Part shown: positions 1 through 63,489 of the stretch, piece by piece | Layout of the letters: the number at the start of each line of letters is the position of its first letter | How positions within the stretch are numbered: position 1 is the first letter of the stretch | From: a virus | Length of the DNA: 63,489 nucleotides | Strand: one strand, 5' to 3' | IMG/VR virus record: IMGVR_UViG_3300050029_000088 | Span: 1 to 63,489 of that record | The notes under the pieces: model-generated | The model's database searches: none | Told to the model about the DNA's origin: nothing | The model's input: the letters and a program-made list of their open reading frames with translations, nothing else | Position numbers and translations under genes: made by a program

Positions 1-67
1 CGCAGGTCTGTTCGACGACGATGGACGCTCGATGTAGATGCAGCCCTCGCCCTCGAACAGACCTGCG
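1..67. repeat. 15-bp perfect inverted repeat at the contig edge
   Basis: CGCAGGTCTGTTCGA at 1-15 is the exact reverse complement of 53-67, with 37 nt between. It lies within the endonuclease fragment and starts at base 1, which suggests either a fold-back assembly artefact or a chance foldback in the coding sequence. Confidence 0.8.
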
Positions 68-93
68 GCCCACTCTACTCCGAAGGAAGCCAC
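1..93 (-). CDS. LAGLIDADG-type homing endonuclease, N-terminal fragment
   Basis: Open from a GTG at 93 to the window edge (31 codons, no stop), so the gene is cut off. Residues 7-18 read EWAAGLFEGEGC, the first LAGLIDADG helix typical of homing endonucleases. It overlaps the 3' end of the DNA polymerase gene, so it would be co-translated as the next gene in that operon. The last codons lie in a perfect inverted repeat with its beginning, so they may be an assembly artefact. Confidence 0.6.
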   Translation of the reverse strand, partial: MASFGVEWAAGLFEGEGCIYIERPSSSNRPA

Positions 94-1913
94 GGGGCAT
101 CCTCCGTCTCGACATACTTAGGGTAGTCGTTTCTGTAGTGTTGGCCCCAGCGTTGCACGCAGTCGGCTTCGACTTCGAGCACGACGCCGGGGAAGTTGTC
201 GCGGTCAGGCATGACCTCCGTGATCGTCTCGACTACGGCGGCTGCCTCGGCGTTCGGTACTTGGAATAGTAGCTCATCATGCACGGCGAGCCGAAAGAAG
301 CTGCCAAGCCCGGCGTTCGAGAGTGCCACGATCCGCTCCTTGAGCGAGATGGCACACGAGCCCTGGATTCGGAAGTTCACGCCCTTGTACGCCTTCCCGG
401 CCTCGACCGGAAGCCGACGGCCGTCAACCAAGATCACGTAGCCGTTGCCGGTGCGCTTGCCTCCGGCAGACTCGATCACTTGTCGCGCGACCTCCTCCTT
501 CCATCCCTTGATGCCAGGGAACATCTCGTCATACGCATCGCGGAACTCCTGCGCGACGGCGACATCGACTCCGGCCGTGACCGCGAACTTGTCAACGCCC
601 GCGCCGTAGATGTTGGCGAAGCCGCCGTTCTTGCAGAGCGTCCGCTGAGGCTTGGTGAACCCCGAGCCGTAGAGCTTTTCGGCGGTCATATCGTGCAGGT
701 CGAGCCCGTCCAAGAACGCTTGCAGCATCGTCGGTTCCTGCGAGAACGAGGCGAGCACGCGAAGCTCCATACCCGCGAAGTCGGCCATGACGAAGCACTC
801 ACCCTCGGGTGCGACGATGGCATCCCGCACGAGCCGACCGCGCGGAAGCGTCTGCATCGGTGGGTCGGTCACGGACATCCGTCCCGTCCGGGCCTCCACC
901 GGCTTCGTGCTCGCGTGCAGGAGTCCTTCGACTGCCAGCCCGACGTACTCCCCCTTCCGATTGAACAGTTCTCCGTACCCGTTCGGCTCGCCACGCTCCC
1001 CGAACTTGTCGATGTAGTTGCGGAGGAACCGCGACTTGCTCCGGTACTCGGACAGCGGGCCGCAGACCTCGAAGCCGCGATCCGCGAGCCATGAGAGTAC
1101 GTGCTTGTCGACCGAGAGGCTACCGTGCTCCGTGCGCACCGTGAGCGGCGCGTTGATGCTGAGCAGGTACTTGACAACCTGTTGATCCGAGTCCGGCTTC
1201 TCGATAGGGATGCGCCCGCGCAGGACTTCAAGCTCGCCCATGAGCTTGATCGCGCAGCGGGATCGGTACTCCTCGTCCACACGGAGCCCGGCAATCTCGG
1301 CCTCGCGCAGACAGTGAATCACGCCGACCTCAAGTTCGTATGCCCTCTTGTTGATGTCCGGGTAGAGCTTCTCCGCGAGCGGCGAGGTCAGCGCCGTGTC
1401 GAGCGCAGCATACTGCCAGTAGCCGGGGAAGTCGAGTGGCACTGTGCCGAACGTCCAGCCCTGCTGAGACATCGCCGCCTTGAGCACGTCCTGCCCGGCG
1501 GCGGCGCGGTGATCGAGGTAGCGGACGGCGGACGGCTTGAGCCCCATCGCGACGACGGGATTGGTCAGGTGCGCCATGACCATCGAGCAGTGCGCCCACT
1601 TCTGCGGGATCACGATGCCGTCGGCCTTGAGCATCTTGGAGTCGTAGAGCAGGTTGTGCGCGACCATCGGCGCTCGGTATGTCTCGATCACTTCCTTGAC
1701 TACGCCACGCCAGTCGCGGTAAGACAGCGCCCAGCCGTGGGTCGAGTCTCCGAACTGCACCATGCGGATACGGTCGCACCCGACGTTGAGCCCGGTCGTC
1801 TCGCAGTCGACCGCGAGGAACTCCCGACGCTGGCCGAGCCACTGCATCATCGCCTCGACTTCTGCGAGCGACTCGACCAGCGTCAGGTCGACTTGTTCGA
1901 GCGGGAAGCTCAA
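75..1913 (-). CDS. Family A DNA polymerase with 3'-5' exonuclease domain
   Basis: A 612-residue replicative polymerase. An N-terminal DnaQ-like proofreading domain shows exo I as VDCETTGL (D36, E38). The palm/fingers follow: motif A DFAGMELR at about 378-385, motif B K-x3-F-x3-YG at about 424-437, and motif C HDE at 545-547. Length suits phage T7-type polymerases, with no 5'-nuclease domain. The TTG start at 1913 is chosen because it overlaps the RNA ligase stop (TTGA) and the reading before it is not protein-like. It would synthesise phage DNA with the primase-helicase encoded upstream in the same direction. Confidence 0.93.
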   Translation of the reverse strand: MSFPLEQVDLTLVESLAEVEAMMQWLGQRREFLAVDCETTGLNVGCDRIRMVQFGDSTHGWALSYRDWRGVVKEVIETYRAPMVAHNLLYDSKMLKADGIVIPQKWAHCSMVMAHLTNPVVAMGLKPSAVRYLDHRAAAGQDVLKAAMSQQGWTFGTVPLDFPGYWQYAALDTALTSPLAEKLYPDINKRAYELEVGVIHCLREAEIAGLRVDEEYRSRCAIKLMGELEVLRGRIPIEKPDSDQQVVKYLLSINAPLTVRTEHGSLSVDKHVLSWLADRGFEVCGPLSEYRSKSRFLRNYIDKFGERGEPNGYGELFNRKGEYVGLAVEGLLHASTKPVEARTGRMSVTDPPMQTLPRGRLVRDAIVAPEGECFVMADFAGMELRVLASFSQEPTMLQAFLDGLDLHDMTAEKLYGSGFTKPQRTLCKNGGFANIYGAGVDKFAVTAGVDVAVAQEFRDAYDEMFPGIKGWKEEVARQVIESAGGKRTGNGYVILVDGRRLPVEAGKAYKGVNFRIQGSCAISLKERIVALSNAGLGSFFRLAVHDELLFQVPNAEAAAVVETITEVMPDRDNFPGVVLEVEADCVQRWGQHYRNDYPKYVETEDAPWLPSE

Positions 1914-2626
1914 GCGGGGATGTCCTTGTGCTTGAGCTTGAACATGACCCGATCCCCTCGGTACGTGAACAGGTACGGATCGGTGCGGGCGACGACTCCC
2001 TCCATCTCGATGCCGTCGATGTCGCCTTCCTCGAAGGCCACCGTCGAGAGCTTCCACGAGGGCAGGGTTGCCTCGATGTACGCCGTCGTCTCGTTCTGCG
2101 CGAGCACGGGAACCGTCCTGACGCCGAGCACGGAGGCGACTACCTCCACGTCCGCCCACGTCCGCCAGAGCCGGTGCCCGAGACGGCGTTCACCGTCCTC
2201 CTCGATGATCCGGCACGTCGCCACGTCGAAGACCCGGAAGGACTTGTGCGGTGCGTACGCCCCGCCGCCCTTCTGGATTCCCGGCCCGTAGCCCTCGCCA
2301 TAGACGATCATCGCGAGCGAGCCGGGCTCGGCCTCGGGCTCGATGGACAAGAGCGCCATCGCCATATGCACGGCCCCGATATGCGGCACGGCCTCATCCG
2401 AGAAGTTCTTGGGCAGCGTGGCGGCGTCCGACCGACCGCGAGCCTCATAGAGCGGGCCGCAGCATCCCCAGTCGAGGATGAGCCGGATGTTGGTGCCGTC
2501 GATCTTCTCCAAGACGAGCCACGAGTTGACCTGCTCGAAGGCAGGGTTGCTCCTTGTGCCGGGCAGGCAGTGCTTCTTGTCCTCCTCGTTACGCACGAGG
2601 AGGTTGTATATCTTCGGGAACTCCAT
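1910..2626 (-). CDS. RNA ligase (nucleotidyltransferase superfamily, Rnl2-like)
   Basis: A 238-residue ATP-dependent ligase-fold protein. Motif I is KIDGTNIR near residue 41 (K is the expected adenylated lysine), motif IV EGVVAR near 211, and motif V FKLKHKD at the C terminus. The single-domain length and KxDGTN signature fit Rnl2/DRB0094-type RNA ligases rather than DNA ligases. Such enzymes repair nicked RNA, for example tRNA cut by host anticodon nucleases; substrate is inferred. The ATG overlaps the preceding stop by 1 nt (TGATG), and the stop overlaps the polymerase start. Confidence 0.8.
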   Translation of the reverse strand: MEFPKIYNLLVRNEEDKKHCLPGTRSNPAFEQVNSWLVLEKIDGTNIRLILDWGCCGPLYEARGRSDAATLPKNFSDEAVPHIGAVHMAMALLSIEPEAEPGSLAMIVYGEGYGPGIQKGGGAYAPHKSFRVFDVATCRIIEEDGERRLGHRLWRTWADVEVVASVLGVRTVPVLAQNETTAYIEATLPSWKLSTVAFEEGDIDGIEMEGVVARTDPYLFTYRGDRVMFKLKHKDIPA

Positions 2627-2754
2627 CAGGACTTCTTCTCTCCGGCGATCCCCATGACCACGAAGCCGGTGAGCGCGAGCGCCGCGAAGATGGAATCGTT
2701 GTATCCCGTGAACGCGGCCACGAGTAGCGTCGGAACGAACAGGAACAGTAGCAC
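2626..2754 (-). CDS. Small membrane protein (42 aa)
   Basis: A GTG start at 2754 follows a GGGAGG ribosome site. It is almost entirely hydrophobic, with two short membrane segments (LLFLFVPTLLVAAF, then IFAALALTGFVVMGIA) and a KK tail. It sits between the dNMP kinase and RNA ligase genes and overlaps the ligase start by 1 nt. No family recognised. Confidence 0.65.
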   Translation of the reverse strand: MLLFLFVPTLLVAAFTGYNDSIFAALALTGFVVMGIAGEKKS

Positions 2755-2769
2755 CTATTTGACCTCCCC

Positions 2770-3327
2770 CTAGATGTTGAGTGCGTCGAGCATATCACTA
2801 ACGGCAGGAACTAGGTCGTCTAGTGAGCCGTCGTTGTAGAGCGTGGCGTCGATCAGTGCAAGGTCGGGCATCGCCTCGGACGGATGATCGTCCGTCGCGT
2901 CCATCCCGAACCGCTCGACGCGAACGGTCTTCCCCCCGAGCCCCCGGATCGCGGCAAGCTCGTTGTCAAATCTGGCATCGGTCAGCACGACGGCGGCATC
3001 GTTGGGCAGCCGCGCGATACACTCCTTGATCCAGAAGTCGTAGCCGAAGACCTCGCGGTGCGACTCCGTGCCGTACCTCTGCATGAAAGTGCGCCAGTCG
3101 AGCGCCGCGTGCGTGAACGGGCCGGACTGCACGATGATGCGGCAGTCGGAGTCATGCTTGAGCGCCTCCCACTCGGCACGCGGGATATTGAACAGAGCCG
3201 CCACAGAGTCGTAGATCAGGTCGGCAAACTTGGCCCGTTGGAAGCCGTGATGCTCGACCAGGACTGACCCGACGGCATCCTTGCCAGCGCCCTTGAAGCC
3301 GTTGAGCCCGATCAGCCTTCCTCCCAT
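2770..3327 (-). CDS. Deoxynucleoside monophosphate kinase
   Basis: A 185-residue P-loop kinase. The Walker A variant GFKGAGKD lies near residues 10-17, and the architecture matches phage T4 gp1-like dNMP kinases, with a central HREVFGYDFW segment and a VVLTDARFDNE strand. It would phosphorylate dNMPs to dNDPs for DNA synthesis. The start is supported by a TACAGT -10 element exactly 6 nt before the ATG, so the mRNA is probably leaderless. Confidence 0.82.
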   Translation of the reverse strand: MGGRLIGLNGFKGAGKDAVGSVLVEHHGFQRAKFADLIYDSVAALFNIPRAEWEALKHDSDCRIIVQSGPFTHAALDWRTFMQRYGTESHREVFGYDFWIKECIARLPNDAAVVLTDARFDNELAAIRGLGGKTVRVERFGMDATDDHPSEAMPDLALIDATLYNDGSLDDLVPAVSDMLDALNI

Positions 3328-3333
3328 CTACCC

Positions 3334-3339
3334 ACTGTA
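3334..3339 (-). promoter_or_regulatory. Class II (leaderless) promoter, TACAGT
   Basis: TACAGT on the minus strand, 6 nt before the dNMP kinase ATG at 3327. Confidence 0.6.
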
Positions 3340-3367
3340 GCAGGGCGGGCCGAGTTGCGCAAGAGAG

Positions 3368-3457
3368 TAAGCGAGGGGACGGAGCCTATAGACGGCCCGG
3401 CGCTGGGAGGAGGGTAGGCCGGTTCCCGCAAAGGAACTCGACGCCCCCTCTCGCTTA
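3368..3457. terminator. Long structured intergenic hairpin
   Basis: TAAGCGAG at 3368-3375 pairs with CTCGCTTA at 3450-3457, continued by GGG/CCC pairing. Inside is a GTTCC/GGAAC hairpin near 3423-3438. It fills the gap after the sigma factor stop on the minus strand and probably ends that transcript, though it is bulkier than a simple terminator. Confidence 0.5.
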
Positions 3458-3458
3458 T

Positions 3459-4397
3459 CTATGCCACGGAGTCTACCACGCCGCGCCGAGCGCGGAGGGG
3501 TTCCTCCTGCGCGAGCAGGTCGAGCGCCTCGGCCCGTCGCGTCTTGATCGTGTTGGGAGACAGCGGCTTTCCCTTCGGCCCCTTGAGTACGTGAGCGATG
3601 TCCTCCGCGCTCATCGGCGGCTTGCCGGTCAGTCCGAAGCTCATCTCGATGATCCGTTGAAGCTGGCGGCTCGGCACGCGATTATCCCACTCGTCCAGCC
3701 GCGCCACGTACGCGAGCACGTAGGTCGGCGCGTCGATTCCGGCGGGCCGCGTCTCGGACGGCCCGAGGTCGGCAGGGTCTTCGGCGTGCGGGTCAGGCGT
3801 ACCGTCGAGCATCGTCTGCGTGAAGTCGTCGCCGTACATCTCGCGGTCGAGCGAGGTCACGACCTCGGCCGCGTCGAGCGCCCGCTCGATGTTCGCGAGC
3901 GAGATGTCCATATCGGCCGCGAGCGCCACGAGCGTCTGCTCGGAGTCGCGCGTCAGCGCCGCGCGAGCCTTCGCCCGTCGACCGGCGACGTGCGCCGGGA
4001 GCCGGATCGCTGAGCCCCCGCTCGTGAGCCCCCGCTGGATCGCCTGCTTGATCCATAGGGTCGCGTACGTCGAGAAGCGGATGTTGCGCTCCGGGTCGAA
4101 CTTGCGAGCGGCGCGGTCGAGCCCGAGGATGCCGTTCTGAATCACGTCCCCCATCGGCAGTCCTCGGTTGCGGTAGTACCGCGCGATGTTGCACACGAGC
4201 CGGATGTTGCAGTTGACTAGCTCGTGTCGAGCGCGGCACGAGGGGCACGTCGAGCAGGCGTGTTCGAGGTTCTTCGAGTAGACGCGGCGGGCCACGCGAC
4301 CGAGCGACTTCTCCTCCTCGGCGGAGAGCAGCCGATGGTCGGCTGCCGCATTGAGGAAGCGCACCAAACCTTCGTCATCACGCACGCCGGGAAGCAT
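3459..4397 (-). CDS. Phage-encoded sigma-70-like RNA polymerase sigma factor
   Basis: A 312-residue protein. Region 1.2 is near residues 9-38; region 2 contains LVNCNIRLVCNIARYYRNRG, GDVIQNGILGLDRAARKFDP and FSTYATLWIKQAIQR (core binding and -10 recognition). Region 3 has IRLPAHV, and a poorly conserved region 4 ends in an HTH-like segment. A cysteine cluster (CSTCPSC, about 48-54) interrupts regions 1.2 and 2.1, which is unusual and could bind metal. It presumably redirects host RNA polymerase to phage promoters; the class II TANNNT boxes are candidate targets (inference). Confidence 0.88.
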   Translation of the reverse strand: MLPGVRDDEGLVRFLNAAADHRLLSAEEEKSLGRVARRVYSKNLEHACSTCPSCRARHELVNCNIRLVCNIARYYRNRGLPMGDVIQNGILGLDRAARKFDPERNIRFSTYATLWIKQAIQRGLTSGGSAIRLPAHVAGRRAKARAALTRDSEQTLVALAADMDISLANIERALDAAEVVTSLDREMYGDDFTQTMLDGTPDPHAEDPADLGPSETRPAGIDAPTYVLAYVARLDEWDNRVPSRQLQRIIEMSFGLTGKPPMSAEDIAHVLKGPKGKPLSPNTIKTRRAEALDLLAQEEPLRARRGVVDSVA

Positions 4398-4474
4398 AGC
4401 ACACGGAAAATCTGCAAAGTTTTTGTGCCAAAAAACTTGCCATGCAAGAGACTAGCGTACAGCACAGAACGCAA

Positions 4475-4548
4475 AGAGGCCCGATCACTCGGGCCTCTCT
4501 GCAAGTGGGGACTTTGCTCCCCGTTGCCCCCGGCCTCGGTAGCCGGGG
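4475..4548 (-). terminator. Tandem terminator hairpins downstream of the DUF932 gene
   Basis: Two hairpins lie in the 158-nt gap. AGAGGCCCGA pairs with TCGGGCCTCT (4475-4498, loop TCAC), and CCCCGGC pairs with GCCGGGG (4528-4548). They follow the minus-strand gene ending at 4556. The remainder to 4397 is AT-rich and probably carries the sigma gene promoter, though no clear -35/-10 was assigned. Confidence 0.65.
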
Positions 4549-4555
4549 TCTTCCC

Positions 4556-5704
4556 TCAGACCGCTACCAACCCCGCCACGTCGCGGATCAGCGGGACGAG
4601 AGCGTTCTTCGCGCGGTTCGGTGTGATCGTCCGCTTGATGTAGCTCTCGACGTTCTTCGGAGCCGCGATGTCCGACCCGCCCACGCTAGGGCGCAGGTGA
4701 TCGAGGTACTCGGTTCCGACGTTGTAGAGCCCCCAGCCCGTGAAGCGGTGGGCCTCGGGGATCGACTTCGACCGGAGCGCCGCGTAGACTGCGGCCCGCG
4801 CCGTGTCGATGTTCTTGACCTGGCGATCCGACGCCTCGCCTTCGAGCGCGAGGAGCGAGTCCGGGTACGGGATGAACCGCTCCACGAACTCCTTGCGCTG
4901 CTCGCTCGTGACCGTGATGGCCGCAAGCTCCGTCGCAAGCTCGTGGAACTCCTCGTGGGCGACGGCGATTCCCTGAATCGCCATCTTGGCGTCGTTCACT
5001 TTCTCCATCACGTTCTTCGTGTGCTTGAAGCTGTAGAGCCGACCCGACCCCTCGGCCTCGCTCTCGGCAGCGCCGCGAGTGTTGGCGCAGACGATTCGGA
5101 TGCTCGTCCCGCCGAGGTTGAGGGCACCGGCCGCGTCGTGTCGCCACGTCGCGAACAGGTACGGGTAGACCTTCGAGTTGTCTCCGTCAATCTGGAACGG
5201 AGTGTCGAGGTACGCGGTGACGAAGCACGATGCCCCGCCTTCGAGAACCCCGCCCGTCTCGTAGTTGAGCTTGAGCCCCTTGTTGATCGACTCGTCCGTG
5301 AGCATGGCGTCGAGCAAGTCCCACGGCACCGTGTTCTGGATCGGCTCGTACGTCTTGTTGACGTGCTTGATCTTCTTGCCGTGCAGTTCGCCGGGCACTC
5401 CGTCTCGCACCTGATAGATGCGAAGCCCCTTCTCCCTGTCCGAGCGCGAGTAGCTTCGGAACTCCCACTCGCCGGTCGCCTTGCCCTTCGCGTCCATCTC
5501 GGGCACGCGGCAGAACGGGCCGGTGAAGGTGTAGGGGTCAACGATGGCACCCTCGTCGCCTACGACACACTCTCGAACGTCGTAGTCGTGACCCGCTGCG
5601 ACGAACGCAATCTCGCGTCCGGGGTACTCATCGAAGACGGTCGTCTCAAGCTCGTGCCAGCTTGGCACGCGCACGACGAAGCCCATCTCGTATAGCCCTG
5701 CCAT
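4556..5704 (-). CDS. DUF932 (phage/plasmid TIGR03299-like) protein
   Basis: A 382-residue protein resembling DUF932 proteins of phages and plasmids, with the conserved N-terminal segment around PSWHELET and the later GALNLGGTSIRIVCANT and HTKNVMEKVNDA segments. Some plasmid relatives act against restriction, but the function here is unknown. It has its own strong ribosome site (GAGGAGGAGGAG) and a sigma-70-like promoter just upstream, and is followed by tandem terminators, so it is probably a separately expressed, abundant early product. Confidence 0.75.
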   Translation of the reverse strand: MAGLYEMGFVVRVPSWHELETTVFDEYPGREIAFVAAGHDYDVRECVVGDEGAIVDPYTFTGPFCRVPEMDAKGKATGEWEFRSYSRSDREKGLRIYQVRDGVPGELHGKKIKHVNKTYEPIQNTVPWDLLDAMLTDESINKGLKLNYETGGVLEGGASCFVTAYLDTPFQIDGDNSKVYPYLFATWRHDAAGALNLGGTSIRIVCANTRGAAESEAEGSGRLYSFKHTKNVMEKVNDAKMAIQGIAVAHEEFHELATELAAITVTSEQRKEFVERFIPYPDSLLALEGEASDRQVKNIDTARAAVYAALRSKSIPEAHRFTGWGLYNVGTEYLDHLRPSVGGSDIAAPKNVESYIKRTITPNRAKNALVPLIRDVAGLVAV

Positions 5705-5737
5705 CTAGCTCCTCCTCCTCTCGATGTCCATGCGCTA

Positions 5738-5766
5738 AACCTACATGAGCCACGCGGCTCTGTCAA
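5738..5766 (-). promoter_or_regulatory. Sigma-70-like promoter for the DUF932 gene
   Basis: On the minus strand TTGACA (5766-5761), a 17-nt spacer and TAGGTT (5743-5738), about 35 nt before the start codon. It lies over the 3' end of the preceding gene. Confidence 0.6.
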
Positions 5767-6196
5767 GGGGGAACTGTGCGATATGGTCGAGCAGAGCCGG
5801 GCCGGGCTCGAACTCCTCGCCGTCGAGACGAAGCGCCGCGAACTCGCGGTGACGCTGGGCCTCGCGTGGGTAGCCGCCCGGCTCGACGGCAAGCAACACG
5901 GCCCCGAGAGCCTCGACACGGCGAATCGGGTCTTGCGACATCCCGATCTTGATGTTCTCGTTTGGTAGCCGGGCATAGTAGACCTGCGGCGACAGCTTGC
6001 CGGTGCCGTGACAGTGGGGGCACACGGGGCGAGCCTCCTCAAGAGCCGCGATGAACTCGGGCCGGTGGAACCATCGTTGTACGGTGCGTGCGGAGTGGTC
6101 AACGGCGGAGCTAAGCTCAGCGGCGCTCGTGATGCCCTCGCGGATCAGGTCGAGCGCCTTCCATCGAGCTTCTTTGGTGTAGTCGTGTCGTCGCAT
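5741..6196 (-). CDS. HTH protein with C-terminal T5orf172/MUG113-like (GIY-YIG-related) domain
   Basis: 151 residues. The N terminus (about 1-50, with KALDLIREGITSAAELSSAV and RTVQRWFHRPEF) is a helix-turn-helix. A CPHCHGTGK zinc-knuckle linker follows. The C-terminal half (YYARLPNENIKIGMSQDP, VRRVEALG-like, QRHREFAALR, GEEFEP) matches the T5orf172/MUG113 family, distant relatives of GIY-YIG nucleases. It may be a DNA-binding regulator or nuclease. The start is supported by a TAGACT box 8 nt upstream. Confidence 0.7.
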   Translation of the reverse strand: MRRHDYTKEARWKALDLIREGITSAAELSSAVDHSARTVQRWFHRPEFIAALEEARPVCPHCHGTGKLSPQVYYARLPNENIKIGMSQDPIRRVEALGAVLLAVEPGGYPREAQRHREFAALRLDGEEFEPGPALLDHIAQFPLDRAAWLM

Positions 6197-6204
6197 AGCT
6201 GTCT

Positions 6205-6210
6205 AGTCTA
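6205..6210 (-). promoter_or_regulatory. Class II promoter, TAGACT
   Basis: TAGACT on the minus strand, 8 nt before the ATG at 6196. Confidence 0.6.
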
Positions 6211-6271
6211 TCACAAGTGTCGCTCTCCTCGACAGTTTGGTCGCGCTTTCCCCAAAAGACGACACTTCAAG

Positions 6272-6373
6272 CTACAGCTTGAAAACGGCCCCTACGATTT
6301 CAAGGTGCAGCTTGTCACCGTACGGTGGCAAGACCGCGATGTCACCGCTCGGGGTCAGGCGTGCGCACGTCAC
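6272..6373 (-). CDS. Small hypothetical protein (33 aa)
   Basis: GTG start at 6373, overlapping the 3' end of the previous gene by 32 nt in another frame. The product reads MTCARLTPSGDIAVLPPYGD onward with normal phage codon use. It is last in a chain of overlapping minus-strand genes. Short length leaves it uncertain. Confidence 0.45.
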   Translation of the reverse strand: MTCARLTPSGDIAVLPPYGDKLHLEIVGAVFKL

Positions 6374-6545
6374 CGGGCGGCTGTGCCGTGTGGCCGGTCG
6401 TCCCTGACCAACGGATGCAGCGGCCCTCGGGAACCTCGTGCTCGGGTGGGAGCACCGGAGCCTTGCGCCGGATGCGGTCGGCGGGGATGCGGTCAGGGGC
6501 GGGATCAGGGAAGCCGCACCCGATGAAGCGGGCTCGGCGGCTCAT
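6342..6545 (-). CDS. Hypothetical protein (67 aa)
   Basis: The ATG at 6545 overlaps the preceding stop (ATGA). It is rich in Pro and Arg with a short central CIRWSGTTGH segment. No family recognised; the overlap and codon use support it as a gene. Confidence 0.55.
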   Translation of the reverse strand: MSRRARFIGCGFPDPAPDRIPADRIRRKAPVLPPEHEVPEGRCIRWSGTTGHTAQPPGDVRTPDPER

Positions 6546-6688
6546 CGCGGGAACCACTCGACCACGAGCACGGACTGCGGGATGATCCACAGGACGCCGG
6601 GCACGAGCGACCATGCCGTGTTGTAGTCGAAGGCGAGCCACAGTGCGAGCCCGAGCAGGACAAACCACGCGAGCGCGACGGCCTTCAT
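6542..6688 (-). CDS. Small two-helix membrane protein (48 aa)
   Basis: Starts at 6688 (MKAVALAWFVLLGLALWLAF), followed by a second hydrophobic stretch LVPGVLWIIPQSVLVV. Overlaps both neighbours by 4 nt. A holin-like or accessory membrane role is possible but not shown. Confidence 0.65.
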   Translation of the reverse strand: MKAVALAWFVLLGLALWLAFDYNTAWSLVPGVLWIIPQSVLVVEWFPR

Positions 6689-6852
6689 TCGAGGTCGCTC
6701 ACCATGCAGTCGACCGAGCAGTAGGCCACGTCGCGACCGTCCGGCGGAAGGCAGGCGACGATCCACCCCGCCTCGAACTCGTCGCCGGGCTCATCGAAGA
6801 CGGCCTCGGCCTCGCACCAATCGCACTCGATGTGGATTTCGGAGACGGCCAC
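6685..6852 (-). CDS. Small zinc-ribbon-like protein (55 aa)
   Basis: GTG start at 6852, whose G is the last base of the preceding TAG. C-x2-C near residue 10 (IECDWCEAEAVF) and C-x3-C near 45 (AYCSVDC) form a probable zinc site. Its stop overlaps the next start. Probably a small nucleic-acid or protein-binding factor; function unknown. Confidence 0.6.
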   Translation of the reverse strand: MAVSEIHIECDWCEAEAVFDEPGDEFEAGWIVACLPPDGRDVAYCSVDCMVSDLE

Positions 6853-6965
6853 TACTCCTCCTCCTCATCCTCCTCTAGCGTCGTAGGCGGCGCGGGCCTC
6901 CGCAGAGAGCAGAATGGGCACGAGCATCCCTCGACGGGCGGGCCTTTGCCGGGACAGAGGATCAT
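6852..6965 (-). CDS. Mini cysteine-rich protein (37 aa)
   Basis: The ATG at 6965 overlaps the preceding stop (AATGA), and its own stop shares a base with the next GTG. It contains C4 and a CSCPFC cluster, then an acidic EEDEEEE tail that also encodes the next gene's GAGGAGGA ribosome site. Real by its exact overlaps, though tiny. Confidence 0.5.
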   Translation of the reverse strand: MILCPGKGPPVEGCSCPFCSLRRPAPPTTLEEDEEEE

Positions 6966-7402
6966 TCACCGAACCGGATACGGAGCGCCTGCCGGATGAT
7001 CGCGTCCGACTTGATGTACCGCTCGCGCAGAGACTCGGCCCCCTCGGCTGGCATGAGGTTGTCTGCCAAGTCTGCCAGCTTGACGCGGAGCGCCGTGTAG
7101 CTGCCCCCCGTCGCCGTCCGCTCGATGAACTCGTCGTAGGACTCGAACTCCCCGCGCGAGAGCGTCTGCACGTCGACTGCGACCTCCGGCCCGAACATGG
7201 CGAGCAGGGCGGTGAAGGTCAGTCCGGTTTCCTCGATCACGTCATGCAGTAGGGCGACGGTTTCGGCGTGCGGCCCGAGATGAGCCACGCGCGAGGCGAC
7301 ACGGCAGACGTGGCCGTACATGGGCGATCCGTCCTTGCGCACCTGCCCGTCGTGAACCGTCTCGGCTACGCGGCGGGCCAGTCCGGCGCGGTTATGCGTC
7401 AC
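6962..7402 (-). CDS. HD-domain (RelA/SpoT hydrolase-like) protein
   Basis: 146 residues matching the single-domain HD hydrolases related to SpoT and MESH1: an early GSPMYGHVCRVA segment, the HD motif in LLHDVIEETGLT, and VKLADLADN where SpoT has VKLADRLDN. Family members hydrolyse (p)ppGpp or related nucleotides. Phage expression could blunt the host stringent response (inference). It starts a run of overlapping small genes (ATGA with both sides). Confidence 0.75.
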   Translation of the reverse strand: MTHNRAGLARRVAETVHDGQVRKDGSPMYGHVCRVASRVAHLGPHAETVALLHDVIEETGLTFTALLAMFGPEVAVDVQTLSRGEFESYDEFIERTATGGSYTALRVKLADLADNLMPAEGAESLRERYIKSDAIIRQALRIRFGE

Positions 7403-7629
7403 GAGCCGAACCTCGTGCGAAGCTGGATCATGCCCGTGACCGGATACACCGGGCGAAGATAGGGCGCGACGAGCCCGAGCGCGAGGGTGTCATCGGCGGC
7501 ACGCTTCTCGGCCTCGCGCCAGAGCGCCTGCATCTCCTTGATGAGCGCCGCGTGCAGCCGCTCGACGGCCTCGGGATGCCCGTCGACCTCGAACGTGAAG
7601 CCGGTCAGTTCGGCTTCTCCGTTCACCAT
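7399..7629 (-). CDS. Hypothetical protein (76 aa)
   Basis: The ATG at 7629 is preferred; a GTG two codons earlier is possible. Both overlap the upstream stop. One central amphipathic helix (EAVERLHAALIKEMQALW), otherwise no recognised motif. The stop overlaps the HD gene start. Confidence 0.6.
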   Translation of the reverse strand: MVNGEAELTGFTFEVDGHPEAVERLHAALIKEMQALWREAEKRAADDTLALGLVAPYLRPVYPVTGMIQLRTRFGS

Positions 7630-8270
7630 AGCCACCGGAAGAAGGCGCGAATCTTGCCGACCGGCGGGCCGGGCTCCAAGCCTGGTAGGTCGAGCATCGG
7701 GATGTCCTTGAGCACGAGCATCGGCTGCGCCGCACGCTCGGCGGCGTAAAGCTCCGCGTCCGGGCCGGGCGGGATCAGCGCACGCAGGTCGCGGATCGTG
7801 GTCGCGATCACGGTGAGCATTTCGTCAATCTGCTCGCGGTCTTGCAGGCGGGCCGTCTCCTCCGCCGCGAGCGACTCGGTAAGCTCCACGATCCGACTGG
7901 CGTGCTCTGTGCTCCATTGGAGCAACTCTGCTACCTCAGCGCGAAGCTGCGTGATCCCGGCGCTTGATCGCTTCGGCTTCGGGTCGGAAGATGGCTCGGT
8001 CAACGGCTCGGGCGCGGGGGGCGCAGACTCAGCCTCGACGCGCATGGTGTCCTCGGCCTTCGCCTCGGCCTCCCACTCCTCAAGCCCCTCGGCCCGGTAC
8101 TCGGCCACGAGCACGTCGAAGCGGTCGGCAAGCTCGCGCGGACTCTGGCCCGGACGTGCGGCGGAAGTCGAGATGGTGGACACGTCGACCGTCTCGCCCC
8201 CGCGCATGGAGCCCCGCGACCGCGCGATTGCGGCGGTGAGGTCTTCACTCCTTGCGTCTACTCCTGCCAC
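7623..8270 (-). CDS. Hypothetical coiled-coil protein (215 aa)
   Basis: GTG start at 8270, overlapping the previous gene by 13 nt. Acidic and Ala/Glu-rich, with a Pro/Ser linker at about 85-100 and a long helical segment at about 108-165 (TQLRAEVAELLQWSTEHASR and on) likely to form a coiled coil. No enzymatic motif. Confidence 0.6.
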   Translation of the reverse strand: MAGVDARSEDLTAAIARSRGSMRGGETVDVSTISTSAARPGQSPRELADRFDVLVAEYRAEGLEEWEAEAKAEDTMRVEAESAPPAPEPLTEPSSDPKPKRSSAGITQLRAEVAELLQWSTEHASRIVELTESLAAEETARLQDREQIDEMLTVIATTIRDLRALIPPGPDAELYAAERAAQPMLVLKDIPMLDLPGLEPGPPVGKIRAFFRWLW

Positions 8271-8554
8271 TCGTCCTCCTCCTCGGGCGTTAGCTCACGT
8301 TGTCTCCTGAGAGTAGCAGCTACTCGGCAAGTCCGCAAGGAACCGTCCACGTTCTCGACCGCGACGTAGCCCGGCGGGCACCACTCGGGCGTGCCGGTGA
8401 CGTGAAGCGTCCCGTCCTCGCCCTCGAACTCGTAGCCGATAAGGTCACTATTCAAGAGGCTGTGACCTCCCCACAAGCTCAACGAGAAGGCGATTCCGGG
8501 CTGCCGTCTCAGTCTTCGTATAGCCCGATGGCTTCCCTTTACGACCTCGCTCAT
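8258..8554 (-). pseudogene. Probable 3' part of a gene interrupted by the LAGLIDADG insertion
   Basis: The convincing coding part is the last 60 or so residues (GYEFEGEDGTLHVTGTPEWC onward). The only ATG (8554) lies inside the homing endonuclease gene in another frame and yields basic, non-protein-like sequence; a TTG near 8457 is the first start after the endonuclease stop. It could be translated by coupling from that TTG or be a remnant. The 5' part may be the 39-codon frame at 8863-8982. Confidence 0.45.
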
Positions 8555-8885
8555 GTGTCAGATTGGCTAGTTCAAGAATCTTGAGGGCACGCGATGTCTT
8601 GAGAGTCAGGTAGGGAAGAAGAAGCGGGATAGTGGTGCGGCAAGCAATACCGCCGTTGATACTCCACGCCCAAACTATGCTTCCTGACGATGAGCGCGTC
8701 TTGCACTCGCGCAGAGAGCCTCCGAGCACTCGTTGAAGCTTGCGAAGTGGAATCGGGCTCGTCTGCTGAGCCGAAACGGAAACCTGAACTCGACGTTTTG
8801 TGATGCTGACCGTAAAGCACCCCTCCCCGTCTAGGAACCCGGCGCACCATGCAAGATCAACTTTAGACCGGCGATAAAGTCTCAT
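8448..8885 (-). CDS. LAGLIDADG homing endonuclease
   Basis: 145 residues. The first LAGLIDADG helix is LAWCAGFLDGEGCF near residues 11-24, with following strands FTVSITKRRVQVSVSAQQTS. One motif, so it probably acts as a dimer that cuts an intronless or gene-boundary site. Its AT content and codon use differ from neighbours, suggesting recent arrival. It overlaps an upstream 39-codon frame and the downstream gene remnant. Confidence 0.85.
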   Translation of the reverse strand: MRLYRRSKVDLAWCAGFLDGEGCFTVSITKRRVQVSVSAQQTSPIPLRKLQRVLGGSLRECKTRSSSGSIVWAWSINGGIACRTTIPLLLPYLTLKTSRALKILELANLTHERGRKGKPSGYTKTETAARNRLLVELVGRSQPLE

Positions 8886-8982
8886 CGGGAATCTTTCTCT
8901 TTTGGCCTCGGAGCGCCAGTTCTAGCTCTCGGTTCATTCCTCCCCCTCCGGTTTCGATGACTTTCTCAAGCATAGCACTCAT
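8863..8982 (-). CDS. Short hypothetical frame, possibly the 5' part of a split gene (39 aa)
   Basis: The ATG at 8982 overlaps the preceding stop (ATGA). It ends 22 nt inside the endonuclease gene. An internal GGAGGGGGAGG before a second Met suggests a ribosome site. Its last residues (KRKIPDE) would read naturally into the DLIGYEFEG of the fragment at 8258, the basis for proposing one original gene. Confidence 0.45.
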   Translation of the reverse strand: MSAMLEKVIETGGGGMNRELELALRGQKRKIPDETLSPV

Positions 8983-9116
8983 CGGCCCGCCGTTGAGATG
9001 ATCGCCGTCGCGTGCTGGATCATGGCGACGTAGGGAGCGAGCAGGTGAGGAACGCCCACCTTCGCGGCGGCAACTGCCGCCGCCGTGATGAACCCGTAGG
9101 AGATAGCGTTGGTCAT
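8979..9116 (-). CDS. Small hydrophobic protein (45 aa)
   Basis: The ATG at 9116 overlaps the upstream stop (ATGA). Ala-rich amphipathic sequence (FITAAAVAAAKVGVPHLLAP), probably membrane-associated. No family recognised. Confidence 0.6.
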   Translation of the reverse strand: MTNAISYGFITAAAVAAAKVGVPHLLAPYVAMIQHATAIISTAGR

Positions 9117-9325
9117 GCCACCTGCCGACGGCGCTTCGCAGCTTCCCTAACCCAGCCGGACTGACCTCGCGGCCCGTGAGGGGCAGCAGCCTTCTCGTTC
9201 GAGCACCCGTGGAACGCCCGGCAGCACACGCCCGAGCAGAACGGGTCTTTGATGCACGACTCGGGACGCGGCCCCCTGCACTGCGAGCAGAGCCCGTCCC
9301 GCCGGAGCCGAGGATCAGTCCTCAC
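9113..9325 (-). CDS. Small cysteine-rich protein (70 aa)
   Basis: Residues 13-41 carry C-x2-C, C, C-x3-CC and a later C, like a zinc knuckle. The C-terminal tail is basic (REAAKRRRQVA). Overlaps both neighbours. Possibly nucleic-acid binding. Confidence 0.55.
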   Translation of the reverse strand: MRTDPRLRRDGLCSQCRGPRPESCIKDPFCSGVCCRAFHGCSNEKAAAPHGPRGQSGWVREAAKRRRQVA

Positions 9326-9530
9326 GGAGCGCCGCCTCGGTCGCGGCGGCGCAGGCCCGCATGTGAGACGCCGTTGCCGCGTGGCGAAGCCGATCCTGTA
9401 GCGCGGCCAGCCTCATCTTCTCCTCGGCCGTCGTGTCGGCGTACGCTTCGAGCGCCGATACCGCCGTGATGAGGTCGAGGATTTCCCCGTGGCGGAGGGG
9501 GACGTTCACGTTGTCGGCTCCGGCCCTCAT
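9315..9530 (-). CDS. Hypothetical protein (71 aa)
   Basis: Start at 9530, overlapping the upstream stop (ATGA). Largely helical: LDLITAVSALEAYADTTAEE and KMRLAALQDRLRHAA. No motif recognised. Confidence 0.6.
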   Translation of the reverse strand: MRAGADNVNVPLRHGEILDLITAVSALEAYADTTAEEKMRLAALQDRLRHAATASHMRACAAATEAALRED

Positions 9531-9670
9531 TCGCCCGCGTTCTCGATGGCGTTGTCGAACTCGGAGCGCAAGCTGTCCTCCGTGTTGCCCTCCGTGTCGA
9601 GGAACTCCGCGACTAGGGATTGGAACTCCTCGAACCACTTGATGTACCGCTCGTCATCGTACTCACGCAT
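9527..9670 (-). CDS. Small acidic helical protein (47 aa)
   Basis: Start at 9670, overlapping the primase-helicase 3' end by 8 nt. Acidic and helical (MREYDDERYIKWFEEFQSLV). Conserved function unknown. Confidence 0.6.
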   Translation of the reverse strand: MREYDDERYIKWFEEFQSLVAEFLDTEGNTEDSLRSEFDNAIENAGE

Positions 9671-12281
9671 TTGTTGCCTCCTCCGTGTTGAGATTGAGCC
9701 CGAGCACGAGATGCGCTCGGACGGGGGTGAAACTAGCAGGCGGGACGACGTGCTCGCCCGCGCCATCCGGGCCGGACTCGACTTCGTACCGCTCGCGTAA
9801 GTAGGCGAGCATCGCGCGGCTACGGCCCGGCAGTTGAATGTCGAGCTTCTCCCGGTCGATGATCGCGCAGACCTGGACAGGACGTATCCACGTCCCTCGC
9901 CCGTCGGGATCAGTCCACACAGCCGCCTCTTTGCTCCTCATCGCCGCGCACTCGTGGAGCGCCGTTTCGTAGACGTTCTCGCGCTCGTGGCCGGGGCTTT
10001 CGACCTCGAAGCAACTGAGGTCAGGCTCCGTCGGGATGGCAGGAACGTCCTCGCCGTTCGCGGCGCAGTGCGCGAGGTAGGCGGCGAGCGTGGCCCAGCC
10101 CGCGAGCAGCACGGCGCGGTTGTATTCGGGGCGGGTTGGTTGGGCCGGGCCAAGAGGGGGAAGACCCTTCGCCTCGAACGCGAGCCACCGATGCAGCCCC
10201 TCACCGAACCGCTCGATGGGGGAGAGGTTGATGTAGTTGAGCGCCCGCACGTTCTGCGCCGCCTTGCTCGGCTGGATCACGACCGTCCGGTCAAGCTCGC
10301 GGTCGAGCGTGAAAGTGTCCTCCCCGGCGACGATCACGGGCGCGAGCATCGAGTATGTCGTGGAAGATAGGTCAGCCTGCCCGCGCTCGGCGCGGCCTCC
10401 GGTGTAGAGCACGGGGATGATCCCCTGCAACTGCTCGCGTGTCTCCTTCTTGGACAACCGCGTCCACTCGTCCACGAAGATCGGCAGGCTCCGGCTCGCG
10501 GCGAGCGTGCGTAGCAGGATGAAGGGCGTGTTGGCCGCGAGGTCTATCTCGATCTTGGAGCCCATGAGTCGGGTGCCGAGCTTGGCGAGCGTCGACTTGC
10601 CCACGCCGCTACTGCCACCGATGAACAGGAGAGGGAACTCCTCAACCTCGGGGCGGCGGGCGCTCGCGACTAGCCACGCGAGCAGCGGGTGCGTGACCTC
10701 GGATGCGGACAGGGCGAGGAAGGCCGAGAGCCACGGCCAGTAGAACGCCCCGGTGTCCTCCTCGTTGCGCTTCCTGCTCGGAAGCCAGAGCCGGTCTGCC
10801 ACGTCCGCCGCGCGAACTCCCGGTGAGTACCGCCACGGCACCTTCCCGACGTACGTGTCTCCCGCGTAGACAACAGACTTCCCGGCGTCTTCGTAGAACT
10901 CGGGAGCGTCGTGTATGCCGACCTGCGTCGTATGGAAAATCTCGGGGCAGACGGAGCCGAGTGCCTCGACTAGCTCCGCGATGGCCTTGCGGTCGTTGTC
11001 CGTGCCGGTGAAGATCAGGTCGTTCTTGTTGGCCCACTTGACGAGCGCCTGCACGGAGCCGAGGTCGGCCAGCAGGATGACGCCCGGCCTCGGCTGCCGC
11101 CGATGGTGGACGGTCACGTCGAAGCCGGAATCCTCCGAGCCCGAGAGCTTCGCCACCGGGTCGACCGTCCAGTTGGTGAAGCGGTGCGGGATGCCGTCCG
11201 CGTCGGTCTTGTAGTAGCCCCTGCCGTGGGGCGCGGCTGCGATCCTGGCATCGTCGGGAGCGCCGACCGGGGACTTGGCCCGCCCGAGCAGGCGGCGCAG
11301 CCCGCCGCGTGAGAGCCCGCAGGCCCGCAGGTCTTGGTCGAGCGGGAGGATGCAGACACGCACGTCGCCGTGGCCTTCCTCGTTGAGCGCCTTGATCCAC
11401 GCGCGGGTCGCGTTGACTCCCGCCGCGTCCGGGTCGAAGGCGAGGTAGAGCGTGCCACCCCGCCCGAGGAAGCCGAGTTGCTCCGGCGTCGGCGGTCGCG
11501 CGGCCCCGGATGGCAGAGCGAAGATGTCGATGGCGATGGACTCCTCGGCCGCGAGCCATCCTGCGACCACGGCGTCTGACTCACCTTCGGTGAGTAAGAC
11601 ATCCGAGTGCCGCCGCCCGAGCCATGATCCGTAGAGCGCGACGTACTTGGAGCCGGGCAAGGAACCCTTGCGGACTCCCAGCCGCGTCTTGCATCCCGTC
11701 AGGGTGCCATCCTCCGTCCAGTGCGGCATGTAGATCGTGCCGGTAAGGGGGTCTAGCCCCCATCCCCACGTCGTCCGAAGGTACGCATCCCAGCGGTACG
11801 CCTCCGTGATTTCGGTGTCAGAGTTGACAAGCCGCGTCCATACTGACAACTTGCCGTTAGACTCCTCGGCCTTCGCGGCTGCTTGCGCGGCGGCGACTTC
11901 CGATTGCCAGTCGGCAACCGTGGGCTTGATGCGAGGCTCGATGCGCGGCGGCTCGTAACCCGGCGGAAGGTCGGCCAGCATCCGAGCGGCGACAGCCTGA
12001 GACTCGGGGAAGCCGACGGACTGCTTGCGCTGGATCAGGTCGAAGATGTCACCGCCGAACCCGCACGGCTGGCACCACCAACGCATGATCCCGTCGTCGC
12101 CCTCCCATAGATAGTAGGAAGGGTCAGTGTCATCATGGAAGGGGCAGTGGCCCCGGCCCTCCCGGTCGAGCGGGATGCCGAGCCGGTGCGAGACGTAGGC
12201 CATCGAGAGCCGGGCGCGAAGCTCGTCCTTCGAGGGGATGTACGGGATGCCGTCGTTGCCGTCGTCCAGCTTGCGAATCAT
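9663..12281 (-). CDS. Primase-helicase
   Basis: 872 residues combining both activities. A CHC2-type zinc site is at 46-73 (C46, H49, C70, C73 in HCPFHDD...CQPC), followed by a TOPRIM domain with E232 in LLTEGESDA and DPD at 283-285. A C-terminal ATPase has Walker A GGSSGVGKST at 555-564 and Walker B IFVDEW at 601-606. It would unwind the fork and lay down primers for the family A polymerase. It sits early in the minus-strand operon, overlapping both flanking genes. Confidence 0.88.
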   Translation of the reverse strand: MIRKLDDGNDGIPYIPSKDELRARLSMAYVSHRLGIPLDREGRGHCPFHDDTDPSYYLWEGDDGIMRWWCQPCGFGGDIFDLIQRKQSVGFPESQAVAARMLADLPPGYEPPRIEPRIKPTVADWQSEVAAAQAAAKAEESNGKLSVWTRLVNSDTEITEAYRWDAYLRTTWGWGLDPLTGTIYMPHWTEDGTLTGCKTRLGVRKGSLPGSKYVALYGSWLGRRHSDVLLTEGESDAVVAGWLAAEESIAIDIFALPSGAARPPTPEQLGFLGRGGTLYLAFDPDAAGVNATRAWIKALNEEGHGDVRVCILPLDQDLRACGLSRGGLRRLLGRAKSPVGAPDDARIAAAPHGRGYYKTDADGIPHRFTNWTVDPVAKLSGSEDSGFDVTVHHRRQPRPGVILLADLGSVQALVKWANKNDLIFTGTDNDRKAIAELVEALGSVCPEIFHTTQVGIHDAPEFYEDAGKSVVYAGDTYVGKVPWRYSPGVRAADVADRLWLPSRKRNEEDTGAFYWPWLSAFLALSASEVTHPLLAWLVASARRPEVEEFPLLFIGGSSGVGKSTLAKLGTRLMGSKIEIDLAANTPFILLRTLAASRSLPIFVDEWTRLSKKETREQLQGIIPVLYTGGRAERGQADLSSTTYSMLAPVIVAGEDTFTLDRELDRTVVIQPSKAAQNVRALNYINLSPIERFGEGLHRWLAFEAKGLPPLGPAQPTRPEYNRAVLLAGWATLAAYLAHCAANGEDVPAIPTEPDLSCFEVESPGHERENVYETALHECAAMRSKEAAVWTDPDGRGTWIRPVQVCAIIDREKLDIQLPGRSRAMLAYLRERYEVESGPDGAGEHVVPPASFTPVRAHLVLGLNLNTEEATNA

Positions 12282-12487
12282 GGTGCCTCCTGACGTGGTA
12301 GGTCGAGAATGGGATCGGGGTTCGAGGTTGCGACCTTCTTGGACGTATCGTTGATCGTTTCTCTCTTGTCGGGTGGCCCCTCGCGGCGAATGCGCCGGTA
12401 CTCGTCAGGGGTCTTGGCGTTGCGAGCTTCCGCCTCCGCTCGCCGGGTGGCTCGGGCCTTGTTGCCGTGTCGCGTGTGCTGGGTCAT
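12278..12487 (-). CDS. Small basic protein (69 aa)
   Basis: The start at 12487 overlaps the preceding stop (ATGA). Highly basic with a helical RRAEAEARN stretch and a Pro-rich tail. Likely nucleic-acid associated; function unknown. Confidence 0.6.
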   Translation of the reverse strand: MTQHTRHGNKARATRRAEAEARNAKTPDEYRRIRREGPPDKRETINDTSKKVATSNPDPILDLPRQEAP

Positions 12488-12699
12488 GCGATCCGTCCGC
12501 AGATGATCGCGTTGGCCTCGTCGCTTGAACGGACTTGGACGGCCCTCTTGAGCAGGTCGTCGCGAGCGTCGGCCGCGTACTCCTCCGAGACGCCGAGCGC
12601 GAGCAGCCGCTCCTCGAAGTCGTCGGCTACCTCGGCGGGCTCGCGCATCACGTAGATCGGGTGCATCCTCTCCTCCTCCTTCGGTTGCGTTCCTCCCAT
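12484..12699 (-). CDS. Small helical protein (60-71 aa), first gene of the leftward operon
   Basis: Two possible starts. The ATG at 12699 lies 7 nt after a TAAGCT -10 box (leaderless); the ATG at 12666 follows a strong GGAGGAGGAGAGG site. The longer form adds 11 residues that mainly encode that site, so 12666 may be the main start. Residues EVADDFEERLLALG and YAADARDDLLKR form helices. Function unknown. Confidence 0.6.
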   Translation of the reverse strand: MGGTQPKEEERMHPIYVMREPAEVADDFEERLLALGVSEEYAADARDDLLKRAVQVRSSDEANAIICGRIA

Positions 12700-12993
12700 G
12701 CACCGGAGCTTAGCAGGTGTCTGTCGTTTCGCAGAGGGGCGGCTCGCGAGACGTAGGCGAAACGAGACAAAGTGGTAACATATGTTACGATGTACCCTAC
12801 GTTTCAGTTTAGACTTCTTGAACCAAAATGTGAGACGGATGAGACACAGACAGGCTTCACTCCCAGTTCAACAGTTTCACGTTTCATACACTACACAGAA
12901 AATATAGATGATATAAACACAGGGGGTAGGTACCCCTACGTTATTGTGCTAAGGTGTCCGTGTGTACCCACAGCGAAACGTGAGGAGGAATCT
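12700..12993. promoter_or_regulatory. AT-rich divergent control region with palindromes and YGAAACG repeats
   Basis: Clearly AT-richer than its surroundings and lacking a credible gene. It holds a perfect 14-bp palindrome GTAACATATGTTAC (12775-12788), an inverted repeat GGGGTA-GG-TACCCC (12923-12936), and five copies of YGAAACG: 12725-12731(-), 12758-12764(+), 12800-12806(-), 12880-12886(-), 12974-12980(+). A leftward TAAGCT box is at 12707-12712. It probably contains operators for both operons and could be a replication origin, being next to the primase gene. Confidence 0.65.
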
Positions 12994-13425
12994 ATGACGC
13001 TCGAAGACCTACTACCGCACGAGGGGCAGCGAATGAGACGGATGCTCGCCTACGCGCTCATCGAGCTAGGGCACGTTCTCCGGTGCGAGATGGAGGAGTG
13101 CGCCTGCGCGACCCGCGAGGAGTTCGCGCCGAACGGGCCTCGTCGTCTGAGCATCGACCATAGGATAGCAGTGGCGGAAGGTGGCTCGGATCACCCGAGC
13201 AACCTGCGCTTCGCTCATCTCTGTTGCAACATCGGTAAGGGGTTGAGCTTCAACCCGGCCGGTCGACCTCGCAAGAGCACGACGAAGGTGGAGGTACTCG
13301 ACTGGATCGCGTGGGAAGACCTGACTGCCATGACCCGAGAGCTTCTATGGGTGGTCGACGGTGCTGGCCCCGGCACGCACTGGGCGTGGGATGGTCAGGA
13401 GTGGAGGCTTCGCACCGTCGAGTAA
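12994..13425 (+). CDS. HNH endonuclease-like protein
   Basis: 143 residues from the ATG at 12994, which has a GAGGAGG ribosome site. The HNH core is CEMEECACATREEF, then SIDHRIAVAEGGSDHPSNL with DH, N and a final FAHLCCNIGKG. It could be a homing nuclease or part of packaging; in some phages an HNH protein lies near the terminase, though no terminase is seen here. Followed by a small hairpin terminator. Confidence 0.72.
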   Translation: MTLEDLLPHEGQRMRRMLAYALIELGHVLRCEMEECACATREEFAPNGPRRLSIDHRIAVAEGGSDHPSNLRFAHLCCNIGKGLSFNPAGRPRKSTTKVEVLDWIAWEDLTAMTRELLWVVDGAGPGTHWAWDGQEWRLRTVE

Positions 13426-13427
13426 GT

Positions 13428-13443
13428 GCAACCCTACGGTTGC
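13428..13443 (+). terminator. Small terminator hairpin
   Basis: GCAACC-CTAC-GGTTGC directly after the HNH stop, followed by a short T/C run. Confidence 0.5.
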
Positions 13444-13500
13444 GTTCCCCGCCGGGTAGACCGACCGCCTCGCCTCGCCCCCGGTGCCGGGTGTCCGTGG

Positions 13501-13506
13501 TAGACT
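13501..13506 (+). promoter_or_regulatory. Class II promoter, TAGACT
   Basis: TAGACT 8 nt before the ATG at 13515; no -35 element visible. Confidence 0.6.
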
Positions 13507-13514
13507 CCACCTGC

Positions 13515-14126
13515 ATGAGCGAGGGTGACAACAGGGTGCCGGGGCATGGTGACGGGAAGACGCCTCCCAAGATGACGCTCGCGCAGGCAGCCGAGGCGCT
13601 CGAACGCCACCGTCTAGGTGAGACGAAGACGGCGCTCGCGGACGAGTACGGACTCTCGCGCCGGGCGCTGTCGGATTGGCTTGCGAAGGCAGCCGACGAG
13701 GAAGCTCGCGCCGCCGCACCGCCGGACTCCGGCGTCCAGCGCACGCCGCGCGAAGTCTTGCAGGCGATCCTCAACAACGCGGCCCTCAAGGCGGAGACGC
13801 AGGTGGCGGCGGCGAAGGCGATGGACGCGCTCTCGGCCAAGACGCTCGACGGCGGCGAAGACGTGGCCCGGCCCGAGTCGATCACGCTCTCCGGCCCGGC
13901 CTTCTGTCCGGGGTGCGGGCTCGACCTCGCGGACGTGCGCGAGATTGAGCTAGACCTCATCATCGGGAGCCTGTCCGCAGAACAGGACGCGGGCACCGCG
14001 CCCGCAGAACCGGACATCGCGCCGCTCGCGCCGGTTGTCCCGATTCACGGGCACGAAGTCATCGGCCCCGGCGGGAAGCGTGTCGACCCGCCCTCTACGG
14101 TAAGCGCAGACGACCCGCCCTTCTAG
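13515..14126 (+). CDS. HTH protein, possible small terminase subunit
   Basis: 203 residues. An N-terminal helix-turn-helix (LAQAAEALERHRLGETKTAL, EYGLSRRALSDWL; about 20-60) is followed by an Ala-rich helical segment and a single CPGCG pair near 135. The Pro/Ala C terminus is probably disordered. HTH plus helical region fits small terminases, but no large terminase follows, so a regulator is equally possible. Confidence 0.5.
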   Translation: MSEGDNRVPGHGDGKTPPKMTLAQAAEALERHRLGETKTALADEYGLSRRALSDWLAKAADEEARAAAPPDSGVQRTPREVLQAILNNAALKAETQVAAAKAMDALSAKTLDGGEDVARPESITLSGPAFCPGCGLDLADVREIELDLIIGSLSAEQDAGTAPAEPDIAPLAPVVPIHGHEVIGPGGKRVDPPSTVSADDPPF

Positions 14127-14130
14127 GGTC

Positions 14131-14442
14131 ATGCGCAACCCGGCCGACGACCTCTACCAAGACGAGAACGGCTCATGGCGGCGGCGCTCGATCATCGTCG
14201 GCTCTGACCCGTACGCGACGGCCCGCGACTTCACCAAGCGCAAGATGCGCGTGCCGGACGTGCTCAACGCGGCCTACGGCTTCGGCCCGCCGGGCCATGA
14301 TCGCCCGCCTGTAGGTTTCATCCCGCCGGAGGATCGCATGGTGCGGATCAGGCGGGTGAACGAGCGCGGCCACGAGGTCACGGAGTCGGTTCGGATGCGC
14401 GACCTCAACGCGGCGCTGGCAGCCGGGGCGGTGAGGGTGTGA
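14131..14442 (+). CDS. Hypothetical protein (103 aa)
   Basis: Starts 4 nt after the preceding stop and is probably co-transcribed. Basic N-terminal half (SWRRRSIIVG, DFTKRKMRVPDV), then MVRIRRVNERGHEVTESVRM. No family recognised. Confidence 0.6.
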   Translation: MRNPADDLYQDENGSWRRRSIIVGSDPYATARDFTKRKMRVPDVLNAAYGFGPPGHDRPPVGFIPPEDRMVRIRRVNERGHEVTESVRMRDLNAALAAGAVRV

Positions 14443-14511
14443 AGGAGTGCCCGCGCTGCGCGGCGATACTCGTGTGGGCAACATCCTCGGCTACCACGAA
14501 GGGTGTTGCGG

Positions 14512-14832
14512 CTAGCCCAGTCCTTTCTTGTCGAGGGAAGCCAAGCACCGCTTGCAGGTGACGGCTGGCACGGTGCCCGCCGGATCGTACTCGCCTGCGT
14601 AGAAGGCTGGGGAGTGCGGCTGGCAGAGAGTTCTCGGATGGTCGAGCCCCTGATAGCCTCGCACCGTCTTGGTGGAAGCGTGCTCGACCTTCCCGTGGCC
14701 GAGGTAACAAGTCAGGTAGCCTGGCCCCTCGGTCTTCGCGTGGGCCAACCGCGCTGCCAGCCGCGCGTTCTTCGCAGCGGCGTAGCCGGGGTCGACAGCG
14801 GAGGGGAGCGGGGCGGTGAGAGCGGTAGTCAC
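14512..14832 (-). CDS. Hypothetical protein with possible zinc site (106 aa)
   Basis: GTG start at 14832, placed exactly 6 nt after the GATACT box of a class I promoter, which strongly supports the start. Contains CYLGHGKVEH, C near 73 and CKRC near 98, suggesting metal binding. The only minus-strand gene between 13 and 34 kb, transcribed divergently from the gene at 14924. Confidence 0.62.
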   Translation of the reverse strand: MTTALTAPLPSAVDPGYAAAKNARLAARLAHAKTEGPGYLTCYLGHGKVEHASTKTVRGYQGLDHPRTLCQPHSPAFYAGEYDPAGTVPAVTCKRCLASLDKKGLG

Positions 14833-14838
14833 GAACTA

Positions 14839-14911
14839 AGTATCGCTTGCGGGGCGGTGGCGTCAACCCCTCGAACGAGGGAGTGACATCTTGACAAGCG
14901 TGTGCGATACT
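14839..14911. promoter_or_regulatory. Divergent class I promoters sharing one palindrome
   Basis: The palindrome CCCTCGAACGAGGG (14868-14881) is shared. Leftward: TTGACG, 16 nt, GATACT (14844-14839), 6 nt, GTG at 14832. Rightward: GTGACA, 17 nt, GATACT (14906-14911), then the in-frame GTG-ATG at 14921/14924. The palindrome touches both -35 boxes, as an operator would. Confidence 0.75.
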
Positions 14912-14923
14912 GAGAGTGCAGTG

Positions 14924-15154
14924 ATGACTCTCCTTCCCACTTTCGCCGCTTTCGCCTCTGCTCTCTCGGTCGCGCTGGCCTGCTTCCCCGATGACTACTT
15001 CATCGCGATCATCGCGCCGTGGAGTCCGGGCAGGGCACACGCCATCGTGATGCACGGCGACCAAGTGGTCTACGACCCGAGCTTCCAGAAGCGCCGCCGC
15101 TATCAGAAGAAGGGCATCTCGATCATCACGCTCGAACGGATGACCTTCGCATGA
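14924..15154 (+). CDS. Hypothetical protein (76 aa), protease-like fragment
   Basis: The ATG at 14924 follows the class I promoter by 12 nt (a GTG one codon earlier is also possible). A hydrophobic N terminus is followed by GRAHAIVMHGDQVVYDPS, which resembles the His/Asp part of papain-like or transglutaminase-like folds, without a visible Cys partner at the usual place. The stop overlaps the next start. Confidence 0.55.
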   Translation: MTLLPTFAAFASALSVALACFPDDYFIAIIAPWSPGRAHAIVMHGDQVVYDPSFQKRRRYQKKGISIITLERMTFA

Positions 15155-15534
15155 TCGGCCAGCCCGCTCTATCACATGCCGCCTCCGTGATGGCCGGGCA
15201 GCCGGTGACAGTGATATGCGCGCGGACGCCGGGCGCGGAGGGATGGGCGCAGGGTACGCGAATCACGCTCGACACTTCGACGTGCCGAGCGTTGCTCCTA
15301 CGCAACGCTCGTGGGCCGGACAACATCGACGCCGCCGAGGCGACCGCCGCGCTAGCGCATGAGATAGGGCACGTTGTTGTAGGCGGCTGCGAGCGTGCTG
15401 CCGAGCACTACGCGATGACTCACTGGCAGCGGCTCTATCGGGCGCTTGGCTTCGGGACGGCGGACTCCATCGCTCGTGTCTACGTTCTGAGTATGCACGA
15501 CTCACTCCCGCGCGAGTACCGTATGCGCTGTTGA
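15151..15534 (+). CDS. Small HExxH metalloprotease-like protein (127 aa)
   Basis: The ATG overlaps the previous stop (ATGA). AALAHEIGHVVVGG near residue 70 contains the zinc-protease motif HEIGH; an ERAAEH follows and could supply a third ligand. This is a minimal gluzincin-like arrangement. Substrate unknown; the neighbours suggest an early accessory role. Confidence 0.62.
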   Translation: MIGQPALSHAASVMAGQPVTVICARTPGAEGWAQGTRITLDTSTCRALLLRNARGPDNIDAAEATAALAHEIGHVVVGGCERAAEHYAMTHWQRLYRALGFGTADSIARVYVLSMHDSLPREYRMRC

Positions 15535-15579
15535 GTGGCGGAGCCCAGCGGGCTACGGCAGCGCCCGCTCCGCCGCTGC

Positions 15580-15585
15580 TACACT
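15580..15585 (+). promoter_or_regulatory. Class II promoter, TACACT
   Basis: TACACT 6 nt before the ATG at 15592. Confidence 0.55.
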
Positions 15586-15591
15586 TCCCGC

Positions 15592-15687
15592 ATGAGGTAC
15601 GTCTTCGCTGTAGTCGCCGCCTTCGTGATCTTGTGGCTCGGACTCATCGCCTTCGTCGCCGTTCACTTCTTGGAGCGGGTTTGGTGA
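15592..15687 (+). CDS. Single-helix membrane peptide (31 aa)
   Basis: MRYVFAVVAAFVILWLGLIA is one transmembrane helix followed by a short tail. Leaderless start; its stop overlaps the next GTG (GTGA). Function unknown. Confidence 0.6.
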   Translation: MRYVFAVVAAFVILWLGLIAFVAVHFLERVW

Positions 15688-15827
15688 GCGCCGTCGGCAC
15701 CACGAGCAACGGCAAGACCTACATCTTCTCCAAGCTCCTCGGCATAGGGATCGGCCGCGTCATCATCGGCGCAGAGTACGCCCTCGGCGTGTGGATCATG
15801 CTTCGCCTGCTCGGGAGCCCGTGGTAG
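15684..15827 (+). CDS. Small hydrophobic protein (47 aa)
   Basis: GTG start overlapping the previous stop. Contains KLLGIGIGRVIIGAEYALGV, probably membrane-associated. The stop shares a base with the next GTG. Confidence 0.58.
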   Translation: MSAVGTTSNGKTYIFSKLLGIGIGRVIIGAEYALGVWIMLRLLGSPW

Positions 15828-16021
15828 TGAGGGTCGCAATCGCCAACGACAAGGAACTGCCCTGCAAGGGCACGGACATCGTGCATCCCTTCTTCACTGT
15901 CGACCATCGCATCCTGCTCGTGCGCAAGGGCGTCTTCGGGCCGAGCTACCGCGAGGTTCCCGCGAACGATCCCGAGGTAGTCGCGGCCATCGCGATCTAC
16001 GGGCAGCAGACGCGCGGCTGA
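15827..16021 (+). CDS. Hypothetical protein (64 aa)
   Basis: GTG start sharing a base with the preceding TAG. Sequence MRVAIANDKELPCKGTDIVH has an ordinary soluble composition. Last gene of a three-gene coupled cluster. Confidence 0.58.
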   Translation: MRVAIANDKELPCKGTDIVHPFFTVDHRILLVRKGVFGPSYREVPANDPEVVAAIAIYGQQTRG

Positions 16022-16032
16022 CGTAGACGCGG

Positions 16033-16038
16033 TATAGT
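16033..16038 (+). promoter_or_regulatory. Class II promoter, TATAGT
   Basis: TATAGT 7 nt before the ATG at 16046. Confidence 0.62.
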
Positions 16039-16045
16039 CTCCGGC

Positions 16046-20115
<4,070 letters not shown>

Positions 20116-20116
20116 G

Positions 20117-20908
20117 ATGGCGCTCAAGAAATACAACGACATCATCGCCCGCATCGCGTCCGGGTACTGGGCAGCCGAGCCGTTCTACGGCAACCGAGCG
20201 GTGGCGGCTGCGAACGTTGACCTGATTCCCTCTACGGGTTGGAACGCCGCCAACAACAGGCCGTGGATTGTCGGCTGGGTACGGACGACACAATCCCTGC
20301 CAGCGGGTGTCACGGCGTACATCTTGTCCGAGGTCAGCCTGTCTCTATTTCCAAACCGGCCCGTACTGCTTGCCGAGCTAGTCAACCTCGGCAGCATTGA
20401 CATCTCGGGCGCGAGCGGCACGTTCACGGACGGGTCAGTGATGCCGACCGAGACGGAGCTAGGTGCATCCGTCGTCAAGTTCGGCCCGGTGCTCGTGGAG
20501 GTCACGGCGGCGCTCAACGCCACGCCGGGCAGCCTCACGGTCACGTACACGAACCAAGACGGGACGACCCTGCACTCCTCGGGCGCTCTCGTGCTCGGAG
20601 CATCATGTGGCGTCGGGCAGGCCAACTTCCTCACGCTCGCGGCGGGCGACTACGGCGTGCGCGACATCACCGCCGCCGCGCGGTCTGGGGGCACGACCCC
20701 CGCCGGGACGCTCAAGTTCTGGGGTGTCATCCCCATCGTACAGACCGGCATCCCAACGGGCGGAGCGGCCGTCTCAGAGAACCTGCTCTTGGACTCTTGC
20801 AACCCGCGCCGCATCGGGGCGGGTAAGCTCATCGCGGCGATCCAACTCGGTGCGACCAGCTCGCAGGGAGTCGTCTTCGGGTCGGCATTCCTCGTGGGAG
20901 ACAACTAG
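20117..20908 (+). CDS. Virion-associated protein, paralogue 1 of 3
   Basis: 263 residues, starting 1 nt after the fibre stop. Beta-rich. Shares with the next two genes a C-terminal core: TNQDGTT, then GDYGVRDITAA, then LKFWGVIPI. Probably a fibre-associated or decoration protein; no named family recognised. Confidence 0.7.
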   Translation: MALKKYNDIIARIASGYWAAEPFYGNRAVAAANVDLIPSTGWNAANNRPWIVGWVRTTQSLPAGVTAYILSEVSLSLFPNRPVLLAELVNLGSIDISGASGTFTDGSVMPTETELGASVVKFGPVLVEVTAALNATPGSLTVTYTNQDGTTLHSSGALVLGASCGVGQANFLTLAAGDYGVRDITAAARSGGTTPAGTLKFWGVIPIVQTGIPTGGAAVSENLLLDSCNPRRIGAGKLIAAIQLGATSSQGVVFGSAFLVGDN

Positions 20909-21697
20909 GTGCCCGACATCCTGACCTCTGTGGACGCGATGTTGCAAAGTGGGGCCGACTACGGGCCGTGGGTGCGGGCCTTCAACTTCCCCGGAGTTCC
21001 GTCAAGCTCCACGGCGGCACTCGCGACGTGCGGATCGTTGTCGGGATCGAGGTACGGCTCCATTCCCGCTCCCTCGATGGGTGCGGGCGTCAAGGGCATG
21101 TACCTATCACAGTGCCGGATGGTTCACCTTTGCGGAGCCGCGTCCGTCTCGCTTGTGTGCGCGCTTGAATACTTGATGGGCACGTTGACCGTTTCTGTCA
21201 ACTCGTTCGCGGATGGGGTGGTCATGCCCTCGAAGGTCGTGCGCGGCCTGTCCGTGCAGACCGCTTCTCTGATGCCGGTGCTTCACGTCTCGACCACGCT
21301 CATCGCCGCCACCCCGATAGTCACGATCACGTACAAGAATCAGAACGGAGTAGGGGGCCGGACGGCCACGCTCACGCTGCCCACGAACGCCGTCAAGGGG
21401 TCTGTCTATCAGATCGCTCCTCACCTACAGTCCGGTGACTCTGCCATACAGGATGTGACCGCAGTGTCGATAAACACCGGCACGGGCGGGGTGATTCAGG
21501 TGATGGGCCTGTTGCCGCTGGGCCTCGGACTCGCGGACTCCTTCATTCAAGGACAGAACTCACTTGATCCCCTGGCCTCACCGTGGCCGGTGTTCTTGGT
21601 CGAGCCTGCCGAGAACATCGCCGTCTATCGCTTGGGGCGTGTGACCTTCAACGAGGGCGTGCTCTTGTCTTGCGTGGGGATCGCGCAGCCCGCATGA
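20909..21697 (+). CDS. Virion-associated protein, paralogue 2 of 3
   Basis: 262 residues from a GTG directly after the previous stop. Core segments YKNQNGVGG, GDSAIQDVTAV and IQVMGLLPL match the flanking paralogues. Same predicted role. Confidence 0.7.
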   Translation: MPDILTSVDAMLQSGADYGPWVRAFNFPGVPSSSTAALATCGSLSGSRYGSIPAPSMGAGVKGMYLSQCRMVHLCGAASVSLVCALEYLMGTLTVSVNSFADGVVMPSKVVRGLSVQTASLMPVLHVSTTLIAATPIVTITYKNQNGVGGRTATLTLPTNAVKGSVYQIAPHLQSGDSAIQDVTAVSINTGTGGVIQVMGLLPLGLGLADSFIQGQNSLDPLASPWPVFLVEPAENIAVYRLGRVTFNEGVLLSCVGIAQPA

Positions 21698-22560
21698 GCA
21701 TCGTCGGCATCGACACCTGGCTACAGAACTTCGCAAAGGGCTACGGCGCGTTGCGACCCTTCACGACACACGCCGGGGTGTTGACCACGGCGGCTGCCGC
21801 TGCCTCCGGTTCACTAACGTTGGAACCCCTTTTCAACGCCATCGGGACGGTCGCGCCGGGAACCTTAGTGTCCCTGCCGCAGCCGGGGTCAGCGGACGGC
21901 GACATCCTGACCTCGCTCGGGGCGATGATCTACGACCGCAATATCTCGGTCGGCATGTGGCTCGGCTACCTCTACGTCATGGGCACGCTCGACCCGACAG
22001 CGACCGGCGACAAGTTCACGCACGACGCGGCGACCTTCCCCGTGCTTCGCACTCAGTTCGGCCAAGTGTCCAAACCCGTGACCCTTCACCCGACGATCTA
22101 CGTGACGACGGCCGTGACCGGCGCGTCCCCGGCGATCCGTCTTCGCACGAACGCGGGCGCGGCAGGCTATGTCAACCAGGACGGAGCCTCAGTCGTCGGC
22201 ACGCGGACGTTCACTTTTCCGGCAACGCCGGTCGCTCAGAGCATGTATGAGTTCATGCTTGAGGACGGCTCGCCGGGCGATACGGGCGTCCGTGACATCA
22301 CGAAAATCCTAGTGGACACTGCCTGCACGGCAGGAGCGATGCAGGTGTTCGGATTTGAGCCGTTGATTCCGTGCGGGTGTATGGGCGCGACGGCCGGGAA
22401 CATGACGGTGGCCGACACACTCGTTGGGTCGCTGCGAGCGAACTCGCTCAAGCCTGCCGTGGCGACCGCTGGAACCGTGACGGCGTATCTTTGCGTCATG
22501 CTCGGCGGCAACCAAGTGGCGACGGCTTCGGGATGGTACGCCGGGGCGGTGGCGAACTAA
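21694..22560 (+). CDS. Virion-associated protein, paralogue 3 of 3
   Basis: 288 residues; the ATG at 21694 overlaps the previous stop. Core segments YVNQDGASVV, GDTGVRDITKI and MQVFGFEPLIP. The N terminus (GIDTWLQNFAKGYGALRPFT) also resembles the starts of the other two copies. Confidence 0.7.
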   Translation: MSIVGIDTWLQNFAKGYGALRPFTTHAGVLTTAAAAASGSLTLEPLFNAIGTVAPGTLVSLPQPGSADGDILTSLGAMIYDRNISVGMWLGYLYVMGTLDPTATGDKFTHDAATFPVLRTQFGQVSKPVTLHPTIYVTTAVTGASPAIRLRTNAGAAGYVNQDGASVVGTRTFTFPATPVAQSMYEFMLEDGSPGDTGVRDITKILVDTACTAGAMQVFGFEPLIPCGCMGATAGNMTVADTLVGSLRANSLKPAVATAGTVTAYLCVMLGGNQVATASGWYAGAVAN

Positions 22561-22736
22561 TGGCCGCGCACACGACAGGAGTTTCGGCGCAGGCGAACAC
22601 CGCTTGCGGGCCGGGGCAGGTGTGGGGGCGCATCCGACTCGCGGAGCCCGACAAGGGCGTCGGCGGGCAGGTGCCGATCAAGGTGCCGCCGATCAAGAGC
22701 CCGGCGACGAACTTCCAGAATCCCGGTCAGGTCTAG
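22560..22736 (+). CDS. Small hypothetical protein (58 aa)
   Basis: The ATG shares a base with the preceding TAA (TAATG). Gly/Pro-rich sequence ending IKVPPIKSPATNFQNPGQV. Probably a small virion or linker protein. Confidence 0.55.
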   Translation: MAAHTTGVSAQANTACGPGQVWGRIRLAEPDKGVGGQVPIKVPPIKSPATNFQNPGQV

Positions 22737-22742
22737 AGCCGG

Positions 22743-22748
22743 TAGAGT
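22743..22748 (+). promoter_or_regulatory. Class II promoter, TAGAGT
   Basis: TAGAGT 7 nt before an ATG at 22756 that opens an 18-codon frame. Confidence 0.55.
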
Positions 22749-22755
22749 GTCGCAC

Positions 22756-22809
22756 ATGCGAACGATAGATCGAGGGCCATACGACCGGAGCCCTCATGCC
22801 CGAGGGTAG
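22756..22809 (+). CDS. Leaderless leader peptide (17 aa)
   Basis: MRTIDRGPYDRSPHARG from the promoter-linked ATG, ending 14 nt inside the next gene in another frame. It may couple translation to the gene at 22796 rather than make a functional product. Confidence 0.4.
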   Translation: MRTIDRGPYDRSPHARG

Positions 22810-23149
22810 TGACGAGCAGGTGGCCGTCAGCCGCGAAGAACACCTAGCCGCGATAGCACGGCTCGATAACGCCGACTCCGAGCTTCGTGCCTCAATCGTT
22901 GCCACGGAACGGGCGCTCCGCACGGACTACGAAGACAAGATCGCCGGAGCGGTGCTTGCCGTCAAGGATGACATCATTGGCGTGCGCACGGCGATGTCCG
23001 TGGACGTGGGCAATGTTCGCGACGACGTGAAGGACGTGCAAGATCACCTGACCTGGCAGGATCGGCTCGTCGGCGGCGGACTGTTCACGGGCGGCATCAC
23101 GTTCGCCGTGCTGCTCGTCTTGCAGTTCACGCAGCACATCTTCGGCTAG
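22796..23149 (+). CDS. Membrane-anchored coiled-coil protein, holin-like candidate (117 aa)
   Basis: Charged helical N-terminal two thirds (about 1-85) and one C-terminal membrane helix (GGITFAVLLVLQFTQHIFG). This layout occurs among phage holin or spanin-like accessory proteins, but no family signature is seen. Confidence 0.5.
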   Translation: MPEGSDEQVAVSREEHLAAIARLDNADSELRASIVATERALRTDYEDKIAGAVLAVKDDIIGVRTAMSVDVGNVRDDVKDVQDHLTWQDRLVGGGLFTGGITFAVLLVLQFTQHIFG

Positions 23150-23159
23150 CTCAACGGGG

Positions 23160-23165
23160 TAGACT
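23160..23165 (+). promoter_or_regulatory. Class II promoter, TAGACT
   Basis: TAGACT 6 nt before the ATG at 23172. Confidence 0.62.
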
Positions 23166-23171
23166 CCCCGC

Positions 23172-23735
23172 ATGGCCCGGCTGTCCCTACGCGAGCGCAT
23201 CCGGGGGGAGGAGAAGTGGTGGCACGGGATCGGAGAGAAGTTCGCAGACTACGTGGCTGCGCGAGCCGGTCGCGTGTCGGCCATCGTCGTGCATACGGTG
23301 TGGTTCGTGGTGTGGTTCGCATCGGGGCTCGACCACTACCCCTTCAACTTCCTGACGCTGACCGTCTCCCTTGAGGCCATCTACCTATCCCTGTTCATCC
23401 TCATCTCGCAGCGACGGTCGGCAGAGCGTGACGCTGTGACCATCGCCCGCGACCGCGAATCGCAGCGGATCGCGCTCGAAGCCGTGGTTGCCAACTCGAA
23501 GGCGCTGCTCGACATCACGGAGGCCGTTCGGCACGGAATGGCCGAGCAGGACGAGATTCTTGAAGACCTACATGATGCGCTTCCCGTGCCACCCGAGGCG
23601 GGCGTCTGCCCGTCGTGTGGGCTGGCCCAGCATGGTAGCGACGTGTTCTGCAGCGGGTGCGGATCACGGGTCGTACCGCCCGAGGACGCCGTGCGCTGGG
23701 ACGAGGAACGCCGCACTCGCGGTGAGATAGAGTAG
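23172..23735 (+). CDS. DUF1003 membrane protein with C-terminal zinc ribbon
   Basis: 187 residues. GEKFADYVAARAGRVSAIVV, then YPFNFLTLTVSLEAIYLSLF and LISQRRSAERD, are the DUF1003 signature with two membrane helices. A helical cytoplasmic segment follows, then CPSCG and CSGCG (about 151-169), a zinc ribbon. DUF1003 proteins are of unknown function; the ribbon addition is unusual. A lysis or membrane-remodelling role is possible. Confidence 0.8.
   Translation: MARLSLRERIRGEEKWWHGIGEKFADYVAARAGRVSAIVVHTVWFVVWFASGLDHYPFNFLTLTVSLEAIYLSLFILISQRRSAERDAVTIARDRESQRIALEAVVANSKALLDITEAVRHGMAEQDEILEDLHDALPVPPEAGVCPSCGLAQHGSDVFCSGCGSRVVPPEDAVRWDEERRTRGEIE
23728..23733 (+). promoter_or_regulatory. Class II promoter, TAGAGT
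   Basis: TAGAGT 7 nt before the ATG at 23741. Confidence 0.58.
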
Positions 23736-23740
23736 ACCGC

Positions 23741-23893
23741 ATGGGTAAGGTGCGCGATCATCTCGAAGTGTCTCTCGCGGAGGGTGAGCGTAGGTTCGCG
23801 GCGTGTCCCCGGTGGCGATGGCGGCGACGGCGCAAGCTAGCCAACTACGTCGTCTACTGCGAGCAGCTTCTCTCGCGCTATACTGGCAAGTAG
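23741..23893 (+). CDS. Small basic protein (50 aa)
   Basis: Leaderless ATG. Arg/Trp-rich centre (CPRWRWRRRRKLANYVVYCE). Real by promoter placement and codon use; function unknown. A GTCGG/CCGAC hairpin follows at its stop. Confidence 0.55.
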   Translation: MGKVRDHLEVSLAEGERRFAACPRWRWRRRRKLANYVVYCEQLLSRYTGK

Positions 23894-24068
23894 TCGGCAG
23901 CCGACCCGTGCCCTTAGACAGCCGACGGGGCAGCGCGCAAGCGGGGATGCCGGGTGCTCCACCCGTCTGAGAGCCGGTTGGCTCAGGAGAGGGAGGCTCC
24001 GCACGGAGCCGGGTCACGTCGGGAAGGGGGCGTGGCGCTACTCACTTGCAGGGCTCTCGCGTTTGTGC

Positions 24069-24074
24069 TATCTT
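24069..24074 (+). promoter_or_regulatory. Class II promoter for a structured RNA, TATCTT
   Basis: TATCTT, then 6 nt, then a predicted first base at 24081. The first bases spell ATGAAATGCTAG, a three-codon frame that is probably coincidental. Confidence 0.5.
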
Positions 24075-24080
24075 AGGTGC

Positions 24081-24486
24081 ATGAAATGCTAGCGACCTAC
24101 GAAAGCCTCCTGCGTTGCTCGGCCCCTTCCGAGGGGGTATAGCGGCTCGGAGGGACGGCAGGAATATCGGGCGCGAGCCCGAGAAACTCATCCGCCTCCG
24201 GGTATTCGTGGAAAACCTCGGGCACTCGGGCGGGGGGCTTTCGGAGGTCGACAGCGTATTAGGGGCGCACGCGCGGCGCACTTCGGCCAGTAGCCCCATC
24301 CCCGCGTCAAGCGTGCTGCGCGGCGGGGGAGAAGCCCGGATCGCTCAGAATCGCGCGGTGCTTCCGCAGAAGCCGGGTACAGCAGGGAGCCCCCGGACGG
24401 CAAGGGTAACACCGGGCCGGTAAGGGGGCTCTCGAACGTCCGGGGCCGGGGCAAGGGCTTATTCGCAGAGTCGTCTACCCCGGCCC
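24081..24486 (+). ncRNA. Structured non-coding RNA of unknown class
   Basis: No credible gene on either strand from 23894 to 24512. A long-range helix pairs 24093-24107 (CGACCT, CGAAAGCC) with 24236-24250 (GGCTTTCG, AGGTCG). Inside is CGGGC-GCGA-GCCCG (24168-24181), a GNRA tetraloop only on the plus strand. Further helices: GAGCCCCC/GGGGGCTC (24387-24394 with 24424-24431) and GGGCCGGGG/CCCCGGCCC (24443-24451 with 24478-24486), the last a plausible end. The stretch 23894-24080 also has hairpins (such as GGCTCC-GCAC-GGAGCC). No known RNA class was recognised. Confidence 0.6.
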
Positions 24487-24499
24487 TTCCTTCTCGCGG

Positions 24500-24505
24500 T
24501 AGACT
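24500..24505 (+). promoter_or_regulatory. Class II promoter, TAGACT
   Basis: TAGACT 7 nt before the ATG at 24513. Confidence 0.62.
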
Positions 24506-24512
24506 CTCGGGC

Positions 24513-25085
24513 ATGGCTTATGCTCCCGTGGCCCGGATCACGCTCGCACCGTCCCCGCAGACCTCGGGCACGCTGCTCAGCGTCTTCGACGGACAGAGCG
24601 GGTCGCACGGATCGACTGCCGACCGCTTCCCCGATACGCCGTTCCCGGCTCTCGTCTGCCGACCGCAGACCATCCCGATCTTCTCTGGCCCGGATCAGAA
24701 CGCCGAGGAAGTGACCGTGGTCGACATCTCGGGAGACGACCTCACGATCATCCGGGGTGAGTCGCCCCTCGCCATCACGGCGTCGATGCAGATTTCGGCG
24801 CTCGCCTCGCTCGACATCGTGAGCCTCGGGCAGCCGATCACCGTCTCGGACGTGTTCGTGGTTGGCAACCCGCCCTACTCGATCACGCTCAACTCTCCGC
24901 AGGGCAACATCATCTCCTTCGGCCCGCTGGAAGGCGTGACAGACGGGGGCGCTGGCAAGGTCAGCTTCAAGTTCACGCCGCTGCTCTCCGGTCAGTGGGG
25001 CTACCGCTTCTTGGACGCCGATGGACTGCCTCGCGCTGACCGCAAGTTCTTCGTCCGCTTCACCGATATGTACGATCCGACCTAA
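24513..25085 (+). CDS. Beta-rich virion protein (190 aa)
   Basis: Thr/Ser/Gly-rich beta-type sequence with an Ig-like appearance in the second half (FKFTPLLSGQWGYRFLDADG). Immediately upstream of the large tail genes, so probably a minor tail or baseplate component. No named family recognised. Confidence 0.6.
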   Translation: MAYAPVARITLAPSPQTSGTLLSVFDGQSGSHGSTADRFPDTPFPALVCRPQTIPIFSGPDQNAEEVTVVDISGDDLTIIRGESPLAITASMQISALASLDIVSLGQPITVSDVFVVGNPPYSITLNSPQGNIISFGPLEGVTDGGAGKVSFKFTPLLSGQWGYRFLDADGLPRADRKFFVRFTDMYDPT

Positions 25086-25595
25086 ATGGCGATCTTCGAC
25101 AACGCCGTCGAGATTCAGTACGTCTTGCAAGGCTGGCAGGGCGACTGGGATGGAACCCTCGCCTACCTCGAAGGCGACCTCGTGCTGTGGAACGGCACCA
25201 TCTATCAGGCGTCCGAGCCGGTCGACGCCAACGGGCTCGGCCCGGCAGACAACTCCTCGCAGTGGGCCGTCATCTACGACCCGACGGCGCAGCCGCCTAC
25301 GCTTCTACCTGACTCCGTGGGGCCGTTCGTGGACAACCCCGAGGGCTCGATCCTCGTCGTGTCGGACATCGGATCGTGGGGCAACGCGGCGCTCGATCAG
25401 ACCTCATGGGCCTTCGAGTGGCAGTCGGGCGACTCGTCAGACCCGGACGATCCTTCATGGGCCGACTCTGATCCCAACACCAACCTCATCGACGGCCCGT
25501 TCATGGACGTGGCCGACGGGGCGAGCTTCCACCGCGTCATCGTCATCGTCACCAACGCCTTCGGCACGGTAAGCGCGACGAGCCCGGCGGTCTAG
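25086..25595 (+). CDS. Virion protein with CBM5/12-like module (169 aa)
   Basis: Starts directly after the previous stop. Residues about 12-62 (LQGWQGDWDGTLAYLEGDLV, LWNGTIYQA, SSQWAVIYDP) resemble the carbohydrate-binding module of the collagen-like fibre. The C-terminal half is beta-rich. Likely a receptor-contacting tail protein. Confidence 0.62.
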   Translation: MAIFDNAVEIQYVLQGWQGDWDGTLAYLEGDLVLWNGTIYQASEPVDANGLGPADNSSQWAVIYDPTAQPPTLLPDSVGPFVDNPEGSILVVSDIGSWGNAALDQTSWAFEWQSGDSSDPDDPSWADSDPNTNLIDGPFMDVADGASFHRVIVIVTNAFGTVSATSPAV

Positions 25596-25596
25596 C

Positions 25597-28500
25597 ATGG
25601 CCGTCACGTTCCTCGGGCAAGTCTCCGCCATCGTGGACGGAGCGGGCGCGGCCGTCGCCGTCCCGATCACGCAGCGCGTCCCCCGATCCGATCCGACCAC
25701 GGCCCGTCACATCGTCGTCTGCGTGCAATCGTTCTCGGCTACCGGCACGCCGGACGTGTCTTCGATCACGGACGACGCGGCCATCGACCCCTTCTACGAT
25801 ACGCACTACGGGCCGGGTAACATCTACGCCTACCTGGACGCGAGCACGGGCATCAACTCGGGCGACGGCGACTTCCTCACGCATCGGTGGTATGGGCTCG
25901 TGCTCCACCCGCTCGAAGTGGCCGACGTGGTGACGGTGCATCTCACCGGGAGCCCGAGCGCGGTCAAGGTCGTGATCTTCGCAGTCGAGGGCGCGTTCGC
26001 GAACACGTCACGGCCGGGGGCGCGAGAGAATCCGACGCTCAACGGGGGGCCGCAGGGCGACCCGGCGGTCTTCTGGAATCGCGAGCCCGCCGACCTCGAC
26101 ATCACGGTGCTTCAACCCTCGCCTACAGGCTGGGGATGGGCCACGCCGAGCCTCCTGCTCTACACCGCCTTCGGGGACAACGAGCCCGGCGTTACGGGAT
26201 TCGCGTTCGATGACGGCGGGATCGCGGTGGACGCCTCGTGGTTCAAGGCCATACACGAGGGATTCTTCATCACGGGGCACAAGTCCGTCTCGGGCGCGGT
26301 GGACGACACGGCGAAGGTGGGCGGCAACTCGACCTCGCTCGCGATGGGAGAAATCGCCGGGCACGCAGTCGCTCTCAAGGCTGGCCCCGGCCCGGCCGCG
26401 CCGCCGCAAGAGGAGCGGTTCTACGCAGGGGCGTGCGCCGTGACGATCCAGTCAAACGACTCGACGGCAGTCACCTTCCGAAATAATCAAGGCACCTTCG
26501 CGATTTACAAGAAGTTCGTCGCGGCCGGGCTCAGCTACTACGCGCCGGGGGTGATCGGATGGATCAAGGACTTCGAGGGCCACATGATCCTCGATGACGC
26601 GGCAGGCTTCGCAGCGCAGCCGAGCGACCTCACCAAGCAGGGCGGCTCAGTCAACGACCCCGCGCATGGCGGCGGCGGTGGCGTGGGCGTTCATATCGGA
26701 CGACACAACTCCCTGTTCCCGAACTTGGACAAGGTGGTCGATTGGACGTGGGATTTGACGACGCGCTACGGAGTCAACCCCGGCCCGGTTGGCTTCGGGC
26801 TCCCGGCTGGCAGCTTCGGCGTGCAGGCAGTCACGATCAACAACGAGCCTTCCGTCTCGGGATCAGGCGCGACGTGCCAGGGCCACTTCTCGATCACGCT
26901 CACGCTCGGAGAGAACGGCAACCTCAGCTTCGACGTGACCTACGGCTACACGATCTTCAACGACCGAGTGGAGCAGAGCATCGTCGTCTCGGGCAAGCCC
27001 GGCTCGGCTGGGCTGTTCGTCAAGGAACCGAAGGCGGTCGTCACGGCGCTGACCGGCTTCAAGGGCATGGACTTGCTCGATGCCGCTGGTAAGGCACTCG
27101 TCAAGGTCAACCTCGCCTCGATCCCCGATCCCCGGTGCGGCACGCGGCAGTTCGCCAACCCCGCTCGCGCGGGCGTGCGATTCAACGGCGGGCCGGGCCG
27201 CGACATTCAGATCATGTGCGACAATGGCTTCGAGTCGTGGGCGACGGCAGCGGACAGTCGCGCCAAGATCATCGGACTGCCGTGCGGCGGCTACTGCCTC
27301 GATCCCGGCACGGCCAAGCTCCGGCGGCGCTGGGAGCTTCCCCACTTCAACGCGAACCCCGAGGCCAACAGGATCGGATGCTGGCAGCCGTTCACCGTCG
27401 ACCCCGCCTCGAACCACGTCAAGATCAGAACAAAGTTTGACTGGGGGCTCACGGTCAATCAGCGGCTCCACTTCCGCCGAGCGTCGGGCGGGCGGGCGCT
27501 CCCGGCTCCGCTCAAGCCGTACACGGACTACTACATCGTCTCGGTCGACCCGGCGGATGACTCGCGTGTGCAGGTCAGCACGACGAAGGGCGGCGGTGTT
27601 CTCGACATCACGGGTGCGGGCGGCGGCATCTTCGCTCGCGGCTACGAAGACGACCTCGCCGCGACTGTCGGCATCTTCTTCCACTCGTGGGAGGGCGGCA
27701 ACGGCTACCCGGACTGCCTCTGCGCGAGCAGGGCGCACGGCCCTACCGACGCCCATTCGATGAAGCTCACGTACACGCTGCCCCTCGGAACGTCGAGCCC
27801 ACCGCCACCGCCTCCCCCGCCACCGCCTCCGCCTCCCCCGCCGCCGACCGGCGGGACACTGAGCCGGTGGACGCTAGACGAGGCACCGTGGAGGCACAAG
27901 CACGTCTACATCTCAGAGGAGATTCATACCGGGATGTTCTCGCCGCAGAGCCTCGTGGCGAAGTGTGTCCAAAACAACGTCAAGGGCATATTCTTCGAGA
28001 TTGGTGACGTGGGGGAAGACCCTGATTGGCTAGCGCACGCGCTGGCGCTCAAAACATTCTGCCATCAGAGCGGGCTCAAGCTCGTGGTGTGGAACATGAT
28101 TTCGCAGATTCCTGGCACCGTGCAGGCAGTCATCAAGATGATTCAGCAGATCGGCCCGGACGCCTACGTCGCAGACGTGGAGACGCACGACGAATACACG
28201 TTCGCCGCCGCAATCGACGCGGCGTTCCCGAACCTGCCTCGTGCGATCACCGCGACGGGCGGCGGACTCGACACGCAGTTCTACGTCGACCCGTGGGGGC
28301 CAAACTGGGATGTCCAGGTGCAGGACTACATCACGCCGAACACGGGCGGCGCGACTGGGAGACAGTGCCCTGCGGCAGCCGAGAACTTCTGCTACTGGCG
28401 CTCGCCCGCGACAGGGCACCCGAACGGAATCCGGCTACAGAAACTCGCTAATGGCTCCAAGATGTACCACGTCCCGTTGCTCGAAGTGAACGCCGATGGC

Positions 28501-28614
28501 ACTCCTGGCCTTGCTCCGCAGATTCCGCTCGTGGCTCCGTGGGGAGAAGCAATCGGCGTCTACAAACCGGACGCGATGACAGGCGGCGACTGGACGGCGC
28601 TCGCTGGCGCTTAG
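25597..28614 (+). CDS. Large tail protein with polyproline hinge and glycosidase-like C-terminal domain
   Basis: 1005 residues. The first 730 or so are beta-rich (virion type). Residues about 733-750 are a run of prolines, a hinge. The C-terminal 250 residues look like a TIM barrel: VYISEEIHTGMFSPQSLVAK, VKGIFFEIGDVGEDP, GLKLVVWNMISQIP, PDAYVADVETHDEYTF. Acidic residues at strand ends suggest a glycoside-hydrolase fold. Probably a receptor-binding or wall-degrading tail tip. Confidence 0.68.
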   Translation: MAVTFLGQVSAIVDGAGAAVAVPITQRVPRSDPTTARHIVVCVQSFSATGTPDVSSITDDAAIDPFYDTHYGPGNIYAYLDASTGINSGDGDFLTHRWYGLVLHPLEVADVVTVHLTGSPSAVKVVIFAVEGAFANTSRPGARENPTLNGGPQGDPAVFWNREPADLDITVLQPSPTGWGWATPSLLLYTAFGDNEPGVTGFAFDDGGIAVDASWFKAIHEGFFITGHKSVSGAVDDTAKVGGNSTSLAMGEIAGHAVALKAGPGPAAPPQEERFYAGACAVTIQSNDSTAVTFRNNQGTFAIYKKFVAAGLSYYAPGVIGWIKDFEGHMILDDAAGFAAQPSDLTKQGGSVNDPAHGGGGGVGVHIGRHNSLFPNLDKVVDWTWDLTTRYGVNPGPVGFGLPAGSFGVQAVTINNEPSVSGSGATCQGHFSITLTLGENGNLSFDVTYGYTIFNDRVEQSIVVSGKPGSAGLFVKEPKAVVTALTGFKGMDLLDAAGKALVKVNLASIPDPRCGTRQFANPARAGVRFNGGPGRDIQIMCDNGFESWATAADSRAKIIGLPCGGYCLDPGTAKLRRRWELPHFNANPEANRIGCWQPFTVDPASNHVKIRTKFDWGLTVNQRLHFRRASGGRALPAPLKPYTDYYIVSVDPADDSRVQVSTTKGGGVLDITGAGGGIFARGYEDDLAATVGIFFHSWEGGNGYPDCLCASRAHGPTDAHSMKLTYTLPLGTSSPPPPPPPPPPPPPPPPTGGTLSRWTLDEAPWRHKHVYISEEIHTGMFSPQSLVAKCVQNNVKGIFFEIGDVGEDPDWLAHALALKTFCHQSGLKLVVWNMISQIPGTVQAVIKMIQQIGPDAYVADVETHDEYTFAAAIDAAFPNLPRAITATGGGLDTQFYVDPWGPNWDVQVQDYITPNTGGATGRQCPAAAENFCYWRSPATGHPNGIRLQKLANGSKMYHVPLLEVNADGTPGLAPQIPLVAPWGEAIGVYKPDAMTGGDWTALAGA

Positions 28615-28617
28615 AGG

Positions 28618-28623
28618 TAGACT
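28618..28623 (+). promoter_or_regulatory. Class II promoter, TAGACT
   Basis: TAGACT 6 nt before the ATG at 28630. Confidence 0.62.
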
Positions 28624-28629
28624 ACTCGC

Positions 28630-29490
28630 ATGACTCTGGCTTTCAACTGGCAGTCCCTCGGGGCGTGGGTCAACGACTGGGAGAACGTCAAGGGCTGGCA
28701 ACTCGACAAGTTCGCCGCCGTCGGCGGCAAGTGGATCACCGTCTCCCTGATCGAGCTTTCGGGCGGGGCCGGGACGGACAACCCCGAGATGCAGTGGAAC
28801 CGCGCCAACATCGAGTCGATCAAGTCAGCGTGCGCTCAGCGCGGCATCGTTGTCTCCGGGTGGTACGTCGGCTGGGGAGGGGACGCCGCCACGAACGCTG
28901 CCGAGGTCGCAGCCTTCCATAAGACCCACGCGCTCGGCCCGATCATCCTAGACCTAGAAGGCCCGTACCAACTCAACTTGAAGGTGGCCGACCTGACTCT
29001 CGCCATCCGGCAGCAGTTCCCGGTCGGCACGAAGCCGGTGGGCGTGACGACCAACTCGCTCAACGACTCGCAGGTCTACAACGGCCGCGTCGGCAGCGTG
29101 ACGGCCCCGAGCGACAAGAGTTTCTACGACCTCAAGATCAGGGTGATTCCGCAGTGGTACAACTCGCCAGCGTACGGCGGGTGTTGGACTGACCCGGTGT
29201 GCAACATGAAGACGCTCTACGGGCCGGGTGGCACGGGCGCGAGCGACAACCTCTCCGACCCGGACGCGCCGGGCGGTCGCGCGGTGCAACCGGGCTGGGT
29301 CAAGCCGGTGCTCGAAGTCACGGCGCTCGAAAGCTCGACGCTCGCCCCGGAGCTTTCCTCGTGCGTGGCGGCGCAGGTGTACGGGCTCGGCAAGGGCGTT
29401 TCGATCTACCTGCTTGAGAACGTGCCCGACGGCGACCCGCACGGAGACTTTCAGAGCCTCGCCGCCTATCGCGGCCACCTGTTCCTGTAG
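28630..29490 (+). CDS. Glycosidase-like TIM-barrel protein (286 aa)
   Basis: NWQSLGAWVNDWENVKGWQL, then GIVVSGWYVGWGGDAAT, GPIILDLEGPYQ and KPVGVTTNSLN suggest a barrel like GH25 or DUF1906 enzymes, with DLE as a candidate catalytic pair. It resembles the C-terminal domain of the preceding tail protein in strand pattern, so it could be a duplicated, free-standing version acting on cell-wall glycans. Confidence 0.6.
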   Translation: MTLAFNWQSLGAWVNDWENVKGWQLDKFAAVGGKWITVSLIELSGGAGTDNPEMQWNRANIESIKSACAQRGIVVSGWYVGWGGDAATNAAEVAAFHKTHALGPIILDLEGPYQLNLKVADLTLAIRQQFPVGTKPVGVTTNSLNDSQVYNGRVGSVTAPSDKSFYDLKIRVIPQWYNSPAYGGCWTDPVCNMKTLYGPGGTGASDNLSDPDAPGGRAVQPGWVKPVLEVTALESSTLAPELSSCVAAQVYGLGKGVSIYLLENVPDGDPHGDFQSLAAYRGHLFL

Positions 29491-29493
29491 ACT
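29488..29493 (+). promoter_or_regulatory. Class II promoter, TAGACT
   Basis: TAGACT 6 nt before the GTG at 29500; its TAG is also the stop of the preceding gene. Confidence 0.55.
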
Positions 29494-29499
29494 ACCTGC

Positions 29500-29745
29500 G
29501 TGGCTAACGAGCCAAAGGAGTTCATGCGGTACGCGGCCCTCGGGCCGGAGTTTCAGCGTGCATGGGCGCGGCTCGACAAGGAGATGAAGGTGCCGCCGTC
29601 GTGTGAGGTCTTCCTCCACGGCTACACGAAGGCGAAGGAGCACCGCTACCTCACCCCCGAGGCATACGCCGCGCACGCGATCCAAGAGGTCAGGCATCCG
29701 GTGAAGGGCAAGCCGTCCATCACGACGGACGAGCCGAACTTCTAG
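29500..29745 (+). CDS. Hypothetical protein (81 aa)
   Basis: Leaderless GTG. Soluble, mixed alpha/beta composition (FMRYAALGPEFQRAWARLDK). No family recognised. Confidence 0.58.
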   Translation: MANEPKEFMRYAALGPEFQRAWARLDKEMKVPPSCEVFLHGYTKAKEHRYLTPEAYAAHAIQEVRHPVKGKPSITTDEPNF

Positions 29746-29753
29746 CGAGGCGA

Positions 29754-29759
29754 TAGACT
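29754..29759 (+). promoter_or_regulatory. Class II promoter, TAGACT
   Basis: TAGACT 7 nt before the ATG at 29767. Confidence 0.62.
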
Positions 29760-29766
29760 ACCCCGC

Positions 29767-30120
29767 ATGGCTCGCACCGTCATCCCTGTCTCCGAAATCT
29801 CTCGCGCGGGCATCGCCCCGCCTGCGCAGCAGACTGCCGATCAACCGAACGGCAACTACATCGCCTCGAACGACGGCACGATCTTCGTGGAAATCGAGAA
29901 CACGGATGCGTCCCCTAAGAGCGTCGGCTTCGTGATCTTCGGGTCGCAGGTCGATGGCGTGACGATTCCCGACAAGGTTGTCACCGTGCCAGCGGGCGCG
30001 ATCCGGTGGGCTGGGCCGTTCCCGGTGCGCTACTACGGGCAGGTCGATGCGTCTCTCTGGATCAACCCGGACGCTGCGACCTCGCTAAAGTTCCGCGCCT
30101 ACAAGCTCCCCGTCAGCTAG
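29767..30120 (+). CDS. Head decoration/connector-like beta protein (117 aa)
   Basis: A single beta domain: NGNYIASNDGTIFVEIENTD, then VTVPAGAIRWAGPFPVRYYG and a LKFRAYKLP end. The same pattern occurs in the protein at 55918 within the connector module, so this is probably a related virion protein placed in the fibre module. Confidence 0.55.
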   Translation: MARTVIPVSEISRAGIAPPAQQTADQPNGNYIASNDGTIFVEIENTDASPKSVGFVIFGSQVDGVTIPDKVVTVPAGAIRWAGPFPVRYYGQVDASLWINPDAATSLKFRAYKLPVS

Positions 30121-30190
30121 ACTTCTTCTCGCGCGGTAGGCCACCGCGCCGCTGCTAGGGAAGCTCGCCTGCCCTAATCGAGCGATTCCT

Positions 30191-30226
30191 GCGGGGGGCA
30201 CGCGGTGGGCTCGCGTGCTCCCCCGC
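30191..30226 (+). terminator. Strong terminator hairpin
   Basis: GCGGGGGGCACGCG pairs with CGCGTGCTCCCCCGC (one bulge), loop of 7 nt. It ends the fibre operon 70 nt after its last stop. Confidence 0.75.
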
Positions 30227-30235
30227 CCTTACTGC

Positions 30236-30241
30236 TATAGT
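30236..30241 (+). promoter_or_regulatory. Class II-type promoter, TATAGT (leadered)
   Basis: TATAGT directly after the terminator; the start codon is 24 nt further with an AGGAGG ribosome site, so this transcript has a short leader. Confidence 0.6.
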
Positions 30242-30265
30242 GTACGGCAGGAAAGGAGGCAACAT

Positions 30266-30475
30266 ATGGCGAAGAAGCAGAGCATCACGGATCAGGTTCT
30301 CAAGGCGCTCGGCACCGCGAAGACGAAGGATGCCGTCGCGGACAAGCTGGGCGTGAGCTTCGGCTACGTCTCGCGCACGATCAACGACCTCGTGGCGTCG
30401 GGCCAGGTCGCGCAGACGAAGGTCAAGTCGACCTACGGGATCGGCAGGCCCGCCGCGTACTTCAAGCGCGTCTAG
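30266..30475 (+). CDS. Winged-helix/HTH DNA-binding protein (69 aa)
   Basis: SITDQVLKALGTAKTKDAVA, then KLGVSFGYVSRTINDLVASG and QVAQTKVKSTYGIGRPAAYF form a helix-turn-helix with a wing. Flanked by terminators, so an independent, strongly expressed unit. A candidate regulator of phage promoters. Confidence 0.72.
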   Translation: MAKKQSITDQVLKALGTAKTKDAVADKLGVSFGYVSRTINDLVASGQVAQTKVKSTYGIGRPAAYFKRV

Positions 30476-30503
30476 GGGGCTTCCCGTGAAGCGGGGAGAG
30501 CGG

Positions 30504-30523
30504 AGGGCCGGGCAACCGGCCCT
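30504..30523 (+). terminator. Terminator hairpin with GCAA loop
   Basis: AGGGCCGG-GCAA-CCGGCCCT after the HTH gene. Confidence 0.7.
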
Positions 30524-30532
30524 TCGCGGTGG

Positions 30533-30538
30533 TAGACT
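30533..30538 (+). promoter_or_regulatory. Class II-type promoter, TAGACT (leadered)
   Basis: TAGACT 40 nt before the ATG at 30579, which has a GGAGG ribosome site. Confidence 0.55.
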
Positions 30539-30578
30539 CCGTGCAAGCGGAATACTCCGCAACAAAGGAGGAAACGGC

Positions 30579-30848
30579 ATGGCAGTCACCAAGACGGGAG
30601 AGCGCAAGGTCGTCCTGTTCAAGTTCCAGGCAGAGGGCTCGCATGTGAGCATCTCCGCCGCGAAGATCAACGCCGACGGATCACACGGCGATGTCTTCGA
30701 GAAGAAGGAGACGCCCAACCACGTAGACGCCGAGGGGTTCGGCCACGGTAACGTGTCCTACCCCGCAGGCTACTCGGGGTCGTCCTTCATCGTCGTGCAG
30801 GGCTCGCATCCGGGCTCGGCTCCCGACGAGGGCACCATCTCCGCCTAG
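30579..30848 (+). CDS. Small abundant hypothetical protein (89 aa)
   Basis: ATG preceded by AAAGGAGG. Compact beta-rich sequence (RKVVLFKFQAEGSHVSISAA) with several Gly/His. Own promoter, good ribosome site and strong terminator imply high expression, perhaps a virion decoration or early protein. Confidence 0.6.
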   Translation: MAVTKTGERKVVLFKFQAEGSHVSISAAKINADGSHGDVFEKKETPNHVDAEGFGHGNVSYPAGYSGSSFIVVQGSHPGSAPDEGTISA

Positions 30849-30859
30849 CAGACCGACGC

Positions 30860-30888
30860 GGCAGGCGGGCACAATCGGCCCGCCTGCC
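30860..30888 (+). terminator. Strong terminator hairpin
   Basis: GGCAGGCGGGC pairs with GCCCGCCTGCC, 7-nt loop, followed by ATTTCC. Confidence 0.78.
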
Positions 30889-30894
30889 ATTTCC

Positions 30895-31017
30895 ATGCGC
30901 CACTGGCTTGCCCATCCCCACGTCCACGTCACGTACAAGCTTGTGCGTGGTGTGATCGAGGGCATCGCCATCGCGGCCAACTTCGTCGGTCTACTTCGCA
31001 TCTTCGGGATTCTGTGA
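30895..31017 (+). CDS. Small membrane-associated protein (40 aa)
   Basis: A His-rich start then one hydrophobic helix (VIEGIAIAANFVGLLRIFGI). Stop overlaps the next GTG (GTGA). Its promoter is not evident. Confidence 0.5.
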   Translation: MRHWLAHPHVHVTYKLVRGVIEGIAIAANFVGLLRIFGIL

Positions 31018-31574
31018 TCGACTTCCTCACCCTCGACTCGTGGGTCACGTCGGATCAGCACTGGGGGCACGACAACATCATCCGATTCCAGGGTAGGCCG
31101 CAGAGTCACGAGGCGCTCATGCGGCGGCAGTGGGAGAGCCGCGTGCAACCGGACGACGTGGTGCTCCACTTGGGCGACCTCGTGTGCTTCGAGTACCGGC
31201 AGGAGTACCGCGACAAGAACTACTGGGCCGAGTATGTCGCAGAGCTTCCCGGCCAGAAGTTCATCATCCTCGGCAACCACGATGACCATTCCCCGGCGTG
31301 GTACGGGGCCGCAGGCTTCACCGTGCTCGGGCGCGGCAATACGCCGTTCTTCTGGCACCGGCCCGACAACGGGGCGCTCGTGGCCTTCTCGCACGAGCCT
31401 GTCGAGGACTGCGGCGGGTGGAGCATGAACGTCCACGGACACACTCATGGCAACACGCACCGCCCGCTCCCGAGCGACCGCGCCTACCGCAACGTCCAGC
31501 GCCGCAACGTCTGCGTCGAGGTCACGAACTACGCACCTGTTCGGGTGCGCAGCGTGCTAGACTCTCCCGCGTGA
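31014..31574 (+). CDS. Calcineurin-like metallophosphoesterase
   Basis: 186 residues from a GTG overlapping the previous stop. Metal-binding motifs in order: SDQHWGHDN (D/H), LHLGD, GNHDD, a His in FSHEP, and HGHTHG. Family members hydrolyse phosphodiesters or phosphomonoesters; the substrate is unknown. Phage relatives may act on nucleotides or RNA ends. The stop overlaps the next GTG. Confidence 0.82.
   Translation: MIDFLTLDSWVTSDQHWGHDNIIRFQGRPQSHEALMRRQWESRVQPDDVVLHLGDLVCFEYRQEYRDKNYWAEYVAELPGQKFIILGNHDDHSPAWYGAAGFTVLGRGNTPFFWHRPDNGALVAFSHEPVEDCGGWSMNVHGHTHGNTHRPLPSDRAYRNVQRRNVCVEVTNYAPVRVRSVLDSPA
31558..31563 (+). promoter_or_regulatory. Class II promoter, TAGACT
   Basis: TAGACT 7 nt before the GTG at 31571, within the end of the previous gene. 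Confidence 0.58.
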
Positions 31575-32332
31575 AGCTCAAGCGGGTCATCAAGAACGGC
31601 ACGACCGGCTCCGACGCGCGGGCCTGTAAGCGGGCGCTCGCTCGCGCGGGCTACGGGCCGGGGAAGCTCGGCGGAATCACGCCGGTCTTCGGGCCGTTCT
31701 CGGTCGTGTGGCTCAACCACTGGAAGAAGACCGTGGGCCTGCCGCAGAACGGGAAGATCGGGCAGCAGGCGCTCGACAAGCTCGCGCCGTGGTTTGATGC
31801 ACTCGCGCTCAAGTGGTACGCCGACTTCACGATCCCGGCCAAGCAGGTCAACCCGTTCGCGCACGCGCGAGGGCTCGTCCCCGAGCGCACGGACGACGGC
31901 GTGGACTACGGCGGCGACCGGCTCACGCGGATCGACGCGCTCGGGCGCAGCCGGATCATCAAGGCCGTCACAGACTCGACCTGGCCCGGCCCGTACGGGT
32001 CGGCGTCCGGTTTCAACGGCACGGGTGGCTTGATCCACGGCGTCTTCCTCGACGGGCCGAACGTAGACGAGGAGTGGTATCTCGCGGAGTTCATGTACGT
32101 GGACGTGAAGGCAGAGTGGGTCGTGCAGGCTGGGCAGCAGATCGCCCGCTTCTACCACGATGCACGCTCGGGCGTCGGGATCGAGTACGGGTTCGGCGTC
32201 GGCGGCTCCTCGCAGGTGGCGACCGAGGCAGGTAACGCATGGGCGCGACTTCTTCTCAAGACCGGCGCTCCGGTTCGGGACAATCCGGGGCCGGGCTCGT
32301 CTCTCTCGCCATTTGGTAAGATAGTCCGATGA
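31571..32332 (+). CDS. Peptidoglycan-binding protein with degenerate M23-like domain (lysin candidate)
   Basis: 253 residues. The N-terminal 80 (GTTGSDARACKRALARAGYG, then LPQNGKIGQQALDKL) match a peptidoglycan-binding domain. The second half (RTDDGVDYGG, YLAEFMYVDVKAEWVVQAGQ) has the strand pattern of M23 peptidases, but the catalytic HxG/HxH residues are missing. It may bind wall and help lysis, or be a virion wall-binding protein. Confidence 0.65.
   Translation: MKLKRVIKNGTTGSDARACKRALARAGYGPGKLGGITPVFGPFSVVWLNHWKKTVGLPQNGKIGQQALDKLAPWFDALALKWYADFTIPAKQVNPFAHARGLVPERTDDGVDYGGDRLTRIDALGRSRIIKAVTDSTWPGPYGSASGFNGTGGLIHGVFLDGPNVDEEWYLAEFMYVDVKAEWVVQAGQQIARFYHDARSGVGIEYGFGVGGSSQVATEAGNAWARLLLKTGAPVRDNPGPGSSLSPFGKIVR
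32317..32322 (+). promoter_or_regulatory. Class II promoter, TAAGAT
   Basis: TAAGAT 6 nt before the ATG at 32329. Confidence 0.5.
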
Positions 32333-32454
32333 TCGTCGCCGCTGACTACGTGCTGTTCGGCCTCGGCCTCGCGTGGGCGCTCATCGTCTTCGGCTGCATC
32401 GCTTGGATCGTGGGAGGGTTCACTGTCGAGTGGTGGAAAGGGAGGAAAGCGTGA
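32329..32454 (+). CDS. Holin-like single-helix membrane protein (41 aa)
   Basis: The ATG overlaps the previous stop. One long hydrophobic helix (LFGLGLAWALIVFGCIAWIV) and a basic tail (WWKGRKA). Position between lysin candidates makes a holin role plausible. Confidence 0.58.
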   Translation: MIVAADYVLFGLGLAWALIVFGCIAWIVGGFTVEWWKGRKA

Positions 32455-32636
32455 GCTTCATCGTCATCGGCCACTTCTGCCCGACGGACGCAAGCCCCGA
32501 GGACTACCCGGATATGGGCACGCTCGGCGGCGACCTCATCGCCTTCGGCCCGTTCGAGACGAAGAAGGAGGCCGAGGACTTCGCCCGCGAGGACTTCTGG
32601 CTTCCTGACGCCACGGTGGTTGAGCCGGTTGCCTGA
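32451..32636 (+). CDS. Hypothetical protein (61 aa)
   Basis: A GTG overlapping the previous stop. Acidic, soluble (FIVIGHFCPTDASPEDYPDM, FETKKEAEDFAREDFW). Coupled to its neighbours; function unknown. Confidence 0.58.
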   Translation: MSFIVIGHFCPTDASPEDYPDMGTLGGDLIAFGPFETKKEAEDFAREDFWLPDATVVEPVA

Positions 32637-33165
32637 CCGGCTCGGGTTCGCACTCCTACTCGCGGATCGCTCGGGGCTCGACCCCGAGGTCACGCTCGGT
32701 TGGACGTACTTCGAGACGAGTGACGCGACCGAGCCGAACCATCCGTACAACTGGATCAACTGGAAGGATGCCCCTGACCTCGTGGGGCCGTTCGTGTCGC
32801 ACTGGCCCGCGAGCGACGGCGGCACGATCCCCGGCTACGCCAACCTGCACGACGCGGTAGACGACTGCGAGCGCCGCCTCGCGCTACCCAAGTACGATGC
32901 GATCCGCGCGAGCGCCGGTAAGGGCGCTGCCTTCCGGCAGCCGCAGCTTGACGCAATCATCGCCTCGAAGTGGGGCACAAAGAACTTGCAGTGGATCGCC
33001 TACCACGTCGACTCACATCTCATGTGGACGTGGATCAGTTGGAGACTGGGGCGCGACTGGGCGCGAGAGTTCGGCCCGCGCAGCGTGGCGCACCGTCCGT
33101 ACGTGTTCCCTACTGGGAGCAACATCCCCGCCTCGTGGTGGGATGAGCTAGCCAAGTTCCACTAA
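32620..33165 (+). CDS. Possible lysozyme-like lysis protein (181 aa)
   Basis: TTG starts at 32620 or 32629 overlap the previous gene. NHPYNWINWKD, then GTIPGYANLHDAVDDCERRL and a YDAIRASAGKG repeat recall the lysozyme-like domain of actinophage endolysins (NPLN..., PG.t.YN...). Trp-rich C terminus. The adjacent holin-like and wall-binding genes support a lysis role, but catalytic residues cannot be named. Confidence 0.45.
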   Translation: MSRLPDRLGFALLLADRSGLDPEVTLGWTYFETSDATEPNHPYNWINWKDAPDLVGPFVSHWPASDGGTIPGYANLHDAVDDCERRLALPKYDAIRASAGKGAAFRQPQLDAIIASKWGTKNLQWIAYHVDSHLMWTWISWRLGRDWAREFGPRSVAHRPYVFPTGSNIPASWWDELAKFH

Positions 33166-33178
33166 CAAGGAGGGCACC

Positions 33179-34213
33179 ATGAACGATGACATCGCCGGGC
33201 AGACGCCCGAGGAGGACGAGCTTCTCAAGGCAGCCGAGGAGCTTGGGATCGACCTGAGCCCGAAGGACGGCAACCTCGACGGCAACGGAGACGACCTCGG
33301 GCCGACGGGGGCTGCCGGGCCAGCAGGATCATTCGGCGCACCGGGGCCGAGCGGCAACATCGGCGCACCGGGTACTCCGGGGCCGACAGGGCCGACGAGC
33401 GCAGCCGACAATCTCGGAGCGCATCTCCTCGGTCGCGTGCCGTCCACGCCGGATGCTCGTGACTTCAAGATCGAGATGCTCCTGTCGACCGACCCGGCCG
33501 ACGTGATCCTCTCCAAGCTGCTTGCGTCGAAGTCCGTGGCGCAGGCGACGAAGGACTGGGCGGCGTTCTGGACTCCTGCCCTCAAGACCATCGGGGGCAA
33601 GCCGATTCCGCCGCCGACGCCCTCGGGGAGCAAGCTGTGGGCCGACGCCGAGGTCGTGCTCGATCAGGGGCAGACCCCGCACTGCGGCGGCTTCGGGGGC
33701 TGCCAGTTCGGGAACACCGATCCGGTGGACGACAAGTACGGCAACCCGGACGGCGAGAAGCTCTACTACGAAGCGAAGGTCATCGACGGCGAGCCCAATC
33801 AGGAGAACGGCACGTCCGTTCGCTCGGTCGTGCAGGCGCTCGTCAACCGAGGCCGAGTCGGAACGTACGCCTTCTCGACCAACATCGAGACGCTCAAGAA
33901 GTTCGTTCTTACGAACGGCCCGATCATGGTCGGCTCGGATTGGCTCGACGGCATGTTCACTCCCGACGCCAACGGGTACGTTGTGCCGACCGGCAACGTC
34001 GCGGGTGGGCACTTCTACTTGCTCCGGGGATTCCTCCCCGCGATCCCGAGCCCGCAGGGCGTGCCCTTCGTCGTGAAGGAGGACACGTTCGCCTTCCTCA
34101 ACTCGTGGGGGCCGAACTGGGCCGCGAGCGGCTACTTCTACATGACCGTCAAGGACTTCGCCTCGGTCTTCGCCAACGGCGGCGAAGCGTGCGCGGCGGT
34201 CGAGCTTCCGTAG
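33179..34213 (+). CDS. Papain-like cysteine protease with collagen-like segment
   Basis: 344 residues with an AAGGAGG ribosome site. Residues about 40-72 are Gly-x-y triplets (GPTGAAGPAG, GAPGTPGPTG). The protease domain has a QTPHCGGFGG active-site Cys region (about 165-174), GGHFYLLRGF with the His (about 279) and FLNSWGPNW with the Asn (about 306), the C1A papain triad order. Probably secreted or virion-attached and acting on host surface proteins. Followed by a strong terminator. Confidence 0.8.
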   Translation: MNDDIAGQTPEEDELLKAAEELGIDLSPKDGNLDGNGDDLGPTGAAGPAGSFGAPGPSGNIGAPGTPGPTGPTSAADNLGAHLLGRVPSTPDARDFKIEMLLSTDPADVILSKLLASKSVAQATKDWAAFWTPALKTIGGKPIPPPTPSGSKLWADAEVVLDQGQTPHCGGFGGCQFGNTDPVDDKYGNPDGEKLYYEAKVIDGEPNQENGTSVRSVVQALVNRGRVGTYAFSTNIETLKKFVLTNGPIMVGSDWLDGMFTPDANGYVVPTGNVAGGHFYLLRGFLPAIPSPQGVPFVVKEDTFAFLNSWGPNWAASGYFYMTVKDFASVFANGGEACAAVELP

Positions 34214-34240
34214 CCTCAACTGACAACACGCAAGGCAAAT

Positions 34241-34270
34241 GAAAGAGCCCCGCCGCAGCGGGGCTCTTTC
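34241..34270. terminator. Bidirectional terminator
   Basis: GAAAGAGCCCCGC-CGCA-GCGGGGCTCTTTC, 13-bp stem with A/T flanks on both sides. It serves the protease gene from the left and the minus-strand tmRNA-like RNA from the right. 34271-34345 otherwise holds nothing recognisable. Confidence 0.82.
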
Positions 34271-34345
34271 TGTTGCCTCTGAGTGTTCGGTACTGTCCCT
34301 TGTTGACTCTAGGCCGGAATACCTCCTTTGTCTCGGGGTCACAAG

Positions 34346-34425
34346 TGGAGACGGGCGGACTCGAACCGCCGTCCGGCGCAGTCCCGCGTGCGGGCTTTCT
34401 GGCCGTCGATACCTGTCTCGTCCCC
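34346..34425 (-). ncRNA. tRNA-sized tmRNA-like RNA (mini-tmRNA)
   Basis: On the minus strand the RNA begins GGGGACG and ends CGUCUCCA, a 7-bp acceptor with a G3-U pair as in tmRNA/tRNA-Ala. Positions 11-23 (CAGGUAUCGACGG) align base for base with the tmRNA 5' domain of E. coli ssrA (C11, G13-G14, UCGACGG). The T-arm is GGCGG-UUCGAGU-CCGCC. Between them are only about 30 nt (a GGCCAG/CUGcGCC stem capped by CCCG-CACG-CGGG) in place of the usual ~300-nt message/pseudoknot body. CCA is not encoded. Transcription should begin at G1. Confidence 0.65.
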
Positions 34426-34431
34426 GTGGGT

Positions 34432-34437
34432 AGTCTA
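34432..34437 (-). promoter_or_regulatory. Class II promoter for the mini-tmRNA, TAGACT
   Basis: TAGACT on the minus strand, 6 nt (ACCCAC) before the GGGG 5' end at 34425. Confidence 0.65.
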
Positions 34438-34450
34438 GCGCGGGCTAGCC

Positions 34451-34530
34451 GTCCGAGCCGCCGGGACTCCAACCCGGCGCAGACACGCACCTGCCCGCAA
34501 GCACGCGCTGCTCTGTCCGTTGACCCGGAC
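34451..34530 (-). ncRNA. Degenerate tRNA-like structure
   Basis: GTCCGGG/CTCGGAC could form an acceptor, TCAACGGACAGAGCA resembles a D-arm, and CCGGG-TTGGAGT-CCCGG resembles a T-arm with C56 changed to G. No convincing anticodon arm. Probably the 3' domain of the neighbouring giant RNA or a decayed tRNA. Confidence 0.3.
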
Positions 34531-34538
34531 GACCAATC

Positions 34539-34624
34539 CTCCCGCGCGACCGGCCCGACGAGGCGAGAGCGGCCATCGGCCGTATGCAGCCCCGCTACTG
34601 AGCGGGCGTTCGGTCACGCGGAAA
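34539..34624. repeat. RNA module copy 1
   Basis: Plus-strand CTCCCGCGCGACCGGCCCG, a variable hairpin, then CGCTACTGAG, GGGCG, CGGTCACGCGGAAA. The outer parts form a GCGACCG/CGGTC-type helix. Shares 18 of 19 leading bases with copy 2. Confidence 0.65.
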
Positions 34625-34696
34625 CTCCCGAGCGACCGGCCCGTGAGCACTGCCCTTGTGCGGGCTCGCTACTGTGGGCGCTCGGTCGCACGGAAA
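34625..34696. repeat. RNA module copy 2
   Basis: CTCCCGAGCGACCGGCCCG, a different hairpin, then CGCTACTGTG, GGGCG, CGGTCGCACGGAAA. Conserved ends with changed interiors indicate a repeated RNA domain. Confidence 0.65.
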
Positions 34697-36155
34697 ACGT
34701 GGGTCGCGTCGAGGGGAGGGACGGAGCCTTGAGCGGCTCCGGCAGCCGTTAGTCTGCGAAGGGGGCGCGGCGTGTACCTCAACGATCCGGGCATAGCCCA
34801 GGCAGTCGTTGGCCCAACCCTCCTAGAACACGCCAAGTTCGTCTTCTCGGCGCGACCGTGCTCAAGATGTATCCCCCGGTGGGGCGCTTGGTCGACTGCG
34901 ATCAGGCGTCTTACGTCGAGCCTACCGGGGGACGGGGCGCGGCGCTCACCCCGGCTCGCGGCGACCAACCGCAAGGAGTACCCGAGGGAGCGCCGAACTC
35001 ACCCGCCTCACGGCCACAACCTCTTACGGAGGGGCCGCGTCTACGGCGGGCGAAGAAGAACAGGAGCCCGTAACACTCAGAGAGGGATACGTGATGGCGG
35101 AACCGACTCGGTTGCGGAACGTCTGACGACGCACGCAAGCGGCCAGCACGCCCTTCGGCATGGCCCTTCATGTAGTGCGCAGGGTGGCGGCGAGCTTTCT
35201 CCGGCGTCCCGGTTCGTGACGCTCGCAGGCAGCCTGCTTGGGCTCCTGATTCGGGGACGGCGGAGGGGGCGGCATCGTTCCAACGGCTTGCCCTCTCTTA
35301 CCTCACGACTAGACCGTCCATACAGCCGGGCGTTGAGCTTTCTTCCCCGGCCTAAACTTGGTGGAAGCTCGGCTTGAAGCAGAGCACGTACTCTAAGAAG
35401 CACCGCGACCGAAGTCCGGTTTGTGAGCAGCCGAAGCCGAAGCCCCTTTGCCTGAGTTGCGTGCCCGGCAAGAACGCAGGGGATCGAACCCGCCGAGCGG
35501 ACGGTTTCTGCCCCGCCACCCTGTAGCCCGAAAGTCTCTGCTTCAAGCCGAGATTTTTCGAGACGCTCGATGAAGCGGACGGTCGCGCCGTCGCCGTCGC
35601 CTACCCTCCCCGGATCGTTGCAACTCCCCGGATACTCTCGGCTCAAGCTCGGACGTGTTACCGCTTCACTCGCCTTACCGTTCACTCTCCACGCACCTTC
35701 ATTCAGGGATCGATCGGTTGTCCGCGCGAGCTTCGCGCTCGTTCTCCGAGTCGTGGTCGTTAGCCGTCAGGGTGGTTTCGCAGAGCTACTTGCGACGGTG
35801 CCTCACGAGCGGACGGCACCGTGGCAAAAATCACGGGACATCAAGCGCACCCTGACTGGGAGCCAGAGCACGAATACCGGCGGGGCCGAGAAGCACCGTC
35901 CGCTTGCGAAGGGCGACAAGCCAAACCCGCACACGTCACGCGACGACGGCGCTCGAATGGGAAGTCTCCAATCTCCCCCACGAAGAACCAAGCCGCCGCG
36001 CGGCCCGCGCAAGCGCGAGCACCGTCGGAACGGTCGCTCTCTCCGAGAGAGAGGGAAGAACCGCCCGGAACCCGAGTGTCCGACGCCTGGCGGTGGCGGC
36101 GAGGGGAGGGGAGAGGGAGAGAGGCCCGACTCGACAACCCCTTGCTTGCACTCTT

Positions 36156-36199
36156 AGTATCGACTATTTGACCCCGCTTCGCGTCCCCCTTTCGAGGGG
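36156..36199 (-). promoter_or_regulatory. Class I promoter for the giant RNA
   Basis: Minus strand: palindrome CCCCTCGAAAGGGG (36199-36186), G, ACGCGA, 17 nt, GATACT (36161-36156), 6 nt, predicted +1 at 36149. Same spacing as the other class I promoters. Confidence 0.68.
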
Positions 36200-36215
36200 T
36201 TCTATGTAAAGTCGA

Positions 36216-36237
36216 AACGGCCCCTTTCAGGGCCGTT
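36216..36237 (-). terminator. Terminator hairpin after the LPxTG gene
   Basis: AACGGCCC-CTTTCA-GGGCCGTT, just downstream of the minus-strand operon ending at 36259. Confidence 0.65.
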
Positions 36238-36258
36238 CCTGGCCTGGCGGAGACACCC

Positions 36259-36408
36259 CTACGCCTGGCGTCTTGGAGCGATCCGGCCGAGTGCGAACCC
36301 CGCGCCGATGAGCGCGAAGGCCGCGAGCACAATCCAGCCGAGCCCCAGCCCGGTGAATGGAAGCGTCCCGACGATGGCAGCCGGGCCGAGCGTGTTCGCG
36401 TGATACAT
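36259..36408 (-). CDS. LPxTG sorting-signal mini-protein (49 aa)
   Basis: The ATG shares a base with the glycosyltransferase stop (TGATG). After about 15 residues it reads LPFTG, a hydrophobic helix (GLGWIVLAAFALIGAGFAL) and a GRIAPRRQA basic tail: a complete sortase cell-wall sorting signal with almost nothing before it and no separate signal peptide. If recognised by a host sortase it would be a tiny wall-linked or sortase-occupying peptide. Function unknown. Confidence 0.7.
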   Translation of the reverse strand: MYHANTLGPAAIVGTLPFTGLGLGWIVLAAFALIGAGFALGRIAPRRQA

Positions 36409-37445
36409 CACCAATCCTCCCCTCGTCTAAGTAGAGCCCCGGCGTAGGCGTACGCCTGGACGACCTGCAAGAATGAATCGTACAGGAACTCGGGCACGAG
36501 AGCGGCCCCCACGAGCATCATCCTCCACCCGCGCTCGCGCACGGTCACAGCCCGCTCGACCATGAAGATGCCTGAGACTCCGATCCAGAGAGGGTGCAGG
36601 TGCATCCCGACGATGGCCCCGTACACGAGCGAGGCGAAGTAGCCGACGGTCACGAGGATGCCTGCGAGCGCGAGCGCCTGTCGTCCCCAGTACGGTGCGG
36701 TTAGCCGGTTGAGTCCGTACTGACGAAGGTTCTCGAACGCGCCGCGCTTCCATCGGAGCCGCTGCCGGGCGAGGTCGCGCCACGTCGGCATGACCTCGGT
36801 CGTCAGGACGCAGCCCTTCGGGCTCAAGACGTGGTGGCCGAGCGTGCGCAGGGCGAAGGTCATCTCGTTGTCCTCGGTCAAGACCGTCGTGTCGTAGACG
36901 AGCCCGCGAGCGCCCGGCAGCCGCGTCCCGCGCTCGTGTGCGACCTCCTGCAAGGCCGAGACGCAGAAAGCGGTCGCGGTGCCCGTGAGCACGAGGCAGC
37001 GGCCCTTGAGCCGCGCCACGTCGCGGGCGTAGCGGGCGTACTCGTTGCGCTGGCACATGCCGAGGAATCCCGCGCCGGGCTGCCCTCGGAAGTTGCCTCC
37101 GACGGCGGAGTACCCGTGGCCGAGGTAGTCGAGCGCCGTCTTCACGAAGCTCGGCGCGAGGATCGAATCGGCATCGACCACGAGCACGACATCGAATGGC
37201 TCTAGCTGCCCGAGGCCCACGTCGAGCGCCTGATTCAGTGCGCCAGCCTTCTTGTCCCGATTGCCGACCGTGCGGATGAGGCCCACGTCGCCACGAGATA
37301 GCACGATCTGTTCTGTCTCGTCCGTGCAGTTGTCCGAGACAACGAATGTCTCATCCGGCGGGCGTGCCTGAGCCGCGAGGGCGTCGAGGCACGCGCCGAT
37401 CCCGGCTTCTTCGTTGTGCGCCGGGATGAGGGCGACGACCCTCAA
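36408..37445 (-). CDS. Membrane-bound family 2 glycosyltransferase
   Basis: 345 residues; the TTG start overlaps the upstream stop (TTGA). GT-A domain: VVALIPAHNEEAGIGACLDA, VSDNCTDET, VVDADS (DxD), TEDNEM and QRLRWKRGAFENL (QxxRW), the processive GT2 signature. Three or four C-terminal membrane helices follow (ALALAGILVTVGYFASLVYG and others). Resembles hyaluronan/poly-GlcNAc synthase-like enzymes. It could modify the host surface to exclude other phages. Confidence 0.82.
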   Translation of the reverse strand: MRVVALIPAHNEEAGIGACLDALAAQARPPDETFVVSDNCTDETEQIVLSRGDVGLIRTVGNRDKKAGALNQALDVGLGQLEPFDVVLVVDADSILAPSFVKTALDYLGHGYSAVGGNFRGQPGAGFLGMCQRNEYARYARDVARLKGRCLVLTGTATAFCVSALQEVAHERGTRLPGARGLVYDTTVLTEDNEMTFALRTLGHHVLSPKGCVLTTEVMPTWRDLARQRLRWKRGAFENLRQYGLNRLTAPYWGRQALALAGILVTVGYFASLVYGAIVGMHLHPLWIGVSGIFMVERAVTVRERGWRMMLVGAALVPEFLYDSFLQVVQAYAYAGALLRRGEDW

Positions 37446-37636
37446 CCGTTGTCCACGAGAATCTGCATGAGCGCGGGCACCGCTTCGAGGGCGCACGGCT
37501 TGCAGTAGGGCAGCGCCGACTTGGGCGCAGTGCGCTCGTCGTAGTAGATGAACGTGCTCATCCTCTCCCGGCTCGGGCGCTGGGTCTTGAGTGCGCAGCG
37601 GGCCGGGTTCGTGCAACCTTCCGTAGTGCAGTTCAT
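37442..37636 (-). CDS. Small zinc-binding protein (64 aa)
   Basis: Cysteines C3, C8, C14 and a CKPC pair near 45-48 suggest a zinc site. Overlaps both neighbours by 4 nt. Function unknown. Confidence 0.58.
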   Translation of the reverse strand: MNCTTEGCTNPARCALKTQRPSRERMSTFIYYDERTAPKSALPYCKPCALEAVPALMQILVDNG

Positions 37637-37947
37637 GCCTTCTTCCTCCCCTTCTTGGCGACCCGCAGGTCAGGGTCGTACTTGGCTAGCTCCTCGCCCT
37701 TCTCGGGTGTGAGCATCCGCGCGTACGTTTCCGAGTGGAAGGCCGGATGGTAGAACACGTCGTATCCCGCCTCGGGCTTCGTGATGATCGCGTCGACCTC
37801 AACCTTCGAGACGACGTGCGTCACGCGGACGACGGCCTGCTCGGGCTCCTCGACCGATGGCTCGAAGTCGAGCGTGATGACGTAGCCGTCGCCGCAGGTG
37901 CGCTCATCGAAGGCCATGCTCCCCAGTGTAGTCGCCGGGGCGCTCAT
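37633..37947 (-). CDS. Hypothetical protein (104 aa)
   Basis: The start at 37947 overlaps the preceding stop (ATGA); a second Met ten residues later is possible. Soluble alpha/beta sequence with a basic KKGRKKA tail. No family recognised. Confidence 0.6.
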   Translation of the reverse strand: MSAPATTLGSMAFDERTCGDGYVITLDFEPSVEEPEQAVVRVTHVVSKVEVDAIITKPEAGYDVFYHPAFHSETYARMLTPEKGEELAKYDPDLRVAKKGRKKA

Positions 37948-38123
37948 CGTCCAGCCGCCGTGCAGTAGCCCGCCTCGATCAGTGCTTCGGCAGCGCGGCC
38001 GTAGGAGCCCTGCAAGCTCCACGCGGCCCCCGTGTCGATGAGATTCTGAAACAACTCGACGGTGCCATCCTCGTCAAGCTCGCCGTTTTCGTAGGCGATG
38101 ATCTTGTCCACGTCGATTCTCAT
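37944..38123 (-). CDS. DUF7417-like small phage protein (59 aa)
   Basis: MRIDVDKIIAYENGELDEDG and LFQNLIDTGAAWSLQGSYGR match a small protein widespread in actinobacteriophages (recalled as DUF7417). Function unknown; often near early genes. Overlaps both neighbours. Confidence 0.72.
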   Translation of the reverse strand: MRIDVDKIIAYENGELDEDGTVELFQNLIDTGAAWSLQGSYGRAAEALIEAGYCTAAGR

Positions 38124-38437
38124 GCTCGACCCTCCCTCACGAGTTTGACTGCGTACTGTTCCCGCGCCCTCGCCGACGCGATCCTTGCCATCGAGGAGGC
38201 CCGCTCGCGGACGCTGGCCGGGAACGCGGCCACGGTGCCGTGCTTCGCGCAGTGGGCGTCGTAGACGTTGTGCGCGGCCCGCTCACCGGCCCGCTGGCCG
38301 GACGTGATCGCCTTGCCGCTCAACTCGCGCAGAAGCCGGTAGGCCCGAGCCGAGATTGGCGCATCCGCCGCACGAGCCTCAGCGATCAGGCGGTCGCGCT
38401 CCGCGCAGAGCCGGTCGTATGTTGGCGTCTCGCTCAT
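38120..38437 (-). CDS. Hypothetical helical protein (105 aa)
   Basis: Overlaps the next gene by 4 nt. Highly helical, Arg/Ala-rich (LIAEARAADAPISARAYRLL, ARIASARAREQYAVKLV). No family recognised. Confidence 0.6.
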   Translation of the reverse strand: MSETPTYDRLCAERDRLIAEARAADAPISARAYRLLRELSGKAITSGQRAGERAAHNVYDAHCAKHGTVAAFPASVRERASSMARIASARAREQYAVKLVREGRA

Positions 38438-38725
38438 CTAAATCCTCCCCTTCAAGGATCGGATGCCCGCCAGTTCGTGCTCTAGATCAGCGAGAGTCTC
38501 GTCGGACATCACTTCTCTGTACCGACCCTTCTCGCCCATCACTTCGACCCGGACGGCCCCTTCGTACTCGCCGCCGCAGAGATAGTGGTCGAGCTTGAGG
38601 TACTCCTCGCCTCCCAGCTTCATCGTGCCCAGCACGCCAACCCGAGCGAAGCCGTTGGGATGCGTCACGCGGACGCGGCTACCGACGTGCGGCTTCATCG
38701 CCGCGATCACTTCGTAGTAGTTCAT
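38438..38725 (-). CDS. Hypothetical protein (95 aa)
   Basis: The ATG at 38725 overlaps the preceding stop. Beta-rich first half (GSRVRVTHPNGFARVGVLGT) then a helix, like a small SH3-type fold. Function unknown. Confidence 0.6.
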   Translation of the reverse strand: MNYYEVIAAMKPHVGSRVRVTHPNGFARVGVLGTMKLGGEEYLKLDHYLCGGEYEGAVRVEVMGEKGRYREVMSDETLADLEHELAGIRSLKGRI

Positions 38726-39051
38726 CGTGCCTCCCTCATCATGGCGAACATGCCTCGGACGTTCGCGTCCTTGAAGACGTGCTTGGGGAAGCACTCGCCC
38801 AGCATATCCGCGTAGACGCCGTTCACCGTGTCGCTCGTGGCGTCGTAGCCCTTGCCCATCTTGTGAGTCGTCACGTCGTAGAGGTCGAGCCCGGCGTCGT
38901 AGTGGACATCGACGTTCGTCCGACCGAAGTTGAATCGCACGGTCGCGTCGTCAACCAGGAAGACCTTGCCCTTCTTGACGAAGACCTGCTCACAGACCTG
39001 AGCAACTATCGTCTTGGTCACGTCGTTCATGGTGTCTCCTTTCGTGGTCAC
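38722..39051 (-). CDS. Hypothetical protein (102-109 aa)
   Basis: Two starts: a leaderless GTG at 39051 exactly 6 nt after GATACT, or an ATG at 39030 with an AAAGGAG site. Compact sequence (KVFLVDDATVRFNFGRTNVD). First gene of the leftward operon. Confidence 0.62.
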   Translation of the reverse strand: MTTKGDTMNDVTKTIVAQVCEQVFVKKGKVFLVDDATVRFNFGRTNVDVHYDAGLDLYDVTTHKMGKGYDATSDTVNGVYADMLGECFPKHVFKDANVRGMFAMMREAR

Positions 39052-39057
39052 GTACTA

Positions 39058-39101
39058 AGTATCGGGCCACGGCCCGGCTACGTCCATCCCTCAAAAGGGG
39101 G
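39058..39101 (-). promoter_or_regulatory. Class I promoter
   Basis: Minus strand: imperfect palindrome CCCCCTTTTGAGGG (39101-39088), A, TGGACG, 17 nt, GATACT (39063-39058), 6 nt, GTG at 39051. Confidence 0.7.
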
Positions 39102-39127
39102 AACTGGACAGACCCGCTCGGGCACGC

Positions 39128-39133
39128 TAGAGT
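39128..39133 (+). promoter_or_regulatory. Class II promoter, TAGAGT
   Basis: TAGAGT 6 nt before the ATG at 39140; divergent from the class I promoter to its left. Confidence 0.58.
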
Positions 39134-39139
39134 GGGCTC

Positions 39140-39307
39140 ATGGTCGAGCGCATCTACGCCGAGTTCCTCGAAGGCTACGCCTGGCCCCACACGGGCTGCC
39201 GCCCGCCGCTGTTCGTGGGCGAGCGCATCAAGCGCGGGCTCATATGGGCGGCGTACACGCTGCGCGAAGAACTGTCTGACCTACTCCACCCGGACGGCCC
39301 CCGGTGA
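39140..39307 (+). CDS. Hypothetical protein (55 aa)
   Basis: MVERIYAEFLEGYAWPHTGC then a helical half (KRGLIWAAYTLREELSDLL). Leaderless start; stop overlaps the next GTG. Confidence 0.58.
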   Translation: MVERIYAEFLEGYAWPHTGCRPPLFVGERIKRGLIWAAYTLREELSDLLHPDGPR

Positions 39308-39429
39308 GGCAGCGGTGGCGAGCCCGGCAGGAGCGACGGCGCATCGAGCGCGAGTGCCGCGATCACCTGCGCCGCGTGATCGCGATGCTCGAAGCCACCT
39401 TCGCGCCCGCGAGCGACCCGCGCGGATGA
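39304..39429 (+). CDS. Small basic helical protein (41 aa)
   Basis: GTG overlapping the previous stop. Very Arg-rich (RQRWRARQERRRIERECRD), probably nucleic-acid binding. Stop overlaps the next ATG. Confidence 0.52.
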   Translation: MRQRWRARQERRRIERECRDHLRRVIAMLEATFAPASDPRG

Positions 39430-39566
39430 GCGGCCCCTGGACGACGGATGACCTGCCGACCGTATCCGTCCATCAAGTCAAGAAGTTCAAGGTCATCCCC
39501 GGCCCGCCCCACGGCCCCGTGCCGGTGGCAGGCAAGCCGAAGCGAAAGCGGGCGAAGCGCAAATGA
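39426..39566 (+). CDS. Small basic protein (46 aa)
   Basis: ATGA overlaps on both sides. Pro-rich middle and a KPKRKRAKRK tail. Function unknown. Confidence 0.52.
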   Translation: MSGPWTTDDLPTVSVHQVKKFKVIPGPPHGPVPVAGKPKRKRAKRK

Positions 39567-39910
39567 CCGATGCGTTCTTCAAGCCCGAGAGCGGGGCGAA
39601 TGACGAGGAAGTCTCCGCGCGGCTGTCCGAGTGGGATGGTACGCCGCGCGTTCTCATGGACGAGGAGAGCTACATCTACCTCGCGAGCTTCGTGCCGCAC
39701 TTCACCGGGCTCATCGCCGGGCCGCACACGTTCGGCTCGCCGCCCGAGGCGCGAGCGGCGGTCGCGTGCCGCGTGATCCTGACGCCGGATCGGCGTATGG
39801 CCGAGATGGTCTTGTGGAAGCAAGCACGGCGTCTCTGCGATGAGGCGAAGTACCCGTGGGATGAGGACGACTGGGAGATTGCGTACCTCCAACCCGTCAA
39901 CTGCTGCTAG
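39563..39910 (+). CDS. Hypothetical protein (115 aa)
   Basis: Overlaps the previous stop. Soluble protein with segments DEESYIYLASFVPHFTGLIA and EMVLWKQARRLCDEAKYPWD. No family recognised. Last of a four-gene coupled run; the 88 nt after it contain a CCCCCGGCGC/GCGCCGGGGG inverted repeat. Confidence 0.6.
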   Translation: MTDAFFKPESGANDEEVSARLSEWDGTPRVLMDEESYIYLASFVPHFTGLIAGPHTFGSPPEARAAVACRVILTPDRRMAEMVLWKQARRLCDEAKYPWDEDDWEIAYLQPVNCC

Positions 39911-39997
39911 GATTCCAACTACCCCCGGCGCTGGAAGTGCGCCACGGCAACATCGCCAAGCGACTCCGCGCCGGGGGCTTTCAACAAGGAGGAGAGC

Positions 39998-40156
39998 ATG
40001 ACGATCACCCCGAAGTGCGATACCCCCGGCTGCATCAAGCCGAGCGTCCACGTCTACGTGACCGAGAAGATTCTCGGGCTCATCCGGCGGGCGAAGCGGC
40101 TCTGCGCCGGGTGCGACACGGCGATGCACGACCGGATCAACAAGCGCCGGTCTTGA
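39998..40156 (+). CDS. Small zinc-finger protein (52 aa)
   Basis: ATG with an AAGGAGGAGAG site. CDTPGC near residues 7-12 and CAGC near 36-39 form a four-cysteine zinc site. Basic C terminus. Function unknown. Confidence 0.6.
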   Translation: MTITPKCDTPGCIKPSVHVYVTEKILGLIRRAKRLCAGCDTAMHDRINKRRS

Positions 40157-40181
40157 CAATCGCCCGGCGCAACTGTATCGT
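40153..40181 (+). promoter_or_regulatory. Near-consensus sigma-70 promoter, leaderless
   Basis: TTGACA, 17 nt, TATCGT, then 7 nt to the ATG at 40189. The -35 overlaps the previous stop. Confidence 0.65.
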
Positions 40182-40188
40182 GAGTCGG

Positions 40189-40395
40189 ATGCACGCCGAC
40201 GACGATCAAGACTTCCTCATCGAGCAGGAGGAGCGCGAGGAGGAGGCCCGCCTAGTGGTAGCGGACATCGCCCGTGTCCAGCGGGCCGACGCCGCCTTCA
40301 ATCTCCTGCGGCGCGACCGGGACAACCACGATCCCTACCTCCTACTCGCGGCAGTCGTGTGGCCGGAGACGACCGAGCTTCGGGGGATGGTGTAA
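40189..40395 (+). CDS. Small acidic protein (68 aa)
   Basis: Very acidic N terminus (DDDQDFLIEQEEREEEARLV) then a helical part. Leaderless start. An acidic DNA-mimic role is conceivable but unproven. Confidence 0.58.
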   Translation: MHADDDQDFLIEQEEREEEARLVVADIARVQRADAAFNLLRRDRDNHDPYLLLAAVVWPETTELRGMV

Positions 40396-40398
40396 GTC

Positions 40399-40497
40399 GT
40401 GGGCTCGAACGCGCCGAACGTGTGCGCCGAGTGCGAGGCGCAGGTCGCGCAGGCCGAGGCGAACGAGTTGCTCTGCCCCGCCAAGCCCGCACGCTAA
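40399..40497 (+). CDS. Mini zinc-knuckle protein (32 aa)
   Basis: GTG start 4 nt after the previous stop. CAEC and a later C with an EAQVAQAEANELL helix. Its TAA touches the class I palindrome. Confidence 0.45.
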   Translation: MGSNAPNVCAECEAQVAQAEANELLCPAKPAR

Positions 40498-40542
40498 TCC
40501 CTCCTTCGAGGGATGGCGTGCGGGCCGTCCATAGGCGATACT
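40497..40542 (+). promoter_or_regulatory. Class I promoter
   Basis: Palindrome ATCCCTC-CTTC-GAGGGAT (40497-40514), -35 TGGCGT, 17 nt, GATACT (40537-40542), 6 nt, GTG at 40549. Confidence 0.72.
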
Positions 40543-40548
40543 CAGTAC

Positions 40549-40764
40549 GTGACCTTCACCGCCAAGACCATCACGACCACTGTGCTGCCGACCTTCCACG
40601 GTCACGGCGCGGGGATCGAGTACGAAGTCCATCTCTACGTCGGGCTTGAGCGGCGGCTGTTCGTGACTCGGAGGACGCACGTCGAGGCAACCTACACGGA
40701 GACGCACTATCGCAAGCTGTATCACCGGCTGGGCGAGGGCGTCGACCGGGAGGAGGAGCGATGA
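40549..40764 (+). CDS. Hypothetical protein (71 aa)
   Basis: Leaderless GTG. Thr-rich start then beta strands (GIEYEVHLYVGLERRLFVTR). First gene of a long coupled operon. Confidence 0.62.
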   Translation: MTFTAKTITTTVLPTFHGHGAGIEYEVHLYVGLERRLFVTRRTHVEATYTETHYRKLYHRLGEGVDREEER

Positions 40765-41237
40765 GAGCGAAAGACGTACAGGTCGGCGCGGTCTACACCG
40801 CGAAAGTGTCCGGCGTGCTGACGACCGTGCGGATCAAGAACGAGCGGTACGGTGGCTCGGGCTGGGTCGGCGTCAACGAGAAGACGGGGCGCGAGGTTCG
40901 GATCAGGACGGCGGCGCGGCTCCGGTCGCTCGTGCTGTCCGCCAAGCACTCGGGTTTCCGCATGATCGACACGGACTACGAGGAGGCCCGCGAGCGCGAG
41001 TTCGCTTCGAGCCTCATGGTCGCTCCGGGCGTGCCGAGCTTCATCGACGGCGAGACGGCGCAGGAGCGCGAGGATCGACTCATCGCCGCCGCTCCGTCGA
41101 GGCCGCTCGTCGCCAAGTGGTGCGACTGCGGAAGCGACACGGGATTCCGCTGCTACCCCGGCGATGGTGAGTGCGAGTGCGGGATGCACAAGCATCACGT
41201 CCACGGCACTTGCGGCCACGTCACGCAGGTCGGATGA
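40761..41237 (+). CDS. Hypothetical protein with C-terminal cysteine/histidine cluster (158 aa)
   Basis: ATGA overlap. The N-terminal half looks like a small beta barrel (VGAVYTAKVSGVLTTVRIKN). The C terminus (WCDCGSDTGFRCYP, CECGMHKHHVHGTC) is rich in Cys and His and likely binds zinc. Confidence 0.6.
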   Translation: MRAKDVQVGAVYTAKVSGVLTTVRIKNERYGGSGWVGVNEKTGREVRIRTAARLRSLVLSAKHSGFRMIDTDYEEAREREFASSLMVAPGVPSFIDGETAQEREDRLIAAAPSRPLVAKWCDCGSDTGFRCYPGDGECECGMHKHHVHGTCGHVTQVG

Positions 41238-41512
41238 CGGTCAAGGAAACACACGCGGCCTACCGCGAGGCCCGCGCCGAGTTCGAGCGGCTCTCCGCGC
41301 TCGCGGAAGCCGCCTTCGTTCGGTGGTTCGTCAAGTGCCGCGAGGGCGAGCCCACGAACGGCGCGGCTGCCGCCCGGCTCGGGAACCTCGCCAACTACGC
41401 GAGCGCCGACCTGGCCGGAGCCGAGCTTGCCGTCTACCGGGCCTACGACGATGCTGGATTCTTCGAGCAGCCTGACTTCGATGCCATCTACGCGAGAGGG
41501 GACGGAGGATGA
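41234..41512 (+). CDS. Hypothetical helical protein (92 aa)
   Basis: ATGA overlap. Helical (AAYREARAEFERLSALAEAA) with an acidic/aromatic C terminus. No family recognised. Confidence 0.58.
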   Translation: MTVKETHAAYREARAEFERLSALAEAAFVRWFVKCREGEPTNGAAAARLGNLANYASADLAGAELAVYRAYDDAGFFEQPDFDAIYARGDGG

Positions 41513-41937
41513 TCTACCACGGCAAGGAACGGAATAGCTTGGCCGACCTACCGGCGGTCGTGAAGCGCACGGTCAAGACTCTCAAGGCCGCGCTGCTCAC
41601 GGAGGACTTCGACTGCATCGGCGTCTCAGGGATGTCCGGCGTCGTTGTCGGCGTGCCGGTCGCGCTCGCGCTCAAGGTGCCCTGCGTGATCGTGCGCAAG
41701 CAGTCCGATATGGACGACAGTCACGCGACCTACTCCATTCTCAACCGGGACAACATCGGGAAGCGCATCCTGTTCCTCGATGATTTCGTCGGGTGCGGAG
41801 GGACGCGGGCTCGGGTGGTCGAGAAGGTGCAGGGCGTCTCCGGCGTGCGGGTGGTTGCGGAGTACCTCTACAAAGACGAGGAATACAACCCGGCTCCGCG
41901 AGGAGGATTCTCTCCGACAGGCGGCTGGGATGGCTGA
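41509..41937 (+). CDS. Phosphoribosyltransferase-fold protein
   Basis: 142 residues. VSGMSGVVVGVPVALALKVP is the PPi-loop region, VIVRKQ follows, and ILFLDDFVGCGGTRARVV is the PRPP-binding motif. Type I phosphoribosyltransferase fold; likely nucleobase salvage or a regulatory PRTase. No partner enzymes nearby, so the substrate is unknown. ATGA overlap upstream. Confidence 0.75.
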   Translation: MIYHGKERNSLADLPAVVKRTVKTLKAALLTEDFDCIGVSGMSGVVVGVPVALALKVPCVIVRKQSDMDDSHATYSILNRDNIGKRILFLDDFVGCGGTRARVVEKVQGVSGVRVVAEYLYKDEEYNPAPRGGFSPTGGWDG

Positions 41938-42121
41938 GTGGGCCGAGCTTCGGCGCATCGGGCTCGTGGTCGGAATCGACATCGACACGCAGGCCGGAAT
42001 GGACACCGTGATCGGCATGACCCTCGAACGAGGGATTGACTTATTGGACGAGGATGCCGATAATGAGAGTGTGGAAACTACGAAGGGAGCATCATGGCAA
42101 GCCTCGCACCCGTGCGAGTGA
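41930..42121 (+). CDS. Hypothetical protein overlapping a promoter (63 aa)
   Basis: Starts 8 nt inside the previous gene. The first 30 residues look real (IGLVVGIDIDTQAGMDTVIG); the rest is encoded by the class I promoter and the next gene's start, so the C terminus is constrained by the DNA signals. Confidence 0.48.
   Translation: MAEWAELRRIGLVVGIDIDTQAGMDTVIGMTLERGIDLLDEDADNESVETTKGASWQASHPCE
42021..42064 (+). promoter_or_regulatory. Class I promoter inside a coding region
   Basis: Palindrome CCCTCGAACGAGGG (42021-42034), A, TTGACT, 17 nt, GATAAT (42059-42064), 6 nt, GTG. The best -35/-10 match of the class. Confidence 0.72.
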
Positions 42122-42285
42122 CAGACGAGGAGCGCAAGCACGGCACTCGGAACGAGGTCGTGCGCCTGCTCAATCAGGTCGAGTCCCTGCTCACCGGCTG
42201 GGTACTCAAGGAAGATCGCGACGAGGTAGCTCGCCTGACCGGCCCGCTCTATGAGATGGCCGACCCGACCCCGGACGGTCAGTGA
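42094..42285 (+). CDS. Hypothetical protein (63 aa)
   Basis: ATG with a GAAGGGAG site, 23 nt after the predicted transcription start. Helical (RNEVVRLLNQVESLLTGWVL). Stop overlaps the next start. Confidence 0.6.
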   Translation: MASLAPVRVTDEERKHGTRNEVVRLLNQVESLLTGWVLKEDRDEVARLTGPLYEMADPTPDGQ

Positions 42286-42464
42286 TGGCGAGCAAGGCCG
42301 TCCATCTCGGGATCAACCGGGGCTACGCGGCCCGGTACTACCCGAAGCGTGTGAAGGGCCAGGGCATCTACGCCGACCAACTGCCGGGGATGCCGCGCGG
42401 TGTCCACGCGGCTCGCGGCCCCGGTGACGTGCCGTGCCGGTGCGGGCGGTGCTCGTCCCGATGA
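42282..42464 (+). CDS. Small protein with cysteine cluster (60 aa)
   Basis: GTG at 42282 or ATG at 42285. Aromatic/basic N terminus (INRGYAARYYPKRVKG) and a CRCGRC cluster at the end, likely zinc binding. Stop overlaps the next ATG. Confidence 0.55.
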   Translation: MMASKAVHLGINRGYAARYYPKRVKGQGIYADQLPGMPRGVHAARGPGDVPCRCGRCSSR

Positions 42465-42790
42465 GCACGGAGACTCCCGACACGGTGGAGCAGTGGGCTC
42501 CTCAGTTCGCCTTCTTCGCCGGGACGACCAACGCCAAGTTCACGGACGCGCAGATTCTCGCGATGGCCGTGAGCCCCGGCGGCGATTGGTGCAATCTCTG
42601 TAATGCGCCCGTGCCCGAGGGCGAACTTGCCGAGCGGCACGTCAAGCAGCACGGACGCGAGCTTCGCGAGTGGCGCAAGCGCCGTCGGCGCGAGGCAGAG
42701 AAGCGCAGCATCTCAGGGCTCAAGGCGGCTCGGGCAGAGAAGAAGCTCGCAGCCGAAACGATCAACGAACCGACAGAGGAGGACGAATGA
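42461..42790 (+). CDS. C2H2 zinc-finger protein (109 aa)
   Basis: Residues about 44-63 read CNLCNAPVPEGELAERHVKQ, then H: C-x2-C-x12-H-x3-H. The C-terminal third is strongly basic (EWRKRRRREAEKR), then acidic. A DNA- or RNA-binding role is likely. Overlaps both neighbours by 4 nt. Confidence 0.68.
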   Translation: MSTETPDTVEQWAPQFAFFAGTTNAKFTDAQILAMAVSPGGDWCNLCNAPVPEGELAERHVKQHGRELREWRKRRRREAEKRSISGLKAARAEKKLAAETINEPTEEDE

Positions 42791-43040
42791 AGATCGGAGA
42801 GGTTGACATCGGAAAGGAGTATGGGGCTCTCGACAACCCGAAGCGGTCACACTGGCATCCGAGCAGGTTCGGGTCGATGCCGAGGTCGCACTCACCGAGC
42901 GGGTCAAGGCGCTCGTCGGGCGCAAGCCCGAGTACGGCACCTGGATCGTGAAAGTCCGCACCGGGGGCTCCACGGAGTTGCAGATTCACGACGGCACGCT
43001 CGACAAGCTCCTCGCGCTGGCCGAGGCAGGAAAGAAGTGA
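42787..43040 (+). pseudogene. Frameshifted small gene (broken, mis-assembled or -1 recoded)
   Basis: The start frame MKIGEVDIGKEYGALDNPKR and SHWHPSR is good coding, then degenerates. The -1 frame takes over at about 42870 as VRVDAEVALTERVKALVGRK and runs to a TGA at 43038-43040 that overlaps the next GTG exactly as other genes do. One base missing near CAGGTTCGGG would restore a single 84-residue protein. Confidence 0.65.
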
Positions 43041-43345
43041 GAGGCCGAGGCCGCACCCGCTCGCGCAGCTTGAAGACGGGCTACGTGGACGTGGTGGACG
43101 TGGGGAGCGGGGGTCAGGGCATCCCGATCCCCCGCTACGACATCATGCGCCGCGACGGGCGAGGTCGTATGTTCGTCGCGGCGGTCTACTCGAAGGCACG
43201 CGAGGCGCTCGCGGTCGTCCGCGAGGACGACATCATCGTCTCGACGGTAGTGGACGAGCAGGGACGGAAGACCGTCCGGCAGTGCTGGCCGCAGCCGTTC
43301 ACTGGCGAGCGTCAGCAAACTGCACTACGATTGGAGGAGACATGA
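43037..43345 (+). CDS. Hypothetical protein (102 aa)
   Basis: GTG overlapping the previous stop. Basic start (RGRGRTRSRS), then an alpha/beta body (GRMFVAAVYSKAREALAVVR). No family recognised. Confidence 0.6.
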   Translation: MRGRGRTRSRSLKTGYVDVVDVGSGGQGIPIPRYDIMRRDGRGRMFVAAVYSKAREALAVVREDDIIVSTVVDEQGRKTVRQCWPQPFTGERQQTALRLEET

Positions 43346-44019
43346 TTCTGGAACGAGAGCAGGGGGACGCAACATTCAAGATCACGCTTGAGGTCGGAGA
43401 CGTGCTCGACGTGGCCGTGCCTGGCCCGGCCGGAGGCATCCCGAGTGCGATCAATCTCTACACGCACACTGCCGAAGGCCACTCCTTTGCGATTCACGAT
43501 TCTGACAACGGGTGCGTGCGGTTCTCGGTGCTCGTGGACTTCGAGGAGACAGCGGACGCCAAGATATTCACCCGAGCGGTTCGGGAGAGCCCGTATCTCG
43601 TCTACCTCTCCGACCCCGGACTGACGCCTCCGCCTAAAGGCACGCGCTTCTTCCTCTCGCGTGATCGTAAGACCGGGTTCGCCATCTTGCCCGACGGCGA
43701 CCTGTGCAATGTCTTCCGCAATCCCGGTGGTGCGGTTGGCTCCGGCAAGACCGCCGTTGCTCGCGCGATCAAGGAGGGTGCGGTCACGCTTGACGCCTAC
43801 GACGGGTTTCTGACGAACTACTACGCGAGCTTCGGGTTCCGCGTCGTTGGGAGGATGAAATGGATTGACGAGTACGCGCACCCGGATTGGGACTATGCCA
43901 GGTACGGCAAGCCCGACGTGGTGTTCATGGCCCTCAACGCTGATGCGCCCGTTCGGGTATTCTCCGACTGGGACGAGGCCAAAGCGTACGCGAGGGAGGT
44001 AGCGGTTGCCAATAGCTGA
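43342..44019 (+). CDS. GNAT-like acetyltransferase-fold protein (225 aa)
   Basis: ATGA overlap. The C-terminal half shows the GNAT layout: DLCNVFRNPGGAVGSGKTAV (acetyl-CoA loop position), IKEGAVTLDAYDG, NYYASFGFRVVGRM, then PDVVFMAL. The N-terminal half is a separate alpha/beta domain. A protein-modifying or toxin-like role is possible; unproven. Confidence 0.58.
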   Translation: MILEREQGDATFKITLEVGDVLDVAVPGPAGGIPSAINLYTHTAEGHSFAIHDSDNGCVRFSVLVDFEETADAKIFTRAVRESPYLVYLSDPGLTPPPKGTRFFLSRDRKTGFAILPDGDLCNVFRNPGGAVGSGKTAVARAIKEGAVTLDAYDGFLTNYYASFGFRVVGRMKWIDEYAHPDWDYARYGKPDVVFMALNADAPVRVFSDWDEAKAYAREVAVANS

Positions 44020-45529
44020 GATTCACGAGGGAGCGATTCGCGTCTATCTGCCGGACGGGCAGGTAGACGCGCCGCTCTCGTGGGATTCCTGTCTCCTGCT
44101 CCGTGAGACACACGGCGCTGAGCTACAGGTCGGCCCGCTGCTCAATGAGTGGGCGCTCGCGCACCGCCCGCTTGACCTACCGGGAACGTGGCGAATGGAC
44201 ACCGGGGACTGCCGCGACCTGCTCAGGCGTCTTCCAGACGCCTGTGCCGACTCCGTGGTCTGCGATCCTCCCTACGAACTCGGGTTCATGGGCAAGAAGT
44301 GGGACGCCTCGGGCATCGCCCACGACGTGGAGATGTGGGCTCAGGTGCTCCGCGTGCTTAAGCCCGGCGGACACCTGCTCGCCTTCGGCGGCACGCGCAC
44401 CTACCACCGGCTCACCTGCGCCATCGAGGACGCGGGCTTCGAGATTCGGGACTGCCTCGCTTGGATGTACGGGCAAGGCTTCCCGAAGTCGCTCGACGTG
44501 TCGAAAGCCATCGACAAGGCGGCGGGAGCGGAGCGCAAGGTTACAGGCATCCGAAAGTTCGCAGATGGGACGAAGGCCCGGAGAACGGCTGGCGGTGCGG
44601 GAGTGCCCGGTAGTGGCGCGTCAGGACAAGCCGAACTTACGGCCCCGGCCACTCCCGAGGCCGAGCAGTGGGAGGGATGGGGCACCGCCCTCAAGCCCGG
44701 ATTCGAGCCTATCGTGCTCGCCCGCAAGCCGTTCAAGGGCACCGTCGTCAAAAACGTGCTCGAACATGGGACAGGCGCGATCAACGTGGACGGGTGCCGG
44801 ATCGGAACGACGAAGGACGTGCCCGCCAGTATCAGTAAACACACGGCACGTGACGAGGGCGTGTACGAGGTAAACCGAGACGGGTCGTGGGCGGGCGAGC
44901 CGGGCGGCGCGGGAAGCGGGCACGACCCGAATACTGGCCGATGGCCCGCCAACGTCGTGCTCTCGCACACGGAGGATTGCATGCTCGTCGGCGAACGGAA
45001 GGACTCCCCGGAGGATTACGGACAGTACGCGGGCGGCTACGCCGACGCCGATGGTAAGGAAACAGTCGAGGCATGGGACTGCTCCCCCGACTGCCCGGTA
45101 CGGATGCTGAATGAGCAGAGCGGAGAGTCAAAACCAAAGCCAAGACGGACAGGTAAAAAGGGCGGGAATAGTGGCGCGCTCGGGCAGTTTGCAGGCTCCA
45201 CACCGGATGCAGAAGGGGTGTGGCCCGCTGATCCTGGCGGCGGAGCCTCCCGGTTCTTCTACTGCGCCAAGGCGAGCAAGCGGGAGCGGAACGCGGGTGT
45301 AGAGAAAAACGCGCACCCAACCGTCAAACCGCTTGCGCTTATGCGTTGGCTCACCCGGCTCGTGACGCCGCCCGGCGGGTTCGTGCTCTGCCCGTTTGGA
45401 GGCTCGGGATCGGGAGGCGCGGCTGCCGTACTGGAAGGGTTCCGATGGCTCGGGTTCGAGCTTGACCCGGAGTATGTCAAGATCGCCAACGCAAGGATCA
45501 CCTACTGGGAGGTAGAGAGTGGAGACTGA
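44006..45529 (+). CDS. DNA methyltransferase (N4/N6 type)
   Basis: 507 residues from a TTG overlapping the previous gene. Catalytic motif CDPPYELGFMGKKWD at about 92-106, target region in the middle, and the SAM site late in the protein: NAHPTVKPLALMRWL then FVLCPFGGSGSGGAAAVLEG. Beta-class order (DPPY before FxGxG). Single-gene phage methylases protect phage DNA from host restriction. Confidence 0.88.
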   Translation: MPIAEIHEGAIRVYLPDGQVDAPLSWDSCLLLRETHGAELQVGPLLNEWALAHRPLDLPGTWRMDTGDCRDLLRRLPDACADSVVCDPPYELGFMGKKWDASGIAHDVEMWAQVLRVLKPGGHLLAFGGTRTYHRLTCAIEDAGFEIRDCLAWMYGQGFPKSLDVSKAIDKAAGAERKVTGIRKFADGTKARRTAGGAGVPGSGASGQAELTAPATPEAEQWEGWGTALKPGFEPIVLARKPFKGTVVKNVLEHGTGAINVDGCRIGTTKDVPASISKHTARDEGVYEVNRDGSWAGEPGGAGSGHDPNTGRWPANVVLSHTEDCMLVGERKDSPEDYGQYAGGYADADGKETVEAWDCSPDCPVRMLNEQSGESKPKPRRTGKKGGNSGALGQFAGSTPDAEGVWPADPGGGASRFFYCAKASKRERNAGVEKNAHPTVKPLALMRWLTRLVTPPGGFVLCPFGGSGSGGAAAVLEGFRWLGFELDPEYVKIANARITYWEVESGD

Positions 45530-45728
45530 TACGTTCGTCGCACGAACGTACAACGTCGAGGTCGTCATCGTGATCGGTGCGGGCGACATTGACGAGGCCG
45601 ACAAGCTCGCGGAGCGGATCGCGGCGGACACCAAGAAGGCGTACGCCTACCGCATCGCGGGCGGGCCGGACGCCGTGGTCGCGGACTGCACCGTCGAGGC
45701 CATCGTCCCGAAACAACGGCCCGCGTAG
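45519..45728 (+). CDS. Hypothetical protein (69 aa)
   Basis: GTG overlapping the methylase end by 11 nt. Compact alpha/beta (NVEVVIVIGAGDIDEADKLA). No family recognised. Confidence 0.6.
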   Translation: METDTFVARTYNVEVVIVIGAGDIDEADKLAERIAADTKKAYAYRIAGGPDAVVADCTVEAIVPKQRPA

Positions 45729-45729
45729 G

Positions 45730-45735
45730 TAGACT
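45730..45735 (+). promoter_or_regulatory. Class II-type promoter, TAGACT (leadered)
   Basis: TAGACT after the previous stop; the ATG at 45762 is 26 nt further with AAGGAGG. Confidence 0.55.
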
Positions 45736-45761
45736 GCGGGAAACGTCAACAAGGAGGAAAC

Positions 45762-46064
45762 ATGGACAGCGAAGCCACACTGCTCGGGGAGAAGACCCCG
45801 AGCAAAGAGGAGCGGACGCAGGAGTACCCGAAGCCACCCGAGCGGGTCTACCTGCGCCCGGTCGGCTACGGCGTCGAGTTGAACGGGGATGAGGTCAACC
45901 TCGGCCTGCTCATCTCGCCGCTCAAGTTCGTGCAGATCGAGATGCCCGGCCCGATGGCCGTCGAGGTCTTGCAGGACTTGCTCGCCACGCTCAAGCCGGG
46001 GCTCACTGCCGAGGGCAAGGCCGCGCTCATCGAGGCACTCACCGGGATCGTGACGGTCACATGA
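45762..46064 (+). CDS. Hypothetical protein (100 aa)
   Basis: Good ribosome site. Acidic N terminus, then a compact region (DEVNLGLLISPLKFVQIEMP) and a helical end. Stop overlaps the next start. Confidence 0.6.
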   Translation: MDSEATLLGEKTPSKEERTQEYPKPPERVYLRPVGYGVELNGDEVNLGLLISPLKFVQIEMPGPMAVEVLQDLLATLKPGLTAEGKAALIEALTGIVTVT

Positions 46065-46456
46065 GGGTCGAGAAGGACGGAGCCGCCACCATCTTCATCT
46101 TCTCGCGGCGCAACCTGCTCACTCTGCTCGCCAAGCTCGACGGGCATCCGCCCAACTCGGCGTGCAAGATCGGAGCCCCGCCCATGTACGGACACTACTG
46201 GGCTCGGGTCGAGGAGGACGACGTTCACTACGCGCACTCGGATCGGGACGAGCCCGGCGTCGGGCTCATGCCCGCCGGTCGGATGCACCCGGAGACGGAG
46301 CACGGTATCCGTGACCTTGCACTCACGCACGGGTACGCAGCAGTGGCCCCCATGCAGTCCGACGGGCAGGCACTTCTTGCCTTCCAGCGCGAGCAGGCGA
46401 CGATCATGGATCGCCCCGGATTCCCGGCTGACACTGTGCTCGATCCCCGCGACTAG
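46061..46456 (+). CDS. Hypothetical protein (131 aa)
   Basis: ATGA overlap. Alpha/beta sequence (ATIFIFSRRNLLTLLAKLDG; YGHYWARVEEDDVHY). Last gene of the rightward accessory operon, meeting the GIY-YIG gene tail to tail. Confidence 0.6.
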   Translation: MRVEKDGAATIFIFSRRNLLTLLAKLDGHPPNSACKIGAPPMYGHYWARVEEDDVHYAHSDRDEPGVGLMPAGRMHPETEHGIRDLALTHGYAAVAPMQSDGQALLAFQREQATIMDRPGFPADTVLDPRD

Positions 46457-46926
46457 GAGCGCATCATGGAGGGGCGTGGCTTGTAGTCGCTACCGTCTAC
46501 CAGCGGCAAGCCACGCTTCTCCCGGTAGTAGTTGCGCTGACGAAGCGCATGTGCTCGAACGCACTCAGGGCGACGGCATCTGTAGTTGTCGTAGCAGGTA
46601 GCCGACCCGTGACCTTGCGCTCGTGACCAGCGATGCGGAGTCTGCGTGTTTAGAAGGCGGCGTCCCTCGCTCTTGAGCCGGACGTACCACTGATACTCGG
46701 CTTCTCGTAGGTTCTCACCTTCGGGTACTGACTCAAGGATGACGTACCTCATCCTCGTGCCGACCGACTTCTTCCAGGCATCCACAAGAGGGCCGTGGCT
46801 GCCCATCACTCGCGCCTTCACATCACGGCACGTTGCCCCTACATAACGGATCGGCCCGTTCTTCACCTTTAGCCCGTAAACCGTTCCGCCGCCTGATCTT
46901 TTCGCGAATGGGTTGTGCTCCTCCAC
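46453..46926 (-). CDS. GIY-YIG homing endonuclease
   Basis: 157 residues. TVYGLKVKNGPIRYVGATCR is the GIY...YIG core (as VYG/YVG), followed by R in DVKARVMG and E in LREAEYQWYVR. The C terminus has CYDNYRCRRPEC, a likely zinc DNA-binding element. Antisense insertion between the accessory operon and the capsid module. Confidence 0.82.
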   Translation of the reverse strand: MEEHNPFAKRSGGGTVYGLKVKNGPIRYVGATCRDVKARVMGSHGPLVDAWKKSVGTRMRYVILESVPEGENLREAEYQWYVRLKSEGRRLLNTQTPHRWSRAQGHGSATCYDNYRCRRPECVRAHALRQRNYYREKRGLPLVDGSDYKPRPSMMRS

Positions 46927-46992
46927 GAGTTGAGGCTATCATATCGGCGGGCCGCTGCGTGCTCTCTTTTGGTCGGTTTTCTTGATACGGGC

Positions 46993-46998
46993 TATAGT
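46993..46998 (+). promoter_or_regulatory. Class II promoter, TATAGT
   Basis: TATAGT 8 nt before the GTG at 47007; drives scaffold and capsid. Confidence 0.65.
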
Positions 46999-47006
46999 CC
47001 TGCCCC

Positions 47007-47597
47007 GTGGACGCGATCCGTCTAGCGAAACTACTCATCACCGAGACTTCCTCGGTCGATGACCCGGCGAACGAACTGCCGGGCTGGATCGTGCAGAAGG
47101 CAGCGGGCACCGGCCCGACTGCTCCAATCGTGGCGAAGATTCGGGACTTGATCCTGGGTGCGCCGCTCGAAGGAAAGGACGACATCGAAATGGATGCCGC
47201 AGAACTGACCGCGATCTTGGACGAGCGCATCGAGAAGGCGCTCGCCGCGAACGCGGACGCGGTTGCCAAGACGGTCGAACCTGCGCCTACGGGCGAGGTC
47301 GCGCCGGTCGTGGTTCCCGCAACTGAGGTCGCTCCGGCGACCGAGCCCGTCGCCATCGCTCCCGGCCTGACGGCCGAGGACGTGACGAAGGGTGTCAAGG
47401 AGGCCATCGAGCCTCTGCTCGAAGTGATCGACAAGGCACTCGACCGGATCGAGAACGTCGAGACGGCTCTCGGCTACGCGGCTCGCAAGAGCATCGAAGG
47501 CCAGGAGACGAACGAGGGTGCCGAGGGTGAGGACAAGACCCCCGACTTGGCCGACGCCATCGCAAAGGCGTTCCGACATCCGGCGAGCCGCCGGTAG
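47007..47597 (+). CDS. Capsid scaffolding protein
   Basis: 196 residues from a leaderless GTG. An N-terminal ITETSSVDDPANELPGWIVQ resembles XkdF-associated segments; the rest is acidic, Ala/Val/Pro-rich and helical (LLEVIDKALDRIENVETALG), typical of scaffolds. Immediately before the capsid gene. Probably cleaved by the XkdF-like protease at 16046. Confidence 0.68.
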   Translation: MDAIRLAKLLITETSSVDDPANELPGWIVQKAAGTGPTAPIVAKIRDLILGAPLEGKDDIEMDAAELTAILDERIEKALAANADAVAKTVEPAPTGEVAPVVVPATEVAPATEPVAIAPGLTAEDVTKGVKEAIEPLLEVIDKALDRIENVETALGYAARKSIEGQETNEGAEGEDKTPDLADAIAKAFRHPASRR

Positions 47598-47638
47598 CAG
47601 GCGCTAAACAGGCGCTCAGCAGAAAGGTAAGGAAGCAC

Positions 47639-48610
47639 ATGCTCAGTCTCGAAGCCCTGCTACAGAAGGCAGTCCTCAACGTCACCGGCCCCGGTGGCGA
47701 TGTAGGCGCAGCCGACTTCGGTGGAATCGGTCAGGCACCGCTCTCCATCGAGCAGGTCAAGGAGTTCATCGTCTTGATGTCGACCCAGCAGGTCATGCTC
47801 GGTCTAGTCAGGACAGTCACTTCGGGTGCCTCGAAGTGGCAGGAGTCCGTCATCGGCATCAACGACCGCGTGATGCACGCCGGTATCGAGGCAACTCGGC
47901 TGGCCGCTGCGGATCGCGGGAAGCCCGTCACGCAGATCGTGGAGCTTTCCACGGTGCTTCTGCGCGGCGAGTACCCCGTCTCGGACGAAGTGATGGAGGA
48001 CAACGTAGCTGGCACGCAGGTCGTCCAGTACGTGCAGTCCATCATGGGCGACCGGGCCGGTTTCGACATCGAAGACCTCATGGTCAACGGTGACACGACC
48101 GGAGGGGACGCCTACCTCGGCCTCCTCGACGGTTGGCTCAAGCAGGCCAACGACAACGGCCATGCGTTCTCGGGTGCCTCGTTCGGCCAGGACTACCAGG
48201 CCATCTTCAACGAGGCAATCAAGGCGCTGCCGTACAGGTATCTGCGCAACCTGGCAGACTACCGCTTCTTCGTCCCCAAGAGGATCGAGCAGAAGTACCG
48301 CGACATCCTTGCGAGCCGCATCGGCACGTACGGCGATGCCATGCTCACCGGGACGCAGGGGTTGACCTACCAGGGCGTCGAAATCGTGGGCGTGCCGTCC
48401 TTCGGCATCAAGTCCGGCTCGCCGGACTCGTCCTCGATCCTGTTCGCCAACAAGAACTCCCTCTACGCCGGGTATCACCGGGCGATCAAGATGGAGACGT
48501 GGCGTGACCCCCGCGAGGGCGCGACCTCGTTCGTCCTGACTGCCCGCGTCGATGCGAAGGTGGCAGTGCCGGATGCGGCCGTCGTCTTCAACACCGTAGA
48601 CGTGAGCTAG
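47639..48610 (+). CDS. Major capsid protein (HK97 fold)
   Basis: 323 residues, ribosome site AAGGAAG. Segments typical of HK97-fold capsids: VSDEVMEDN, then DIEDLMVNGDTTGGDAYLGL, then YRFFVPKRIEQKYRDILASR, and YQGVEIVGVPSF and IKMETWRDPR near the end. Followed by a strong terminator, as expected for an abundant product. Confidence 0.85.
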   Translation: MLSLEALLQKAVLNVTGPGGDVGAADFGGIGQAPLSIEQVKEFIVLMSTQQVMLGLVRTVTSGASKWQESVIGINDRVMHAGIEATRLAAADRGKPVTQIVELSTVLLRGEYPVSDEVMEDNVAGTQVVQYVQSIMGDRAGFDIEDLMVNGDTTGGDAYLGLLDGWLKQANDNGHAFSGASFGQDYQAIFNEAIKALPYRYLRNLADYRFFVPKRIEQKYRDILASRIGTYGDAMLTGTQGLTYQGVEIVGVPSFGIKSGSPDSSSILFANKNSLYAGYHRAIKMETWRDPREGATSFVLTARVDAKVAVPDAAVVFNTVDVS

Positions 48611-48633
48611 GTCGAGCCACCACGTCAGACTGC

Positions 48634-48660
48634 CGAAGGGCCGCGCCAAGCGGCCCTTCG
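48634..48660 (+). terminator. Strong terminator after the capsid gene
   Basis: CGAAGGGCCGC-GCCAA-GCGGCCCTTCG followed by TCTTTCC. Confidence 0.85.
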
Positions 48661-48670
48661 TCTTTCCTGC

Positions 48671-48676
48671 TAGACT
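48671..48676 (+). promoter_or_regulatory. Class II promoter for tRNA-Met, TAGACT
   Basis: TAGACT 8 nt before the tRNA 5' end, just after the capsid terminator. Confidence 0.6.
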
Positions 48677-48684
48677 TAGGTGCT

Positions 48685-48757
48685 AGCGGAGTGGAGCAGT
48701 TGGTAGCTCGCCGGGTTCATAACCCGGAGGTCGCTCGTTCGATCCGAGCCTCCGCTA
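48685..48757 (+). tRNA. tRNA-Met (CAU)
   Basis: 73 nt. Acceptor AGCGGAG/CTCCGCT, D-arm TGGAGCAGTTGGTAGCTCG, anticodon stem CCGGG/CCCGG with loop TTCATAA (CAU), T-arm with TTCGATC. CCA not encoded. It could also be a CAU tRNA modified to read Ile. Confidence 0.92.
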
Positions 48758-48762
48758 CTCCG

Positions 48763-49101
48763 ATGGGCTACAAAAGCCGCGCACTACAGAGGCAGTATCA
48801 GCGTATTTGGATCGCCCGACGACGAGCCGAGTTCTTCAAGGGCAAGGCGTGCGATACGTGTGGTGGCACTCAAGACCTCGAAATCCATCATCGGAACCCA
48901 CGGAAGAAGATAAGTCACCGCATTTGGTCTTGGAGGCGGAAGCGTCGAGAAGCGGAGCTAGTGAAGTGTGCTGTAAGATGTGAAACGTGCCACGTCAGTC
49001 ACCATGCAGACCTTTGCCGTCTTCCTTGTGTGCAGAACCGAGACGACTGTCGTTGCCGACGACGGCATCGAGTCATCGGTACGGTGTGTGAAATCGGATG
49101 A
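48763..49101 (+). CDS. HNH homing endonuclease
   Basis: 112 residues, starting 5 nt after the tRNA. FFKGKACDTCGGTQDLEIHH holds the first CxxC and HH, then HRNPRKK, and CETCHVSHH. Arg-rich. tRNA genes are common HNH targets. Its stop overlaps the glycosyltransferase start; the AT content is higher than its neighbours. Confidence 0.78.
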   Translation: MGYKSRALQRQYQRIWIARRRAEFFKGKACDTCGGTQDLEIHHRNPRKKISHRIWSWRRKRREAELVKCAVRCETCHVSHHADLCRLPCVQNRDDCRCRRRHRVIGTVCEIG

Positions 49102-50399
49102 CGGACGAGGATCACATCGGGCAGGCACTCGCGAGGGAGCAACCCGAGGGAGTCTCGCCGTCCGAAGTTGAAGCACCGGAACCCGAGGCTACCACGGACG
49201 AGCGCTCACCGATCATGTGGTGGAGCAACGCGCCGTGGGTCGGCACGGGCTACGGGATGCAGACGGCTCTCATCGGCCCGCGTATTGCAGAGTACGGATA
49301 CCGGCTCGCATTCGGAGCCTTCTACGGACTTAAGGGGAGCCGCCAGGTCTGGACGGCTCCCGACGGCAAGCCATATGTGATATACCCTGGCGGGCGGGAC
49401 AACCACGGGAATGACGTGATGGCCGCGCATGCCCGGCATTGGTTCAAAGGAAAGAACGGAATCACCATTCTCCTATCCGACCCGTGGGTCATGCGGCCCG
49501 AGATTGCCGGGCGTGTGTCCTGCGTGGCATGGTGCCCGGTCGACCACGATCCTCTCATCCCGCGCACTCTGGATTGGTTCCGAATATCGCAGGCGATCCC
49601 GGTGGCGATGTCCCGGTTCGGGATGGGGGCGTTGGAGGAGGCCGGAGTTGAGGATGTCATGTACGCCCCGCACGGATTTGACCCCGGTGTCTTCGGGGCC
49701 ATCGACCGAGGCGCAGCACGCAAGGCGCTCGGCATCCCGCTCGATGCTTTCGTGGTCGGTATGGTCGCGGCCAACATCGGATCGCCGTCGCGCAAGTGCT
49801 TCTCGCAGGCGCTCTGCGCGTTCTCGGAGTTCCGGCTCAAGCGATCCGATGCCGTGCTCTACCTGCACACGCAGATGGAGCACCCGCTCGGAGAGAACAT
49901 CCCGACGCTCTGCGATGCGCTCGGCATCCGCCCGCTCACGGCGGATCAGTACGGGCTCATTCTAGGGACACCCGCGAAGGTCGTAGCTGCCACGGTAGCC
50001 GCCTTTGACGTGCTCCTCAACCCCTCGCAGGGCGAGGGCTTCGGCGTGCCGCTCGTGGAAGCGCAGGCGTGCGGGACGCCGTGCATCGTGTCGGACTTCT
50101 CCTCGATGCCCGAGGTCGCGCCCGCGAGCGAGGGCAACTGGAATGTCGCCGGGCAGCCGGTATGGACGGACTTCGACAGCTTCCAGGCCACTCCATTCAT
50201 CGAGGGAATCGTGGAGGCGCTCATCGAGGCCCACGACGAGCCCGAGGAGGCCCGGCTCATGCGGCGCATCGGCGTCCACGAGTGGGCCTACCAGGAATAC
50301 CAGGCCGACCACGTAGCCGAGTTCTGGAAGCCGATCATCCCGTGGGCGCTGGACGAGTTCAAGTGGCGTAGCAAGAGGGCCAACCGCCTGCCCACATGA
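49098..50399 (+). CDS. Glycosyltransferase (GT-B, family 4-like)
   Basis: 433 residues. WWSNAPWVGTGYGMQTALIG is the N-terminal glycine loop; VAAFDVLLNPSQGEGFGVPL, VEAQACGTPCIVSD is the nucleotide-sugar-binding E-x7-E region with GFG. Such enzymes add sugars from NDP-sugars. First of four glycosyltransferase-like genes between capsid and connector genes, so virion glycosylation is a reasonable inference. Confidence 0.85.
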   Translation: MTDEDHIGQALAREQPEGVSPSEVEAPEPEATTDERSPIMWWSNAPWVGTGYGMQTALIGPRIAEYGYRLAFGAFYGLKGSRQVWTAPDGKPYVIYPGGRDNHGNDVMAAHARHWFKGKNGITILLSDPWVMRPEIAGRVSCVAWCPVDHDPLIPRTLDWFRISQAIPVAMSRFGMGALEEAGVEDVMYAPHGFDPGVFGAIDRGAARKALGIPLDAFVVGMVAANIGSPSRKCFSQALCAFSEFRLKRSDAVLYLHTQMEHPLGENIPTLCDALGIRPLTADQYGLILGTPAKVVAATVAAFDVLLNPSQGEGFGVPLVEAQACGTPCIVSDFSSMPEVAPASEGNWNVAGQPVWTDFDSFQATPFIEGIVEALIEAHDEPEEARLMRRIGVHEWAYQEYQADHVAEFWKPIIPWALDEFKWRSKRANRLPT

Positions 50400-51151
50400 T
50401 CGTCTCCCTGACCGCGTTCGAGCGTCCACGCTACCTGCGCGAGACGTTGGCACACTTCGCGGCGGCGGCGAGCAGCCTAGAGGAGCCGACCGTCGTGCTC
50501 GCGCAGGTCGAGCCAAGCGACAAGCTCGATGAAGTGCTCGCGCTGCTTGCGCCGTACCCGAACATCTATGTCCGGGTCAATGAGGAAAGGCTCGGGCTTC
50601 AAGCGAACACGCTAGCCGCGCTCGACTGGGCGTGGGGTGTGGCCGCAGTATCGGGCGACGGCTTCGTGCTTCATCTCGAAGACGACTTGCTAATCGCGCA
50701 CGATGGGCTCCGACTTGCAGCGTGGCTCCGCGACACGTACCGCGATGACGCGGATGCGCAGTTCGTCTCCCTGACCAACTGCGGGTCTACTCGCGCCAAG
50801 CTGTACGACCGATCAGTTCCTCCCCCCTCCGACTGGAATCGCGTGTGGAGGACGGATTGGTTCGAGTGCCATGTATGGGGAACCTGGACGCCGGAGTGGG
50901 AACGTCTGCGATCCGTGTGGCCGCACGAGCGCCGCGACCACTGGGCCGCTCGGGTAACCGAGGGCGAACTGACCGGACATCAAGTTCTGCCGGTGCTCTC
51001 GCGGTCGAAGTCCATCGGCATCGTGGGTCAACACTGCGAGCCCCATGCGCACGAGGAGCATAACCCGCTTGTGTGGGCCGACGACCTCGGGTTCCGAGTC
51101 CGAGGGGGATACGAGGAGTGCCCGCATGACTCCGCATACCGTCGGCTCTAA
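50396..51151 (+). CDS. Glycosyltransferase-like protein (GT-A)
   Basis: 251 residues. IVSLTAFERPRYLRETLAHF opens the fold, and HLEDDLLI is the DxD-type metal motif. A Trp-rich acceptor region (DWNRVWRTDWFECHVWGTWT) follows. Similar to GNT-I/GT2-like phage enzymes. ATGA overlap with the previous gene. Confidence 0.72.
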   Translation: MIVSLTAFERPRYLRETLAHFAAAASSLEEPTVVLAQVEPSDKLDEVLALLAPYPNIYVRVNEERLGLQANTLAALDWAWGVAAVSGDGFVLHLEDDLLIAHDGLRLAAWLRDTYRDDADAQFVSLTNCGSTRAKLYDRSVPPPSDWNRVWRTDWFECHVWGTWTPEWERLRSVWPHERRDHWAARVTEGELTGHQVLPVLSRSKSIGIVGQHCEPHAHEEHNPLVWADDLGFRVRGGYEECPHDSAYRRL

Positions 51152-51236
51152 GCCCTCGTTCCTGTTCCGCGTCGTGCTCTGCACAAGGATCGCCTTGCAG
51201 ACCTGGAAGAAATCGTGGAGAATGTGGGGTAGATGA
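51126..51236 (+). CDS. Small basic protein between glycosyltransferases (36 aa)
   Basis: The ATG lies 26 nt inside the previous gene and its stop overlaps the next ATG (ATGA). Sequence SFLFRVVLCTRIALQTWKKS is hydrophobic and basic. May mainly pass ribosomes to the next gene. Confidence 0.45.
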   Translation: MTPHTVGSKPSFLFRVVLCTRIALQTWKKSWRMWGR

Positions 51237-51973
51237 ACGTCGCCGTCATCACTACCGCCTACAACGTCGAGCCGTGGCTCGTGCAGTGCATCAACTCCGT
51301 CCGGGCTCAGACCGTACCACCTATGCAACACATTGTTGTAGACGATGGATCGACGGACGGGTCACTACTCCTTCTTCGGTCACTCGAAGGGTGCGGGAAT
51401 CCTCCTACGACTGTCTTGTCAATAACGAACCGAGGCACCGCTAACGCAGTGAACGCCGGGCTCATCGCGCTCGCGCCCGAGGTCGAGGCCGTGGCGTTCC
51501 TCGACGGCGACGATTGGTACGAGTCCAACTACATCGAGGCGTGCCTCGCGCATATGCACGAGGGCGATGCCGTGCTACCGGCGATCAACTTCCGTGAGGA
51601 GCGTACGACCTACGCTCGCGACACGTACGGCGTCCCGGCAAATACGCCGATCCTACGCAAGCCACTGCACCCGACGTTCGCGCAGACGTGGGAGTGCTGT
51701 AAGTCGCACTCATCCGCAATGTTCCACCGCCGCGTGCTCACGGAGATGGGCGGCTTGCACGGACTGATGGGCGCGGACTGGGATTGGGATATGTGGCTCG
51801 ATTTCCTTGCTCGCGGCTACCGGCTGGCCTACGCACCCGAGACGCATCTCAACTATCGGCTCCGCTGGGGCTCCAATAGTCGTCACGAAGGACGCGGAGA
51901 CAAACGCGAGGCCAACCGTGAGGAGATTCTTCGGCACCATGCGCTGACGTTCGCTAAGCTGGGGCTGACGTGA
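51233..51973 (+). CDS. Family 2 glycosyltransferase
   Basis: 246 residues. VAVITTAYNVEPWLVQCINS, IVVDDGSTDGS and FLDGDDWYESNYIE are the classic GT2 motifs (DDGS, DGD). No membrane helices, so a soluble transferase. Third of the cluster. Confidence 0.88.
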   Translation: MNVAVITTAYNVEPWLVQCINSVRAQTVPPMQHIVVDDGSTDGSLLLLRSLEGCGNPPTTVLSITNRGTANAVNAGLIALAPEVEAVAFLDGDDWYESNYIEACLAHMHEGDAVLPAINFREERTTYARDTYGVPANTPILRKPLHPTFAQTWECCKSHSSAMFHRRVLTEMGGLHGLMGADWDWDMWLDFLARGYRLAYAPETHLNYRLRWGSNSRHEGRGDKREANREEILRHHALTFAKLGLT

Positions 51974-52653
51974 TTGATCCCGAGAACATCTGCGCGATCC
52001 TGCTCACACGCGGCGACGTGCCCGACGCAATGAAGCAGATCAGGGACAGCCTTCCCTACGGAGAGGTTCGGGTGTGGGACAACGCGACTCGCCCCTTCGA
52101 CGCGAGGGTCTACGGGCGCTACCTCGCCATCGAGGAGACGGACAAGCCGGTGATTTATTTTCAGGATGACGATTGTGTCGTCAAGGATTGGAGCCACCGC
52201 GAGTTGATGGAGAACTACCAGCCTGGCACGATCATCGCCAACATGGTCGCAGGCCACCGCGACGACGAACCGCCGATGCTGGGCTGGGGTGCCCTGTTCG
52301 CTCGCGACCTGCCCGCGCGAGCGTTCGCCAAGTGGCACGCGGCGGGCTATCCCTTCGATTGGCGGATCGCCCGCTATCCCGAGTCCATCTTCACTGCGCT
52401 GACCCCGTGGAAGAAGCTCGTCCACGGCACGCACGCCGCGCCGGATGAGAAGGCGTACGTCGGGCTGCCATGCGAGACTGCGCCGAACCGCTCGCACCTA
52501 CAGGCCGACCACTACGGCAACTTTGCGCAGGTCTTGCAGGAGGCTCTCGCGGTCGCTCGCGGCGTCGAGGCCGTGGCCGAACCGAGCGCGAAGCTCACCG
52601 GCTCCGAGTCCTACGATGATGAGCTTTCCGCTCGACTCGCGCGTTGCGGTTGA
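51970..52653 (+). CDS. Glycosyltransferase-like protein (GT-A)
   Basis: 227 residues. ICAILLTRGDVPDAMKQIRD, VRVWDNAT and IYFQDDDCVV give a GT-A strand pattern with a DDD metal motif. Fourth of the cluster, coupled by ATGA. Confidence 0.72.
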   Translation: MIDPENICAILLTRGDVPDAMKQIRDSLPYGEVRVWDNATRPFDARVYGRYLAIEETDKPVIYFQDDDCVVKDWSHRELMENYQPGTIIANMVAGHRDDEPPMLGWGALFARDLPARAFAKWHAAGYPFDWRIARYPESIFTALTPWKKLVHGTHAAPDEKAYVGLPCETAPNRSHLQADHYGNFAQVLQEALAVARGVEAVAEPSAKLTGSESYDDELSARLARCG

Positions 52654-52912
52654 GGACGGCTGGGAGGGCTCGTGCGCCGAGCACGGGCGCGAGTTCGATC
52701 CCGGCTGTTCCGTCTGTTCGCTCCTAACGCGAGTCGACCGAGCGCAGCAGGCCGCAGTCCGGGCCACCCGGCGCGAGGAGGAGGACAGAGTAACGCAAAT
52801 AGCCATGCTTCGTCCGAATAGCCCCGTGGGCCGCTCATGGGAGATACCCCCGCGCTGGCAGTCCGCGCTCGCGCTCGCGGCCGGGATCGCGTTCATCGTC
52901 GTCTTCCGTTGA
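52616..52912 (+). CDS. Membrane-anchored zinc-knuckle protein (97-98 aa)
   Basis: ATG at 52616 or 52619, overlapping the previous gene by 38 nt. CAEHGREFDPGCSVC suggests a metal site; a helical middle and one C-terminal membrane helix (ALALAAGIAFIVVFR). Function unknown. Confidence 0.58.
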   Translation: MMSFPLDSRVAVEDGWEGSCAEHGREFDPGCSVCSLLTRVDRAQQAAVRATRREEEDRVTQIAMLRPNSPVGRSWEIPPRWQSALALAAGIAFIVVFR

Positions 52913-52957
52913 TCCCTCGTTCGAGGGATGGCGCTCGCGGGCCGCGTGGGCGATACT
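52912..52957 (+). promoter_or_regulatory. Class I promoter
   Basis: Perfect 18-bp palindrome ATCCCTCGTTCGAGGGAT (52912-52929), -35 TGGCGC, 17 nt, GATACT (52952-52957), 6 nt, ATG at 52964. Confidence 0.75.
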
Positions 52958-52963
52958 TGATAT

Positions 52964-53137
52964 ATGGCGTTCACTCCCCACTGGGCCGAGGTTGACGGGC
53001 CGCTGCCGCACCGCTGCGAGGCGTGCGAGAAGATGGTCACGGGGCCAGTGTGGGTCTACTGGCACCGCTTCGACGGGTACAACCACTGCGTCTGCGCGTC
53101 GTGCGCGGGTGCGCTGACCGAGGAGAAGGCCGCATGA
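52964..53137 (+). CDS. Small zinc-finger protein (57 aa)
   Basis: Leaderless ATG. CEACEK near 18 and HCVCASC near 41-47 form a four-cysteine site. The stop overlaps the next ATG. Function unknown. Confidence 0.65.
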   Translation: MAFTPHWAEVDGPLPHRCEACEKMVTGPVWVYWHRFDGYNHCVCASCAGALTEEKAA

Positions 53138-53271
53138 GCGACGACTTCAACCCTCCCTACGACGAGGACGACGTACCGTTCGAGCCCGGCGAGCCCCCCG
53201 AGCCCTGCACGCTCAAGGAGTTCCTCGATTCCTACCCCTACGGAACCGTCCCGCACCCCGAATCCCTCTGA
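53134..53271 (+). CDS. Small acidic protein (45 aa)
   Basis: ATGA overlap. Very acidic and Pro-rich (DDFNPPYDEDDVPFEPGEPP). Stop lies within the next class I palindrome. Confidence 0.55.
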   Translation: MSDDFNPPYDEDDVPFEPGEPPEPCTLKEFLDSYPYGTVPHPESL

Positions 53272-53307
53272 CGAGGGATGGACAAGAAGCCCGCAAATGG
53301 CGATACT
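53262..53307 (+). promoter_or_regulatory. Class I promoter
   Basis: Palindrome ATCCCTC-TGAC-GAGGGAT (53262-53279), -35 TGGACA, 17 nt, GATACT (53302-53307), 6 nt, GTG at 53314. Confidence 0.73.
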
Positions 53308-53313
53308 AGGAGT

Positions 53314-53508
53314 GTGATGAAAGAGATGTCCTTCCTTCTGGCTTCCACCCCCGCCGACGGCGGCAGTCCCGTGTTCGAGATGTTCTACTGCCCCGGCGAG
53401 TTGGCCGAGTGGAAGATGGTGTTGGAGGAGATGGGCTTCTCGTGCTCGGTCAGCGAGCACCCCTGCGAGACTCACGACCACGGCCCAGTGCTAGGAGGTA
53501 AGAAGTGA
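53314..53508 (+). CDS. Hypothetical protein (64 aa)
   Basis: Leaderless GTG (next codon ATG). FEMFYCPGELAEWKMVLEEM; two cysteines and two His late in the sequence. Stop overlaps the next GTG. Confidence 0.6.
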   Translation: MMKEMSFLLASTPADGGSPVFEMFYCPGELAEWKMVLEEMGFSCSVSEHPCETHDHGPVLGGKK

Positions 53509-53783
53509 GCGGCAAGATGACTGACCCGGAGAATCTGGCCTTTGCGATGAGCCTCGGCGTTGAGTTCACGGAGGTCGCAGTCACCGCGATCTTTGTCGAG
53601 CAGGCGTCCGATGAGGACGCGACCGGCGACGAGCGGATTTGTTTCTACGTCTACCCCGGTGATGACGATGGGGAGGACGCGCTGTTCGGAAAGGGCTACA
53701 CCTACTACCACGCGGGAGAGGCGCTCGCCCACGCTCACAAGATGGCGAGCAACTACTGCGTGGACGAGATTGTGACCTGCTAA
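53505..53783 (+). CDS. Hypothetical protein (92 aa)
   Basis: GTGA overlap. Acidic alpha/beta sequence (VEFTEVAVTAIFVEQASDED, GYTYYHAGEALAHAHKMASN). No family recognised. Confidence 0.6.
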   Translation: MSGKMTDPENLAFAMSLGVEFTEVAVTAIFVEQASDEDATGDERICFYVYPGDDDGEDALFGKGYTYYHAGEALAHAHKMASNYCVDEIVTC

Positions 53784-53794
53784 GAGGAGGAGCG

Positions 53795-54010
53795 ATGGCG
53801 ACTGTCTACACATACGATCCGGTGGGCTGGGATGTCTTCGACGGACGAACCGACTTGAAGCCGGGGGATCGCGTTGTCAAGACGCAGCCGCACGGGTGCC
53901 CGCGCAACGGCACGATGGGTCACTGCTTCGTGGCCGACGCCGAGACGGGCAAGTTCGTCGGGCTCGTGATGGTGAAGTCCCTCAAGCGTGCGGGCCGGGT
54001 GGCAGCGTGA
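53795..54010 (+). CDS. Small SH3-like hypothetical protein (71 aa)
   Basis: Ribosome site GAGGAGG. LKPGDRVVKTQPHGCPRNGT and HCFVADAETGKFVGLVMVKS look like a small beta barrel of the SH3 type. Stop overlaps the next GTG. Confidence 0.58.
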   Translation: MATVYTYDPVGWDVFDGRTDLKPGDRVVKTQPHGCPRNGTMGHCFVADAETGKFVGLVMVKSLKRAGRVAA

Positions 54011-54177
54011 ACGCGCGGGCCGGTCAGGTCAGGCGGGCGCAGCGGGCGCTCCGGCTCGCGCCGGACACTCGCGCTCTCAAGCGCGAGCTACAGCACGGCA
54101 ACCCGTACGCGCTGGCCCTGCTCGGGCGGCGTGGGCTCGTCTACACCTTCGGAGCAATCCGGCGGAAGGAGGGATGA
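54007..54177 (+). CDS. Small basic helical protein (56 aa)
   Basis: GTGA overlap. Arg/Leu-rich (VRRAQRALRLAPDTRALKRE), probably nucleic-acid binding. Stop overlaps the next ATG. Confidence 0.52.
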   Translation: MNARAGQVRRAQRALRLAPDTRALKRELQHGNPYALALLGRRGLVYTFGAIRRKEG

Positions 54178-54362
54178 TGGAGGAACGTGAGATGTTCGAG
54201 GAACTGCTCGCGGGCCTGCGCGGTCGCACCGATGCGATCAAGGATAACGCCGAGCGCCGCAAGGTCGCAGAGCGCGAAGGCGTCAAGCGTGCCCGGCGCG
54301 AGACAAGCTCCCTGCGCGGGCGAGTTCGCTTCGGCAACGAGGGCTACCGAGCCCGCGACTAG
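54174..54362 (+). CDS. Small helical protein (62 aa)
   Basis: ATGA overlap. Charged helix (EREMFEELLAGLRGRTDAIK) with an Arg-rich C terminus. Last of this operon, before a terminator. Confidence 0.55.
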   Translation: MMEEREMFEELLAGLRGRTDAIKDNAERRKVAEREGVKRARRETSSLRGRVRFGNEGYRARD

Positions 54363-54372
54363 CTGCCCCGCC

Positions 54373-54401
54373 AGCACGGGTCGCTTTCTGCGACCCGTGC
54401 T
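54373..54401 (+). terminator. Strong terminator hairpin
   Basis: AGCACGGGTCGC-TTTCT-GCGACCCGTGCT, 12-bp stem; its last T begins the next -10 box. Confidence 0.8.
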
Positions 54402-54406
54402 ACAAT
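54401..54406 (+). promoter_or_regulatory. Promoter -10, TACAAT
   Basis: TACAAT 12 nt before the ATG at 54419, directly after the terminator. Confidence 0.5.
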
Positions 54407-54418
54407 CCCCCGTAGCTC

Positions 54419-54721
54419 ATGTATCACACGAAGGTCATCCCCGTCGAAGTCGTGCAGGCCGGGGGCACTTCCCTCGGAAGTGTCGGCGTCCCGCCCTGTC
54501 GATTCGCAGGCTCCTTCTACACCTGCGAGCCGGACGGCGACTTCGGGGTCGTGCTGACCAACAAGGATCAGACCTTGCAGACGCTCACCAACGTAGACGA
54601 CGGCGATATGCGCCCGCTCGCGTGGGATGCCGAACTGCTCTGCTCGGGAGAAATCAACGTCGCCGTGTCGGGCGCGAGCGCCGACGGCATCGTCTACGTC
54701 TCCTGCCTCATCCGCTACTAG
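54419..54721 (+). CDS. Virion-type beta protein (100 aa)
   Basis: HTKVIPVEVVQAGGTSLGSV, VVLTNKDQTLQTLTNVDDGD and IVYVSCLIRY form a small beta domain at the head of the connector module. Probably a head decoration protein. Confidence 0.58.
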   Translation: MYHTKVIPVEVVQAGGTSLGSVGVPPCRFAGSFYTCEPDGDFGVVLTNKDQTLQTLTNVDDGDMRPLAWDAELLCSGEINVAVSGASADGIVYVSCLIRY

Positions 54722-54724
54722 GGG

Positions 54725-54730
54725 TACACT
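54725..54730 (+). promoter_or_regulatory. Class II promoter, TACACT
   Basis: TACACT 6 nt before the ATG at 54737. Confidence 0.55.
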
Positions 54731-54736
54731 CGGCGT

Positions 54737-55270
54737 ATGCCGTGGCTCGCCGTCACCGGGACTACTCAGTGGGGCGCGGGACGCAACCTGCCGACGTTCA
54801 AGCCGGGCGTCTACGAAGTCTCTGAGGAAGTCGCCGCCATCGCTCGCCGGGACGCGCCGCCGCGCGTCGTCGTCTGCAACGAGGAGCCGACTGTCACGAC
54901 CGGGCACGGCGAGCCGCCGCTGACGCTGGACGACCTGCGCATCGGTACGGGCGACGGAGTGCATCTCACACGCGAGGACATCCCCGAGCTAATGCCCGAG
55001 ACGTTGGCGGACGAGCCCGTGATCGACCTCTACCCCTGCGAGTTCTGTCCCGACAGCTTCGCGAACGAGGCTCCGCTCCGGCGGCACATTCGTCTACACC
55101 ACGAGGTTCACCACGAGCGCCTGACTGCCGAGGAACAGGCCGAGGCCGACCGGCTACGGGCCGAGCGCGACGAAGCGGCAAGGCTGGCCGCTGCCATCGC
55201 GAAGGACTTGCACCCGGCAGAGCGCGAGATTCTCGATCCTGACCTCGGGGCCGAGGTAGACTCTCCCTAA
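54737..55270 (+). CDS. Virion-module protein with a canonical C2H2 zinc finger (177 aa)
   Basis: Residues about 98-120 read YPCEFCPDSFANEAPLRRHI followed by RLHH: Y-x-C-x2-C-x3-F-x5-L-x2-H-x4-H, a textbook C2H2 finger including the Phe and Leu core. A charged coiled coil follows. The N terminus is beta-like. Its place among connector genes suggests a head or DNA-contacting role. The stop shares a base with the next ATG (TAATG). Confidence 0.72.
   Translation: MPWLAVTGTTQWGAGRNLPTFKPGVYEVSEEVAAIARRDAPPRVVVCNEEPTVTTGHGEPPLTLDDLRIGTGDGVHLTREDIPELMPETLADEPVIDLYPCEFCPDSFANEAPLRRHIRLHHEVHHERLTAEEQAEADRLRAERDEAARLAAAIAKDLHPAEREILDPDLGAEVDSP
55257..55262 (+). promoter_or_regulatory. Class II promoter, TAGACT
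   Basis: TAGACT 7 nt before the ATG at 55270. Confidence 0.6.
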
Positions 55271-55917
55271 TGGCAGCCGACCTTGCAAGCATCGCGGACG
55301 TGAAGCGAATCCTTCGGATCGAGTCTTCGACTGATCCCGTGATCGACGCACGCCTACAGGCGGGGCTCGACGTGATGGAGGAGTGGGTACTCCCGAAGCT
55401 CAAGTACGTCGGCAAGGAAGGAGCTTGGTGCGAGGTCTACTTCGACATCTCGGAGGACGCCACACTGCGGCTCCCGGCCAACGACATCACGATCACGAAG
55501 GTCAACGTCTTTGAGTACCCCTCGTCCTTCGGCATCCCGCTCTCGCCTATCGAGCTAGGGCTCGGGCACGGATTCGACCAAGACGATCAGGGCAACCTCA
55601 TGCTTCGCCCATCGCTATACTTCTCGCCCTTCCAGGGCGCGGTAGCATCCCGTCCTCGGCGCACGTATTCGCGCGTCGAGGTTCACTATCTCGGCTCGGG
55701 GGTAGTTCCTCGAACCATCACCGAAGGCATCGCCTTCCTTGCAGCGGGCTACTACCAGGATGGCCCTCGGATTCTCGCGGGGCTCAAGAGCGAGAAGATC
55801 GGGGAATACAGCTACACGCTCGCAGACCGACTCGCGCCGGACGAGGCCGACTACGTGGCGCAGGGTCTTTGGTTCCTCGGCCCGCAGTTCAAGCGTCAAC
55901 GGGTGGCGGTGATCTAG
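55270..55917 (+). CDS. Head-tail connector / adaptor protein (gp6-like)
   Basis: 215 residues. The N terminus (DLASIADVKRILRIESSTDP, VIDARLQAGLDVMEEWVLPK) has the helical pattern of head-completion adaptors; a beta insert and a final helical region follow (ITEGIAFLAAGYYQDGPRIL). Position two genes before the tail terminator supports this. Confidence 0.7.
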   Translation: MAADLASIADVKRILRIESSTDPVIDARLQAGLDVMEEWVLPKLKYVGKEGAWCEVYFDISEDATLRLPANDITITKVNVFEYPSSFGIPLSPIELGLGHGFDQDDQGNLMLRPSLYFSPFQGAVASRPRRTYSRVEVHYLGSGVVPRTITEGIAFLAAGYYQDGPRILAGLKSEKIGEYSYTLADRLAPDEADYVAQGLWFLGPQFKRQRVAVI

Positions 55918-56262
55918 GTGGCCGGTCTTCCGATCCCCGTGCTCGTGGTCACACGCGACTCGCCCGGCCAGGATGTCCCGAGCGCGATCACAGACGCGGG
56001 CGACGGGCTCGTCATCGAGGACAACTACGGCAACGTCTTCCTATTCGTGACCAACCCGGAGTCGGGGGAGGGCACGGCCACGATCACCCCACACGCGACA
56101 GGGCCGGGCGGCGCAGCCTTCGCGCCGTCGGTCATCGTGATCCCGGCAGACTCCTCGGCGTGGGTAGGGCCGTGGCCGACGGCGATCTTCAACGATGACG
56201 CCAACACGGTCTACGTGTCCGACCCGTCGGGCACTTTGGAGTTCACCGGGCTGAGGTACTAG
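55918..56262 (+). CDS. Head-associated beta protein (114 aa)
   Basis: GTG directly after the previous stop. LVIEDNYGNVFLFVTNPESG, then IVIPADSSAWVGPWPTAIFN and LEFTGLRY. Same pattern as the protein at 29767. Probably a connector or decoration protein. Confidence 0.6.
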   Translation: MAGLPIPVLVVTRDSPGQDVPSAITDAGDGLVIEDNYGNVFLFVTNPESGEGTATITPHATGPGGAAFAPSVIVIPADSSAWVGPWPTAIFNDDANTVYVSDPSGTLEFTGLRY

Positions 56263-56266
56263 GCCC

Positions 56267-56689
56267 GTGGCCTTCACCGATCTTCTCATTCACACGGTTG
56301 AGGTCTACGGTCGAGCAGCCGAGGACGAGACGGGCACCGCGAAGCTCGACCGCTTCGGGCAGCCGCTCTCGGTCAACCCCCGACAGCACGAGGTCGGCGG
56401 GCAGACGCTCGTCGCCACGTACCCGTGTCGCGTGTACCTCAAGGCGGGCGGGCTCGTGATGATGGAGCGGGCCATCGACACGTTCGAGCGTGTCTACTGC
56501 ATGTTCACGGAGCCGGACACTCTCATCTACGAAGACGACGCCGTGCGCGTGCTCGATCAGAACGGCCGCGTGCTCATCAACCTCGCCAAGATCAAAGACG
56601 CCGAGGAGAAATACGACGGCGCGGGGCCGCATCACATGGAGTTCGCAGTTTGGGAACAGTCCGGCCCGAAGCCGGAGCGGGTGCCGTAG
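56267..56689 (+). CDS. Head-tail joining protein candidate (140 aa)
   Basis: GTG start. LIHTVEVYGRAAEDETGTAK, then TYPCRVYLKAGGLVMMERAI and a VRVLDQNGRVLINLAKIKDA segment resemble head-closure (gp16/SPP1-like) proteins. The order adaptor, closure, gp10-like, terminator is the usual one. Confidence 0.65.
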   Translation: MAFTDLLIHTVEVYGRAAEDETGTAKLDRFGQPLSVNPRQHEVGGQTLVATYPCRVYLKAGGLVMMERAIDTFERVYCMFTEPDTLIYEDDAVRVLDQNGRVLINLAKIKDAEEKYDGAGPHHMEFAVWEQSGPKPERVP

Positions 56690-57111
56690 TGGGCCAGGTC
56701 GGTAAGAACTCGTGGTTTGGGCCGGAGATTGTTGCGCGGATCAACCGCGCGTCGGGTCGCGCCATCGTCGGGATCGGCATGGCCGTCGCCGTCGAGACGA
56801 AGGTCGTGACGCACGTCGTCTCGGGCAACCTGCGCCGCTCGATCCATGCGGCTCCCGTTCGCTACACGGACGCCGAGGCAGACCTGCGCAACGTCGAGTC
56901 GTTCGCTGACCTCATGTTGCTCTACGGCCCGCCGCCGCCGACGCGGACACCGCTCGGCCCGGCCATCGAGGTCGGCTCGTGGCTCCCGTACGCCTGCGTC
57001 GAGTGGGTCGGCCGGATGCACCCCGGCATCACGCTCGGGCTCGAAGCCGTACGCGGACAGCGGGCTCACAGAATCGTCTACACGGCGTTCAAGGCAGAGG
57101 GGTTGGTATGA
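56689..57111 (+). CDS. HK97 gp10-like neck/tail-completion protein
   Basis: 140 residues; the GTG shares a base with the previous TAG. VVSGNLRRSIHAAPVRYTDA carries the TGxLRxSI-type motif of the HK97 gp10 family. Stop overlaps the next start. Confidence 0.72.
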   Translation: MGQVGKNSWFGPEIVARINRASGRAIVGIGMAVAVETKVVTHVVSGNLRRSIHAAPVRYTDAEADLRNVESFADLMLLYGPPPPTRTPLGPAIEVGSWLPYACVEWVGRMHPGITLGLEAVRGQRAHRIVYTAFKAEGLV

Positions 57112-57527
57112 ACACGACCAACGAGATAAGCCCGGCGGAGCTTGCCGCCGACCTGCTCACCCGCTGGGGGCTGCCTCCGGTGCGAGTAGTCGTCGGCCCG
57201 GCGACGGACAAGCTACAGCAGGCGGGCGTCATCTCGTGCATGGCGGCGGGCCTTCCTGTAGTAGAGGAGTACGTGCCGATCCAGTGGGCTCGGGTACAGA
57301 TGCGATGCCTCGCCGGAACGCTCGCGCAAGCGGATAACATCTCGCAGGCCGTCCAACGGGACATTCATGCGAAGGTCAGGAAGTTCGTCTACATGGCGTC
57401 GACCGACTCGTGGTATCTGCTTCATCTCTGCAAGATCACCGCTGGGCCGTCGATGCACTTCGACTCGCCCGAGACGTGGGAGACGCTCGTCTTCGCGGAG
57501 CTAATGCTCTCGAACGAGCGACTCTAG
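57108..57527 (+). CDS. Tail terminator / minor capsid-type protein
   Basis: 139 residues. LAADLLTRWGLPPVRVVVGP then strands and AQADNISQAVQRDIHAKVRK, the pattern of tail terminators that cap the tail tube. Ends 1 nt before the tRNA-Gln on the other strand. Confidence 0.65.
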   Translation: MNTTNEISPAELAADLLTRWGLPPVRVVVGPATDKLQQAGVISCMAAGLPVVEEYVPIQWARVQMRCLAGTLAQADNISQAVQRDIHAKVRKFVYMASTDSWYLLHLCKITAGPSMHFDSPETWETLVFAELMLSNERL

Positions 57528-57598
57528 CTCCGGGTCAGGGGATCGAACCCTGCCCTCCGCGTCCAGAGCGCGGCGTCCTACCGATAGACCAACCCGGA
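57528..57598 (-). tRNA. tRNA-Gln (CUG)
   Basis: 71 nt on the minus strand. Acceptor TCCGGGT/ACCCGGA, D-arm GGTCTATCGGTAGGAC, anticodon stem CCGCG/CGCGG with loop CTCTGGA (CUG, codon CAG), T-arm CAGGG-TTCGATC-CCCTG. CCA not encoded. Confidence 0.92.
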
Positions 57599-57603
57599 CG
57601 TGC

Positions 57604-57612
57604 TACAGTCTA
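57604..57612. promoter_or_regulatory. Overlapping divergent class II promoters
   Basis: TACAGT (57604-57609) faces right, 6 nt before the tRNA-like RNA at 57616. TAGACT (57612-57607, minus) faces left, 8 nt before the tRNA-Gln 5' end. The two boxes share three bases, so only one polymerase can use the site at a time. Confidence 0.7.
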
Positions 57613-57615
57613 CTC

Positions 57616-57688
57616 GACGGTCACGTAGCTCAGATAGGTAGAGCGCCGGGGCACCGGAGGTCGCGGGTTCGAGTCCCGCCGGGGCGTC
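57616..57688 (+). ncRNA. tRNA-like RNA lacking a normal anticodon loop
   Basis: The D-arm (GCTCAGATAGGTAGAGC) and T-arm (GCGGG-TTCGAGT-CCCGC) are perfect, but the anticodon arm is CCGG-GGCA-CCGG, a 4-bp stem with a 4-nt loop, about five bases too short. The ends GACGGTC and GGGCGTC pair imperfectly. A promoter places +1 at the first base. Either a decayed tRNA or a functional tRNA mimic. Confidence 0.62.
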
Positions 57689-57740
57689 ACGTTGGGGCCA
57701 AGCGGCTCGGGCACATGACCCTCATGGCCGGGTAGCCTGA

Positions 57741-57762
57741 GAGCCGGGGCAGCGCCCGGCTC
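57741..57762. terminator. Terminator hairpin
   Basis: GAGCCGGG-GCAGCG-CCCGGCTC between the tRNA-like gene and the minus-strand cassette. Confidence 0.6.
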
Positions 57763-57791
57763 CCCTTCTCATCTTCACTGTTTGGGCCTTC

Positions 57792-57808
57792 TTCACCGTG
57801 ACGGTGAA
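57792..57808. promoter_or_regulatory. Palindromic site, possible operator
   Basis: TTCACCG-TGA-CGGTGAA, 7-bp arms, in the 190-nt stretch between the tRNA pair and 57881. Nothing else recognisable there. Confidence 0.35.
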
Positions 57809-57880
57809 TATGCACGTTCGCGCACATACGGCGTTCGCTCGGCCCGTGGCCCTGCAATCTGCGTGATCGTGCGTCGTGAT

Positions 57881-58087
57881 CTAGGTAGAACGCGACGGCG
57901 GACGGCCTAGATGCCACGCTAGCGCGAGTGCCCAGCCGACGATCCCGATGCGAGCGGCGAGCGGCCAGCGGCGGCTAGCGGCCCACGCGGCGTGTGAGAC
58001 GCGAGGCATACGCTCGTCCAACACGGACAGGGCTTCCCACGCGCCGAGCGCGATGGCGGTGCTCGCCCATACGTCCCCTGTCGTCAT
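57881..58087 (-). CDS. Small membrane-associated protein (68 aa)
   Basis: MTTGDVWASTAIALGAWEAL and WPLAARIGIVGWALALAWHL are two hydrophobic segments with basic residues between. Downstream of the GT-D gene in a minus-strand cassette. Function unknown. Confidence 0.55.
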   Translation of the reverse strand: MTTGDVWASTAIALGAWEALSVLDERMPRVSHAAWAASRRWPLAARIGIVGWALALAWHLGRPPSRST

Positions 58088-58096
58088 GGGAGGAGT

Positions 58097-58831
58097 CTAT
58101 CGGTCGGCAGAAAGCAGGTCGGCGTAGGCCCATGCAAGAGTGCCCCGGTCAACCTGGCCCGAGCGCGTCGGCTTCCAGAACAGGGGATCGAGCGCGGAGC
58201 CGAGGTCAATCACCGTCATGCTTGGGTCGCGCTCGATCAGTTCCCCGGCGACGTACTTCGCCGCGTGCGCGGCAGAGAGGAGCACGACCTCGTAGGCCGA
58301 GAGGAAGCGCACGAGCGAGTCCTGCTCGACGCGGGAGTCCTGCCATTCCTGCCCGAGCGGCACCGGAACCCAGTCGGCCCGCATCATCCGAGCGCCGTCC
58401 TTGAGCGGGACGGGCGCGACGTACGCCTTGCGCCGGTCGTCCCGCGCGACCGCCGTGTAGAAGCGTCTCAGATCGGCGGAGAGCCGGTCGTGCTCAACGG
58501 CGTGCGCCGAGAGGAAGGGACGGTGGCCGATCACCTTGAGGAGTTCCTGCCACTCCGGCTCTAGCCCCTCGGGAAGCTCCCCGAAGAAGCACTGCTCGGG
58601 CGAGTCCGCGAGCTTGACGAGCGCCGACAGGGTGAGGGCTCCCGTCTCGGGGCGAAGGTAGAGCCCGTTGGCGTCCGGCGCGTCCCCGCGCCCATAGGCC
58701 GTTACGCCGTAGATGTTGCAGACCACGCCGTCCCCGATCTTGACGTAGGAGAAGGGGGTACGGGATACGAGATGGGCGCGGAGGATCGCGGCGGACTCGT
58801 CCGGGCCGGGCGTGCCGGTGCCGCGCTTCAT
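58097..58831 (-). CDS. GT-D fold (DUF1792-like) glycosyltransferase-type protein
   Basis: About 244 residues from the ATG at 58831. ILRAHLVSRTPFSYVKIGDG resembles the RFGDGE signature of the GT-D fold, though the final Glu is replaced by Val here. Later DRRKAYVAPVPLKDGARMMR and SMTVIDLGSALDPLFW fit. Possibly another sugar-modifying enzyme. An upstream ATG at 58954 overlaps the divergent gene and is less likely. Confidence 0.6.
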   Translation of the reverse strand: MKRGTGTPGPDESAAILRAHLVSRTPFSYVKIGDGVVCNIYGVTAYGRGDAPDANGLYLRPETGALTLSALVKLADSPEQCFFGELPEGLEPEWQELLKVIGHRPFLSAHAVEHDRLSADLRRFYTAVARDDRRKAYVAPVPLKDGARMMRADWVPVPLGQEWQDSRVEQDSLVRFLSAYEVVLLSAAHAAKYVAGELIERDPSMTVIDLGSALDPLFWKPTRSGQVDRGTLAWAYADLLSADR

Positions 58832-58862
58832 CGGGGCACCGGGACAGAAGGCCGTTTCGTCG

Positions 58863-58868
58863 TATACT
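58863..58868 (+). promoter_or_regulatory. Class II promoter, TATACT
   Basis: TATACT 7 nt before the GTG at 58876. Confidence 0.55.
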
Positions 58869-58875
58869 CCTGCAT

Positions 58876-59055
58876 GTGACCACCCGAGAAGAAGCCCGCG
58901 ACGATATGGCATGGGCGATTTATGCCGAGGAGCAAGAAGCCCGAAAACAGGCACGTCCGGTTGAGAGACAGTGGCCGGGTGATGATGTTCTCCGCCATGC
59001 TATTGAGGACGCCCATCGCGGCGACCAAGCTCGGGAGGACGACACCACGACATAG
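58876..59055 (+). CDS. Small charged helical protein (59 aa)
   Basis: Leaderless GTG. TTREEARDDMAWAIYAEEQE and a DDVLRHAIEDAHRGD stretch, highly charged helix. Its 3' end overlaps the LAGLIDADG gene tail to tail. Confidence 0.5.
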   Translation: MTTREEARDDMAWAIYAEEQEARKQARPVERQWPGDDVLRHAIEDAHRGDQAREDDTTT

Positions 59056-59356
59056 CGGTTTCAGCCTGTCTGCGCTTGGGCTGCCCTACGTGGGGAAGGA
59101 TCAGGCGGAGGACTCGCCACGCATCCGGGCCAGTGATGGCGAGCCGGTGCAGGTTTTTTCGTTCGTGCTTAACTCTCTGTTTAGGTACGCCGACCAAGCG
59201 AGCGAAGCGATCAAGAGGACGCCGATCCTTTTGGGGCACCGTGACTCTCAGGTAGTACCGCATCGTTCCGTCTCCCTTATTGCGCTGACGTATCGTGGTT
59301 GCAGACCCCTCCGCCTCAAAGAACCCAGCGAGCCACCCGAGGTCGGCCTCTTTCAT
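59000..59356 (-). CDS. LAGLIDADG homing endonuclease
   Basis: 118 residues from the ATG overlapping the HTH gene stop (ATGA). GWLAGFFEAEGSATTIRQRN is the single LAGLIDADG motif, with a following YYLRVTVPQKDRRPLDRFAR segment typical of the fold. Probably dimeric. Confidence 0.82.
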   Translation of the reverse strand: MKEADLGWLAGFFEAEGSATTIRQRNKGDGTMRYYLRVTVPQKDRRPLDRFARLVGVPKQRVKHERKNLHRLAITGPDAWRVLRLILPHVGQPKRRQAETAMSWCRPPELGRRDGRPQ

Positions 59357-59523
59357 CGCTTCACCGGGCCGGGGCCGCGCATCTCGACGCCTGCCAGCCG
59401 GAGGAGGCGGATCACCTTGCCACGGCTCCAACCCGTGAGAGAGGAGATGCCCCGCGTCGAGAAGCCGCGCCGGTAGAGCATGGCGGCGTGCTCTATGTCC
59501 GTGCGCCTGACGACGTGGGGCAT
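59353..59523 (-). CDS. Small HTH protein (56 aa)
   Basis: Resolvase-type helix-turn-helix: HAAMLYRRGFSTRGISSLTG, then WSRGKVIRLLRLAGVEMRG. Paired with the homing endonuclease, it may regulate it or extend its DNA recognition. Confidence 0.68.
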   Translation of the reverse strand: MPHVVRRTDIEHAAMLYRRGFSTRGISSLTGWSRGKVIRLLRLAGVEMRGPGPVKR

Positions 59524-59566
59524 GAGTGAATGGTACTACATAGCAGACGGGCGGCGCGGGGCGCGG

Positions 59567-59572
59567 TATCTT
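59567..59572 (+). promoter_or_regulatory. Class II promoter, TATCTT
   Basis: TATCTT 7 nt before the ATG at 59580; restarts the tail operon after the minus-strand cassette. Confidence 0.5.
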
Positions 59573-59579
59573 ACTGGGC

Positions 59580-59804
59580 ATGGGACAGGTATACGACCTC
59601 TACACCGCTGCGGTTGACGCAGTGGACGCCTACTCCGACGCTTGTGGTACGGCTCAGGCCGGGTACACGGACGACACGGAGACGATGGCGCTGTACGGGC
59701 TCGGGGTCGTGTCAGCCGACTTCGCGCAGTTCGCTCTCACGGGTGAGCTTGGCGCGAGGGCCGCGAACCGCATCCTGGCCGACGAGGGCATCGACAGCTT
59801 CTAG
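59580..59804 (+). CDS. Small helical protein (74 aa)
   Basis: YDLYTAAVDAVDAYSDACGT and a second helical half. Directly before the tail tube gene; similar in style to the small helical proteins at 60373 and 60838. Possibly a minor virion protein. Confidence 0.58.
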   Translation: MGQVYDLYTAAVDAVDAYSDACGTAQAGYTDDTETMALYGLGVVSADFAQFALTGELGARAANRILADEGIDSF

Positions 59805-59806
59805 TC

Positions 59807-60373
59807 ATGGCGAACGTCGAGCCCTTCGAGATTGTTGCTGGCCCGCTGGACGTTTTCTTCAAGGCGACCGGCGGCAGCTTCCCGGCGCTAGGCGCTGACC
59901 CCGGCACTGCCGGGTGGACGAAAGTCGGGTACACCGAAGGAGGCGTGAAAGTTGGATCGCCGCAGGTCGTGGTCGAGCTTCGCGCCGATCAGGTCACGGG
60001 AATCCTCAAGGCCGTCCGCTCCGAGGAGGATTGCGTCATCACCTTCGACATCGCCTCCCTGACCCTAGAGAACTACGCCCTGGCCCTCAACCGCGCCCTC
60101 TCGGGTGGCGGCTCGGACGGCGTGGGGCAGCCTCTCTATCGCGGCGGCTTCCAGGTCGAGACGCTCAGCCTCCTGCTCAAGAACGATCATCTCAGTCCTT
60201 ATGGCGATTCACCCTTGCAGTTCGAGCTTCCGGTCGTGTTCCAGGCCGGTAGCCCCGAGGCGGACTTCACGAAGGACAACAAGGCCGTGCTCCACTGCGA
60301 GTTTCACGTACAGATCGACCCGGCCGTCGCCCCCAACGATCCCGCGTCCTTCGGCTACATCCGAGCCGACTAA
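59807..60373 (+). CDS. Major tail tube protein
   Basis: 188 residues. Beta-rich with VGYTEGGVKVGSPQVVVELR, then SEEDCVITFDIASLTLENYA and a FELPVVFQAGSPEADF segment, the usual shape of siphovirus tail tube proteins. Position between tail terminator and tail assembly genes agrees. Confidence 0.78.
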   Translation: MANVEPFEIVAGPLDVFFKATGGSFPALGADPGTAGWTKVGYTEGGVKVGSPQVVVELRADQVTGILKAVRSEEDCVITFDIASLTLENYALALNRALSGGGSDGVGQPLYRGGFQVETLSLLLKNDHLSPYGDSPLQFELPVVFQAGSPEADFTKDNKAVLHCEFHVQIDPAVAPNDPASFGYIRAD

Positions 60374-60582
60374 TGTCCGTCCTGACTGACTACGAGGCAG
60401 CCGTTGCGGCTGTCGAGGCTGCGCAGGACACCGCCGAAGCCGCGCTCGATCCAGTTGCCAACTCCGGCTACGACAACGGCATCTACGCGAAGGTGGCCCA
60501 GTCGTGCGCCGAGGCACTCGCCTCCCTCAAGGGCGGCGCGGGTCAGTTGAGCCAACTCGACAACAAGCTACATCACCTGTAG
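60373..60582 (+). CDS. Small helical protein (69 aa)
   Basis: The ATG follows the tube gene stop with a 1-nt overlap. AAVAAVEAAQDTAEAALDPV and a Leu-rich end; likely a helical bundle. Function unknown. Confidence 0.58.
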   Translation: MSVLTDYEAAVAAVEAAQDTAEAALDPVANSGYDNGIYAKVAQSCAEALASLKGGAGQLSQLDNKLHHL

Positions 60583-60585
60583 GCC

Positions 60586-60834
60586 ATGACGATCCCCTCG
60601 AACCTCACCGAGTCTCGCTCCATCAACGCCGGATGCTTCGTCGTCAAGACGCTCGACGGCGCGGTCAACGCCTTCCTCTCCGGGCTCAACGGCGCGGCGA
60701 GCGACCTCGACATCGTTGCCGACGGGCTCGCCCTTTGGGCCGTCGCGGCTGAGGAAGACGAGTTCGGGGCAGGTGGCACCGCCTTCATCGTCTCCGCCGA
60801 AGCCTTCAAGCGCGTTCACGCCCGCCGGTACTAG
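60586..60834 (+). CDS. Hypothetical protein (82 aa)
   Basis: 3 nt after the previous stop. ALDGAVNAF-like helix (VKTLDGAVNAFLSGLNGAAS), then ALWAVAAEEDEFG. No family recognised. Confidence 0.58.
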   Translation: MTIPSNLTESRSINAGCFVVKTLDGAVNAFLSGLNGAASDLDIVADGLALWAVAAEEDEFGAGGTAFIVSAEAFKRVHARRY

Positions 60835-60837
60835 GCC

Positions 60838-61092
60838 ATGACGCCGCCGACCGCGCCGGACATTCTGTTCAAGGCCGCGAGCGATGCCGTCAAGGCGGCA
60901 ATCGACTCCGCCGAGTTCTACCTCGACTTGAACGCCGATACGCACGACACTTCCCCGGATGCCGGTAACGACAACTTTCTAGTCACCCTCGCTCGCGCGA
61001 ACCAGGCGCTTCACGCGGCTCAGGAGATTCTCGACGGGCCGACGGGCAACAAGGCCACGTACAACGCCCTGCACAACTCGCCGGGCGCATAG
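60838..61092 (+). CDS. Hypothetical helical protein (84 aa)
   Basis: 3 nt after the previous stop. ILFKAASDAVKAAIDSAEFY and LVTLARANQALHAAQEILDG resemble the genes at 59580 and 60373 in helical style; possibly distant relatives. Confidence 0.58.
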   Translation: MTPPTAPDILFKAASDAVKAAIDSAEFYLDLNADTHDTSPDAGNDNFLVTLARANQALHAAQEILDGPTGNKATYNALHNSPGA

Positions 61093-61157
61093 CCAACACC
61101 CCGCTCGGGGCTCAACACGGAGGCACGGCCATACCGGCGCAACCTCAACTGACGATC

Positions 61158-61316
61158 ATGCTAGACCTCTCCGCTGCGCGTGCGCAGGTGAAGAAGGTCG
61201 TGCGTGCTGCCGACGAGGCGAACCGGGAACTGGCCCGACTCGAAGACAGGCTTGCCGAGCTAGAGGCTCGGCTGGCATCCGTAGGAATCCACTTGGAGGT
61301 ACAGAATGGAACGTGA
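61158..61316 (+). CDS. Coiled-coil peptide (52 aa)
   Basis: SAARAQVKKVVRAADEANRE then LARLEDRLAELEARLASVGI, a clear heptad pattern. Its end overlaps the next gene by 11 nt. Confidence 0.6.
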   Translation: MLDLSAARAQVKKVVRAADEANRELARLEDRLAELEARLASVGIHLEVQNGT

Positions 61317-61698
61317 AGTCGCACTCATCCTGAGCACCCGGCTCAAGGAGCCGAAGCTCATTCAGATCGACGGCGAGGACTTCTCGCTTCTCGGCGTCGA
61401 CCATCTCACTCCGACCGAGGAGTCGGAGGTCATGGCGCTGTTCGCCCGCTACGGCTACAAGGCAGCCGAACTCGACGCGCAGCCGAACGTCGCCAAAGGC
61501 AAGGTGCTGGCCGACGCGATGAAGGAGACTCGCATCGTGCTCATCACCAAGCTGACGGACATCCCGAAGGCGGTCGCGCTCAAGCTGCCGCTCTCGCAGC
61601 AGGTCGTGCTCCTTGAGACGATCCAGGCGCAGGTGCAGGCCGTCGAGGACGGCGACGATACACCGGATGAGGACGAGCCGGAGGATGGCACGAGCTAG
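61306..61698 (+). CDS. Tail assembly chaperone, first product
   Basis: 130 residues just before the tape measure region. EREVALILSTRLKEPKLIQI then helical KVLADAMKETRIVLITKLTD and an acidic tail, typical of the G-like chaperone. No slippery heptamer found. Confidence 0.62.
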   Translation: MEREVALILSTRLKEPKLIQIDGEDFSLLGVDHLTPTEESEVMALFARYGYKAAELDAQPNVAKGKVLADAMKETRIVLITKLTDIPKAVALKLPLSQQVVLLETIQAQVQAVEDGDDTPDEDEPEDGTS

Positions 61699-62077
61699 CC
61701 TCCGTGACTGGCCCCGCCTGACTCGCTTCTACGGGATCGGCCCGAGCGAGCTTGCCAGCCTTCCCCACGCCGTCATCACTATGTACGCCGAGCAACTCCA
61801 AGAGATTCAGGCGGAGGAGCTTGAGCTTGCCATCATGGTGAGCGATATGCCCCACGCCGAGGAGAAGGATCGCAAGTCGGTCTTCCGACGCATCTCGCGT
61901 CTCACGCAACCCGATCCCCCCGCGCCCGAGCCCCGGCGACGGTTCCGCCGCGCCCGGCCCGCCACGGGCGAGGAGAAGGCCGCAGGGCCAATCAATGAGC
62001 AGGCGGCAGCAGCGTTCGGATTCCAGGTCGTGCGCGGCGACCGGAAGCCGCCTGAGCCCAAGAAAGAAGCGGGGTAG
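61685..62077 (+). CDS. Tail assembly chaperone, second product
   Basis: 130 residues from an ATG 14 nt inside the previous gene. LRDWPRLTRFYGIGPSELAS and an AEQLQEIQAEELELAIMV helix, with a basic/Pro C terminus. Expressed here as a separate overlapping gene rather than a classic -1 frameshift fusion. Confidence 0.58.
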   Translation: MARASLRDWPRLTRFYGIGPSELASLPHAVITMYAEQLQEIQAEELELAIMVSDMPHAEEKDRKSVFRRISRLTQPDPPAPEPRRRFRRARPATGEEKAAGPINEQAAAAFGFQVVRGDRKPPEPKKEAG

Positions 62078-62080
62078 AGT
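62075..62080 (+). promoter_or_regulatory. Class II promoter, TAGAGT
   Basis: TAGAGT 6 nt before the ATG at 62087; its TAG is also the stop of the preceding gene. Confidence 0.52.
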
Positions 62081-62086
62081 CTACTC

Positions 62087-62596
62087 ATGCCCGGAACGAT
62101 CTACGCACTCAGACAAGGCAGCGAAATCCGCTATGTCGGCAAGACGACGGGAGACATCACCCTGCGTCTGCGACAGCATCTACAGGCTGCCGCACGAGGG
62201 GCACACACGTACGTTGCGCGGTGGCTCCGCTCTGCGAAAGATGTAGAGGTAGTCGTGCTCGAATGCGACCCTCCGGGCGGGCTCGACGCAGCCGAGCGGG
62301 CGTGGATCGCGCACTTGCGCGACATAGGATGTCAGCTCACAAATCTGACAGACGGCGGGGACGGTATGGTGCCGGGCGAGCTTGCACGCGAGGCAGGGCG
62401 CAAGGGCGGGATCGCTCTACGAGGCAAGCCAAAGTCCCCGGAACATCGCGCCAAGATTGCCGCCGCGCTCCGAGGAACCACACACTCTCACATGACGCCC
62501 GAGGTTCGAGAGAAGATCGGGAAAGCCAACACGGGGGATTGTTGCACTTGTCGTAGTAACCGACAGTGCGCTTTCTGTCTGAGACAGGTGAACTAA
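62087..62596 (+). CDS. GIY-YIG homing endonuclease
   Basis: 169 residues with its own promoter. GTIYALRQGSEIRYVGKTTG is the GIY...YIG core, R in LRLRQHL, E in AAERAWIAHL. GRKGGIALRGKPKSPEHRAK is a NUMOD3-like DNA-binding element, and CCTCRSNRQCAFC a zinc knuckle at the end. Inserted precisely between the chaperone and tape measure genes. Confidence 0.85.
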   Translation: MPGTIYALRQGSEIRYVGKTTGDITLRLRQHLQAAARGAHTYVARWLRSAKDVEVVVLECDPPGGLDAAERAWIAHLRDIGCQLTNLTDGGDGMVPGELAREAGRKGGIALRGKPKSPEHRAKIAAALRGTTHSHMTPEVREKIGKANTGDCCTCRSNRQCAFCLRQVN

Positions 62597-62597
62597 G

Positions 62598-63489
62598 ATT
62601 CCTGAACTGGGCAAGGCCACGTATGAGCTTGTCTTCAACACGTCGCAGGTGCAGAAGATGGCAAGCGCGGACGCCCGCGTGGACGCCGCCACCAAGTCCA
62701 TCGCGGCGTCCGTCGGCATGGCCGACCGGCAACTCTCCCTGTTCGGGGAGACGAGCGCCGTCGTCGCGGGCGAGGTCACAGCCGCGAGCGGCGAGATGCA
62801 GGGCGCGATGGAGAAGACCGGCGCAGCGTCGACCGCTGAGTCTGACGCGGTAGCCGCGTCCAACGCGAAGATCGGAGCAAGCTCGCGGGCGAGCGCGGGT
62901 GCGGTTGCGGCCTCCTCGGGGCGCATCCGCAAGAGCTTCGCCTCGATGGCGGAGTCGGGTCGCGCAAGCTGGAAGATGCTCGGCATGGGCGTGGCCGGGG
63001 TCGGCGCACTCGCGCTGTTCGGCGGCTACAAGGAGTTGAAACTAGAGAATCAGGGGCTCGCCGGAATCCACTCCGCGATGCAGTCCAACAAGAATCTCGC
63101 ATGGGCCAGCGTGCCCGTGCTCACGGCGCTCGCCAACTCCTTCGAGAAGAACGGTATCGAGTCGCGCGGCGCGGCGATGGGTATGGAGTCACTCCTCCTG
63201 CGCTACCCGATGATCCGCAACGAGGCGGGCAAGGGCAACGACATCCTCAATAAGACCGTGATCGCGCTGCGCGAGGTCGACGCCGGTATGCAGATCGCAG
63301 GCCGCAACGTCAAGCTCCCGCAGTTGGCGATCATGTTCGGTCGCGCCCTGACCGACCCGGCGAAGGGACTCTCGGCCCTCGGCCGCGCGGGTGTCCGTTT
63401 CACCGCCGGGCAGCAGGCTGTCATCAAGGCGCTCATCGCCGCGAAGAAGCCGCTACAGGCGCAGCGGTTCATGGTCGATACCGTCATCA
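62598..63489 (+). CDS. Tape measure protein, N-terminal part
   Basis: Open to the window end (about 297 codons). Begins IPELGKATYELVFNTSQVQK, a typical tape measure start, followed by long Ala-rich helix and a hydrophobic segment (MLGMGVAGVGALALFGGYKE). No ATG, GTG or TTG precedes this conserved start in frame; the first codon is ATT at 62598, 1 nt after the endonuclease stop. A start at ATT, or at an internal GTG/ATG with loss of about 20 residues, must be assumed. Confidence 0.75.
   Translation, partial: MPELGKATYELVFNTSQVQKMASADARVDAATKSIAASVGMADRQLSLFGETSAVVAGEVTAASGEMQGAMEKTGAASTAESDAVAASNAKIGASSRASAGAVAASSGRIRKSFASMAESGRASWKMLGMGVAGVGALALFGGYKELKLENQGLAGIHSAMQSNKNLAWASVPVLTALANSFEKNGIESRGAAMGMESLLLRYPMIRNEAGKGNDILNKTVIALREVDAGMQIAGRNVKLPQLAIMFGRALTDPAKGLSALGRAGVRFTAGQQAVIKALIAAKKPLQAQRFMVDTVI

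Follow-up and report, generated by a model that had tools for sequence, protein, structure and literature searches.

The minus strand of the window, that is, the whole 63,489-base IMG/VR virus record analysed here, carries at positions 34425-34346 an 80-nt complete tRNA-like domain (TLD) of tmRNA, from which the message domain is absent. Judged from the sequences, such TLD-only tmRNAs prove to be a large family in many phages that has been overlooked so far, and the family probably blocks host ribosome rescue. A message-less phage tmRNA is already known from mycobacteriophage DS6A, and the novelty appears to lie in scale; the family's breadth, the strictness of its G3-U pair and its shared hairpin cap appear to be undescribed in searchable papers.

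Anatomy and expression signals of the RNA

The Rfam tmRNA model RF00023 matches positions 34425-34343 with 57.7 bits (E 5.6e-20; cut-off 47 bits) and is covered from model position 1 to 374, with only 24 nt of the RNA standing in for 316 model positions. An earlier note, made from the letters of the window, had described an 80-nt minus-strand RNA with a tmRNA-like 5′ domain, a G3-U acceptor pair and a T-arm, in short tmRNA ends with no message domain, and had proposed a covariance search; the coordinates, the pairing and the match to RF00023 all bear this description out. The RNA begins at G1 (34425) and ends at the discriminator A (34346), the CCA being unencoded. Its order is GGGGACG AGACAGGTA TCGAC GGCCAG AAAG CCCG CACG CGGG A CTGCGCC GGAC, followed by GGCGG TTCGAGT CCGCC CGTCTCC A.

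The acceptor 5′ strand GGGGACG (34425-34419, G3 at 34423) pairs at 7/7 positions with the 3′ strand CGTCTCC, including G3-U70; this strand and the discriminator occupy 34353-34346, with U70 at 34349. Next comes a linker without a D-stem that leads into the tmRNA D-loop (AGACAGGTA-TCGAC, 34418-34405), the motif of which is invariant in aligned relatives. The place of the message domain is taken by a P2 stem, CGGCCAG / CTG-C-GCCG (34405-34374), which in the minimum free energy fold forms seven pairs with a bulged C and encloses an A-rich internal loop (AAAG/A) and a 4-pair hairpin, CCCG(CACG)CGGG. This hairpin, CCCGCACGCGGG, includes the CCGCAYGCGG motif that is a signature of the family. The insert of about 30 nt is thus folded as one capped stem and pseudoknots are absent; within the 24 nt that replace the 316 model positions of RF00023, no resume codon, tag frame or stop codon is found. 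The conserved GGAC (34374-34371), whose first G is paired in P2, connects P2 to the T-arm GGCGG-TTCGAGT-CCGCC (34370-34354), in which the stem is paired at 5/5 positions. BLAST alignments to unrelated phage relatives extend in several cases from 34425 to ~34344, covering the RNA and excluding its flanks. The folding energy is ordinary (z -0.74), as is usual for tRNAs, and the case therefore rests on homology and covariation rather than on stability.

Other identities of this sequence were rejected. ARAGORN reports a tmRNA at 34345-34740 with the tag ASPHKGSAHGPVAREFPRDRTPAQ, but this call falsely pairs the true 3′ end with a distant, unrelated upstream GGAGCC, and the tag read from it is implausible. 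A better fit to an ordinary tRNA, which the earlier note had named as a finding that would speak against its reading, was not seen, since ARAGORN calls no tRNA at the RNA and tmRNA is the top match within the Rfam clan. A permuted, two-piece tmRNA is rejected because the 5′ and 3′ halves stand in normal order on one RNA; with a cut-off of 47, the permuted model RF04321 reaches only 14.4 bits.

The expression signals claimed for the RNA, its own promoter and a strong terminator, stand in part. An intrinsic terminator with a 13-pair stem is present on the minus strand at 34270-34241, possibly shared with the convergent plus-strand gene that ends at 34213. The promoter is weak: a -10 candidate, TAGACT (34437-34432, minus strand), lies 6 nt before G1, but it is a bare fit to TANNNT with no -35, and no sigma-70 promoter match was found near 34425 on the minus strand. 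At the same spacing TANNNT occurs in 10 of 123 relatives versus 4-10 at other spacings, which is no enrichment. TAGACT could, from its sequence, serve as an actinobacterial -10. Shortly 3′ of the RNA, the minus strand also contains a perfect Shine-Dalgarno-like sequence, AAAGGAGGT (34329-34321), which no usual start codon follows at an appropriate spacing.

Relatives and their distribution

No match was obtained with an exact pattern built from the bases of the window, and the family was recovered with relaxed patterns. The D-loop TCGACGG combined with the 3′ half GGACG-GGTTCGA occurs in 12 IMG/VR contigs, which together with the window yield 10 distinct complete RNAs, every one of them with a 7/7 acceptor and G3-U. 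A relaxed pattern, which fixes U70 and leaves G3 free, found 66 stretches in IMG/VR and 51 distinct loci including the window. The acceptor is paired at 7/7 positions in 41 of these loci, where re-dealt 3′ strands average 8.9 and reach at most 16, and G3-U is present in all 41; A3-U70, an equally good pair, was never seen among them.

Covariation is found in the stems. P2 was counted in 37 distinct members outside a lineage embedded in coding sequence (described below), none of them selected by P2; pairs 1-5 are standard in 37, 37, 34, 34 and 30 members, with many pair types, whereas the shuffled means are 37.0, 30.9, 17.9, 15.8 and 17.0. The first pair is invariant and hence uninformative. 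T-stem pairs covary in relatives as well. As variable linkers led MAFFT to misplace the acceptor 5′ strand, the pair counts were taken from anchored segments.

A hairpin pattern required the inner CCGCAYGCGG and the 3′ half, and left the acceptor 5′ strand, position 70 and TCGAC all free. It recovered 72 distinct sequences, with a complete T-stem in 71, and these 71 without exception show a 7/7 acceptor, G3-U70, G1-C72, G2-C71 and A73; TCGAC lies nearby in 66 of them. The acceptor 5′ strand was chosen as the best of ~34 offsets, so that a lone 7/7 acceptor may be due to chance, but not all 71 with GGG. The CCGCAYGCGG motif also occurs in 20 of the 72 members found through neither the hairpin pattern nor the coding-embedded lineage. 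Pooled over all scans, under a definition that does not demand G3-U but in which P2 must begin pairing, there are 126 distinct relatives, almost all viral, and G3-U is present in 126/126. The homologues in other phages that the earlier note had suggested looking for therefore exist in number.

In the coding-embedded lineage (L042, L045, L060, L061, L071, L074, L086 and related contigs), a TLD-like sequence of 74-92 nt that has G3-U occupies the 3′ end of an ORF of ~510 aa, possibly a portal gene. Within this lineage P2 and the T-stem differ at few positions, and these changes are compensatory and synonymous. Excision of the RNA would leave that mRNA non-stop.

The family is viral. IMG/VR has 41 distinct 7/7 G3-U members; when 84,980 genomes of bacteria and archaea were scanned with the same relaxed pattern, 106 matches could be evaluated and no more than three proved to be true members. 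One comes from a Cellulosimicrobium locus that includes a tRNA array, one from a Mycobacterium MAG and one from a planctomycete. Most matches in the genome collection lack the short-TLD fold, and many look like the ends of full-length tmRNAs; these matches were set aside. Clear members are carried by the cultured Streptomyces phages pSt2308, LuckySocke, GiJojo, BRock and Shaeky, and a member in Streptomyces phage Alone3 scores below the cut-off. These Streptomyces phage copies have no tmRNA annotation, that of GiJojo lying under a hypothetical protein, and they are usually flanked by tRNA-Val and tRNA-Ser genes. A tRNA gene is found within 1.5 kb in 35 of the 126 loci, and three or more in 17. 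No SmpB gene was found in 27 carrier records, this record included, and host SmpB would thus have to serve. An RF00023 search of 27 carrier records found a full-length tmRNA only in Streptomyces phage Riptide, where an intact one is annotated with the tag ANSKFAFALAA (L342, 363-629). Riptide also has a decayed TLD-like copy (L202, ~1471-1550) that keeps G3-U and the hairpin and has lost TCGAC and GGAC; the pair is a possible case of natural loss of the short form.

The viral record and neighbouring elements

The record has no terminal repeats. Its proteins include a capsid protein of the Phage_capsid family, collagen-like tail fibres, a primase-like protein, a protein with sigma-70 region 2 and glycosyltransferases, and the weak phage protein matches among those checked included Arthrobacter and Streptomyces phages. 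These matches, together with a noncoding element shared with Mycobacterium phages, make an actinobacterial host plausible on sequence grounds.

The shared element is a conserved noncoding sequence on the minus strand with a core at 35807-35584 (CTGACGGCTAACGACCACGA, then CCTGAAYGAAGG ... CGGGGAG), and it lies within a stretch of ~1.9 kb without convincing genes. It recurs in 23 IMG/VR contigs and in 190 records of mycobacteriophages of the cluster C type, Dandelion among them; neither these contigs nor the cluster C mycobacteriophages have a tmRNA-like element near it. No Rfam family matches it, and its identification as GOLLD or ROOL was rejected; it looks like an undescribed large phage RNA. 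The view that the TLD is merely the 3′ end of a long upstream noncoding RNA was also rejected, as none of the other loci examined contains both. Directly upstream of the TLD, the minus-strand segment 34545-34440 folds strongly (-63.9 kcal/mol) into a three-way junction that includes a tRNA-like acceptor, GTCCGGG/CTCGGAC, and a hairpin resembling a T-arm, GCCGGGTTGGAGTCCCGGC; no convincing relatives of this junction were found.

Two further loci of the record were noted. A plus-strand tRNA-like sequence at 57619-57687 (RF00005, 40.4 bits) receives no ARAGORN call and stands head to head with a tRNA-Gln at 57598-57528; its anticodon arm is shortened and its acceptor contains two mismatches. The 692 aa protein encoded at 16046-18124 on the plus strand matches, over residues ~415-550, PHROG families named RNA ligase, DNA methyltransferase and head maturation protease, and similar Arthrobacter phage genes bear the conflicting names aldolase, RNA ligase and capsid maturation protease. 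By its sequence, this region is probably a single shared domain that has been misnamed.

Proposed function and comparison with known tmRNAs

We favour, with reasonable though not high confidence, the reading that the RNA is a phage tmRNA reduced to its TLD, of the DS6A type, which is charged and inhibits the host tmRNA. The phage RNA would be processed like a tRNA and given CCA, and G3-U70 would mark it for charging with alanine. It would then be bound by SmpB and EF-Tu, which could deliver it to stalled ribosomes. Lacking a resume codon, a tag and a stop codon, such an RNA could not finish trans-translation and would compete with host tmRNA for SmpB, EF-Tu and the stalled ribosomes, so that tagging and ribosome rescue would fall while the phage infects. 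Charging, SmpB binding and inhibition of host tmRNA are inferred from what a DS6A-like molecule did in a published experiment. G3-U70 is the alanine-identity pair, and its invariance in 126/126 relatives argues that alanylation is under selection; selection of this kind is unneeded by pure titration of SmpB, which favours a charged competitor on the ribosome over a passive sponge. The competition with host tmRNA that had been proposed for this locus agrees with published work, in which a DS6A-like molecule, charged or not, is reported to inhibit tmRNA strongly in Escherichia coli (PMC4131195; PMC11915505).

The main rival to a charged competitor is tagless rescue, which we consider improbable but worth keeping in mind. 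Here the charged RNA, with host SmpB, would enter stalled ribosomes, take over the nascent chain and aid release or recycling without adding a degradation tag, so that phage translation would be kept running and phage proteins spared. The retention of G3-U in 126/126, by which charging seems important, suits this explanation too, and mitochondrial tmRNAs without a reading frame, which are conserved with SmpB, have been proposed to act in a similar way (PMC11915505). These message-less mitochondrial RNAs, thought to be helpful, would imply an effect opposite in sign to that of an inhibitory competitor. However, the DS6A-like TLD is reported to have been inhibitory in E. coli (PMC4131195), and no known step frees the ribosome after transfer to a message-less RNA.

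Somewhat less probable still is a passive sponge, in which the binding of SmpB (or EF-Tu or alanyl-tRNA synthetase) alone matters and nothing happens on the ribosome. The inhibition by the DS6A-like molecule was independent of charging, and SmpB titration was suggested as perhaps explaining it (PMC4131195). Pure titration nevertheless leaves the never-lost G3-U unaccounted for, since inhibition is reported also with a TLD that could not be charged and A3-U70 would pair as well.

That the RNA is a relic, left from a full tmRNA or from integration into host ssrA, is very unlikely. The gene ssrA frequently serves as an integration site, and Riptide carries its decayed copy beside a full tmRNA; yet both ends and the new capped P2 are kept with compensatory changes in many phages, searches of this record turned up neither a tyrosine nor a large serine integrase, and in large phages such as BRock and pSt2308, where no integrase was detected, copies lie within tRNA arrays. 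The alternative of a relic, raised earlier for this locus, thus fares poorly against compensated stems and an invariant G3-U in more than 100 distinct copies. Least credible of all is a split tmRNA with its coding piece elsewhere in the phage: two-piece tmRNAs are known in other lineages, but here both TLD halves lie on one RNA, P2 is closed by a hairpin and so offers no open end for a coding piece, and no second tmRNA (RF00023) and no other tmRNA or permuted-tmRNA match above chance was found in the whole record.

A charged competitor, which we prefer, gives no account of the conserved hairpin cap. Tentatively, and with less confidence than in the preferred reading itself, the large and mostly unannotated family might comprise an alanylated ribosome factor that opposes rescue (or performs it without a tag), whose A-rich loop and CCGCAYGCGG hairpin form a second functional element with a binding partner new to tmRNA. 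More than 100 distinct members, nearly all viral, would turn a curiosity into a widespread phage strategy against ribosome rescue, which is also a drug target. The strict retention of G3-U predicts that charging matters, and since the carriers include cultured Streptomyces phages (BRock, LuckySocke, GiJojo, pSt2308 and Shaeky), deletion and expression tests are feasible now.

Among known systems, the closest is the tmRNA of DS6A, described as a TLD only or little more (PMC4131195; PMC11915505). Judged from that published description, it resembles the window RNA in being phage-borne, in consisting of approximately the TLD alone, in lacking a tag frame and in matching tmRNA rather than tRNA; the window phage differs in further features, e.g. 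the conserved noncoding RNA upstream. A 2025 database of 97,179 tmRNAs lists only nine as "standard, no CDS" in all life and names one from a phage (PMC11915505). Standard tmRNA (ssrA, RF00023), with which the full-length tmRNAs that Bxz1-like mycobacteriophages and Streptomyces phages carry are grouped, shares the G3-U acceptor, the TCGAC D-loop without a D-stem, GGAC, the T-arm and the start of P2, whereas in the window RNA the message domain, tag, stop codon and pseudoknots are missing and a short hairpin closes P2. The CDS-less tmRNAs of mitochondria and of Mallomonadaceae plastids (RF02544; PMC11915505) likewise have no reading frame, those of the plastids being ~65 nt long, and the mitochondrial ones, conserved along with SmpB, are thought to help when mRNAs are incomplete. 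Mitochondrial tmRNAs, however, are permuted as a rule and their SmpB partner is cellular, whereas the phage TLD-only RNAs are one-piece and viral.

Follow-up and report, generated by a model that had tools for sequence, protein, structure and literature searches.

The window analysed here is the whole 63,489-nt virus record IMGVR_UViG_3300050029_000088. Its longest non-coding run, as judged by codon-phase GC, extends from about 34220 to 36440. The median codon-phase GC spread is 0.06 in the 34.4-36.2 kb interval, against a genome median of 0.30, and strong periodicity resumes in the flanks, with a peptidase-like gene on one side and a glycosyltransferase gene on the other. This flat profile rules out protein coding on either strand of 34451-36199, where a preliminary description, made from the letters alone, had likewise seen no credible gene. 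The same description had placed a promoter at 36156-36199, pointing into the stretch, and a recurrent cassette was indeed found there on the minus strand. It consists of CGATACT with a CCCTC..GAGGG dyad about 32 nt upstream, and seven copies, on both strands, are present in the genome. The predicted start is near 36149, and the phage's own sigma-70-like factor (3459-4397, Sigma70_r2 E=9.5e-17) is perhaps the reader of the cassette. The positions of the cassette and of an intrinsic terminator define a predicted transcript of 1.9 kb, from about 36149 to 34241.

36156-36199, minus strand: promoter cassette, with dyad CCCCTCGAAAGGGG (36199-36186) and -10-like GATACT (36161-36156)
14905, 40536, 52951, 53301 (plus strand) and 39064, 36162, 14845 (minus strand): copies of the cassette
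34241-34270, minus strand: intrinsic terminator with a 13-bp stem
34241-36149, minus strand: predicted non-coding transcription unit of about 1.9 kb (promoter, terminator, no codon periodicity)

The 1.7-kb region originally delimited (34451-36199) therefore stands, with the unit lengthened to about 36149-34241, and codon-phase GC, cassette and terminator agree on a sizeable non-coding unit on the minus strand, headed by a promoter type that recurs in the phage and with its transcription predicted. Close relatives of the whole 1.9-kb unit were not found: a capsid search returned a single match at 93%, on a 4-kb contig that lacks the region, together with 48-55% relatives whose records are without the domain A RNA described below, and a glycosyltransferase search gave no match. 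By its DNA polymerase, the window phage looks like an actinobacteriophage.

Several other features of the genome were recorded. The plus-strand interval 33179-34213 encodes collagen-like repeats fused to a papain-type C1 peptidase domain. A minus-strand 51-aa ORF (36259-36414), which has no Pfam match, contains LPFTG, a hydrophobic stretch and RR near its end, like a sortase anchor signal. An RNA ligase gene lies at 1910-2626 on the minus strand (PF09414, E=1.2e-14), and a tRNA called by Rfam (40.4 bits), not by ARAGORN, is found at 57619-57687 on the plus strand, adjoining an opposite-strand tRNA-Gln.

Domain A is a member of a phage RNA family

The 5' third of the 1.9-kb unit contains a domain of about 330 nt, domain A (35905-35573), which has relatives in many other phages.

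35573-35905, minus strand: domain A, phage RNA family member (covariance model, blastn, family covariation)

In blastn, domain A aligns with the member L018 at 82% identity across 129 nt and at 85% across 59 nt. Against phages, essentially one piece (35804-35750) was matched, which is intergenic in about 190 Bixzunavirus mycobacteriophages, and a 20-mer from the domain is present in 23 IMG/VR contigs. Looser DNA patterns widened the set to about 32 distinct members after removal of duplicates, among them Bixzunavirus and Myrnavirus phages, with the shared blocks CUGACGGYUAACGAYCACG and GCGAYCCCUGAAYGAA. A covariance model built from 17 members scored others that it had not been built from, such as L007, L023, L012, L003, L065, L066 and L068, at 90-172 bits, and a divergent one, L064, at 61 bits; the window itself, which is part of the model, matches at 35818-35571 with 179 bits (cmsearch). 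The family is widespread in phages and absent from Rfam 15, and no description of it was found in the open PMC set. An exact 18-mer occurs in 0 records of bacterial genomes, and the four bacterial matches to a looser pattern, at 12.4 bits or less by the covariance model, were treated as chance. The plasmids searched gave no match to domain A, and the actinophages Settecandela, Big4, Mimi and Kurnik gave none to the family.

In most other phages domain A stands by itself as an RNA of about 280-420 nt, found in one copy per record and, in most members, within a non-coding gap of 270-730 nt. A second apparent place in each Bixzunavirus record corresponds to the two arms of the RNA's own closing helix and not to a second copy. 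Sigma-70-like promoters lie upstream of that helix, P1, in several members. The downstream genes that were compared are unrelated and share no common gene family, which, together with the single copy per record, fits a trans-acting RNA. A tmRNA-like gene comes after the RNA in L022, and a tRNA in L019; a tmRNA over the Rfam cut-off is found, as a raw count, in 5 of the 20 carrier records searched. Long stretches of low periodicity also surround the RNA in L027 (about 8800-10100), L038 (0-1500), L022 (4150-5524), L012 (9000-10900) and L020 (8650-11650, where lower GC makes the measure weak), all in RNA-strand coordinates. Outside domain A, the window island shares no sequence with the non-coding islands of other carriers.

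Consensus structure and covariation of domain A

The alignment of 25 members gave a consensus structure in which a long closing helix, P1, is followed by P2/P3, P4, P5, P6 and P7.

35809-35805 / 35664-35660, minus strand: helix P2, 4 of 5 pairs formed in the window, family covariation
35800-35795 / 35673-35667, minus strand: helix P3, 6 of 6 pairs formed in the window, family covariation
35775-35771 / 35697-35693, minus strand: helix P4, which contains hairpin P5 and the invariant block UGACGGCUAACGACCACG
35753-35745 / 35718-35711, minus strand: hairpin P5, family alignment and covariation

Compensatory change is found in 52 of the 63 predicted pairs, a count that related sequences inflate. 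With the structure held fixed, 88.3% of cells pair, compared with 63.1% in shuffles, and 371 cells are changed on both sides, compared with 121. The covariation proposed as a check at the outset is strong, with a score of 0.636 against 0.194 in shuffles (about 0.1 when the partners are slid by 1-3 columns), but it concerns one domain only, 35905-35573. Two pairs of P3 are U-G in 17 and 19 of the 25 members; the opposite strand would give C-A at these positions, which indicates that the RNA is on the minus strand of the window, the same as the promoter. Two unpaired blocks, UGACGGYUAACGAYCACG and CCCUGAAYGAA, are nearly invariant.

Hairpin P7 has a self-complementary loop

The last hairpin of the consensus, P7, has a 4-bp stem and a loop of the form GGA-N8-GAA/U.

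35610-35631, minus strand: hairpin P7, stem 35631-35628 / 35613-35610, loop GGA-GUUGCAAC-GAU
35617-35624, minus strand: loop octamer GUUGCAAC, proposed homodimer contact, self-complementary in all examined members

The stem forms all four of its pairs in the window, and the four covary in the family (CCAC/GUGG in L005, CCGC/GCGG in L045). N8 remains self-complementary in all examined members while its letters vary: it is GUUGCAAC in the window and in L065, CGUGCACG in L041 and, one column off, in L026, and GUGCGCAC, GUGGCCAC, GCUGCAGC, GUCCGGAC or GGUGCACC in others; some members have GGUGCAUC, with a G-U pair. Six-letter palindromes are found in L012 and L046 (AUGCAU) and in L064 (GUGCAC). 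In 22 of the 25 aligned members a single column block holds a perfect palindrome, of six types altogether; two more members have one with a G-U pair, and in one it is displaced by a column. Elsewhere in the alignment no block is comparable, the next best having three types in four sequences. The patterns used for collecting members never included the P7 loop.

The innermost neighbours of the octamer flip from CG to GC in 11 of the 25 members. As this innermost pair is made of adjacent nucleotides, a single chain cannot form it. Between L038 and L043, 7 of 286 positions are different, and four of these make up the palindrome core, which changes from GGCC to CCGG. Members with GGC rather than GGA on the 5' side of the palindrome have A rather than G as the first letter on its 3' side. 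Since the letters of the octamer change and its self-complementarity is kept, including that of the middle neighbours, selection for self-pairing between two RNA copies is indicated. A hairpin loop that stays self-complementary, with covarying adjacent nucleotides, is what a kissing loop presents, and the P7 octamer is very probably the signature of a homodimeric one, the RNA being a dimer; dimerisation in the cell would follow by inference. The palindromic loop indicates a dimer at most, not an oligomer or a scaffold role.

In the Myrnavirus-type members L014, L015, L028 and L039 an extra hairpin, GGGGAGUCAUGACCCC or close to it, presents another palindromic loop, GUCAUGAC. With two loops able to self-pair, RNAs could be joined into chains or larger assemblies.

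The window copy of domain A

The window copy forms P2-P7 and the palindrome; the canonical P1 does not form.

35895-35905, minus strand: candidate P1 5' arm AAGCGGACGGU, 11/11 complementary to its partner ACCGUCCGCUU at 35583-35573

The complementarity of AAGCGGACGGU and ACCGUCCGCUU suggests that P1 is kept in the window, with an insertion of roughly 85 nt, in the presence of competing partners. The segment AGCGGACGG (35904-35895, minus strand) has three complementary copies of CCGUCCGCU, at 35816-35808, 35583-35575 and 35505-35497. This arrangement might reflect a switch or a duplication. Because P1 is rearranged, the window copy could be degenerating; the palindrome, however, is intact.

tRNA-like elements and predicted domains downstream of domain A

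The tRNA-like RNAs that had been noticed next to the stretch are represented by an Rfam tmRNA match close to the 3' end of the unit, preceded by a second tRNA-like element.

34343-34425, minus strand: tmRNA-type tRNA-like domain of 83 nt, Rfam tmRNA (RF00023) 57.7 bits, cut-off 47
34438-34547, minus strand: closed tRNA-like element, T-arm-like hairpin GCCGGG-UUGGAGU-CCCGGC, predicted 22-bp closing helix

The score and the fold of 34425-34343, in which a short closed arm lies between acceptor stem and T-arm, identify it as a tmRNA-type tRNA-like domain. In common with tmRNA it has the acceptor stem, the T-arm and an analogue of the D-loop. The arm closes after 24 nt, at the place where a message-like part of about 316 nt would be, and the message-like part with tag frame and pseudoknots is absent from the domain. 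Read from the sequence, the third pair of the acceptor stem is G-U. Such a pair is the alanine determinant of tmRNA and tRNA-Ala. A longer tmRNA call by ARAGORN, with another 5' end than the Rfam call, is probably wrong. One DNA pattern found no other copies of the domain in viral contigs. The element at 34438-34547, which neither ARAGORN nor Rfam calls, has a folding z of -4.5 on the minus strand and -1.7 on the plus strand. The segment UCUCGCCUCGU (34568-34558) can pair with 34427-34416 on the minus strand, the 5' strand of the acceptor stem of the tRNA-like domain, and this pairing would mask that stem.

Three further domains were predicted between domain A and these elements.

35365-35555, minus strand: domain B, about 190 nt, predicted 17-20 bp closing stem (inverted repeat 95%)
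35061-35248, minus strand: domain C, predicted branched, pair probabilities near 1; z -4.3 minus, -1.9 plus, for a region chosen from the fold itself
34589-34938, minus strand: domain D, predicted long branched rod, pair probabilities near 1; z about -4 on both strands

The stretch had been described as full of helices. This holds for 34401-34700, where folding energy is significant, and for some sub-domains, which were picked from the fold itself, but not for much of the remainder, as z is near 0 for 35200-35800 and the 5' part. Folding energy is a poor guide here, because domain A itself is not singled out by single-sequence folding (z only -0.24). The tetraloops said to make sense only on the minus strand do lean that way in stems of 4+ pairs (UUCG 3, UCCG 1, CUUG 1), but one UUCG is on the plus strand, and these numbers are small. 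Relatives of domains B, C and D and of the element 34547-34438 were not found, and their predicted structures have thermodynamic support only; comparative support within the 1.9 kb is limited to domain A and the tmRNA-type 3' end.

A probable homodimerising RNA within a larger unit

On balance, the locus is probably a minus-strand unit of about 1.9 kb with a homodimerising member of a phage RNA family, for which a structural scaffold role is the favoured guess. In most phages, the domain A RNA would act in trans as a molecule of its own, about 280-420 nt long, whose ends are closed by the long terminal helix. Two copies would pair by the palindromic loop of P7, in a symmetric kissing loop, to give a homodimer, or, if there are additional contacts, a homo-oligomer of more copies. 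Such a structural RNA would be made during infection and act as an RNA scaffold like OLE, ROOL and GOLLD; this scaffold role during infection is drawn by analogy and is put forward tentatively. In the window phage tRNA-like elements follow domain A, and the tmRNA-type domain would need excision from the transcript.

How the rest of the unit relates to domain A admits two readings. We lean slightly towards an RNA operon, a precursor cut into the dimeric domain A RNA, the tRNA-like elements and a mini tmRNA-type RNA: domain A is self-contained in other phages, and a tmRNA-like gene (L022) or a tRNA (L019) can come after it. Domains B-D, about 900 nt, would then be spacers, yet parts of them look structured. 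The preliminary description had proposed instead one giant RNA of about 1.7 kb. A large non-coding unit does exist, with one promoter, one terminator and continuous non-coding sequence; branched domains are predicted downstream of domain A, non-coding islands of more than 1 kb surround the RNA in other carriers (e.g. L027, L038), and enclosed cargo would have a parallel in the linkers of GOLLD and ROOL. That the whole 1.9 kb is one functional RNA, in which domain A oligomerises and the rest is body or enclosed cargo, is nevertheless improbable: relatives are known for the 330 nt or so of domain A and for the tmRNA-type end only, a tRNA-like domain is normally excised from its precursor, and in most phages domain A stands alone. 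Still less probable is the specific form in which this giant RNA homo-oligomerises via P7 while its 3' elements, tRNA-like and tmRNA-type, serve as cargo or decoy host trans-translation.

Three other explanations concern domain A itself. It could be a ribozyme or a protein-binding RNA, the kissing dimer being just one feature, as the nearly invariant unpaired blocks resemble an active or binding site; with no Rfam ribozyme match and no shared protein neighbour this is rather unlikely, and it would leave the dimer intact and challenge only the scaffold role. A cis-acting, riboswitch-like leader of the next gene would agree with gene starts about 60-110 nt from P7 in several members (e.g. L016, L018, L036), but the genes that come next are unrelated, P1 closes the RNA and no gene follows in the window, which makes a leader very improbable. 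Equally hard to sustain is a role at the DNA level, whether as an origin, as a recombination site or as an operator bound by a dimeric protein at the palindrome: the single copy per genome and the palindromic octamer are compatible with it, but the octamer changes freely while remaining self-complementary, unlike a protein site, and the U-G pairs of P3 and the promoters upstream in several members favour an RNA read from one strand.

For the preferred reading, a homodimerising RNA, the family offers a practical system. M. smegmatis mc2 155 is the isolation host of the Bixzunavirus mycobacteriophages, about 190 of them sequenced, that carry the RNA, so that deletion, imaging and assay are feasible, and the role of self-assembling RNAs in phages becomes testable in a standard mycobacteriophage system.

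Comparison with known RNAs

A kinship with GOLLD and ROOL had been suggested for the stretch. As a kind of RNA the comparison holds, but membership does not: the Rfam models of GOLLD, ROOL, OLE and HEARO gave no match in 34200-36300 at E values up to 10, which excludes membership in any of the four, and no Rfam match to GOLLD was found in the domain A relatives at gathering cut-offs.

Three natural RNA families form RNA-only homo-oligomers (Kretsch et al. 2025, PMC12286853). The palindrome-covariation argument was used there for L9.3 of OLE and L21a of GOLLD, and it agreed with cryo-EM (Kretsch et al. 2025, PMC12286853). Like the domain A RNA, GOLLD is a non-coding RNA carried by phages, frequently close to tRNA genes, and its symmetric kissing loop is backed by palindrome covariation at adjacent nucleotides; unlike the domain A family, mostly of 280-420 nt, it is often longer than 800 nt and assembles into a cage of 14 copies (PMC12286853). 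The window is likewise a phage record with a tmRNA-type domain in the unit; among family members, a tRNA or tmRNA adjoins the RNA in L019 and L022, not in most. ROOL is also a phage and prophage RNA, with quaternary kissing loops and often near tRNA islands (PMC12286853), but the domain A family has different helices and no covariance-model match to it. OLE is a homodimer, as the domain A RNA probably is, and has a palindromic loop in which an internal tetranucleotide covaries (PMC12286853). It differs in that it belongs to the cells of extremophilic bacteria and not to phages, and in having protein partners; no match to it was found.

Compared by description, phi29-type packaging RNA uses two different loops and forms a ring on the portal, whereas the self-complementary P7 would give pairs rather than rings. 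The HIV-1 dimerisation initiation site presents a palindrome in a purine-flanked hairpin loop and forms a homodimer by kissing. Its palindrome is of 6 nt and belongs to a viral genome RNA, and the likeness carries no claim of homology. The domain A family is thus unrelated, by Rfam model, to GOLLD, ROOL and OLE, is much shorter than GOLLD, and has a very clear self-pairing signature.

Follow-up and report, generated by a model that had tools for sequence, protein, structure and literature searches.

A possible tRNA-body mimic without an anticodon, encoded beside tRNA-Gln in a phage genome

The phage DNA studied here carries an intact tRNA-Gln gene and, facing away from it on the other strand, an element with the D and T arms of a tRNA and no anticodon loop. 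Is the latter the remnant of a tRNA gene in decay, or an RNA that the phage maintains in a form that cannot decode? The window, by which we mean the whole stretch of DNA analysed, is a 63,489-base IMG/VR virus record that is classed as linear and is possibly a fragment. Its features, together with those of a bacterial family discussed below, are collected in Table 1.

The plus-strand element is recognised by the Rfam tRNA model (RF00005; 40.4 bits, 57619-57687, E 4.3e-5 in the window) with a score above the gathering score of 29. Its arms are as given in the preliminary description, namely perfect D and T arms with CCGG-GGCA-CCGG in the place of the anticodon arm, and this was confirmed in the sequence and in the Rfam alignment. 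The replacement has 12 nt and a 4-nt loop, as compared with 17 nt, a 7-nt loop and a 5-bp stem in an ordinary tRNA. Two hallmarks of a tRNA are thus lacking: a readable anticodon on a 7-nt loop and 5-bp stem, and a 7-bp acceptor stem with discriminator and CCA. CCA is not encoded after the element, as is also the case for the intact tRNAs of this phage. ARAGORN made no call for the element in the window, as expected for a gene without an anticodon.

Table 1. Features of the locus and of related or compared RNA genes. Positions are those of the window unless a locus is named.
Feature	Position	Strand	Evidence
Anticodon-less tRNA-shaped RNA with extended terminal stem	57616..57688	+	Rfam, fold, G002 homologue with 12-bp stem
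Anticodon-arm replacement CCGG-GGCA-CCGG, 12 nt (4 bp, tetraloop)	57646..57657	+	Sequence, Rfam alignment; same arm in G002
D arm GCTC-AGATAGGTA-GAGC, fully paired	57628..57644	+	Rfam alignment
T arm GCGGG-TTCGAGT-CCCGC, fully paired	57663..57679	+	Rfam alignment
G+C-rich hairpin AGCCGGG-gcagcg-CCCGGCT, possible end of plus transcript, no T run	57742..57761	+	Sequence, fold
tRNA-Gln(CUG), intact	57527..57598	-	ARAGORN (anticodon CTG), Rfam 56.2 bits
-10 hexamer TAGACT of tRNA-Gln (very likely), 8 nt before 5' end	57607..57612	-	Over-representation, placement
Putative -10 hexamer TACAGT of plus element, 6 nt before 57616	57604..57609	+	Sequence; plausible only
Mini-tmRNA, 83 nt	34343-34425	-	Rfam 57.7 bits
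Slipin-linked anticodon-less tRNA genes	L162:1291-1360, L163:4997-5065, L174:2547-2616, L190:4014-4082, L213:2294-2363, about 30 more genome loci		

In the canonical 7-bp acceptor register, the element has two mismatches, G1.G72 and A5.G68. Its lowest-energy fold, calculated from 57616, has a longer terminal stem in which GACG (57616-57619) pairs with CGUC (57685-57688) in addition to inner pairs, flawed by one A.G mismatch and one bulge. Pair probabilities in this fold are 0.97-0.99 for the short arm, the T arm and the outer stem, and 0.53 for the D arm. The folding energy is no better than that of shuffles of the same GC-rich composition (z -0.6), so the case for the element rests on homology and not on energy. 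The hairpin that may end the transcript was not called by terminator prediction. These properties are compatible with a decaying pseudogene whose ancestor lost 5 nt of the anticodon arm and which is now drifting, the acceptor mismatches being further damage and the unremarkable folding energy its mark; the body also most resembles a gene of the tRNA-Gly(GCC) type, with an intact example in Miltoncostaea that is near to it, and many short-arm phage tRNAs are located in large tRNA arrays. We assign this explanation a real but minority probability, given that, of the three copies described below, the one in the window is the weakest, and that three relatives have none.

The evidence that speaks against decay comes from a related phage. 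Four records (L014-L017, in genomes G001-G004) share the structural genes of the window, and a DNA search of these relatives with 57520-57770 gave one strong match, in G002 (36946-37011, minus strand, 82% identity, E 3e-12). The homologue occupies 36933-37009 on the minus strand (82% over 68 nt), scores 28.4 bits against RF00005, just below the gathering score, and reads GCGGCGGGCGGG-TA-GCTC-AAGAGGTA-GAGC-CCGA-GGCA-TCGG-AGGTT-GCGGG-TTCGAGG-CCCGC-TCCGCGCCGCCGC. Its arm, CCGA-GGCA-UCGG, again consists of 4 bp and GGCA, and the inner G-C pair of the window has become A-U, a compensatory change. The terminal stem of 12 bp is interrupted by one bulge, and at -43.7 kcal/mol the RNA folds better than shuffles (z -3.0). 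A comparison of anticodon-arm length in relatives, as proposed in the preliminary description, thus found the identical short length in G002, the only relative with a copy, and the pattern it had set against a mimic, an intact tRNA in relatives with independent random damage, was not seen.

The number of pairs that survive between the two copies also exceeds the expectation for random substitution. In a structure-based alignment, 24/24 pairs are formed in G002 and 21/24 in the window, and four are changed on both sides. Simulated substitution in the extended register, where the register of the outer stem was our own choice, gave P(kept) 0.0005 and P(double) 0.003. The corresponding values were 0.0008 and 0.016 for the fixed canonical cloverleaf, and 0.0098 and 0.085 in the strictest version, restricted to acceptor and arm pairs. 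The shuffles of a pair-counting covariation tool were not significant (63/500), a test that has no power with two sequences.

These two copies are the clear members of the family (n=2), and a third likely member is found in another phage (L259; IMGVR 3300047585_000093), where a scan with a pattern demanding the arm revealed a tRNA-shaped copy with the arm of the window and a different T arm. The match of the arm follows from the design of the pattern, and it is the pairing of the terminal stem, 10 bp with no mismatch (GUCCUGCCCG/CGGGCAGGGC), that constitutes independent evidence. The candidate copy sits within a 271-codon ORF, and tblastn of the predicted proteins of the window against L259 gave no matches.

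The genomic surroundings of the element differ among the relatives. In the window, a variable cassette (57528-59806) with minus-strand ORFs and the tRNA pair lies between two conserved structural genes; one of the minus-strand ORFs has a weak LAGLIDADG match (59000-59581). The two flanking genes are only 45 nt apart in L014, and in L015-L017 the gap is filled by unrelated ORFs; no tRNA was found at the orthologous position in any of the four. Searches with the neighbouring genes for further relatives with the cassette found none. A covariance model built from the window and G002 copies found, in five phages, only these two copies, the other matches being ordinary tRNAs of at most 49 bits, and the element is thus absent from the three other relatives by this search. 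The same two-sequence model, in a run without a positive control, found nothing at E 1e-10 in 396 Actinomycetota genomes.

Since G001-G004 encode tyrosine integrases, and such phages often use tRNA or tmRNA genes, we considered that the element could be an attachment site (attP) containing part of a host tRNA gene. We find this very improbable and rejected it following an integrase search: in G002 the integrase and the homologue are separated by more than 40 kb, the plus-strand element comprises the two halves of a tRNA and is located among the structural genes, and the window record, which may be partial, has no integrase.

Transcription of the tRNA pair was the subject of a further claim, that the two genes have overlapping divergent promoters. 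The hexamer TAGACT occurs 22 times in the window as against 10.7 expected, a count reached in 0/100 shuffles. The 5' ends of tRNA-Met, tRNA-Gln and the mini-tmRNA are each preceded by it at a distance of 6-8 nt (3/3, chance around 1e-9), and ATG or GTG follows 6-8 nt downstream at 10/22 sites compared to a background of 8.5%. From this placement before RNA genes and start codons, TAGACT is very likely the -10 element of this phage, with transcription starting some 7 nt further on, in the manner of leaderless genes. Examples before start codons are spread across the window (23160, 24500, 28618, 29488, 29754, 55257 and 58094), the hexamer also precedes the homologous gene in L014 and L017, and many transcripts in this phage group appear to be leaderless. 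On the plus strand, TACAGT differs from this consensus and is a plausible -10 of the element; 57616 is the first base of the extended stem. Bases 57607-57609 are indeed common to both hexamers. The overlap thus stands, with a well-supported minus-strand -10 and one on the plus strand that is plausible only. No -35 element was found, and a sigma-70 scan gave no promoter-like site. We infer that both promoters are active, in which case a short, nearly leaderless RNA would be transcribed from a promoter overlapping that of tRNA-Gln.

The element had further been described as one of several non-decoding tRNA-shaped RNAs of this phage. One of these, the mini-tmRNA, is real according to Rfam. It retains both ends of the tmRNA tRNA-like domain, and the mRNA-like domain is missing and replaced by about 24 nt; ARAGORN called 34345-34740 here, with a tag peptide, probably in error. 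The tmRNAs of G002 and G003 are full-length (about 328 nt). The other, a degenerate element at 34451, had no match in Rfam at E values up to 0.05 and was therefore dropped from the argument for mimicry.

In G002, a distance of about 50 nt separates the full-length tmRNA from the homologue, which follows it on the same strand. This arrangement would suit a structure for processing or stability, in which the tRNA shape defines where an adjacent transcript ends, e.g. for RNase P trimming of tmRNA 3' ends (cf. mascRNA/MALAT1), and has no role in trans. In the window, however, the element comes first behind its own putative promoter with no RNA gene before it, and the terminal stem runs beyond the usual RNase P site, and we hold this explanation to be improbable.

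Several known RNAs combine tRNA-like features with the lack of a decoding function. The tRNA-like domain of tmRNA (RF00023) likewise has an elbow and an acceptor region without an anticodon, and phage copies exist, one of them adjoining the G002 homologue. However, the plus-strand element has neither the CCA-ready acceptor stem nor the mRNA-like domain of tmRNA, and RF00023 gave no match to it. The genes for bacterial Y RNAs lie near Ro60, and these RNAs have a differently arranged tRNA-like domain. One of them, YrlA (RF02553), is a non-decoding tRNA-shaped RNA with a long closing stem. Identification of the element as a Y RNA was rejected, as RF02553 matches the T arm only (16.1 bits vs 69); a search of six phage records, each of which may be partial, revealed no TROVE protein. 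For the tRNA-like domain of YrlA, competitive inhibition of an anticodon nuclease has been proposed (PMC7790460). The pseudo-tRNA tRNA-Other of Bacillus cereus, likened here by description only, is a non-decoding tRNA-like RNA linked to mobile DNA, with a reported cellular role and a location beside a genomic island (PMC3399842). The small tRNA-like mascRNA and menRNA (RF01684) have a reduced anticodon arm, but are animal nuclear RNAs cut from a longer transcript, and the element scores 16.1 bits against RF01684, below the threshold.

How unusual is a shortened anticodon arm? A survey with a pattern for tRNA D and T arms separated by 2-11 nt too few returned shortened arms in 105 viral and 94 bacterial stretches. 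A stem of 4 bp or more was present in 47/82 viral and 56/66 bacterial cases, as against 9.5 and 10.5 in shuffled sequences. An anticodon arm that is short but paired is thus no rarity, and the element in the window is one among many shapes. Two viral stretches may be mentioned as observations. In L086 (1177-1260, minus strand), a short-arm tRNA-shaped RNA with a long paired stem and a 5-bp arm immediately precedes a likely ribosome-binding site and ATG; it was not counted as a member, as it is near an apparent prophage end by a bacterial gene (judged by eye). In L123, a single phage carries short-arm tRNA-like copies at 8714 and 9102, about 390 nt from each other, one with the stem TTAT-tcat-ATAA and the other with a broken stem.

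In 37/66 of the bacterial cases, a slipin (Band_7) gene follows downstream in the same orientation, at a distance that is nearly always about 390-660 nt, and rtcB is also present in 18 of these. The genes resemble the phage element in that the anticodon arm of a tRNA is replaced by an arm of 4-5 bp with a loop of 3-6 nt; at the loci given in Table 1, the stem has 5 bp and the loop just 4-5 nt. However, they have an ordinary 7-bp acceptor, often with encoded CCA, and a fixed gene neighbourhood. Many also have a G3.U70 pair, which is the alanine identity pair, and rtcB or rtcA is often nearby. In 20 slipin-linked RNAs, all five pairs of the short arm are changed on both sides and yet 100% paired (0/500 shuffles), strongly indicating that selection can act on tRNA genes without an anticodon. 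Neither slipin nor rtcB was found near the element in the window or at any viral short-arm locus; the slipin family was accordingly rejected as the home of the phage element, which belongs to a different family. Our literature search found no paper on anticodon-less phage tRNAs or on slipin-linked ones.

Taken together, the unusual form that the copies have in common, the pair-preserving change and the putative promoter argue for a maintained RNA rather than private decay. The proposal that the element is a mimic and not a product of decay is thereby upheld in part, on the side that denies decay: simple private decay appears unlikely, judging from the short arm, compensatory change and longer stem in G002 and the 10-bp stem in L259. 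By mimicry of tRNA, the element may act on a host factor. We give roughly even chances to the element being a real non-coding RNA of the phage, a non-decoding mimic of the tRNA body that would act through its elbow. As the ends are paired past the acceptor position and CCA is lacking, the RNA is probably neither matured nor aminoacylated like a tRNA. The elbow could then occupy a tRNA-binding protein of the host or the phage, the likeliest being an enzyme that cleaves, modifies or degrades tRNA, to which the RNA would offer no anticodon to cut or read. The most attractive candidate is an anticodon nuclease or another tRNA-processing enzyme (Hughes et al.). The pairing of the element with tRNA-Gln here and with tmRNA in G002 would suit a function connected with translation, or with the defence of tRNA, during infection.

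A more specific and rather doubtful version is that these elements form a phage family of anticodon-less decoys with an extended terminal stem. Such decoys would bind host defence enzymes that target tRNA, e.g. anticodon nucleases, by the elbow, would resist cutting for want of an anticodon loop, and the linked phage tRNA, here tRNA-Gln, would replace the tRNA that the host destroys. Gene finders rely on the anticodon and can skip such genes, and anticodon-less tRNA-shaped RNAs may therefore be common and unannotated. If the phage copies are decoys, they would provide a direct test of whether tRNA mimics shield phages from tRNA-cutting defences.
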